Positions 1 to 37,624 of a stretch of DNA of 37,624 bases are shown here, in pieces. Made by a program: the position numbers and the translations under genes. The stretch lies in the NCBI GenBank assembly GCA_020722985.1, contig DYJU01000016.1:1-37624 (forward strand). The letters run 5' to 3'. The notes below the pieces were generated by a model that did no database searches, had not been told where the DNA came from, and worked only from the letters and a program-made list of their open reading frames with translations. Origin of the DNA: Candidatus Methylomirabilis sp. (GTDB lineage Bacteria > Oederibacteriota > PGYV01 > DYJU01). Each line of letters opens with the position of its first letter. The stretch's first letter is position 1.

Positions 1-86
1 GTTTTCTATAAATATCTAAACTTTTACAAGTGAACTCCTGTTGGCTGAACTATTACCAGAAATTTAGCATCTAAAAAGGTCTTCTG

Positions 87-1643
87 TTAATGTTTAAAAT
101 GCCTTATACCTGTAAATACCATAGCAATATTATGCTCATCTGCTGCCTTTATTACTTCATCATCTTTAATTGAACCGCCAGGCTGGATTATACATGATAT
201 TTTAAATTGTGCTGCCAGATCAACGCTATCCCTGAAAGGAAAAAATGCTTCTGATGCTAAAACCGCATTTTTTATTTTTTCTTTTGCTTGATTTGCAGCA
301 ATATAAACAGAGCCAACTCTGTTTGTCTGCCCTGGTCCTATGCCTATTGCTACTTTATCCTTCGCAATTACCACAGCATTTGATTTGACATGTTTTACAA
401 CTTTCCATGCAAAAAACAAATCCTCTAATTCTTTTTCTGTAGGAATTCTTTTAGTTACAAATTTAAAATCTTCTTTTTTAGTTTCTTTTGTATCCATATC
501 CTGAATCAATAATCCACCTGTTACTTTTCTTATATCTTTATACTCTATGGTATTATCCATATATTTTTTTATAGGACCAGTTTTTATTATTCTTAAATTT
601 TTCTTTTGTTTAAGTATTTCTAATGCTTTTTCTTCATAGTCTGGTGCTATCACAACTTCCATGAAAATTTTATTTATCTCTTCTGCAATTTTCTCAGTGC
701 ATTTTCTATTTAATGCAGTAATTCCACCAAATGCTGATACTGGATCAACATTATACGCCTTTATATAAGATTGGGTAATATCATTATCCAGAGCAACACC
801 ACATGGATTTGCATGTTTTACAATAACTGCCGCTGGCTCTTCAAACTCTATTACAAGATTAAAAGCAGCATCCATATCATATATATTATTAAATGAGAGT
901 TCTTTGCCATGTAACTGTTCTGAAAGTGCAGGTCCTGTTCCCTTAAAATTTGAAAAAACATAAAACGCTGCTTTTTGATGTGGATTTTCTCCATATCTCA
1001 ATTCCTGCTTTTTATCAATGCTTATTAAAACTCTATCAGGTAAATTTTCATTTTTTAACAATTTATTTTCAAGATAATTGGAAATGCACACATCATAATC
1101 AGCTGTTGTCTTATATGCTTTTACTCTTAATTCCTGAAGGGTTTTATCCTTTATCCCACCCGATTTCAATTCTGAAAGAACTTTTTCATAATCTTTTTTA
1201 TCAGTGATAACAGCCACTGATTCAGCATTCTTTGCAGCAGACCTTATCATTGCAGGACCACCGATATCTATATTTTCTATTACTTCTTCTAAATTTACAT
1301 TTTCTTTTTTTATAACTTCTTTAAAAGGATAAAGATTTATAACAACCATATCAATTGGAATTATGTTATATTTTTGAATTGTCTTCATATGTTCTTCATT
1401 TTTTCTTACAGCAAGTAAAGCACCATGTATAAAAGGATGCAAAGTTTTAACCCTGCCATCTAACATCTCAGGAAATTTTGTAACATCTGATACATCCTGA
1501 ACATTTATTCCTGCCTGTTTTAAAACTTTTGCAGTTCCGCCTGTAGATATTATATCTACTCCCGATTTCACAAGTTCCTTTGCAAACTCAACTATACCTT
1601 CCTTATCTGAAACACTTATCAAAGCACGTTTTACCTTTAACAT
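87..1643 (-). CDS. purH: Bifunctional phosphoribosylaminoimidazolecarboxamide formyltransferase / IMP cyclohydrolase
   Basis: 518-aa ORF; N-terminal MGS-like IMP cyclohydrolase motifs ([39 protein letters not shown]) and AICARFT motifs ([53 protein letters not shown]). Confidence 0.98.
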
Positions 1644-1862
1644 TAAAAACCTCCTTTATTTTTTTATGTTTTGTTGGATAATTCTTCTGTTATAACTTAC
1701 TCGTAAAAATAAAACATTGTTTTTTTCTTCCTGCCTTCAATTAAAGAATTGCCTCATCAAGCCTCATATTACATTTGTTTCCCTTTCTATCCTCATCTTT
1801 CGTCTTTTGTAACTGAGTTTTTACAAATTTTGCGGTAGCTTAACTTTTACGAATTTTTCTTT

Positions 1863-2186
1863 TTATTTTTTATATATATCTTTTATTAAATCTTCTGCTT
1901 TTTCTAATTTTTGTTTATTTACAATAATCGTTCCATATTTTCTTTTTTCTCCTAAAACAACCCTTGAATGCGGAAGAAAATTTTCTCTTAAAAAGCATTC
2001 TATACTATTTTCCGAAAGTAAAAAAATCAAAAACTGCGCCTGTATTTCATCTTCCACATCACATAATTCAACAGTATCAAAATTAAGTTTGGGTTCTTCT
2101 ATTAATTTATCAACAAGTTTTTCGCCACAATCAGGACAGATTAAAATTCCTTCTTTATATTCATATTTACAGTTTGGACAAAACAT
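1863..2186 (-). CDS. Small zinc-ribbon protein with DUF2007-like C-terminal region
   Basis: 107-aa ORF with CPNC...CPDC zinc ribbon and a C-terminal region resembling DUF2007 proteins (AQFLIFLLSENSIECFL); adjacent to purN. Confidence 0.75.
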   Translation of the reverse strand: MFCPNCKYEYKEGILICPDCGEKLVDKLIEEPKLNFDTVELCDVEDEIQAQFLIFLLSENSIECFLRENFLPHSRVVLGEKRKYGTIIVNKQKLEKAEDLIKDIYKK

Positions 2187-2807
2187 TTATATAATCCTTA
2201 CCCTTTTATCTACTATTTTTAATCTGTTTTCTGTAAATAATTTAACTGCTTCTGGATATGCTTTATGTTCATATTCAAGAATTTTTTTTTGCAAAGTTTC
2301 AGGCGTGTCATTATCATCAACAGCCACGCATTTCTGAATAATTATTGGTCCTGTATCAACTCCTTTATTAACAAAATGAACAGTGCAGCCGGTTATTTTG
2401 ACTCCAGATTCTATAACTGCTTTATGAACATTTAACCCATACATTCCCGGGCCACCAAAAGAAGGAAGTAAAGCAGGATGTATATTCATTATTTTACCTT
2501 TAAATTTATCTAAAAATTTTTCAGTTAAAATTCGCATATAACCGGCAAGACATATAAGATCAATATTAAAGGAATTCATTTTCCCGGAAAGATATTCATC
2601 ATATTCTTCTCTGCTTTTAAATTCTTTCGGGTCCAGGAACATTGTTTTTATCCCGCTTTTAATTGCTCTTTCAAGTCCATAGGCATCTTTTTTATTGCTG
2701 AAAACAATTTCAATATAACCTTCAGTAATATAATTATTTTTTATAGCATCAATTAACGCCTGGAGATTGGTGCCGCCACCTGACACAAGAACTGCAATCC
2801 TTTTCAT
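2187..2807 (-). CDS. purN: Phosphoribosylglycinamide formyltransferase (GAR transformylase)
   Basis: 206-aa ORF; RIAVLVSGGGTNLQALIDA, LAGYMRIL, NIHPALLPSFGG, HKAVIESGVKITGCTVHFV, DTGPIIIQ motifs. Confidence 0.97.
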   Translation of the reverse strand: MKRIAVLVSGGGTNLQALIDAIKNNYITEGYIEIVFSNKKDAYGLERAIKSGIKTMFLDPKEFKSREEYDEYLSGKMNSFNIDLICLAGYMRILTEKFLDKFKGKIMNIHPALLPSFGGPGMYGLNVHKAVIESGVKITGCTVHFVNKGVDTGPIIIQKCVAVDDNDTPETLQKKILEYEHKAYPEAVKLFTENRLKIVDKRVRII

Positions 2808-2831
2808 ATTATTCTCCTGTTTTGAATATTC

Positions 2832-4781
2832 TTAATTAACATCTTTATTTATTTTATCATACCGTTCTATTATTTTTAACATATTTATTATTTTTTCATC
2901 ATTAACAATATTTAAACTTTTTGCCTTTCTAATATTTTCTTTTGCATTTTTATAATCTTTTAAAGTAAAATAAACACAACCCAAATTATAATAATAATCT
3001 TTATCTTTTTTTAATTCAATTGCTTTTTTAAAGGATTCAATTGCTTCTTTACTTTTACCAGCAGAGAAATAAATATTGCCAAGGTTATTATATAAAGAAG
3101 CATCATTATATTTTTCTAATGCTTTTTTTATTAACTCTTCTGCTTTAAGATAATTTTTTGCATTATAATATATAAATGCAAGTTCTGAAAGTGCTTCTTT
3201 TAAATATGGATCTAATTTAATTGCTTTTTCATATTCTTCTTTTGCCTTTTCAATATTGCCAAGTTTATTAAATATATTTGCTTTTTTATAATTAATTAAA
3301 ATATAACCCGGGACTTTTTGTTCAAGTTTTTCAAATTCACTTAAAGCATTTAAAATTTTATTAGAATCAAAATAAGCATTCGCAAGAAAATACTGCGCAA
3401 CAATATTATCAGGGTTAATTTTTAAAGCATTTTTATAATTTATAATTGCATATTCCCAATCTGTTTTCTGGGAAAAATGTATTGCATTTTTTAAATATGC
3501 GTCAGATATAAAGTTTTTAAATTGAGAAAATAAAATATAAAACATAATTAAAATCACAAAAATTAAAATCAAATTCTTTTTCTTATTTTTCAAAATAAAA
3601 AAATCCGTTTCTTTTTTTAAAAAAATATTTCCCATAAAAAAAGCAAACAAAAAAATTGTTGTTGTATAATTTAAATCAACAGCAAATAAATTTAAAAATA
3701 AAATTCCTGTCAAACTTATAAAAAAATATTTATTCTGTAAATTATAATTTTTGTATAATAAAACTAAAAAAATTAAAAAAAATAGGAATCCCATCACACC
3801 TGTTTCTGCCATAATCTGCAAAAAAATATTTTCAGGATATACAATCTCATAACTATGCTCTTTTGCCCAGAACATTATTTTCTCAGGTCTAAAAAATGGA
3901 AAAACAAAAGCAAATGAACCAGGACCTGTTCCTGTTAAAAAATTATTTTTTATCAATTCGCCAGTTCCTTTCCAGATATTTATCCTGAAAAAAATTGATT
4001 CGTTTTTCAACCACTCATCTTTATTTAAAACTTTTTCTAAAGGAATTTTAAAATTCCATAAAATAACTATAAAAAAAATGAAAAAAGTAAAAAAAATTAT
4101 TATTGATTTGTTTCTTTCGTTTAAATCAGATAAAAGTAAAAATAAAAAAAATTCTATAAAAAATGTTAAAATCCCTGCTTTTGAACCTGTTTTAAAAAGT
4201 AAAAAAATAAAAATTAACATTAAAGAAAAATAAAAATGTTTTTTATAATCTTTGCTTTCTTTAAAAAGCATATATAAAACAGGTATTATGCCAATAATGA
4301 AAGCAGCAAAAAAGTTAGGATTGCCAAATGTCGCTGGTATATTTTTACCAAAAACTAAAAGCCCATGTAGAAAATCAATCCGAAACACCTGTAGAATACC
4401 TATAAAAGCAACAGGAATAAATAAAATCACAAAACATTCTAAAATTTTTTTTGTATTTAAGTAATTATAATTTGTATAAAAAACAAAAAAAATTAAATTT
4501 ATGATTAAAACATTTAAAATATAATTACCAGCAAATCTATACTTTGATAATATTGACGATAAAAATAAATATAAAATAAAAATCAAAAAAAACAGTGTTA
4601 TTTTTTTTATCCTGATTTCATCTTGAAAAAAATAAAAAGAAACAAAAAAAATAACCCCGATTGTTAACAAAATATCTTTTGGTAATAAAATACTGTAAGA
4701 AAATGGAGAAAATAAAAGTGGTAAAAATAAAAAGATATAAAATAATATTATTTCTAAAAAAATTTTTTTAGTCTTATCCAC
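2832..4781 (-). CDS. O-antigen ligase/polymerase-like (Wzy/WaaL type) membrane protein with C-terminal TPR repeats
   Basis: 649-aa ORF; about 10-12 hydrophobic segments, a ligase-type loop (FRINIWKGTGELIKNNFLTGTGPGSFAFVFP...HSYEIVYPENIFLQIMAETGVMGFLFF), then TPR units (AIINYKNALKINPDNIVAQYFLANAYFDSNK and following). Confidence 0.88.
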   Translation of the reverse strand: MDKTKKIFLEIILFYIFLFLPLLFSPFSYSILLPKDILLTIGVIFFVSFYFFQDEIRIKKITLFFLIFILYLFLSSILSKYRFAGNYILNVLIINLIFFVFYTNYNYLNTKKILECFVILFIPVAFIGILQVFRIDFLHGLLVFGKNIPATFGNPNFFAAFIIGIIPVLYMLFKESKDYKKHFYFSLMLIFIFLLFKTGSKAGILTFFIEFFLFLLLSDLNERNKSIIIFFTFFIFFIVILWNFKIPLEKVLNKDEWLKNESIFFRINIWKGTGELIKNNFLTGTGPGSFAFVFPFFRPEKIMFWAKEHSYEIVYPENIFLQIMAETGVMGFLFFLIFLVLLYKNYNLQNKYFFISLTGILFLNLFAVDLNYTTTIFLFAFFMGNIFLKKETDFFILKNKKKNLILIFVILIMFYILFSQFKNFISDAYLKNAIHFSQKTDWEYAIINYKNALKINPDNIVAQYFLANAYFDSNKILNALSEFEKLEQKVPGYILINYKKANIFNKLGNIEKAKEEYEKAIKLDPYLKEALSELAFIYYNAKNYLKAEELIKKALEKYNDASLYNNLGNIYFSAGKSKEAIESFKKAIELKKDKDYYYNLGCVYFTLKDYKNAKENIRKAKSLNIVNDEKIINMLKIIERYDKINKDVN

Positions 4782-5607
4782 CTATTTTTTCCCAGATTGG
4801 CAAATATAAAAATCTAACTGTTAATTTAGGTTTTCCTTTATAACCAAAAAATGCAATTTCCATTTTTGTGTTTCCTGAAATCCAGTATATATAAACGTTG
4901 CTAGGACTGCCATTATTTAATCTGCCTGATTTTAAATATTTTAACCTTTTAGAAAAATTTAGTTTGTCTATTTCATTTTTTATAAAAGATGGCTGTCCAT
5001 ATAATTCTCTGAATGTTTTAAAAATTCCTTCAAACCTCCCATACATTATTTCATCTTCATTTGGCACTTTAAGTTGTTGCCTTAAAAATTCCCGCGAATT
5101 GCCAAATTCAAATTTTATGGCATATAATCTATCATTGATAATTCCTAAACTCATAAAATTGGCATGTGGTATTTCAACCTTAAAATCTGCCTGGGAAATC
5201 ATCATTGATGTAATAAAATCCGGGTCATTTGATTCTTTTACATAAGGATATAATTTCTGAATATCCTTTACACTCATAGCCCATGTTAACCCTTCTAGAG
5301 AAAAAGTTCCAGGACCTATACCTGCAAATGCAGTTTTGTCTTCATTTATATATTTACTGCTATATTCTTTCACTGTTTCAATTTTATTATTATATTCAAT
5401 TTTCTTTATTATTATGTATAATAAAATTGCTATCGCTCCTATTATTATAAAAACTGTTGTCCAGAATTTTTTTAATTTTGCCTCATATTCTTTTAATTTT
5501 TTATCATCAATTATATTTTTCTTTTTGGGTAAAGGGACACCACATTGCCTGCAAAAAGCAGCTTCATCTCTATTTTCCGCACCACATGATTTGCAAATCT
5601 TTGCCAT
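4774..5607 (-). CDS. Zinc-ribbon, single-TM membrane protein of unknown function
   Basis: 277-aa ORF; N-terminal CKSCGAENRDEAAFCRQCGVPL zinc ribbon and one TM helix (FWTTVFIIIGAIAILLYIIIKK). Overlaps the next gene by 8 nt, suggesting translational coupling. Confidence 0.8.
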   Translation of the reverse strand: MAKICKSCGAENRDEAAFCRQCGVPLPKKKNIIDDKKLKEYEAKLKKFWTTVFIIIGAIAILLYIIIKKIEYNNKIETVKEYSSKYINEDKTAFAGIGPGTFSLEGLTWAMSVKDIQKLYPYVKESNDPDFITSMMISQADFKVEIPHANFMSLGIINDRLYAIKFEFGNSREFLRQQLKVPNEDEIMYGRFEGIFKTFRELYGQPSFIKNEIDKLNFSKRLKYLKSGRLNNGSPSNVYIYWISGNTKMEIAFFGYKGKPKLTVRFLYLPIWEKIGG

Positions 5608-5649
5608 CTTTCCTCCTTATAAATAATTATAAACTTTAAATATTTTTTT

Positions 5650-5677
5650 ATTATAATTATTTTTTTTAAATTGTAAA
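5650..5677 (-). promoter_or_regulatory. Candidate sigma70-type promoter for the 5607->1863 operon
   Basis: Minus strand TTTACA (5672-5677), 16 bp spacer, TATAAT (5650-5655), about 43 nt before the start codon at 5607. Confidence 0.55.
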
Positions 5678-5833
5678 CTAAAAATTGCAAATTAATAGTT
5701 TGGGTACTGGTAGAATAAAAGTAATAGTTTAGCCGTTGGCAAAACAAAATTGATCAATAAATTTTTTTTGTTGTCATTTTAAAGTCAGGCAAATGATAAC
5801 CTTTAGCCTCCTATAATCCTTTAACTTTTGCCT

Positions 5834-5973
5834 AACAAAGTAATCTTGATTCTATTATCAGATACCTTTTGCCTTATCTTCTTTCGTTTTTTAACTGCCA
5901 GATTGCTTCCTTAAGCCTCATATAACACTTATTTTTCCTTCTGCCCCCATCTTTCGGCTTTCTAAGAATGACA
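5834..5973 (+). repeat. Dispersed intergenic repeat (GATTGCTTCG family), copy
   Basis: AACAAAGTAATCTTGATTCTATTATC...CTTTCGTTTTTTAACTGCCAGATTGCTTCCTTAAGCCTCATATAACACTTATTTTTCCTTCTGCCCCCATCTTTCGGCTTTCTAAGAATGACA. Confidence 0.78.
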
Positions 5974-6076
5974 GTACCATATATTTACTTACTGACAGCC
6001 AAACTTTTTCAAGTTCACTTCTGGTGACTGAACTATTACAAGACGAATGAGTTCCTTTACTTACATTCTCCGGGAT

Positions 6077-6104
6077 GTAGACGACCAAGGATGGTCGTCT
6101 CTAC
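6077..6104. repeat. GTAGACGACC hairpin element (copy in region B)
   Basis: GTAGACGACC-AAGGAT-GGTCGTCTCTAC; flanking ATTCTCCGG and TTCTAAAT...ACGAATGATAACT are shared with region D. Confidence 0.72.
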
Positions 6105-6161
6105 ATTCTAAATATTAAACGAATGATAACTTTTTCTTCTATTATCTCTAAACTCCCAACT

Positions 6162-6300
6162 GACAAAACAATCTTGCTTTTATTACCTAATGCTTTTTAG
6201 TCTTGTCTTTTTCCGTTTTAACTGCAAGATTGCTTCGTTCGGCTCATATTATGCTTAATTTATCTTCTGCCTTTCTCTTTCGGCTTACCCAAAATGACGC
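6162..6300 (+). repeat. Dispersed intergenic repeat (GATTGCTTCG family), copy
   Basis: GACAAAACAATCTTGCTTTTATTACCTAATGC...TCTTGTCTTTTTCCGTTTTAACTGCAAGATTGCTTCGTTCGGCTCATATT...CTCTTTCGGCTTACCCAAAATGACGC. Confidence 0.75.
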
Positions 6301-6482
6301 TTCAAGAGTTTTCTACTAATATCTAAACTTTTATTAGTTATTCCTAATGGCTTAACTATTACAAAAATTTTAGTTTTTTCCCTCATAATAACATATCTTT
6401 ATTTTTATCTTTAAACATTGAACCTTTAGCATTGAACATTTTTCAACCGATATTCGGTCATCTACTACCTTACTTATTTACT

Positions 6483-9400
6483 TTACTTTCCTTTCTTTAT
6501 CTTTCTTATAGCATATCTTGTTAACTTGCCAGTCGTATCCCCTTTTGATGTTATCTGATACAGATATATTCCATCTTCTATATCTTTTACATTCCAGAAT
6601 GAATTATTATAAATTCTCCCTGTTTTTTTCTCTTCTATAGTATTAATTAATTTCCCATTTTCTGTATATATTTTTATTGTAACAGTGCCATTTTCTGGAA
6701 TATAATAATTAAAAATTATTTTTTCAGTTGACGGTTCATAAATTGCAAATACTTCAGAAGAGATATTTAATATTCTTTCTGCTTCATTTTCTGTCAGTTC
6801 TATATCATAAATCATCTGTGGCGCCAGATTTTTTGCAAGAACTTTAATTTTCACTTTTCCAACTGATAGATTCTCAATCTGATAATTTCCATCCTTATCA
6901 GATATTGAAACTCCAAGCGTCGTCCCATCTTCCTTCATTACTTCAACTGTTGCGCCTGGCAAAGGCATAATTCCATTTGATTGCGTTATAACACCTTTTA
7001 ATGTAACTTTTGTTTTTATCTTTATTTTATAATGAGCTGCTATTTTCCCGATTATTCCTTCTTTATCAACAGATATTATATGAAAATAATAAATCCCATC
7101 CTTTAAATCTTGAAAATTTACATTTGTATCCATTGTTTTATTGGCTTTCACGGTTGGAATTGTATTTTCAAAGTTATCTAAAATATAATAATACCCTATT
7201 ATCTCATTTACATATTTTACAGGTTTCCATTGTATTTTTACATTTCTTTCTCTATACCATTTTTCCTGGTCCGGATGTGTTGATGAAAAAACAGACGGCG
7301 GTGGTGGTGACATTGCAACATTAATTTGAAAATGATATGCTTCTTCTGAAATATTTCCTGCTGTATCTTTTGCAATAATATGAAAATACCACACGCCATC
7401 AGGCACATCAACAAAAGATGCAATTGTTCCTTTTGTCCAGCTTGCTGTTGCAATATCAGGGATCACATTTTTCATTTGATTAAAAACATAATAATATCCT
7501 TCTATACCTGCTGGATCAGAGGGAACAGTCCATGAAAAAGATGGAGAATTATTATTATACCATTGATTGGCATCAGAATGTGTAATTGAGGTAACAACAG
7601 GCGGCTTTGGTTTTGTTGTATCAATATTTACTCTAAAATGTGTTGCTTCTTCTGATAAATTCCCGGCTTCATCTTTTGATATTATATGAAAAAACCATGT
7701 CCCATCAGAAACATTATTCAAATCTATTTCATTATCAATAAGCCAGTTTCCTGTTTTAGCATCAGGGATGGTAGTTGCTATCTGGTCAAAAATATAATAA
7801 TAACCTGCTATTTTTGTTGCATCCTGCGGAGTATTCCATGTCAACTTTATATTCTTATAGTTGTACCATTGATCCTGTATTGGATGTGTAATAGAAGTGA
7901 TAACAGGCGGTAAAGCAATCTTATCACATATTGCAAAAATTTGTTTATTGCCGCTTTCTCTTTCATTTCCTATTTTATCAACTGCTCTTACCGTATAATA
8001 ATATATAATCCCATCTTCTAACTCTTTTGATTCATCAATAAACCTTGTATCCTTTGTTTCTCCATCTGTATTTATCTGCATCCCTAACTGGCCGCTTGAT
8101 GTAGACCTATATATCCTGTAAAAATCAAGTCCGCTTATTGAATCTAATGACTTATTCCATTCAAGTAAAATTTTTCCACCTGAAATAGGTTTTGCTACTA
8201 TCTGTGTAATAGGTGATGGTGGAGATATATCTATAGTCGTTTTTATCTTTTCATCTTCAAAAAAGTCAGACCAATTACCTGCATTATCCTTTCCCTTTAT
8301 TCTAAAGTAATAAGTAATACCATCTTCTCCTTTAAAAATGCCTGACTGCGTCTTTGTTTCTAAAAGCCATATTTTCCATTTTCCTTTTTCTCCCTCTTTA
8401 TATTCCAGTGTAAAACAATTTATCCCTGATTCTTTATCAGTTCCCGTCCATTTAACTTCAAATGTATCTGTTGCAATAAATTGTGGTAATTCTTTTATGG
8501 ATGCTTCGGGAGGTTTAGTTTCTATTTTAAACTTATAATGACTTGCCTTGGTACCTAAATTGCCTGCTTTATCTTTTAAAACAATATGAAAAAACCATTC
8601 TCCATCCTCTAATTTCTCTGAAATTTTTATGGTGGTATCATTTATAAATTTTCCTGTTTTTTTATCCGGTATAGTTTCCGGATTATTATCAACAATATAA
8701 TAAAATCCCTCTGCGCCTGATAGATCATTGATTTTTTCAACAACAAAAATTGGATTTGTGTTTGCATAAAATTTTTCAGAATTAGGATGTGTGGTTGAAA
8801 TAACCTCCGGCGGTTCTGCTTTTAAATCTATTTTTATCGTAAATATTGTTGGTTCATCACCCATATTACCAGCATTATCTTCTCCAATAATATGAAAATA
8901 ATAAATGCCTTCTTCTGTAAGATTAAACTCAACCTCTCTTTTATCTGTTTTAGTTGCAAACCCTGGATTTATCTTTAATTGTTTCTCCTCTGAAAGCAGG
9001 TAATAAAAACTCTTAATCTTTGATAAATCCTGTGGAACAGACCATGATATTTTTACCAGTGAATTATTATACCACTTACTTTCATCCGTATGGGTTATTG
9101 ATGTAACTATTGGTGATTCAACTTTTGTATCTATCTTTATTCTAAAATGGTCTGCTTCAAAACCCATATTACCTGCATAATCTTTAGAAATTATATGAAA
9201 ATAATAAATCCCATCTTCTTTTAAAGAAATAACGATTTGATTTGTTTTTGTCCATTCCCCGGTTTCTTTTGTTGGTATTGTATTTTGTTTTTCATCAACT
9301 ATATAATAATAGCCCTCTATACCTGAGAGATCTTCTGGTGTTTCCCAGTGCAATTCAGGATTGGGATTATTATACCACTGTTCCTGATCCTTATGTGTCT

Positions 9401-12023
9401 TTGAAAAAATTTTTGGTGGTTTAGCAACAGTATCTATATTAAATTTAAAATGCGATGCAATTGTTCCAACATTACCTGCTTTATCTTTCGTCACGATATG
9501 CAAATACCATTCGCCATCTTTTAAATCAGGAGTAAAAATTGTGTCTTTATCTATAAAAACAGATGTTGCCCCAGGAACTGTTTTTTCTTTGTTATCCAGT
9601 ATATAATAGTAACCTTCTATTCCTGATAGGTCATCAGACGGATATATTTTAAATTGAGCGCGTTTTATGTTATACCATTTATTAGGGTCCGGATGAGTAA
9701 GTGAAGATATATTTGGCGGTAATGCCTGTGTATCAACTTTTAGTTTAAAACTTGATATTTCTTTTGAAATATTGCCTGCTATATCTTTTGACTTTGCGTG
9801 AACATGCCACACCCCATCCTGCTTTATTTCAACCTTTACATCCCCATTTTCTGTATAAATCCAATCAGCATTTTCATTCGGTGTCCTGTTACCATCCAGA
9901 TAATAATAAAACCCTTCTATGCCTGATAAGTCATGCGGCTTTGCCAGATGTATTTCTGCTTTTCTTTCATTATACCAGGATTCTGTATCTGGATGAGTTT
10001 TAGAACTTATTATAGGTGGTAAAGAATGAGTATCAATATTAATCCTGAAATGTGTTGCTTTAGTTCCTGTATTGCCAGCTCTGTCTTTTGAAATAATATG
10101 AAAATATTTTACACCATCATCATGTATTTTTAGCGAAACTTCTGTGTCTTGAATGAATCTTCCTGATTTTTCATTAGGAACAGTGCCAGGGAGATCATCT
10201 ATAATAAAATAATAACCATCTATCCCCGAAAGATCCTCTGGCGGATTCCATTTTAAAATGATATTATTGCTATTATACCATTTTGAACTGTCAGGATGAG
10301 TTGTTGAAAAAACTTCTGGTGGAAAAGCAGCCGCATCAATTCTTATTGTAAAATGAGAAACTGACGTGCTTATGTTCCCTGCCTTATCTTCAATGAGTAA
10401 ATGAAAATACCATGTCCCATCTTCTGGTAATTTTATTATTGTGCCTTCTTTTGCTGTTATGCTGCATTTTGATATGTCAGGCACTGTCTCTGGGTTTTTA
10501 TCATATAAATAATAATAAGTTTTAACTTCCGGATGTATTCCCCAGTTTAATTCACATTCTTGAGATGAATACCATTTATTCTGATCAGGGTGAGTTTTTG
10601 ATGATATAACTGGCGTTACTGCTGCTCCTGTTGTAAAACTATAATCCTCTAAAATTCCAGAAAAACTTCCCATATCAGAAAAAGTAAGTATTTTGAAATG
10701 ATATGTTGTTAACGCTTTCAAGTTATTCAAGGTAATTTTATGGTTTACTGTTTTGGTTTCATTTATAATATTATTACCATAATTTTTATCAGTCCCGTAT
10801 TCTATTATAGTGCTTGCTTCTCTATCAGTTTTCCATGTAATAACTGCGTTATGAGATGTTATTTCACTTATTTCAACATCATACGCCTTAGGTGGTGGGA
10901 CATTACTTTCTATTGTCTTAAATATTCTACCTTTTGGTGATGACCCAAAATAAAGATATCCGTTAAAAACAGTTAAAGCCCTTATATCCTCTTCATCCGT
11001 TTGAAAAGCAAGTTCCCACTTTTTACCGTCTAAAGTTTTATAAATTTTCCCATTGTCACCAGTTCCTAAGTAAAGAGCATTTGAAAAAACAGAAAACTTA
11101 AAAAAATTGGTGTCTTTTTCAGAAAAAAAATTTTCAACCCAGTTCGTTCCATCTTCTGACATAAAAACAAGAGCGCCTGATGCTTTTGAAGTCGCAGCAT
11201 ATAACCTGTTTTTAAAAACACAAAAACTATTTACAAAACTCTGATTTGTGTCAAAAACTTTTTGCCAGTTAATACCATCAGCGGTCCTGAATATAATTCC
11301 ATTGGGATAAGTTCCTGCATAAAGATAATCTCTGAAAAGGCCAAAAGAAACAATAGCAAGTTCAGTTGTTGCATTTGAAATTATCCAGTTCGTTCCATTA
11401 TAACTATATATTTTCCCTTCCGTTGATGTTCCCGCAAAAAGTTTGCCTTTAAAAACTTCCAGACAATGCACTCTTGCCTCGCCGCTGTTAAAAGATAAAC
11501 TCCATTTTTTCCCATCAAGCGTTTCATAAATACCACCTGTAGCATTTGTTCCACAATAAAGTTTTGGCGTTCCTAAATCACTAAAATATTTCAGACAATA
11601 TATCTGTGGAGTATAATCACCAAGGTCTTCGGTTGTAAAATCTTTTGTTTTGCCAACAGGCGGATTAAAATAAGGAGAAAAAATATTTGTTATATTTATA
11701 TTTTCCCATGCTCCAACATCACCTGTTGCCGTTTTCAAAACAACATCTTTACTTGTTGCTGCATATAAAAACCCATTAAATTCCTCAAAATCATATATAA
11801 TAGGACTTATTGAATTTTCATAAACAGGTATGAAAGATTCTTTGGGGACATATCTTAAATAAAGCGGTATTGCAGCTTTCATATTTTTAATAACTTCACC
11901 TTTACTTGAACCGCTTACGATAAGTCCTGGCAGTTCAATGCATTCGCCAATAAAACGTCCATCCATCTCTTTTATCGCTATCTCAAAATTTAAAATTATC
12001 TGTTTTTTTTCTTCTTTCATCAT
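6483..12023 (-). CDS. Giant multidomain protein: HicB-like N-terminal domain, seven-repeat propeller, Fn3-like domain, ten ~110-aa 'THPDxxKWY' Ig-like repeats with interspersed divergent/Fn3 domains, carboxypeptidase-regulatory-like domain, FlgD-Ig-like C-terminus
   Basis: 1846-aa uninterrupted ORF; HicB/UPF0150-like IILNFEIAIKEMDGRFIGECIELPGLIVSGSSKGEVIKNMKAAIPLYLRY at residues ~8-58; repeated 'NGFLYAATS../KLFAGTSTEGKIYS..' blades; repeated [T]H[PTK][DN]xxxWY...DLSGIxGYYY..D....P; C-terminal TVTIKIYTENGKLINTIEEKKTG...GIYLYQITSKG. Confidence 0.93.
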   Translation of the reverse strand: MMKEEKKQIILNFEIAIKEMDGRFIGECIELPGLIVSGSSKGEVIKNMKAAIPLYLRYVPKESFIPVYENSISPIIYDFEEFNGFLYAATSKDVVLKTATGDVGAWENINITNIFSPYFNPPVGKTKDFTTEDLGDYTPQIYCLKYFSDLGTPKLYCGTNATGGIYETLDGKKWSLSFNSGEARVHCLEVFKGKLFAGTSTEGKIYSYNGTNWIISNATTELAIVSFGLFRDYLYAGTYPNGIIFRTADGINWQKVFDTNQSFVNSFCVFKNRLYAATSKASGALVFMSEDGTNWVENFFSEKDTNFFKFSVFSNALYLGTGDNGKIYKTLDGKKWELAFQTDEEDIRALTVFNGYLYFGSSPKGRIFKTIESNVPPPKAYDVEISEITSHNAVITWKTDREASTIIEYGTDKNYGNNIINETKTVNHKITLNNLKALTTYHFKILTFSDMGSFSGILEDYSFTTGAAVTPVISSKTHPDQNKWYSSQECELNWGIHPEVKTYYYLYDKNPETVPDISKCSITAKEGTIIKLPEDGTWYFHLLIEDKAGNISTSVSHFTIRIDAAAFPPEVFSTTHPDSSKWYNSNNIILKWNPPEDLSGIDGYYFIIDDLPGTVPNEKSGRFIQDTEVSLKIHDDGVKYFHIISKDRAGNTGTKATHFRINIDTHSLPPIISSKTHPDTESWYNERKAEIHLAKPHDLSGIEGFYYYLDGNRTPNENADWIYTENGDVKVEIKQDGVWHVHAKSKDIAGNISKEISSFKLKVDTQALPPNISSLTHPDPNKWYNIKRAQFKIYPSDDLSGIEGYYYILDNKEKTVPGATSVFIDKDTIFTPDLKDGEWYLHIVTKDKAGNVGTIASHFKFNIDTVAKPPKIFSKTHKDQEQWYNNPNPELHWETPEDLSGIEGYYYIVDEKQNTIPTKETGEWTKTNQIVISLKEDGIYYFHIISKDYAGNMGFEADHFRIKIDTKVESPIVTSITHTDESKWYNNSLVKISWSVPQDLSKIKSFYYLLSEEKQLKINPGFATKTDKREVEFNLTEEGIYYFHIIGEDNAGNMGDEPTIFTIKIDLKAEPPEVISTTHPNSEKFYANTNPIFVVEKINDLSGAEGFYYIVDNNPETIPDKKTGKFINDTTIKISEKLEDGEWFFHIVLKDKAGNLGTKASHYKFKIETKPPEASIKELPQFIATDTFEVKWTGTDKESGINCFTLEYKEGEKGKWKIWLLETKTQSGIFKGEDGITYYFRIKGKDNAGNWSDFFEDEKIKTTIDISPPSPITQIVAKPISGGKILLEWNKSLDSISGLDFYRIYRSTSSGQLGMQINTDGETKDTRFIDESKELEDGIIYYYTVRAVDKIGNERESGNKQIFAICDKIALPPVITSITHPIQDQWYNYKNIKLTWNTPQDATKIAGYYYIFDQIATTIPDAKTGNWLIDNEIDLNNVSDGTWFFHIISKDEAGNLSEEATHFRVNIDTTKPKPPVVTSITHSDANQWYNNNSPSFSWTVPSDPAGIEGYYYVFNQMKNVIPDIATASWTKGTIASFVDVPDGVWYFHIIAKDTAGNISEEAYHFQINVAMSPPPPSVFSSTHPDQEKWYRERNVKIQWKPVKYVNEIIGYYYILDNFENTIPTVKANKTMDTNVNFQDLKDGIYYFHIISVDKEGIIGKIAAHYKIKIKTKVTLKGVITQSNGIMPLPGATVEVMKEDGTTLGVSISDKDGNYQIENLSVGKVKIKVLAKNLAPQMIYDIELTENEAERILNISSEVFAIYEPSTEKIIFNYYIPENGTVTIKIYTENGKLINTIEEKKTGRIYNNSFWNVKDIEDGIYLYQITSKGDTTGKLTRYAIRKIKKGK

Positions 12024-12036
12024 TTACCTTTTAAAA

Positions 12037-12501
12037 TTATTTTATCCTTATTATTACGGCTTCTTCATCGCATTTATCTGGATATTTTGGACATAAAAAA
12101 CAATCACGCCATATTTTTTCTGGCAACTTTTTCCTTGAAATTTTTTTAAACTTATTTTTTATAAAAAATCCTGTTATTTTAGTTAAGGCAAAAACTTTTT
12201 TTAAATCCATATCCTTTGCCTCTTTTAATGCATATTTTAAAAGTTGGGTTCCTAAACCTTCACTTCTATATTTTTTTTCTATAACAAAAGACCTTATCTC
12301 TGCAAGGTCTTCCCAATAAATATGAAGTGCGATAACACCTATTATTCTGTTTTTATTCTCAACTACAAAAAAATCCCTGATATTTTCGTAAATATCATTA
12401 AGCGATCTTATGATTATATCTGCTTCTAAACTATATTTTTTTAATAAATTTCTTATTTTATATGCGTCTTTTGTCTTTGCTTTTCTTATAAGAAATTTCA
12501 T
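12037..12501 (-). CDS. GNAT-family N-acetyltransferase (N-acetylglutamate synthase-like)
   Basis: 154-aa ORF; GNAT motif (IRSFVIEKKYRSEGLGTQLLKYALKEAK) and C-terminal WRDCFLCPKYPDKCDEEAV typical of ArgA-like acetyltransferases. Confidence 0.88.
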   Translation of the reverse strand: MKFLIRKAKTKDAYKIRNLLKKYSLEADIIIRSLNDIYENIRDFFVVENKNRIIGVIALHIYWEDLAEIRSFVIEKKYRSEGLGTQLLKYALKEAKDMDLKKVFALTKITGFFIKNKFKKISRKKLPEKIWRDCFLCPKYPDKCDEEAVIIRIK

Positions 12502-13037
12502 TTATTGTTTGAATATCCTATACCTTTTTCAAAAGCCATTTTATTCTTTGAAAATATTTCTTCTTTTTTCCCTTTTAACATTTCTTTCATTACTTCATAT
12601 ATACTTTCTTTTTTAAATATTTTTTTTAATTCAAAATATACACCAAACATAACAATATTCATACCCTGTATAAAACCTATATCTTTTGCTAATTCCGTTG
12701 CTGGCACTTTAAAAATATTTTTATTGTTTCTATCAAAATCTTTTATAAGTGAAGAATTAATTATAACCTGTGTTTCTTTACCAATCTTTATTTTATATGT
12801 ATCATAAGCGCGCTGGTCAAAAGCAAATAAAGTACTCGGTGTTTCAACTACAGGCGAAAATATTTCATCATCAGATATAACTGTATAACAAAAAGAAAAT
12901 CCACCCCTTTTTTCAGCACCATAGGTGGGAAGCCATGCAACTTTTTTTCCTTCATAGAAACCTACCCTCGCTATAAAAACGCCAAGTGTCAATACACCCT
13001 GACCACCACTTCCAGCAATAATTATTTTTTCAGTCAT
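12498..13037 (-). CDS. 2-oxoacid:ferredoxin oxidoreductase, gamma subunit
   Basis: 179-aa ORF; IIIAGSGGQGVLTLGVFIA and LPTYGAEKRGG motifs of the POR/KOR gamma domain; follows the beta and alpha subunits. Confidence 0.93.
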   Translation of the reverse strand: MTEKIIIAGSGGQGVLTLGVFIARVGFYEGKKVAWLPTYGAEKRGGFSFCYTVISDDEIFSPVVETPSTLFAFDQRAYDTYKIKIGKETQVIINSSLIKDFDRNNKNIFKVPATELAKDIGFIQGMNIVMFGVYFELKKIFKKESIYEVMKEMLKGKKEEIFSKNKMAFEKGIGYSNNK

Positions 13038-13046
13038 ATCATTCCT

Positions 13047-13790
13047 CTACTTTATATCTTTTATTTTTCCCAAAGGAAAAACTTTTACAATTTCTTCGTC
13101 TATCAATTTATTGGCTTCTACTGGTTCTTTACGCCAGTTTGCAGGACAGGAAGATAAAACTTCAATCATTGAAAATCCAATATTTTGCATCTGGTAAGTA
13201 AAACCTTTTTTTATGGCATTTTTTGCCTTAATCACTGATGCTGCATCTGTAACTTTAACTCTTTCTAAATATTTTACTCCTTCTAAAGGAGATAAAAGTT
13301 CTAACATTTTAACTGGGTAACCATAATTTTTGGCATCTCTTCCATAAGGCGAAGTTGTTGTTTTTTGACTTAAAAGAGTAGTTGGCGCAAGTTGTCCGCC
13401 AGTCATTCCATAATTTGTATTGTTAATAAATATTACAGTTATATTTTCTCCACGATTTGCTGTATGAATTATTTCAGCCATACCAATTGATGCTAAATCT
13501 CCGTCTCCCTGATATGAAAAAACCAACCTATCTGGCAAAACTCTTTTTATCGCAGTTGCAACTGCAGGAGTTCTACCATGTGCTGCCTCTGATACATCAA
13601 AATTCCAGAAATTATATGCAAAAACCGCACAGCCAACAGGTGCTACGCCAATTATTTTTTCCCGTAAATTTAATTCATCTACGATTTCTGCAATTATTTT
13701 ATGCACCGTGCTATGTCCACAACCAGGACAATATGAAAAATTAATATCTGTTAATGAATCGGGTTTTTTATAAATTATTTTTTCTTTCAT
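13047..13790 (-). CDS. 2-oxoacid:ferredoxin oxidoreductase, beta (TPP-binding) subunit
   Basis: 247-aa ORF; FSYCPGCGHSTVHKIIAE, AHGRTPAVATAIKRVLPD, YQGDGDLASIGMAEIIHTANRGENITVIFINNTNYGMTGGQ. Confidence 0.95.
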   Translation of the reverse strand: MKEKIIYKKPDSLTDINFSYCPGCGHSTVHKIIAEIVDELNLREKIIGVAPVGCAVFAYNFWNFDVSEAAHGRTPAVATAIKRVLPDRLVFSYQGDGDLASIGMAEIIHTANRGENITVIFINNTNYGMTGGQLAPTTLLSQKTTTSPYGRDAKNYGYPVKMLELLSPLEGVKYLERVKVTDAASVIKAKNAIKKGFTYQMQNIGFSMIEVLSSCPANWRKEPVEANKLIDEEIVKVFPLGKIKDIK

Positions 13791-13792
13791 CT

Positions 13793-14845
13793 TTATATCC
13801 TTTTTAAAATAAAATTCAAAAGTTCTTCTGAGGTTGGAACTCCACCCCCGGGTCTTCCATAAAATTCTATTTTTTCTGAATTTTCTATTGCTATTTTAAC
13901 ATCATCTAACATCTGACCCAAATTCATTTCAAAAACAAAAATCTTTTTTACATTTTTAGCAACTTCTTTTAATTCTTCATAAGGAAAAGGAAACAGTGTA
14001 ATTGGTCTGAATAAACCTATTCTTTTATCCTTGTCCAATTTTATAGTTCCCTTTGAAACTCTTGCAACAGTTCCAAATGCAACTATTAAATATTCTGTAT
14101 CATCAGTTATGTTAAATTTTTCATATCTTTTTTCCTGTTTTCTTATTAAATCATATTTCTCTTGCAAATGAAAGTTATGTTTTTCTAAAGCCCCTGGATC
14201 CATTAGCAATGAAACTATCCTCTGTCCTTTTCTTCCTTTTGCACCGGTTAAAGCCCATTCTTTTTTTTGATTCAATAATTCTGGTTTTTTTCTTTTTAAT
14301 TCAATACTTTCCATAATCTGCCCGAGCAAACCATCAGTTAATACCATAACAGGATTTCTATATTTATCAGCGAGGTCAAATGCCTCAAAAGTAAAATCAT
14401 ACATTTCCTGTGTATTATGCGGGGCTAAAACTATTAACCTGTAATCGCCGTGTCCTGGTTTTACTGCCTGGAAATAATCTGATTGTGAAGGTGAAATATT
14501 GCCAAGACCAGGACCACCACGCATAACATTTACTATAACCCCCGGCAATTCACAACCAGCCATATATGAAATACCCTCCTGCATGAGAGAAATACCTGGA
14601 GAGGAAGAAGTTGTCATGGCACGCGCACCTGCAACAGCAGCACCAAAAACTAAATTTATTGAAATAAGTTCGCTTTCTGCCTGCATAAAAACACCATTAA
14701 CCTCAGGCATCCTTTTTGACATATATTCAGGAATTTCATTTTGCGGAGTTATGGGATAACCAGCATAAAATCTGCATCCAGCATCAATTGCTGCCTCTGC
14801 AATTGCATAGTTGCCTTTTATTAACATCCTGTTATTGTTTGCCAT
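13793..14845 (-). CDS. vorB: 2-oxoacid:ferredoxin oxidoreductase alpha subunit, VorB-like (2-ketoisovalerate type)
   Basis: 350-aa ORF; FYAGYPITPQNEIPEYMSKRMPEV, QAESELISINLVFGAAVAGARAMTTSSSPGISLMQEGISYMAG, PGHGDYRLIVLAP. Substrate (KIV versus 2-oxoglutarate) is not decided by sequence reading alone. Confidence 0.85.
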   Translation of the reverse strand: MANNNRMLIKGNYAIAEAAIDAGCRFYAGYPITPQNEIPEYMSKRMPEVNGVFMQAESELISINLVFGAAVAGARAMTTSSSPGISLMQEGISYMAGCELPGVIVNVMRGGPGLGNISPSQSDYFQAVKPGHGDYRLIVLAPHNTQEMYDFTFEAFDLADKYRNPVMVLTDGLLGQIMESIELKRKKPELLNQKKEWALTGAKGRKGQRIVSLLMDPGALEKHNFHLQEKYDLIRKQEKRYEKFNITDDTEYLIVAFGTVARVSKGTIKLDKDKRIGLFRPITLFPFPYEELKEVAKNVKKIFVFEMNLGQMLDDVKIAIENSEKIEFYGRPGGGVPTSEELLNFILKRI

Positions 14846-15072
14846 TATACCTTCTCCTCTATTATTTCATAAACTTCTATTGCTGCATCAGGGCAGGAAA
14901 TAGCACATAAAGTGCAGGCATTACATTTCCCCAGGTTTTTAAATTCAACAACTACCTGTCCATATTTATTTACTTTATTGCTTTTTTCTATTTCCTTTAC
15001 TTTACATTGTGAAATACAGATAAAGCAACCTTTGCATCTATCTTCATTTATAACAATTTTTCCTTTTCTCAT
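14845..15072 (-). CDS. 4Fe-4S ferredoxin-type delta subunit of 2-oxoacid:ferredoxin oxidoreductase
   Basis: 75-aa ORF; two clusters: CKGCFICISQC and CNACTLCAISCP. Confidence 0.93.
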   Translation of the reverse strand: MRKGKIVINEDRCKGCFICISQCKVKEIEKSNKVNKYGQVVVEFKNLGKCNACTLCAISCPDAAIEVYEIIEEKV

Positions 15073-15178
15073 ATAATCTCCTATATATTAATTTTCGTCA
15101 ATTCTTTATAATTCCGTTTCTTTTAGTTTCTTGTCTTTAATCCTGCAACCGGCGTAATCTACAATTAACAATGAATTT

Positions 15179-16249
15179 TCATCCCTTTTCTATTATTCTT
15201 ATTATACTATTATAATCTGGTTTTACAACTACTGGTTTAAATTTTACTGTTTTTAAAACTCTATCAGGATCTTTTAAACCATGTCCTGTTAAAGTGCAAA
15301 CTATTTTTATCTTTTTATTTTCAGGGAAATAACCTTTTTTCCCATATTTAAGCAAACCTGCAACAGATGCTGCTGATGCTGGTTCAACAAAAACCCCTTC
15401 TAATTCTGCGAGTAGTTTATATGCAGCAATAATCTCTTTATCAGTAACCTTATCTATAAGTCCGCCTGATTCATCACGTGCTTTTTCTGCCTGTTTCCAG
15501 CTTGCTGGATTTCCTATTCTTATTGCTGTTGCTATTGTTTCTGGATTTTTAACAGGTCTTTTTAAAACAATCGGCGCTGCACCTGCAGCCTGAAATCCTA
15601 ACATTTTAGGCAATTTTTTTGATTGCCCTGCTTCTTTATATTCTTTATAACCTTTCCAGTATGCTGTTATATTTCCTGCATTACCAACAGGAATACAATG
15701 ATAATCAGGAGCGTCGCTTAAAAAATCAACTATCTCAAATGCAGCTGTTTTCTGCCCTTCTATTCTGAATGGATTTAAAGAATTCACAAGTTCTATCGGA
15801 TATTCTTCACATATCTTTTTTACCATTTCAAGTGCAACATCAAAATTACCCTCAACCGCAATAACTTTTGCCCTATGAATCAACGCCTGTGCAAGTTTGC
15901 CTAAAGCAATGTATCCATTTGGTATAACAACAAAAGATTTCAAACCTGCGCGCATAGAATAAGCAGCAGCAGAAGCAGAGGTATTGCCAGTAGAAGCACA
16001 TATAGTTGCTTTCATCCCTTTTTCTTTTGCTTTAGACATCGCCATGGTCATGCCGCGATCTTTAAAAGAACCAGTTGGATTTAACCCTTCATATTTACCA
16101 TATACCTCACAATTTTTACCAATTAATTTTTCTATTTTATAAAATCTGATAAGCGGTGTATTGCCTTCTAACAAAGTAATGATAGGCGTTTTTTCTGTAA
16201 CCGGCAAATATTTTCTGTAACGTTCTATGACGCCTTTGTAAACTGACAT
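15179..16249 (-). CDS. thrC: Threonine synthase
   Basis: 356-aa ORF; PLP lysine motif [65 protein letters not shown]. Confidence 0.95.
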
Positions 16250-16264
16250 AATTTTTTTCTCCTT

Positions 16265-17560
16265 TTAATTTTCAATAACTCTGTAAAAACCAGTTTTTTC
16301 TTTAATTATTGGCAAACCATCTATTTCTTTAATTGCCTTTATAAAATTTTTTTCCTTTGCCTCATAAGTCATAAAAACAACAGGAACTTTATTATTTGAA
16401 CTCCTTGATTTTTGAATAACCGATTGTATGCTTATATTGTGTTTTCCTAAAACGCCAGAAATCTTTGCTAAAACACCTGCTTTATCAATCACATTAAATC
16501 TTATATAGTATTTAAATTTTAATTCATCCATTTTTAATATATCTGGTTTTACTTTATAACTGAAATATGGTTTTCTCTTTATCTGGGCTGTAATATTTTT
16601 GGTAATCTCAACAACATCAGATAAAACAGCAGAAGCAGTTGGCATCTCTCCTGCACCTTTACCATAAAACATTGTCTCACCAACAGCATCGCCTTTAATA
16701 AATATAGCGTTATTCTCGTAACTTACAGATGCTATTAACTTATCTTTTGGGATAAAAGCGGGGTGAACACGAACATTTATTTTCCCTTCCTTTTTCTCTG
16801 CTATTGCAAGTAGTTTCATCACATATCCAAGGTCTTCACCAAATTTTATATCAAGCAAATTGGTATTTTTTATGCCTTCAACATAAACGCTTTTTTCATT
16901 TATTATAGTTGAGAAAGCAATATTTGAAAGTAAAATTATCTTATGCATTGCATCCAGTCCTGATATGTCAAGGGTTGGATCTGCTTCTGCGAATCCTTTT
17001 TCCTGAGCTTCTTTTAAAACATCAGAAAAATTTTTGCCTTCCTTTGACATTTTAGTAAGAATGTAATTTGTGGTTCCATTTAATATTCCTGTTATTTGCT
17101 GTATTCTATTTGCACATAAGCCTTCTTCTAACGCTCTTATAACCGGTATTCCACCACCCACTGCACCTTCTGCAAAAAGCCATACATTGTTTTCATCTGC
17201 AGTCTTTATTACATTTTGCCAGTATTTAGAAAGCATTGCTTTATTAGCGGTAACTATATGCTTTTTATTTTTCATTGCTTTGATAATAAAATCATAGGCA
17301 GGATGTAATCCGCCAATAAGTTCAATAACTATATCAATATCTTTATTTTCAATAATATCCTTAATATCTGTTGTTGCTATCCGAGGACTAACTTTTAATT
17401 TTTTGAATCTTTCTTTCTTTATATCGCAAATTTTAGCAAGTGTGAGTCTAAACCCGGCTTTATTATTTATAATTTCACCTGAATTTTTAAATAATTTATA
17501 AACACCTGTTCCAATTGTTCCAAGTCCAATTAAACCTACTTTTACTTCTTTCTTCTCCAT
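16265..17560 (-). CDS. hom: Homoserine dehydrogenase (with C-terminal ACT domain)
   Basis: 431-aa ORF; VGLIGLGTIGTGVYKLF, VTANKAMLSKYW, FAEGAVGGGIPVIRALEEGL, GILNGTTNYILTKM, AEADPTLDISGLDAMHKI; C-terminal ACT-like NVIDKAGVLAKISGVLGKHNISIQSV. Confidence 0.97.
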   Translation of the reverse strand: MEKKEVKVGLIGLGTIGTGVYKLFKNSGEIINNKAGFRLTLAKICDIKKERFKKLKVSPRIATTDIKDIIENKDIDIVIELIGGLHPAYDFIIKAMKNKKHIVTANKAMLSKYWQNVIKTADENNVWLFAEGAVGGGIPVIRALEEGLCANRIQQITGILNGTTNYILTKMSKEGKNFSDVLKEAQEKGFAEADPTLDISGLDAMHKIILLSNIAFSTIINEKSVYVEGIKNTNLLDIKFGEDLGYVMKLLAIAEKKEGKINVRVHPAFIPKDKLIASVSYENNAIFIKGDAVGETMFYGKGAGEMPTASAVLSDVVEITKNITAQIKRKPYFSYKVKPDILKMDELKFKYYIRFNVIDKAGVLAKISGVLGKHNISIQSVIQKSRSSNNKVPVVFMTYEAKEKNFIKAIKEIDGLPIIKEKTGFYRVIEN

Positions 17561-17593
17561 AAAAACACTCCATTTATAATATTAAATGTTTTG

Positions 17594-17622
17594 ATTATAT
17601 TATTATAATCCCCAAAAGTCAA
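17594..17622 (-). promoter_or_regulatory. Candidate sigma70-type promoter of hom-thrC
   Basis: Minus strand TTGACT (17617-17622), 17 bp spacer, TATAAT (17594-17599), 34 nt before the hom start codon. Confidence 0.65.
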
Positions 17623-17683
17623 GAAAGAAGATGGGTTTTTAGGAGATAAGGAAAAACTTGGTGGATATTAAAAAAATCAAGGT

Positions 17684-17709
17684 AAAGACGCCCATCCCTA
17701 AGCGTCTTT
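17684..17709. repeat. GACGCCCATCCCT hairpin element (copy in region C)
   Basis: AAAGACGC / GCGTCTTT arms; shares GACGCCCATCCCT with the minus strand of the element at 24449-24476. Confidence 0.7.
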
Positions 17710-17834
17710 CTAAGAAAAACACTGGGGGAAACCCAATCTAACTTTTATCTCCGGATGCTTTCTCGTATTGTCTTCTTTCGTTTTTCAACTGTAAAATTGC
17801 TTCGTCTGGCTCGTCCGCCCTTATTTCCCTTTTT

Positions 17835-17983
17835 CCCTCTCCCCCTGGGGGAGAGGGCAAGGGTGAGAGGGTATTGCTCTCGTTAAGTATTTTTCCCAGC
17901 ATCTGCTCTTTATTATTTCCTGCTGTCCAGCAACCGTAACAAAAAACCCCCTCATCCTATCCTTCTCCCCTCTGGGGAGAAGG
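17835..17983. repeat. BIME/REP-pair-like element, copy 1
   Basis: Begins with perfect hairpin CCCTCTCCCCC-T-GGGGGAGAGGG (17835-17857) and ends with CCTTCTCCCC-TCT-GGGGAGAAGG (17961-17983). The two ends are inverted copies of one another; the interior is shared with 24107-24251. Confidence 0.8.
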
Positions 17984-18101
17984 AATTTCTTTTTGTAATA
18001 TTTTAACCACTGGTAAAGCAAAATTGCTCCATAAATAAATTTTTTTATTTTGTCATTTTAAAGTCAGGCGAATGATTAACTCTATTTTCTATTATTCACT
18101 T

Positions 18102-18243
18102 AACAAAGCAATCTTGCTTTTATTACCGATCGCCTTTTTATCTTGTCTTCTTTCGTTTTTTAACTACGAGATTACTTCGTCAGATTCATATTACTCTTAT
18201 TTTTTCCTCTTAACTTTCCTTTCGGTTTTCCCGAGAATGACAA
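18102..18243 (+). repeat. Dispersed intergenic repeat (GATTGCTTCG family), copy
   Basis: AACAAAGCAATCTTGCTTTTATTACC...TCTTGTCTTCTTTCGTTTTTTAACTACGAGATTACTTCGTCAG...TTTCGGTTTTCCCGAGAATGACA; strongly similar to 5834-5973, 6162-6300, 24273-24380 and the reverse complement of 35970-36112. Confidence 0.75.
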
Positions 18244-18416
18244 AGCCATGTATTTTCTTTATAGTAACCACACTTTTACAAGTGGACTTCTGCTGGCTGA
18301 ACTATTAGAATAAAATAGGAATTTATAAAACAAAATTTCCACTTGTTCATGATTTGCAAAGAAGGATAGTAAAAAATTATTGCCTCGTAACAATCCACTT
18401 TTATTATTCAAAATTA

Positions 18417-19184
18417 TCAAAATTCCTCTCTTTTTTGTATTATTAATCTTTCTTCTTCTCCTTTTTCTGTCTTTTTTATCTGATTTAAAATATCATTAAA
18501 GGAAACCTGCTTTATTTTTTCTATTGTTCTATCGCCTATTGGTCTTAAAGCTAAACTAATTTTCCCTTTTTGCCGCGCAAAAGTAATTATTTCTGCTTCC
18601 TCTGGATTTACAGCAAAGGTCACAGTAGAATAAATACTTTCTTTACCAGACATTTTAAAATTATTTCCGACAGCTATTACTTTAACTACCTGCAAAATGG
18701 TTGCCGTGCATAATTTTTTTTCATGAACATCTTCATAAGTTAATATCAAATCAACAAAATCACCTGGCCTTATCATATAACTTACACCTGTTACATCATC
18801 AACACCTATACTTACAGCCCGCAAGCCCAATGGAATTGCAGTATTTAATTCAGAACTCCTTTCTGTTATTTTATTAATAAGTATCGGTTCTCCTTTTATA
18901 AAAGGACCTATGGCAACTTTTTTTAATACTTTTTTAGGTTCTTTAAGATGTGCTTCGGTTACCCATTTTTTAGGCATATTAGCAAAATCTATCATCTCTT
19001 CTGTAATTTCTGACCAGGCAGGTATATATTTAGCAGCAACTATCACTTTTACTGGTTCAATTTTTTGCATAATAAATTTTTCTTTTTCATTAATAAAAAG
19101 ATAGGTAAGCAGTGCAGCAAAAATTCCTGAAATTAAAGAAAGCAAAAGTAACTTTGTTTCGGTTTTCATTTCTTTTAAGTTCAT
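18417..19184 (-). CDS. cpaB: CpaB/RcpC-like Flp pilus assembly protein (SAF domain)
   Basis: 255-aa ORF; N-terminal TM, then VKVIVAAKYIPAWSEITEEMIDFANMP, GPFIKGEPILINKIT, LRAVSIGVDDVTGVSYMIRPGDFVDLILTYED. Confidence 0.9.
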   Translation of the reverse strand: MNLKEMKTETKLLLLSLISGIFAALLTYLFINEKEKFIMQKIEPVKVIVAAKYIPAWSEITEEMIDFANMPKKWVTEAHLKEPKKVLKKVAIGPFIKGEPILINKITERSSELNTAIPLGLRAVSIGVDDVTGVSYMIRPGDFVDLILTYEDVHEKKLCTATILQVVKVIAVGNNFKMSGKESIYSTVTFAVNPEEAEIITFARQKGKISLALRPIGDRTIEKIKQVSFNDILNQIKKTEKGEEERLIIQKREEF

Positions 19185-19206
19185 CTTTTTCTCCTTATTT
19201 TTTATT

Positions 19207-19968
19207 TTATCCTATTATACTAAAATAAAGTTTATCTTTAATTATTGAAAAAAACACAAAGTATTCATCATTGTCTTTTTTTATAAATAAAAATTTATAA
19301 TCGCTTTTATTGTCATTATTTAATTTTGTTATCTGCCATTTTTCATTTTTAAGATTTTTCAACCACTTTTCTGAAGCAAAATCAAATTCCCGCGTATCAA
19401 AAACGCCGTGATAAAAAAAATTATATTTACTTTTTAATCCCGGAAAGTTGACATATAAAATTTCCGTTAACTCATCAGGCAATTTTAATTTTTTAATCTT
19501 CTTTATATTTATCTTTTCATCTATATTTGCTGGAATTTTCATAATAACAACATTTGTTCTATCAGAATTCGTTGAAGCAGCAACCAGATTACCAGTTTTA
19601 TTTTTATCAATATAGAATAAATAATCAAAATCAGGATTAAAAAATTCTTCTCTGTTATTTAATAATAAAAATGCTAACATTTTTATATTTTTATTATCAA
19701 TTATTTTTAATTTTTTTTCTTTAGCATAATTTTGATAATAACCAATAACATCTCCCTGATGAGAATCAGTTAAAAAATTTTTCATATTTACTTTTTTACC
19801 ATTTACTAAAAATTCACTAAAATTTAAATTCCCTGAAATTTTAAATCCATCAAAGTTATTTATATTAACCATATCATCATAAATAAACGCAAACATGCAG
19901 GAGGGAAAAATAGAAATAAAAATTAAAAATATATAAATTTTATTAAATTTAATTGTTTTTTTCATCAT
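19207..19968 (-). CDS. Hypothetical exported protein in the Tad-like cluster
   Basis: 253-aa ORF with N-terminal hydrophobic signal (KIYIFLIFISIFPSCMFAFI); sits between a TadE-like gene and cpaB. Confidence 0.75.
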   Translation of the reverse strand: MMKKTIKFNKIYIFLIFISIFPSCMFAFIYDDMVNINNFDGFKISGNLNFSEFLVNGKKVNMKNFLTDSHQGDVIGYYQNYAKEKKLKIIDNKNIKMLAFLLLNNREEFFNPDFDYLFYIDKNKTGNLVAASTNSDRTNVVIMKIPANIDEKINIKKIKKLKLPDELTEILYVNFPGLKSKYNFFYHGVFDTREFDFASEKWLKNLKNEKWQITKLNNDNKSDYKFLFIKKDNDEYFVFFSIIKDKLYFSIIG

Positions 19969-20455
19969 CTTTCCTCACATCAAAAATTTGAACTAATTTT
20001 GTTATCATATTATCAAGTGTTAAATTAAAACTTCCACCATGTGCTGTATGAAGGTCGGTGGTTAATTTAATTTGTTTTTTACCTGTAATTAAAGAAAATA
20101 AAGGCAGGAGTTTTTCCTTATAAGATATAATAACCCTGATGCTTATAAATTTATTAAAAACATTTATCAGGAAATTTCCTTTTAAATTATCTCCTAAAAA
20201 ACTTTTATATTTAATATCTAAATTTTCATATTTTAAGCCTAAAATTTTAGAATAATTTTCAACAAATTCGTTAACATTTTCTTCTTCATCTATATCAGAA
20301 GTTATATACATCATTATTTCTCTTTCTAAAATTGCAATTTTTATTTTTGTTATAAAAATTTCAGCGAACTGCCATATTCCAATAAAAAAGACCAGAAGAA
20401 TTGGAATTAAAATCACAAACTCTGCTAATGCCTGTGCTTTATTTTTTCTTTTCAT
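19949..20455 (-). CDS. TadE-like pseudopilin/pilus assembly protein
   Basis: The ORF track starts at 20554, but the likely start is MKRKNKAQALAEFVILIPILLVFFIGIWQFAEIF at 20455, 1 nt after the upstream stop; class III prepilin-like motif KAQALAEFVI. Confidence 0.82.
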   Translation of the reverse strand: MKRKNKAQALAEFVILIPILLVFFIGIWQFAEIFITKIKIAILEREIMMYITSDIDEEENVNEFVENYSKILGLKYENLDIKYKSFLGDNLKGNFLINVFNKFISIRVIISYKEKLLPLFSLITGKKQIKLTTDLHTAHGGSFNLTLDNMITKLVQIFDVRKDDEKNN

Positions 20456-20456
20456 T

Positions 20457-21539
20457 TTAATGTAATAAAAATTTACTGAATACTTTTTCGTCAAACATCC
20501 CTGTATCAACAGGCAACCCTGCCCTTTCAATTCGCGGGGAATATTTTGCACCATTCAAATCCTTAACATCCAAAGAACCACCATCTATTACAACTTTTGA
20601 CACTGTCAGAAAAAAATTATTTGGTTTTATTTCTTTTTTCTTTTCATCTTTAAAAAGATTCTTTGCAACTAAAAACTCATTTCCCCACTTTAAACTTGCG
20701 ACCCAGATACAATGTTCTCCTTTTTCTTCAATAAAAGTTTTCAAATTGCCTTTCTCAGTTGAAAACCCATACTTATTCACAACTTCGCGTGTTACAAAAT
20801 ATCTTCTATTTCCATTTTCTGTCATAACAGCCATTATCATCTGCCATCTCCTTGCCTTTGAATTATAGAAAACATTAGAAGAATCAACATATATTTTTTT
20901 GTCTTTATTTTTGTAATAGTATTTAACTTCTGTTTCTAAAATTTCTGTTGCTGTCTGCCTCCTTAAATTTAGATTCGGGATTATGGAATAATCATTTTCT
21001 GATGAAGAACTTGAAAAATTTTTAATATTATTTAAAAAATCATTATTAAAATCTATTTTTTCTAAAATATCAGGCAGAACAGAAGAAAGCCCGGGAAAGG
21101 AAAAAGAATTATTAGATTCTGACGAGTCACTTTCGCCCACTTCTTTATTAAATAAAGGCACACTTAATACTTTATTTTCATATCCATTTAATAAAACCAT
21201 TCCGAATATAAAATAAGGCGAAATACCCATGATAAAATCCTGTATCCCCTGGACTGCATCAATTGTTGTTTTACACGCACCAAGAGTTACTGCTGTAACA
21301 GCATACGCACCTGCAAGTCCTTTATTACTTAATGAAGCTATATTTAATATCCTTGAATACCATAAACCACCTTCTAAGGCCGCGGAATCGCAAATATTCT
21401 GCATGTGAATTTTTTTGTAAATCAGATTACCTGTTTCAATAACTAAAAAAGTAATCATAAAAATTATAATAAAAACAAATATAGCCATAATAAGTATCTG
21501 TCCTTTATTTTTGCCAGTTATTTTTTTACTCTTCTTCAT
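20457..21539 (-). CDS. TadG-like (Tad domain) pilus-associated membrane protein
   Basis: 360-aa ORF; KNKGQILIMAIFVFIIIFMITFLVIETGNLIYKKIHMQNICDSAALEGG resembles the Putative Flp pilus-assembly TadE/G-like N-terminal region. Confidence 0.78.
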   Translation of the reverse strand: MKKSKKITGKNKGQILIMAIFVFIIIFMITFLVIETGNLIYKKIHMQNICDSAALEGGLWYSRILNIASLSNKGLAGAYAVTAVTLGACKTTIDAVQGIQDFIMGISPYFIFGMVLLNGYENKVLSVPLFNKEVGESDSSESNNSFSFPGLSSVLPDILEKIDFNNDFLNNIKNFSSSSSENDYSIIPNLNLRRQTATEILETEVKYYYKNKDKKIYVDSSNVFYNSKARRWQMIMAVMTENGNRRYFVTREVVNKYGFSTEKGNLKTFIEEKGEHCIWVASLKWGNEFLVAKNLFKDEKKKEIKPNNFFLTVSKVVIDGGSLDVKDLNGAKYSPRIERAGLPVDTGMFDEKVFSKFLLH

Positions 21540-22104
21540 TAAAAGGGCACCTCATTATCGCATTAGATTTTATAAGATAATAAGGATTATTTAATTTAAC
21601 CAAAATAAATTTTTTAAAATAATCAACATCTTCTTCCTTATTAAAAAATCCAAAAATTTTATTCACAAAAGGAACTTTAAGTGGCATATAATATTTTACT
21701 TTAACATTAATAAATTTTTCTTTTGAACCTTCTACATCAACCTGTTCTATTTCAACTTCGCTTTTTTCTATTTTTTCTAAAATAAAATTAAATAAAATAT
21801 TTTTTCCTGTTTCCAGAGAAAATGTTTCTTTTGAATTGATAATTGATAGAATAAGTTTCATTATATTATCTGCCTGTTTTGCATTTTCTATTTTTTCATC
21901 GCTATAATAATATGAAACAGCAACCCTGCCCACAATATAAGCAGTATATTTTACAAGAAAAGTATTTATTATAATAAAAGAAAATTGTATAAGTCCTAAG
22001 GAAAACAAAAGAAAAATTGGTAAAATTAAAGAAAATTCCACCATGCTCTGTGCTTTTGTTTTCCTTATTTTAAATCCATAAATTTTAAAATTTTTATTCA
22101 TCAT
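21526..22104 (-). CDS. TadE-like pilus assembly protein
   Basis: 192-aa ORF; KTKAQSMVEFSLILPIFLLFSLGLIQFSFIIINTFLVKYTAYIVGRVA. Confidence 0.85.
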   Translation of the reverse strand: MMNKNFKIYGFKIRKTKAQSMVEFSLILPIFLLFSLGLIQFSFIIINTFLVKYTAYIVGRVAVSYYYSDEKIENAKQADNIMKLILSIINSKETFSLETGKNILFNFILEKIEKSEVEIEQVDVEGSKEKFINVKVKYYMPLKVPFVNKIFGFFNKEEDVDYFKKFILVKLNNPYYLIKSNAIMRCPFNEEE

Positions 22105-22303
22105 TTAAGTCATCTTTTTTATCTATACTGTCCTGGACTTCTGAGTTTATGGTATCAGCGGCATCTTTAAATGACTTCTTTACATTTCCGCCAAATAATT
22201 TTAATCCGCCAATAACCAAAATAGCAATAAGAGCAATGATAAGTATATACTCAACAAGCCCTTGCGCCCTTCTACCTCTTAAAACTTTTTTCATTTTAAG
22301 CAC
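22094..22303 (-). CDS. Flp-family type IVb pilin
   Basis: 69-aa ORF; KKVLRGRRAQGLVEYILIIALIAILVIGGLKLFGGNVKKSFKDAADTINSE, the canonical Flp/Fap pilin architecture; GGAGGTG upstream. Confidence 0.92.
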   Translation of the reverse strand: MLKMKKVLRGRRAQGLVEYILIIALIAILVIGGLKLFGGNVKKSFKDAADTINSEVQDSIDKKDDLNDE

Positions 22304-22311
22304 CTCCTTTT

Positions 22312-22476
22312 TTATGGTATTGGTAAAGAAATTATAAATAAGAAATTTTTTAAAAAATTAGCAAATAAAAGTGCGAAAAATTTACTCATCAATAAACTTA
22401 AAATAAATATAAAAAAAACTATTAATATATATTCAACAATCGCCTGTGCCTTTTTACCTCTTATCAATTTTTTCAC
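22312..22476 (-). CDS. Second Flp-pilin-like small protein (54 aa), not in the supplied ORF track
   Basis: GTG start at 22476, TAA stop at 22312-22314. My translation: MKKLIRGKKAQAIVEYILIVFFIFILSLLMSKFFALLFANFLKNFLFIISLPIP. Matches the N-terminus of the adjacent Flp pilin (KVLRGRRAQGLVEYILII); start overlaps the 3' end of the TPR gene. Confidence 0.8.
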   Translation of the reverse strand: MKKLIRGKKAQAIVEYILIVFFIFILSLLMSKFFALLFANFLKNFLFIISLPIP

Positions 22477-23797
22477 CAACTTTTATTGTATTTAATTCTT
22501 CTATTTTTTTTATGCCTGTTTTTGCTTCTGTATTTTCAGCATCAAGCCGTAAAATATATTCGTATTTACTTTTCGCTTTTTCAAGTAATCCCTGATTTAT
22601 TAATGTTTCAGCATCAGCAATTAACTTTTTTATTTTTTCCTGTTTATGTATTTTTGCCTCTTCTAATTTTGCTTTTGCAATTTCTATATTTTTCTTTGCT
22701 TGCTCATCATCCGGGTTGATTTTTAAGACTTCATCCCAGTATTTGCATGCACTTTCATAATCGCCTTTTTCAAAACAGGCAACTCCTTTGTTATAAAGTT
22801 GATTGACTTTCTTTTGAGTTTTTTCCTTTTCATTGAATATCGCAAGTTTAATTTTTAACTCTTTTTCCATATCTTTTGCGGAAATATTCTTCTCATTAAA
22901 TTCTAATGCTTCTTTTATTTTTTCATAAGATTCTCTCATTTTATTTTCTTCTTTTAATGCTTTAGCTTTTTCAAAAAGTTCATTGCTTATCCTGTTAAAT
23001 TCATTTACATAAAATTCGGCATGTTTATTGTTCTTATTATTGATATAAACCTTTTCATATAAACTTCTCGCTTTTTTTATCTCGCCGTCTGTCCTGGCTT
23101 TATCTGCCTGTTCTATTAACCTATCCTCATCTTCTTTATCCTTTATACTTAACAATTTTTCTTGAGACAAATTTAAAAATTTTTTAACCTGATTGTTAGC
23201 GGCGTCAAGATCTTTTGCTTTTTCAAATTTTTCAATTGCCTCTTTATATAAACCTTTTCTATAAAAAGCCATTCCTTTTTCATATAATTCCTTTACTAAA
23301 CTCTGAAATGGTTTTGTATCATCAAATAAAAACTCCTCATTACTGATTTCTTTTATCATCTGGCTTGCAGTTTTATTTTCTTTATCAAGTTTTAAAATAT
23401 CCTGAAGTTCTGCTAAAGCATTTAATAATTTACTTTCTTTATAATATTTATTTGCCTTTTCAAACCTATTCATAATTAAATTGGTTTCTGAATTTTCCAC
23501 GGAATTATTTGTTATTTGCTCTCCCTTTACTTCTGCTATTATTTGATTTAAAATTTCCGTATTTTCTTTTTTTAATTGAATAATTACCCGGATTTCCTCT
23601 AAAAAACTTTTATGATAATTTTTTTCAAAATATTGTTGGGCTAATTTTATATGTTTTTTAATAATAAAATTATTTTCTACCGAATAGAGTTTTTCCAATT
23701 CTGCTTTAATATCAAGGGATAAAATATTCTCATATAATACAATTAATACCAAAATCAATATAAAAAAACTTTTATAAATTTTAAATATTATTCTCAT
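22454..23797 (-). CDS. Exported/membrane-anchored TPR protein
   Basis: 447-aa ORF; N-terminal signal/TM (FKIYKSFFILILVLIVLYENILS), then TPR-like units (EKGMAFYRKGLYKEAIEKFEKAKDLDAANNQVKK; NKGVACFEKGDYESACKYWDEVLKINPDDEQAKKN). Confidence 0.85.
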   Translation of the reverse strand: MRIIFKIYKSFFILILVLIVLYENILSLDIKAELEKLYSVENNFIIKKHIKLAQQYFEKNYHKSFLEEIRVIIQLKKENTEILNQIIAEVKGEQITNNSVENSETNLIMNRFEKANKYYKESKLLNALAELQDILKLDKENKTASQMIKEISNEEFLFDDTKPFQSLVKELYEKGMAFYRKGLYKEAIEKFEKAKDLDAANNQVKKFLNLSQEKLLSIKDKEDEDRLIEQADKARTDGEIKKARSLYEKVYINNKNNKHAEFYVNEFNRISNELFEKAKALKEENKMRESYEKIKEALEFNEKNISAKDMEKELKIKLAIFNEKEKTQKKVNQLYNKGVACFEKGDYESACKYWDEVLKINPDDEQAKKNIEIAKAKLEEAKIHKQEKIKKLIADAETLINQGLLEKAKSKYEYILRLDAENTEAKTGIKKIEELNTIKVGEKIDKR

Positions 23798-23825
23798 AAA
23801 AACCCTCTATAATTGTTTGTGGGAA

Positions 23826-23854
23826 TTTATATTATAAATTCTTTGATTTGTCAA
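23826..23854 (-). promoter_or_regulatory. Candidate sigma70-type promoter of the Tad-like cluster
   Basis: Minus strand TTGACA (23849-23854), 17 bp spacer, TATAAA (23826-23831), ~29 nt before the start codon at 23797. Confidence 0.65.
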
Positions 23855-24106
23855 TAAAAATTTTAAAATACTTGGGAATAAGGATAGACCTGTCGGACAC
23901 TTAAAGAAGTTAAAAATATAGTAATAATTAAAGTATTTAATTCACCAGGCAAGTGAGATTTATTTTTTCAACCTGCCAGATTGCTTCGTTATGCTCATAT
24001 TCCCCTTGATTTTTCTTTCTATACCATTTTTCGTCTTCCACCAAAATGACACCATCAGTTGTTAAACTTTTACAATAATTTTTCCTTCATCCTATCCTTT
24101 TTCTCC

Positions 24107-24251
24107 TCTCCCCTAAGGTGGAGGGCAAAGGTGATGGGGTATTGCTCTCGTTAAGTATCTTTTCCAGAACACCCTCTTTATTATTTCCTGCCGTATACCA
24201 ACCTCAACAACAAACCCCCTCATCCTATCCTTCTCCCCTCTGGGGAGAAGG
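24107..24251. repeat. BIME/REP-pair-like element, copy 2
   Basis: Shares GTATTGCTCTCGTTAAGTAT (24139-24158), CTCTTTATTATTTCCTGC and CCCCCTCATCCTATCCTTCTCCCCTCTGGGGAGAAGGAA with copy 1; distal hairpin CCTTCTCCCC-TCT-GGGGAGAAGG at 24229-24251. Confidence 0.8.
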
Positions 24252-24272
24252 AACTTCCTTAGGTAATAGTAT

Positions 24273-24380
24273 CACCTATTGCCTTCTCTACTTGTCTTAT
24301 TTCGCTTTCAACTGCCAAATTGCTTAATCTGGCTCATATACCCTTATTTTCCCCTCTATACTCCTCTTTCGGCTTCCTAA
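24273..24380 (+). repeat. Dispersed intergenic repeat (GATTGCTTCG family), copy
   Basis: CACCTATTGCCTTCTCTACTTGTCTTATTTCGCTTTCAACTGCCAAATTGCTTAATCTGGCTCATATACCCTTATTTTCCCC...TCTTTCGGCTTCCTAAGAATGACAAC. Confidence 0.72.
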
Positions 24381-24448
24381 GAATGACAACTATTCTTTGT
24401 CATTTTAAAGTCATGCGAACAAGCCCCTTTATCTTCTATTCTCCGGTT

Positions 24449-24476
24449 ATAGACGCCCAGGGATGGGCGTCTCTAC
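24449..24476. repeat. GACGCCC hairpin element (copy in region D)
   Basis: AGACGCCCA / TGGGCGTCT perfect 9-bp arms (24451-24459 / 24464-24472) followed by CTAC; flanks also match region B. Confidence 0.75.
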
Positions 24477-24562
24477 CTTCTAAATGTCAGACGGATGATA
24501 ACTTCTGCCCCCTATAACCTTTTAACTTTCGCCTGACTCAGCAAAACGTCAAAATTATTTTT

Positions 24563-25927
24563 TTATCTTATCTTAAACGCAACATATATCATTGCATCTG
24601 AACGTTCTATTAAAAGAACAACATCATTTCCTTTTTTTAATTTTGAAATTATCTTATTAAAATCATCAACATTTTTTACACTTTCACTATTTATCTCATG
24701 AATTATGTCCCCACGCATTATTCCATTATCATCCGCTGGGCTACCAGGTATTACATTTAATACAACAACACCGGTAGTTACTTTTGAATATGTTTCATCT
24801 AAATTTCCAACAATTATACCAATATCATTTTCTCCCTGTTCTGTCTCGGCAGGAGCATATACCTTTTCAATATTTCTTTCGCCTGTTATAACTTCTAGAT
24901 ATTTTTCTTTACCTTCTCTTATTACTTTAACTTTTACCTTTTTGTTTACTGGGGTCTGTGCAACTATGTTTTGTAATTCCCTGTAATTAATAACTTTTTT
25001 GCCGTCAAATTCCACTATAACATCTCCTCTTTTTATACCACCTTTTTCAGCAGGGCTACCTTTAAATACCTGAGATATTAAAACTCCTTCTTTTACTTTA
25101 AAATGTTTAGAAAGTTCAGGGGTTAATTCCTGAATACCGACTCCAAGCCAGCCACGGACAACTTTACCTTTTGTTACTATGTCACTATAAACTTTTTTTG
25201 CCATATTAACAGGTATAGCAAAACCGACACCTTCATATCCTCCTGAACGAGAAGTTATAGCAGTATTTATTCCAATTACTTCTCCAGAAAGGTTGACAAG
25301 TGGTCCGCCTGAATTTCCTGGATTTATTGCCGCATCTGTTTGTAAAAAATTATCATAAGTCCCTGCACCTATTATCCTGCCTTTTGCGCTTATTATTCCC
25401 TGTGTTACTGATTGTTCCAGACCAAAAGGGCTACCAATTGCTATGGCCCAGTCACCAACATCTATTTTATCAGAATTACCTAAAGAAGCAGGAATTAACC
25501 CATCCACACTATTAATTTTAATAACAGCCACATCAGTTTCTTTGTCTATACCTACTATTTTTGCTTTATATTCTTTTTGGTTATATAATTTAACTGTAAT
25601 TTCATCCGCTTCTTCAACAACATGACTGTTTGTCATAATATATCCTTTTTTGTCAACTATAAAACCACTTCCTAAACTCCTTCTCTTAAAGGTTCCCTTT
25701 GGAATACCAAAAAATCTTTCCAGAATATCATCATCAAAAAATTGATCATAAAAAGGATCTACGTTACGTTTTAATACCTGAACAGTGGAAATATTTACAA
25801 CTGATGGTTTTACTTTATCTGCAATTTCTTTGAAACTTGCCGGTATAAATTTAACCTCTGCTAAAGAATAAAATGAAATAAATAAACAAATTAGAGTATA
25901 TAACATTAATCTTTTCATATTTAACAT
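24563..25927 (-). CDS. HtrA/Do-family periplasmic serine protease with two PDZ domains
   Basis: 454-aa ORF; signal peptide, VKPSVVNIST, catalytic TNSHVVE, ETDVAVIKI, NPGNSGGPLVNLSGEVIGINTAI; two PDZ modules (GVLISQVFKGSPAEKGGIKRGDVIVEFDGK; GVVVLNVIPGSPADDNGIMRGDIIHEIN). Confidence 0.95.
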   Translation of the reverse strand: MLNMKRLMLYTLICLFISFYSLAEVKFIPASFKEIADKVKPSVVNISTVQVLKRNVDPFYDQFFDDDILERFFGIPKGTFKRRSLGSGFIVDKKGYIMTNSHVVEEADEITVKLYNQKEYKAKIVGIDKETDVAVIKINSVDGLIPASLGNSDKIDVGDWAIAIGSPFGLEQSVTQGIISAKGRIIGAGTYDNFLQTDAAINPGNSGGPLVNLSGEVIGINTAITSRSGGYEGVGFAIPVNMAKKVYSDIVTKGKVVRGWLGVGIQELTPELSKHFKVKEGVLISQVFKGSPAEKGGIKRGDVIVEFDGKKVINYRELQNIVAQTPVNKKVKVKVIREGKEKYLEVITGERNIEKVYAPAETEQGENDIGIIVGNLDETYSKVTTGVVVLNVIPGSPADDNGIMRGDIIHEINSESVKNVDDFNKIISKLKKGNDVVLLIERSDAMIYVAFKIR

Positions 25928-25988
25928 CTCCTTTTTAATTTTATTTTAATAACAAAAAACTAAATCATAAATCACAATTTATAATTTT

Positions 25989-27365
25989 TCATTTAATTTC
26001 AATTCCAGGCAAAGACACATTACTTATATGCCTTGCTTCTATAATATAAATTTCTTTTCTTTCTGGAACTTTAACATAGATTTCTTCTTTCCCTTCTATT
26101 TTTTTACCTATAAATACAGTCCCAATTATATTATTGTTGCCATCAAACAATCTTATATATCTATCATCTTTTTCCAGTCCGTATTTTTCTTTTTCATTTA
26201 TTTTTTCATCCACTTTTATTCTCTCTTTAAAATCCGCATTGAATATTTCAGAACTTACTGTCCACATTGATAATTTTTTCTTTTCTTCTTTATTAATATT
26301 TTTAGTGTGTTTATATTCCCAGTTTTCAACTCCTTTTTTATCTTTTATTTTTTCTGCAACTATTAGTTTATCACCTGATTTAATTTCTATTTTCTTCACC
26401 TGTTGCGATTCAAAAATAATTATCTGTTTATTCCTTATATCTTCGGCTTTTGTTAAATTTGTATAAACATAATCTGGCATCTCCATAATTTCTTTTATCC
26501 TATTGGTCTTTATATAATAGGAATATTTATCTTTAAAATATTTCCCTATATAAATAATATGTTCTTTATCACCTTCATAAAATTTTATATATTCAAAAGG
26601 TGAAGCAAGACCGTATTTTTTTAAATTTTCATCTGTGGGTTTCTCCATGCTTTTTCCCATTGTTGTTTTAAACGAACTGATAAGTGATGTGACTTTTTCC
26701 TTTTTTGCTATGTCCTTAAAGGGTTTTATTATATGCCATCCATCATCTTTTTTCTCAATAATATAATTTTTTCCCTTGTCTTTTATATTAACCTCAATTT
26801 TGGTGATTTTATTTTCATCAAATTTAACAATATACCTGTATCTATAATCAAAAAGTTTTTTTTCACACCATGTTCTTATATCAGAATCGGTTATATACAC
26901 TATTTCTGGCATTTCAGGCTTTATAATATAGACATAATTCCCTGTCGGGTTTTTATCGCCTATATTTAATTTTAAAAATTTTCCATCCGATGTTTTTATT
27001 TCAGTTTCTATCACAGACGCCGTATTGGTAAGGCCAAAATCCTGCAAATTTGCTTTTTCTATCTTCTGGACCATTTTTCTATTTATATAAGCATTTGCAA
27101 TGCTATCAATTGCTGAATTATCGGCTAAATCATGTATTGGTTCAAAAAGTTCCCAGTCAGCACCAACTTTTTTAAATAAAAATTTTCCATTTTCGTTTTT
27201 TATAAAGATTTCCGTAATATTTTCTTTTTTTAAATCAGGAAAAATTTTTTCTTCCTTTTCTTTTTTTATTATATCTTCTTTTTTCTTTTTAACTTCAAAT
27301 ATATAATAATAACCTAATAAAAATAAAAATATTAAAAAAGTTATAAATATCTGTTTTGTCTTCAT
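25989..27365 (-). CDS. DUF4340-like protein
   Basis: 458-aa ORF; N-terminal TM and repeated 'LKLNIGDKNPTGNYVYIIKPEMPEIVYITDSDI' / 'KEHIIYIGKYFKDKYSYYIKTN' pattern typical of DUF4340; downstream of the Gld-like ABC genes. Confidence 0.82.
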   Translation of the reverse strand: MKTKQIFITFLIFLFLLGYYYIFEVKKKKEDIIKKEKEEKIFPDLKKENITEIFIKNENGKFLFKKVGADWELFEPIHDLADNSAIDSIANAYINRKMVQKIEKANLQDFGLTNTASVIETEIKTSDGKFLKLNIGDKNPTGNYVYIIKPEMPEIVYITDSDIRTWCEKKLFDYRYRYIVKFDENKITKIEVNIKDKGKNYIIEKKDDGWHIIKPFKDIAKKEKVTSLISSFKTTMGKSMEKPTDENLKKYGLASPFEYIKFYEGDKEHIIYIGKYFKDKYSYYIKTNRIKEIMEMPDYVYTNLTKAEDIRNKQIIIFESQQVKKIEIKSGDKLIVAEKIKDKKGVENWEYKHTKNINKEEKKKLSMWTVSSEIFNADFKERIKVDEKINEKEKYGLEKDDRYIRLFDGNNNIIGTVFIGKKIEGKEEIYVKVPERKEIYIIEARHISNVSLPGIEIK

Positions 27366-27485
27366 AACTTTTCTCCTTTCTTAATAACTAATTATGTCAA
27401 ACTTTTTAAGCGATTTTTACCTATAATAAATTTATTACTTTTAATTTCTTCTTTGTATTTTTTTTCATAGATCTTTTAAAATTAT

Positions 27486-29057
27486 CTAATAACTTATTTT
27501 CCTTTTTATAAAAACCATTATACCTATTGCTAAAACTAAAAGTGGTAATAATATCGTTGGTATAATAAACAACATCCTGCCCTGAACTTTTGATAAAAAT
27601 AAAGGTTCAAATGATTTATCCTTTGCTCTTATTGAAATAAGTTCACCCTGTTCAGCGAGAAAACTTATTGTATTTAAAAACAGATCCCTATTTCCAGAAA
27701 CTGAAAGATACGTATTATTTATAAACTCAGAACTTCCAAAAGCAATCACTTTTGCCTTTGATGTGGCTGTTGTTCCATCAGAATCTATTTTAAATATTGA
27801 ATTATCAATATTACTAATTACCATAACATTTAAAGGTGAAGGTTTATCCAATTTATCATTAAATCCAGCCTGTCCTTTTTTAACACCTTCTAAATCTGTT
27901 TCGCCCCAACTTCCTGGATTTGTTTTTGCTATAACCTGTGATGTAATTCCTGATATATCTTTTTTTAACTCAAATGACCTGCTTAAAGGAAAAAATGATG
28001 CGACATTAAATGATTTTGTTATGTCATGACTTTCATACTGGGAAATGATAGGCATTAAAAAATCACCACCTAACATTCTACTGAATTTATCAACTATTAC
28101 ATCATTAACTGGTTCTATTCCAATTTCTTTTAAAATAGATTCTAATTTTGGCAATTTTACAAATGGCGGATATAAAACAATTAATTTTCCACCTTTACTT
28201 AGATATTTTTTTATGTGTTTTACTTCAATATCAAAAATATCAACCTGCGGACCAGCAATGATAAGTATAGAACAATCCTGTGGAACAGATGCAGAATTAA
28301 AAAGTTCTATATCAGCAACTTCATAATTTTCATTTGAAATTTCTTTTTTTACTACACTTAATCCTGTTTTTTCATTCTGTGGAGCATCTATTGATGGTTC
28401 TCCATGCCCTTTTGTAAAATATAACTTTTTCTTTGTTTCTTTAATAATGCGTATCAATGCATTTGTTACTGCCTGTTCAGTAGGTTCATCCACCCTTTCA
28501 ACTGCATCATTATCTTTTCTATTTAAAGCAATAGTGCCATATTTATTTATATTTAATTTTTTTGCAATCGCCGGATTCCTGTCAGCATCAACTGCCTGAA
28601 ATTTTATTTTTGGATTCAACTTTTCATATTGGCTTAATGTATCTTCTATCTGGATATTTCTTGTCTGAACAGAATAGAAATAATAAATATCTATATTATT
28701 TTTTAAATTCTGTAACACTTTTTTTGTCTGGTCAGATAAAGAATATTTTTTATTTTTTGTAAGATCTAACTGAAACGTATGTATTGTGAAAATAGTCTGA
28801 ATAAACGCTATTATACCTATAAATAACAATGAATAAATAAATGCATTAAAACCATATCTCGTTGCTCTATTAGAAATTATCTGTTTTAAAAAATCCTTTT
28901 TTTCAAATGAAACATAAAACAATAAAATAAAACCTAAAACAAGAAAAATTATTGATGCAGCATTGAATTCACCTGCAATAGCAGCAATTAAGCAACCAAT
29001 AACAAAAAGTCCAATCCCTGAAGATAAAACTATTTTAAAAATATTTTCGTTTTTCAT
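27486..29057 (-). CDS. GldG-like ABC-type transport auxiliary protein
   Basis: Track ORF begins at 29072; the likely start is MKNENIFKIVL at 29057. N-terminal TMs, LDLTKNKKYSLSDQTKKVLQNLKNNIDIYYFYS, YFTKGHGEPSID, C-terminal TM; GldG/ABC-type uncharacterised transport system pattern. Confidence 0.88.
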   Translation of the reverse strand: MKNENIFKIVLSSGIGLFVIGCLIAAIAGEFNAASIIFLVLGFILLFYVSFEKKDFLKQIISNRATRYGFNAFIYSLLFIGIIAFIQTIFTIHTFQLDLTKNKKYSLSDQTKKVLQNLKNNIDIYYFYSVQTRNIQIEDTLSQYEKLNPKIKFQAVDADRNPAIAKKLNINKYGTIALNRKDNDAVERVDEPTEQAVTNALIRIIKETKKKLYFTKGHGEPSIDAPQNEKTGLSVVKKEISNENYEVADIELFNSASVPQDCSILIIAGPQVDIFDIEVKHIKKYLSKGGKLIVLYPPFVKLPKLESILKEIGIEPVNDVIVDKFSRMLGGDFLMPIISQYESHDITKSFNVASFFPLSRSFELKKDISGITSQVIAKTNPGSWGETDLEGVKKGQAGFNDKLDKPSPLNVMVISNIDNSIFKIDSDGTTATSKAKVIAFGSSEFINNTYLSVSGNRDLFLNTISFLAEQGELISIRAKDKSFEPLFLSKVQGRMLFIIPTILLPLLVLAIGIMVFIKRKISY

Positions 29058-29059
29058 AA

Positions 29060-29839
29060 TCAGCCCCTCCATTGCTTGGATTCTAATATTCTTAATGTTA
29101 AAAAGAAAAATAGAACAGTAAAATTTATATAATAAATAACATCCGAAGTATCAATTAAGCCCTTGGAAAAACCATCAAAATGCTCAATTATTGAAAGTTC
29201 CTGTAAAATTTTTCCAAAAGTTGGTCCAACACTCTGAGAGCCCCAGGATATTACAAAAAATAAAAGTAAAACACCAAAAGAAATAACAGCTGCAACTATC
29301 TGGCTTTCTGTTAAACTTGATATAAAAATACCGAGCATAATAAATGAACCTGCAATTAAAATAAGACCTAAAAATCCAGCCAGCACAGGCATAATATCAT
29401 ACACTGTAATTATACGTAAAATTATCATTGAAGATAAAGTTCCTGTAAGCATCAATCCAAAAATAGTCATTGAAACTAAATATTTTGCAAGGACTATTAT
29501 TGTATCTTTTACAGGATATGTGAATAAAAGTTCTGCTGTCCCATCCTTTTTTTCTTCTGCAAAAACCCGCATTGTAATCAAAGGAATAACAAGCAACAGA
29601 ATAACAACCATATTATGAAAATAAGGTCTGAAAATACCATCTATAATATTAAGATCTATCATATTTCTGTAATACTGGTTCATACTACGCATTGAAACCA
29701 TGGCATAGTAATTCGCAATACTTGTAAAAAAATATCCGCTTAACACAATAAAAACTATTAAAATCGCATAAGCAATTGGCAATGAAAAAAATGTTTTCCA
29801 CTCTTTTTTATAAAGCGCCAAAAATTTCTGAAAATCCAT
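29060..29839 (-). CDS. ABC-2 type permease (GldF-like)
   Basis: Track ORF begins at 29878; the likely start is MDFQKFLALYKKEWKTFFSLPIAYAILIVFIVLSGYFF at 29839, immediately after the ATPase stop; multi-TM, KKDGTAELLFTYPV. Confidence 0.9.
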   Translation of the reverse strand: MDFQKFLALYKKEWKTFFSLPIAYAILIVFIVLSGYFFTSIANYYAMVSMRSMNQYYRNMIDLNIIDGIFRPYFHNMVVILLLVIPLITMRVFAEEKKDGTAELLFTYPVKDTIIVLAKYLVSMTIFGLMLTGTLSSMIILRIITVYDIMPVLAGFLGLILIAGSFIMLGIFISSLTESQIVAAVISFGVLLLFFVISWGSQSVGPTFGKILQELSIIEHFDGFSKGLIDTSDVIYYINFTVLFFFLTLRILESKQWRG

Positions 29840-29840
29840 A

Positions 29841-30791
29841 TTATAATTCCTCCTTTGTAACAAGTTTAAGGAATACATCTTCTAATGTCACCTGCTGTTT
29901 TCTTAATTCTAAAAGTCCCCAATCATTTTTTACTATTTTATTAACTATATCTTTTATATTTTTAGAATCTTCTATTGACAGAGAATAAGAATAAATTCCT
30001 TCCTCAATCTTATTAACCTCCTGAGTTTCACTAACACCTTTTATTTTATTTATTTCATTTATAAACTGCGTCTTTGGCGCTTCTACTTCTAAATAAATTT
30101 TAGCGCCTTTCTGGGATGTTTTTGTTAAATTTTTTACTTCCTCCTGCGTGATTATTTTGCCTTCATTAATTATAATAACTTTATCACAGGTCATACTGAC
30201 TTCTGGCAATATATGCGTGCTTAAAATTATTGTTCTTTCGCCTTTCATATTTTTTATTAAATTTCTTATTTCTATTATCTGAACAGGATCAAGTCCGACT
30301 GTAGGTTCATCCAGGATTAAAATTTCCGGGTCATTTATAATTGCCTGAGCTAACCCTACTCGCTGCCTGAACCCTTTGGATAATTTTCCTATTATTGTAT
30401 TTTTTACTTTTGTGATCCCAACTTCTTCCATTGCTTTTTCAATTCGGCTTTCTATTTTTGATTTTGGAACACCTTTTATTTCTGCTATAAATTTTAAATA
30501 AGAATAAACCGTTAATTCTTTATAAAGAGGAACATTTTCTGGCATATACCCTATTTTTTCTTTTGTTAGTAATGGGTCTTTTGCAATATCATAACCTGCA
30601 ATTTTCACACTGCCTTCTGTTGGCGGGAAAAATCCTGTTATTATTCTCATCGTTGTTGTTTTTCCAGCAGCATTTGGACCTAAAAATCCTATAATATCAC
30701 CTTTTTCCACTTTAAAAGAAATTGAATCAACCGCTATTTTATTACCAAAACGTTTTGTTACATTTTTAAGTTCTATCATTTTACCCTCCAT
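29841..30791 (-). CDS. ABC transporter ATP-binding protein (GldA/CcmA-like)
   Basis: 316-aa ORF; Walker A GPNAAGKTTTMR, signature LSKGFRQRVGLAQA, Walker B EILILDEPTVGLDP, STHILPEV. Confidence 0.96.
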   Translation of the reverse strand: MEGKMIELKNVTKRFGNKIAVDSISFKVEKGDIIGFLGPNAAGKTTTMRIITGFFPPTEGSVKIAGYDIAKDPLLTKEKIGYMPENVPLYKELTVYSYLKFIAEIKGVPKSKIESRIEKAMEEVGITKVKNTIIGKLSKGFRQRVGLAQAIINDPEILILDEPTVGLDPVQIIEIRNLIKNMKGERTIILSTHILPEVSMTCDKVIIINEGKIITQEEVKNLTKTSQKGAKIYLEVEAPKTQFINEINKIKGVSETQEVNKIEEGIYSYSLSIEDSKNIKDIVNKIVKNDWGLLELRKQQVTLEDVFLKLVTKEEL

Positions 30792-30836
30792 TAAAATTTA
30801 ATTAATTTTAGACGTATATGATTTCCAAATGTTTAC

Positions 30837-31685
30837 TTATTTTACATTCACAATAACATATAAGTTTCCACGCCTGCCAGAAATATCTGAATTCCCCTGG
30901 TTTTTTATTCTTAGTTTTGTATTATTTTTTATATTTGCAGGTATTTTTACTCTTATTTTTACGGTTTTTGTTTCCAGACCACTTCCTCCACAATTTCTAC
31001 AGGGGATACTTACCTTGCCGCGGCCACCGCATCTTGGACAGGTTTTGCTGATCATAAATCCTGCCTGTGAAAATTGAAGCATTCCACTGCCACCACACAT
31101 AGGACAAATTTGATTATCAGAAACTTTTTCAAAACCTGAACCTGAACATCTGTCGCATTTTTCCTCACGAGGAAACTTTATTATTATTTCGCCACCTTTT
31201 TTTGCTATTTCTGATTTTAAATTTATCCTTGTTATAATATCAAGATTTTTTTGAGTTTCTTCATCTTCATAAAACCCTGTCCTGCTTTTTCCTCTACCAA
31301 AATCAAAAAACATATCAAAAACACTTGATATATCACTCGTAAATCCTGTTTTTTTTCTACCTGAAAATATATCTGAAAATAAATCAGAAAAATCAAAATT
31401 ACTTTCATAAGTAGTTCCCTGACGTTTGCCAGAAGAAGAAAAATCAAAACCAGAAGAAGAATATTTTCGCATCTGGTCGTATTTCATTCTTTTTTCTTTA
31501 TTTGAAAGAACTTCATGTGCTTCGTTAATTTCTTTAAATTTTGATTCTGCTGATTTATCTCCGGGCTTCATATCAGGATGATACTGTTTTGCAAGTTTCC
31601 TGAATGCTTTTTTTATTTCATCCTCTGTTGCATTTTCATTAACACCTAAAATCTTATAATAATCCTTTATAGGCATTTTTATCAC
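30837..31685 (-). CDS. dnaJ: DnaJ-type co-chaperone, C-terminally short
   Basis: 282 aa (GTG at 31685 or ATG at 31676); J domain (DYYKILGVNENATEDEIKKAFRKLAKQYHPD), G/F-rich region, four CxxCxGxG motifs (CDRCSGSG, CPMCGGSG, CPRCGGRG, CRNCGGSG); ends at RGNLYVIVNVK. Confidence 0.92.
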   Translation of the reverse strand: MIKMPIKDYYKILGVNENATEDEIKKAFRKLAKQYHPDMKPGDKSAESKFKEINEAHEVLSNKEKRMKYDQMRKYSSSGFDFSSSGKRQGTTYESNFDFSDLFSDIFSGRKKTGFTSDISSVFDMFFDFGRGKSRTGFYEDEETQKNLDIITRINLKSEIAKKGGEIIIKFPREEKCDRCSGSGFEKVSDNQICPMCGGSGMLQFSQAGFMISKTCPRCGGRGKVSIPCRNCGGSGLETKTVKIRVKIPANIKNNTKLRIKNQGNSDISGRRGNLYVIVNVK

Positions 31686-31714
31686 ATCCGCTTGAAATTT
31701 TTTATTAAAAATAA

Positions 31715-31742
31715 ATTATATATATTTTTTAAATTGTGTCAA
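31715..31742 (-). promoter_or_regulatory. Consensus sigma70-type promoter of dnaJ
   Basis: Minus strand TTGACA (31737-31742), 16 bp, TATAAT (31715-31720): perfect hexamers ~30 nt before the dnaJ start and after the groEL terminator. Confidence 0.75.
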
Positions 31743-31762
31743 TGAACTCATAATTTTATCTT

Positions 31763-31798
31763 AAAACCGGGGCAGATTAAAAAATCTGTCCCGGTTTT
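31763..31798 (-). terminator. Rho-independent terminator after groEL
   Basis: AAAACCGGGGCAGATT / AATCTGTCCCGGTTTT 16-bp stem with a 4-nt loop (one G:U-type position), 10 nt after the groEL stop, T-rich on both sides. Confidence 0.88.
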
Positions 31799-31807
31799 TA
31801 TTCAAAA

Positions 31808-33457
<1,650 letters not shown>

Positions 33458-33478
33458 CTACTAACCTCCTTTTTTTAT

Positions 33479-33769
33479 TTATTCAATAACAGCCAGTATA
33501 TCTTCTTCGTTCATTATTATATACTCAACATCATCAATTTTAATTTCTGTTCCGCCATATTTCTGATGAATAATTTTATCTCCAACTTTCACTTCCATTT
33601 GTTTTTTCTGACCATTGTCAAGAATTTTTCCAGGCCCTACCGCAATAACTTCACCTCTCTGTGGTTTTTCTTTTGCTGTGTCAGGAATTATAATCCCTCC
33701 TTTTTTTACTTCTTCTTCTTCTTCCATTGGCTTTACAATGATGTGGTCTCCAAGCGGTCTTAATTTCAT
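33479..33769 (-). CDS. groES: Co-chaperonin GroES
   Basis: 96-aa [49 protein letters not shown]. Confidence 0.98.
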
Positions 33770-33796
33770 AATCTTAAGTCCTCCTTTCTTTAAATT

Positions 33797-35713
33797 TTAT
33801 TTTTTTTCTTTTTTTTCATCATCAACAACTTCATAATCAGCATCAACAACATTATCCTTTTGATTTGAATTTTGTGTCTTAGTATTTTGATTACCAGAGG
33901 ATTGCTGCCCACCTGCTGCCTGATACATTTTAGTTGCTATTTTATGCCATTGGGCTGTCAATTCTTCCGTTGCCTTTTTTATTTCTGAAATATCCGCATT
34001 TCGTTTTAATAAATCTTTTAATTTATTTGCTGAATCTTCCAGTTCTTTTTTTTCATCCTGGGTAACTTTATCGCCAACTTCTTTTAAAGTCTTTTCAACA
34101 TTATATACAAGCGTATCTGCCTGATTTTTTATTTCAATTTCTTCTTTTAATTTTTTATCCTGTTCTCTATATTTTTCTGCTTCTTTTACCTTTTGTTCAA
34201 TTTCTTCTTTGGTAAGTCCTGATGATGCAGTTATTGTTATTTTCTGTTCTTTTCCTGTTGCCAAATCCTTTGCAGTAACATTTAAAATACCATTTGCATC
34301 AATATCAAAAGTTACTTCAATCTGTGGGACACCTCTTGGCGCCGGAGGTATTCCATCAAGATGGAATCTCCCTATGGTTTTATTATCGCGTGCCATCTCT
34401 CTTTCACCCTGCAAAACATGTATTTCAACACTTGTCTGGTTATCAGCAGCAGTTGAAAAAATTTCGCTTTTTTTTGTAGGGATCGTTGTATTTCTTTCAA
34501 TAAGTTTTGTAAATACTCCCCCTAAGGTTTCAATCCCGAGCGAAAGCGGAGTAACATCTAAAAGAACTATATCCTTTACATCCCCCTGTAAAACGCCTGC
34601 CTGTATGGCAGCACCAACTGCAACAACTTCATCAGGATTTACGCCTTTATGCGGTTCTTTGCCAAAAAATTTCTTTACAAGTTCTACAACTGCTGGCATT
34701 CTTGTCATTCCACCAACAAGAACCACTTCATCAATCTGGTCTGCTCTTAAATTTGCATCAGCAAGACATTTCTTGCTCGGTTCAATTGTCCTATCAATCA
34801 AATCAGCAACCATCTGTTCTAATTTTACCCTTGTTAAAGTTTTTATTAAATGTTTTGGACCTGTTGCATCTGCAGTTATAAAAGGTAGATTTATTTCCGT
34901 TTGTGTAACTGTTGACAACTCTATTTTTGCTTTTTCCGCGGCTTCTTTTAATCTTTGTAAAACCATTCTATCCTTAGTTAAATCAATACCTGTTTCTTTT
35001 TTAAATTCGTCTATTAACCAGTCCATTATTCTTCTGTCAAAATCATCTCCACCTAAATGCGTGTCCCCATTGGTTGCCTTTACTTCAAATACTCCATCAC
35101 CTATCTCAAGGATTGAAATATCAAAAGTTCCACCGCCTAAATCATAAACTGCTATTTTTTCATTTTTCTTCTTATCAAGCCCATAAGCAAGTGATGCTGC
35201 TGTAGGTTCATTTATTATTCTTAAAACTTCTAATCCTGCAATTTTCCCAGCATCCTTGGTTGCCTGTCTCTGCGAATCATTAAAATATGCAGGGACTGTT
35301 ATAACTGCCTGGGTTACTTTTTCGCCGAGATAACTTTCCGCATCTGCTTTTAATTTCATCAATATCATTGCTGAAATCTCAGGCGGACTATACTTTTTTC
35401 CATTTGTCTCAACATGAGCATCTCCGTTATCCGCTGCTACTACTTTATAAGGAACTTTTTTTATTTCTTCGCTAACCTCTGAATACTTTCTCCCCATAAA
35501 CCTTTTAATAGAAAAAACTGTATTTTCTGGATTAGCGATTGCCTGTCTTTTTGCAGAAATACCAACCACCCTTTCTCCTGTTTTTAAAAAACCTACAATT
35601 GATGGAGTGGTTCTGTTCCCTTCAATATTAGCAATAACTTTTGGTTCTTTACCTTCCATTACAGCAACACATGAATTTGTTGTTCCTAAATCAATACCTA
35701 TTATTTTTGACAT
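33797..35713 (-). CDS. dnaK: Chaperone DnaK (Hsp70)
   Basis: 638-aa [67 protein letters not shown]-terminal [15 protein letters not shown]. Confidence 0.99.
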
Positions 35714-35738
35714 ATTTTCATCTCCTTTTTTATAAATT

Positions 35739-35791
35739 TTTATATTATCTAAGCAATAATCATACCAATAAAAAATCCTTTAATTTAAAGG
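35739..35791 (-). promoter_or_regulatory. Candidate dnaK promoter with upstream palindrome
   Basis: Minus strand TTGGTA (35763-35768), 18 bp spacer, TATAAA (35739-35744). Palindrome CCTTTAA-T-TTAAAGG (35777-35791) lies just upstream of the -35. Confidence 0.4.
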
Positions 35792-35873
35792 TCTTTTATG
35801 ATTGATGTATTAAAATAAAACTATTTTTATATATTAGGTGTTCTATTTTAAAACATTAGACGTCAAATATTTC

Positions 35874-35928
35874 GTAATAGTTCAGCCACCAGAAGTAAAA
35901 CCAATGTAATATTTCAGCCACCAGAAGT
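35874..35928 (-). repeat. Tandem direct repeat GTAATA(G/T)TTCAGCCACCAGAAGT
   Basis: Two 23-bp copies (35874-35896, 35906-35928) with one mismatch and 32-bp period; single relatives occur at 18-62, 5999-6042, 18269-18310 and 36190-36233 in other orientations. Confidence 0.8.
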
Positions 35929-35969
35929 GAACTTAAAAAAGTATGGCTAATAATAAGGAAACATCAGGC

Positions 35970-36112
35970 ATTATCATTTTTAGGAAGCCGAGAGATGGGG
36001 GCAGAAGGGAAAATAAGGGTGTATGAGCATGACGAAGCAATCTGTCAGTTGAAAACGGAAGAAGACAATACTAAAAGGCAAGCGGTAGAAAAAGCAAGAT
36101 TGCTTTGTCAAG
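35970..36112 (-). repeat. Dispersed intergenic repeat (GATTGCTTCG family), inverted copy
   Basis: Reverse complement reads GACAAAGCAATCTTGCTTTTTCTACCGCTTGCCTTTTAGTATTGTCTTCTTCCGTTTTCAACTGACAGATTGCTTCGTCATGCTC...CCCATCTCTCGGCTTCCTAAAAATGATAA. Confidence 0.78.
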
Positions 36113-36253
36113 CGCAAAAAACTGGGGAATAGAAAACGGAGGTTATCATTCACCTGATTTCGCAATGACAAAGCAAAAAAATTATATTTATATCTAAACA
36201 AATTTTGTCCTACTAGTGGCTAAACTATTATAATATCTCTGATAAAATTAAAA

Positions 36254-36280
36254 ACCCCGTCTCTTTTTAAAAAACGGGGT
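36254..36280 (-). terminator. Rho-independent terminator of the FlgD-Ig-like gene
   Basis: ACCCCGT...ACGGGGT stem (36254-36260 / 36274-36280); on the minus strand followed by TTTTTAATTTT, ~35 nt after the stop at 36315. Confidence 0.8.
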
Positions 36281-36314
36281 AAAAAGGGGTTAAAACTTTT
36301 TTCCTGTTCGCCTG

Positions 36315-37622
36315 CTATTCTTCTGCCACTTTCCTTACTATTACTAATTTCTTATTTACTCTTTGCATCTTACCTGTTATTTCATTCCTTCCTTCTATTA
36401 TCACGGTATAAATTCCTGTACTCACATTCTGCTCTGTGGAGGTTTTCATATCCCAGTTAATTTCGCCATTCGCCATTTCTCCATTTAATACCCTTATCAA
36501 TTCACCCGCAACATTGTATACTTTTACATCAACTCTACCTTTACTTACCTTCTGCCATTTTATCTTGATCTGCCCTGGCAAAATTTTATCAATTATATAC
36601 GGATTCGGTATTATCTTTATTTCGCCTAATATTTCATTCTCCCCAGCATTTATTATAGAAACTGTTTTGGTTGCTATGGTTGTAAATCCAGATGCTGTTT
36701 TTACTTCTACTTTTATCTCGTAAATTCCGCTGTCCACTAACCTGCCAAATTCATTTTTGCCATCCCATTTTATTCCAGAACCATTCCCATAATTAAATTC
36801 TATATCTTCTTCTTTACCTATTAATATCACGTCATCAATGGCAAGATTTACAACAGAATCTGCTGCTTCTAATTTTGTTATTCGTTTTACTAATTCACCC
36901 GCAGTGTTATAAATACTTAATTGCACATATTCTTCTAATGTTAAAACCTGAATATCATATATGCGTGTGGTTTCATATCCATAAGCATCTTTTCCAGTTA
37001 TTTTTACAAAATATACTCCCTGATCTATATTTTGCCCATTATTATTTAATCCTGTCCAGTAAAAATCAACATATTCTTCACCAATATGATTTTCTATCTG
37101 TATTCCACTTATTCTTACTATCAATTTTCCTTCACGTGGATTAAATGCTCCACCCTCTTTTCCATTTGCAATTAACTTAACATCTGTTATTGAACCTGAC
37201 ATCTTTTCATTTGTAAGCAATGCTATTTTTTCTCCTGCTGCATTGTATATTTCTATTGTAAGAATATATGGAAAATATTCTGGCGTTATTGTTGCAGTAA
37301 GAGTAATTGTTGAAGTTGTGGTTATTGTTGGTGATACTGTCATTGTCATTGTTTCAGTTGCCGTATTTGTCAGTGTCCGTGTATCAGTTGGGGTATTTGT
37401 TATAGTTGCTGTATTTGTGTATGTTCGGGTATTTGTTGCTGTATAAGTATCAGTTGGCGTCTTTGTATCTGTCGGCGTTCTTGTTGCTGTTACTGTCCTT
37501 GTCTCTGTTGGCGTTGCTGTGTCTGTCCGCGTCCATGTCTCTGTCGCCGTGTTTGTTTCTGTCCGTGTCCATGTTGCTGTATAGGTATCACTCGGTGTAT
37601 TTGTTGGCGTATTTGTATTTGT
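36315..37622 (-). CDS. Surface-type protein (N-terminus outside window): Thr-X repeat linker followed by three FlgD-Ig-like modules
   Basis: The track starts at an internal Met (37349), but the frame is open to the edge: ...TNTNTPTNTPSDTYTATWTRTETNTATETWTRTDTATPTETRTVTATRTPTDTKTPTDTYTATNTRTYTNTATITNTPTDTRTLTNTATETMTMTVSPTITTTSTITLTATITPEYFPYILTIEIYNAAGEKI. C-terminal modules: VQLSIYNTAGELVKRI; VDVKVYNVAGELIRVLNGEMANGEINWDMKTSTEQNVSTGIYTVIIEG. Confidence 0.88.
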   Translation of the reverse strand, partial: TNTNTPTNTPSDTYTATWTRTETNTATETWTRTDTATPTETRTVTATRTPTDTKTPTDTYTATNTRTYTNTATITNTPTDTRTLTNTATETMTMTVSPTITTTSTITLTATITPEYFPYILTIEIYNAAGEKIALLTNEKMSGSITDVKLIANGKEGGAFNPREGKLIVRISGIQIENHIGEEYVDFYWTGLNNNGQNIDQGVYFVKITGKDAYGYETTRIYDIQVLTLEEYVQLSIYNTAGELVKRITKLEAADSVVNLAIDDVILIGKEEDIEFNYGNGSGIKWDGKNEFGRLVDSGIYEIKVEVKTASGFTTIATKTVSIINAGENEILGEIKIIPNPYIIDKILPGQIKIKWQKVSKGRVDVKVYNVAGELIRVLNGEMANGEINWDMKTSTEQNVSTGIYTVIIEGRNEITGKMQRVNKKLVIVRKVAEE

Positions 37623-37624
37623 TG

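Follow-up and report, generated by a model that had tools for sequence, protein, structure and literature searches.

The 54-residue reading frame at positions 22312..22476, on the minus strand of the 37,624-nucleotide stretch of Candidatus Methylomirabilis sp. DNA analysed here (the window), is a real gene that has been kept near a normal Flp pilin gene (flp) through most families of the phylum Candidatus Goldiibacteriota. Its product, which we term the micropilin, belongs to a defined subfamily of Flp-type minor pilins and is not a new kind of system. With regard to its function, the reading we favour is that the micropilin is a minor Tad/Flp pilin serving as adapter or primer between the TadE/TadF/TadG tip complex and the Flp shaft; this proposal, drawn by analogy with a known pilus, stands in our judgement about an even chance of being right.

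The frame runs from a GTG start (22476-22474) to a TAA stop (22314-22312) and encodes the prepilin MKKLIRGKKAQAIVEYILIVFFIFILSLLMSKFFALLFANFLKNFLFIISLPIP, exactly the frame and peptide that an earlier sequence-only reading of the window had put forward; the plus strand of the same interval is full of stops. We note that the GTG start is backed by relatives, in which the aligned codon is GTG (G001) or ATG (G002 and G003), and that a TTG further upstream, at 22479, is TGG in G001. The claimed overlap with the end of the TPR-repeat protein gene (22454..23797, minus strand, 447 aa, stop at 22454) is present and amounts to 23 nt, and in G001, G002 and G003 the micropilin likewise overlaps the end of the TPR gene. 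Since the window offers no good Shine-Dalgarno sequence for the micropilin, its translation may plausibly be coupled to that of the TPR gene. The start of flp is most probably ATG 22294, which lies behind the Shine-Dalgarno sequence GGAGGTG, and so the gap between the two pilin genes is 17 nt; the 9 nt given previously were counted from GTG 22303, which is itself part of that Shine-Dalgarno sequence.

The TPR overlap and the 17-nt gap might also suggest a regulatory leader frame, the translation of which would govern flp by coupling and the peptide of which would be unimportant, and a strong hairpin upstream of the micropilin in genomes of family f5 would suit such a role. This explanation is nevertheless largely refuted and we regard it as very improbable, since the micropilin is conserved at the amino-acid level with low dN/dS, and since it lies on another contig than flp, or kilobases from it, in G003, G016-G019 and G023; a leader peptide was rejected on the strength of these copies kept apart from flp. 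The f5 hairpin is nearly perfect, is 17 bp long, sits ~100-190 nt upstream of the micropilin behind AGAGGGG...ATG in three loci (L100, L012 and L013; z = -7.3, -6.7 and -4.4), has a T-run after it in two of these loci, and looks like an attenuator or terminator. Another upstream motif, ATAGAGGGG / ATATAGAGG, recurs in L101, L018, L020, L099 and L100, in several cases just past a TTGACA/TATCAT-like promoter; no enrichment of this motif was found in the window, and Rfam, applied to the window and to the loci of the order, recognised nothing except tRNAs in one locus.

Conservation was assessed at three levels: the family, with 2 genomes; the order and class, with 14; and the phylum, with 45. The homologue search suggested by the earlier reading, with attention to synteny before flp, found an intact ORF in the corresponding place in the congener, 62% identical to the window copy (E 3.6e-17). 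A micropilin profile, which scores the window gene at E 1.4e-20, hit 12 of the order's 14 genomes with E values between 1e-16 and 1e-25, and the micropilin is present in all 12 that have a Tad system. A search with the normal flp likewise found flp in 12 of the 14, and in 11 of these 12 an Flp-like ORF of 52-54 aa lies immediately upstream of it, every one of the 11 ending in P-x-P or P-x-x-P. Relatives were inspected for stops in the frame and for failure to conserve a KxxAQxxVEY motif between the TPR and flp genes, outcomes named beforehand as fatal to the proposal, and neither occurred.

Across the phylum, the order-micropilin profile matches 36 of the 45 genomes at E<=1e-4, a figure that includes matches to flp itself; when the matched loci were read, the micropilin was found in 32 genomes of 10 families, its frame intact across all ten. 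Its setting varies. It precedes flp in families f9 (G020, G021), f11 and f16, stands ~3 kb away from flp in three genomes of family f8, G016 (where it is behind a galT-like gene), G017 and G019, and is on a different contig from flp in G018 and G023; in both G023 and G020 it follows pdxJ. A normal flp accompanies it always. No micropilin was seen at the loci read in G014, G015, G025 and G026, which have Tad genes and an flp-type match. Beyond the phylum, a tblastn search of plasmids with two micropilins turned up nothing useful, and in a scan of genome contigs, which cannot show absence elsewhere, just two Goldiibacteriota records matched.

Selection and descent point the same way. The proposed dN/dS comparison (NG86) gave 0.09-0.37 for eight micropilin pairs, in some of which synonymous changes are near saturation, and 0.05-0.22 for four flp pairs. 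In a tree of 45 columns, with inner forks unresolved and labels set by position and C-terminus beforehand, a single branch parts the 32 micropilins from 31 flp pilins with 100/100 support and in all 200 bootstrap trees. Because one branch separates it from every flp, the micropilin is a paralogue of long standing, neither newly duplicated nor in decay, and the tree agrees with what may have been one duplication before the families of the phylum diverged. A degenerate flp duplicate or a chance frame might have been suspected of a product shorter than Flp and lacking any Pfam match; ten families conserve it, however, with frames all intact and a single ancient origin, and this possibility, refuted by the conservation and the dN/dS, retains practically no probability.

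The likeness to the adjacent pilin noted from the sequence holds up on comparison, by BLAST to the window's own flp (E 3.2e-5) and by hhalign of the micropilin profile against the flp profile (98.6% probability, E 9e-16), and this detectable homology places the micropilin in the Flp/Fap superfamily of type IVb/IVc pilins. The micropilins also carry the superfamily's (G/A/S)|xxxxE(Y/F) motif followed by a hydrophobic stretch. The window micropilin has no PF04964 match at E<=1 and thus falls short of the gathering cut-off, 5 of the 32 micropilins match PF04964 at E<=0.1 (best 2.5e-4), and the window's normal flp is itself under the cut-off (24.8 versus 32.2 bits). No pilin family of Pfam or NCBIfam matched the window micropilin, among solved structures its profile matches PilA weakly and nothing well, and no published description of it was found in the openly licensed literature. 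With the Flp/Fap major pilins (PF04964; Caulobacter PilA, 8U1K) it shares the QxxxEY start, the single helix, a mature length of ~45 aa and residence in a Tad locus, but it differs from PF04964 pilins in its hydrophobic second half, its Pro-x-Pro end and its separate clade. Membership of TadE was considered and rejected: the TadE/TadF pseudopilins (PF07811) have a similar class III-type N-terminus and share the operon, but in this order they are 161-215 aa long with a domain after the helix, whereas the micropilin has no such domain, gives few and weak Pfam matches to TadE, and groups with flp by profile.

The leader peptide, MKKLIRGKKA (22447..22476, minus strand), is predicted to be cut by prepilin peptidase at A|Q, within KKA|QAIVEY, leaving glutamate at +5 and a mature protein of 44 aa from the Q at 22446; processing after G-K or G-R, as first suggested, is rejected in favour of the A|QxxxEY motif. 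Both pilins of the window carry alanine, not glycine, at -1, and over the 32 micropilins the Q, E and Y of the motif are invariant, with G or A at -1. From the predicted cut, mature micropilins measure 43-45 aa (sd 0.5, n=31) against 42-70 aa (sd 7.3) for flp. After position 8 they have a mean of 2.5 charged residues, versus 7.9 in flp, and the mean Kyte-Doolittle value of the second half is 0.74 versus -0.54, family f9 and G010 being exceptions. The C-terminus is P-x(1,2)-P or LPF in 26 of 31 micropilins and K(T/I)R in the other 5, none of these ends occurring in flp; the LPF and K(T/I)R ends belong to two families. In the window the end is Pro-Ile-Pro (22315..22323, minus strand), and both prolines, P52 and P54, are invariant in 11 of 11. 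The hydrophobic end remarked on in the sequence-only reading is a conserved feature, but the idea that it marks truncation, the polar C-terminal part having been lost, fails, as 43-45 aa is the mature length of a full small Flp.

These features bear on whether the micropilin enters the pilus at all. It might instead be a small inner-membrane protein that stays outside the pilus, either holding Flp or TadE/F/G or presenting them to the Tad motor, or else sensing how much pilin is in the pool. A mostly hydrophobic sequence with few charges would fit, as would a single-sequence AlphaFold2 model of the mature protein, which predicts one helix over residues 2-40 with a short tail (mean pLDDT 94.6) and, as a monomer, is silent on partners. 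In type IV pilins, processing and the packing of the filament depend on the cleavage motif and the glutamate at +5. Both are invariant in the micropilins, and a membrane-retained helper accordingly appears quite unlikely to us. Of the roles first offered, then, that of an Flp paralogue acting probably as a minor or priming subunit fits all the evidence, and retention in the membrane has become the less likely part.

Alternatively, the micropilin might be a second shaft pilin, which co-polymerises with Flp or builds an alternative filament under other conditions. It shares its cleavage motif and mature length with shaft Flps (PilA, 45 aa), it stands in tandem with flp, and tandem flp-1/flp-2 pairs are known in other Tad loci (PMC5430801 and the available part of PMC10934763). 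Yet it is never found without a normal flp; its first half is far freer than that of flp, where the core QGxxEYILIIALxA is nearly invariant; and its few surface charges, fixed length and Pro-x-Pro end also count against a shaft role, so that we consider this an unlikely reading.

The genomic surroundings speak for a role in the Tad machine. Following the micropilin in one run on the minus strand are flp (22094..22294; 66 aa from ATG 22294; Flp_Fap E 1.9e-5), the presumed major subunit; a TadE-like minor pilin (21526..22104; PF07811 E 1.6e-6); a TadG-like (Tad/TadE-G) protein (20457..21539; PF13400 E 1.4e-7); a second TadE-like minor pilin in the TadF position (19949..20554; PF07811 E 4.9e-4, below the cut-off); a conserved protein without family match (19207..19968); and CpaB/RcpC, for Tad pilus assembly (18417..19184; TIGR03177 E 1.2e-50). 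We infer a Tad role because the micropilin adjoins flp, tadE, tadG and cpaB, and because in G005 and G006, the order's two genomes without it, TadG and CpaB were also not found. Elsewhere in the window's genome (rated 84% complete), a TadB/TadC-like pair lies on contig C54 (L125), apart from the operon and after a pheS-like gene, and the sole prepilin peptidase match is on contig C76 (L126), near a PilC/GspF-like gene; a Tad-specific prepilin peptidase was not found in this genome.

Two further observations concern the operon itself. The gene for the protein without family match separates the second TadE-like gene from cpaB in the six order genomes compared (the window copy; L008 12164-12901; L099 7308-8129; L100 852-1577; L101 7045-7776; L102 3297-4031); the protein is 241-273 aa long, with a signal-like N-terminus, an invariant glycine at or near the C-terminus, and 15-58% identity to the window copy. 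Downstream of cpaB, the gap at 17734-18181 holds two direct copies of 73 nt, 75% identical, and the stretch that separates the copies contains a short G+C-rich palindrome.

The Kil (Tad) pilus of Myxococcus has two short Flp minor pilins, KilK and KilO (59 aa), without which TadEFG-like tips are not coupled to the KilP shaft and polymerisation is not primed; each is needed with particular TadEFG-like tips, their joint removal abolishes pilus polymerisation, and in models they sit where the tip meets the shaft, the C-terminal helix lying between KilM, KilN and KilP (PMC12075869). By description and gene setting, KilK and KilO resemble the micropilin: they are short, Flp-like helical prepilins that have a leader and a cleavage motif, are distinct from the major pilin and have their genes alongside TadEFG-type ones, and the micropilin is likewise short, Flp-like, distinct from the major pilin and close to TadEFG genes. 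They differ in that the sections available of PMC12075869 report neither a Pro-x-Pro end nor a fixed length for KilK/KilO, and in that KilP, as described there, is encoded at another locus, unlike the flp of the window. Bdellovibrio offers a second comparison in Flp2 (bd0118), a "trimmed" Flp next to flp1 that is needed for predation, the two not being interchangeable (PMC5430801). Like the micropilin, Flp2 is a second short Flp beside the first in a Tad locus, but it lacks the cleavage glycine and starts MxxEY, whereas no such trimming is seen in the 32 micropilins, all of which retain the leader and (G/A)|Q.

Returning to the adapter proposal, the micropilin would enter the inner membrane as a prepilin, lose its leader there when the cell's prepilin peptidase cleaves behind A10, and be used in few copies at the end of the pilus. 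There its N-terminal helix would pack as an Flp subunit does, with the hydrophobic second half and the fixed Pro-x-Pro end buried against the TadE/TadF/TadG tip complex, so that the micropilin would couple tip to shaft and prime Flp polymerisation. Burial of this kind would account for the lack of charge in the second half and for the strictness of both length and C-terminal end. The tip is favoured over the shaft by G003, in which TPR gene, micropilin (ending PFP) and tadE stay together in that order, and flp, which has left the operon, stands by itself on another contig (loci L037 and L098). It is favoured too by the presence of TadG in every micropilin-positive genome (recognised by Pfam or, for the f16 loci read, by its place in the operon); this co-occurrence is not clean proof of a tip role, since G025 and G026 have flp, TadG and CpaB without a detected micropilin, from which it also follows that an adapter of the micropilin type is not always needed. 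Two further findings count against an adapter: linkage to tadE is not universal, the micropilin lying away from both flp and tadE in G016-G019 and G023, and in family f9 its second half is no more hydrophobic than that of flp.

This leads us to speculate, tentatively and with somewhat less than even confidence, that the micropilins form a distinct and ancient class of Tad minor pilin, a helix of a fixed 43-45 residues with a Pro-x-Pro end, dedicated to joining tip to shaft and priming polymerisation. Within the literature found, adapter Flps have been reported only from 2025 and in one organism. The micropilin bears on how Tad pili are primed and attached to their tips, and it makes the adapter idea testable. 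Short Flps in other Tad loci are easily overlooked or filed as redundant pilins, and a second Flp found phylum-wide, with constrained length and end, provides a sequence signature with which such loci can be searched. If the proposal is true, an adapter subunit would be a core part of the Tad machine throughout a phylum, rather than something peculiar to predatory Myxococcus.
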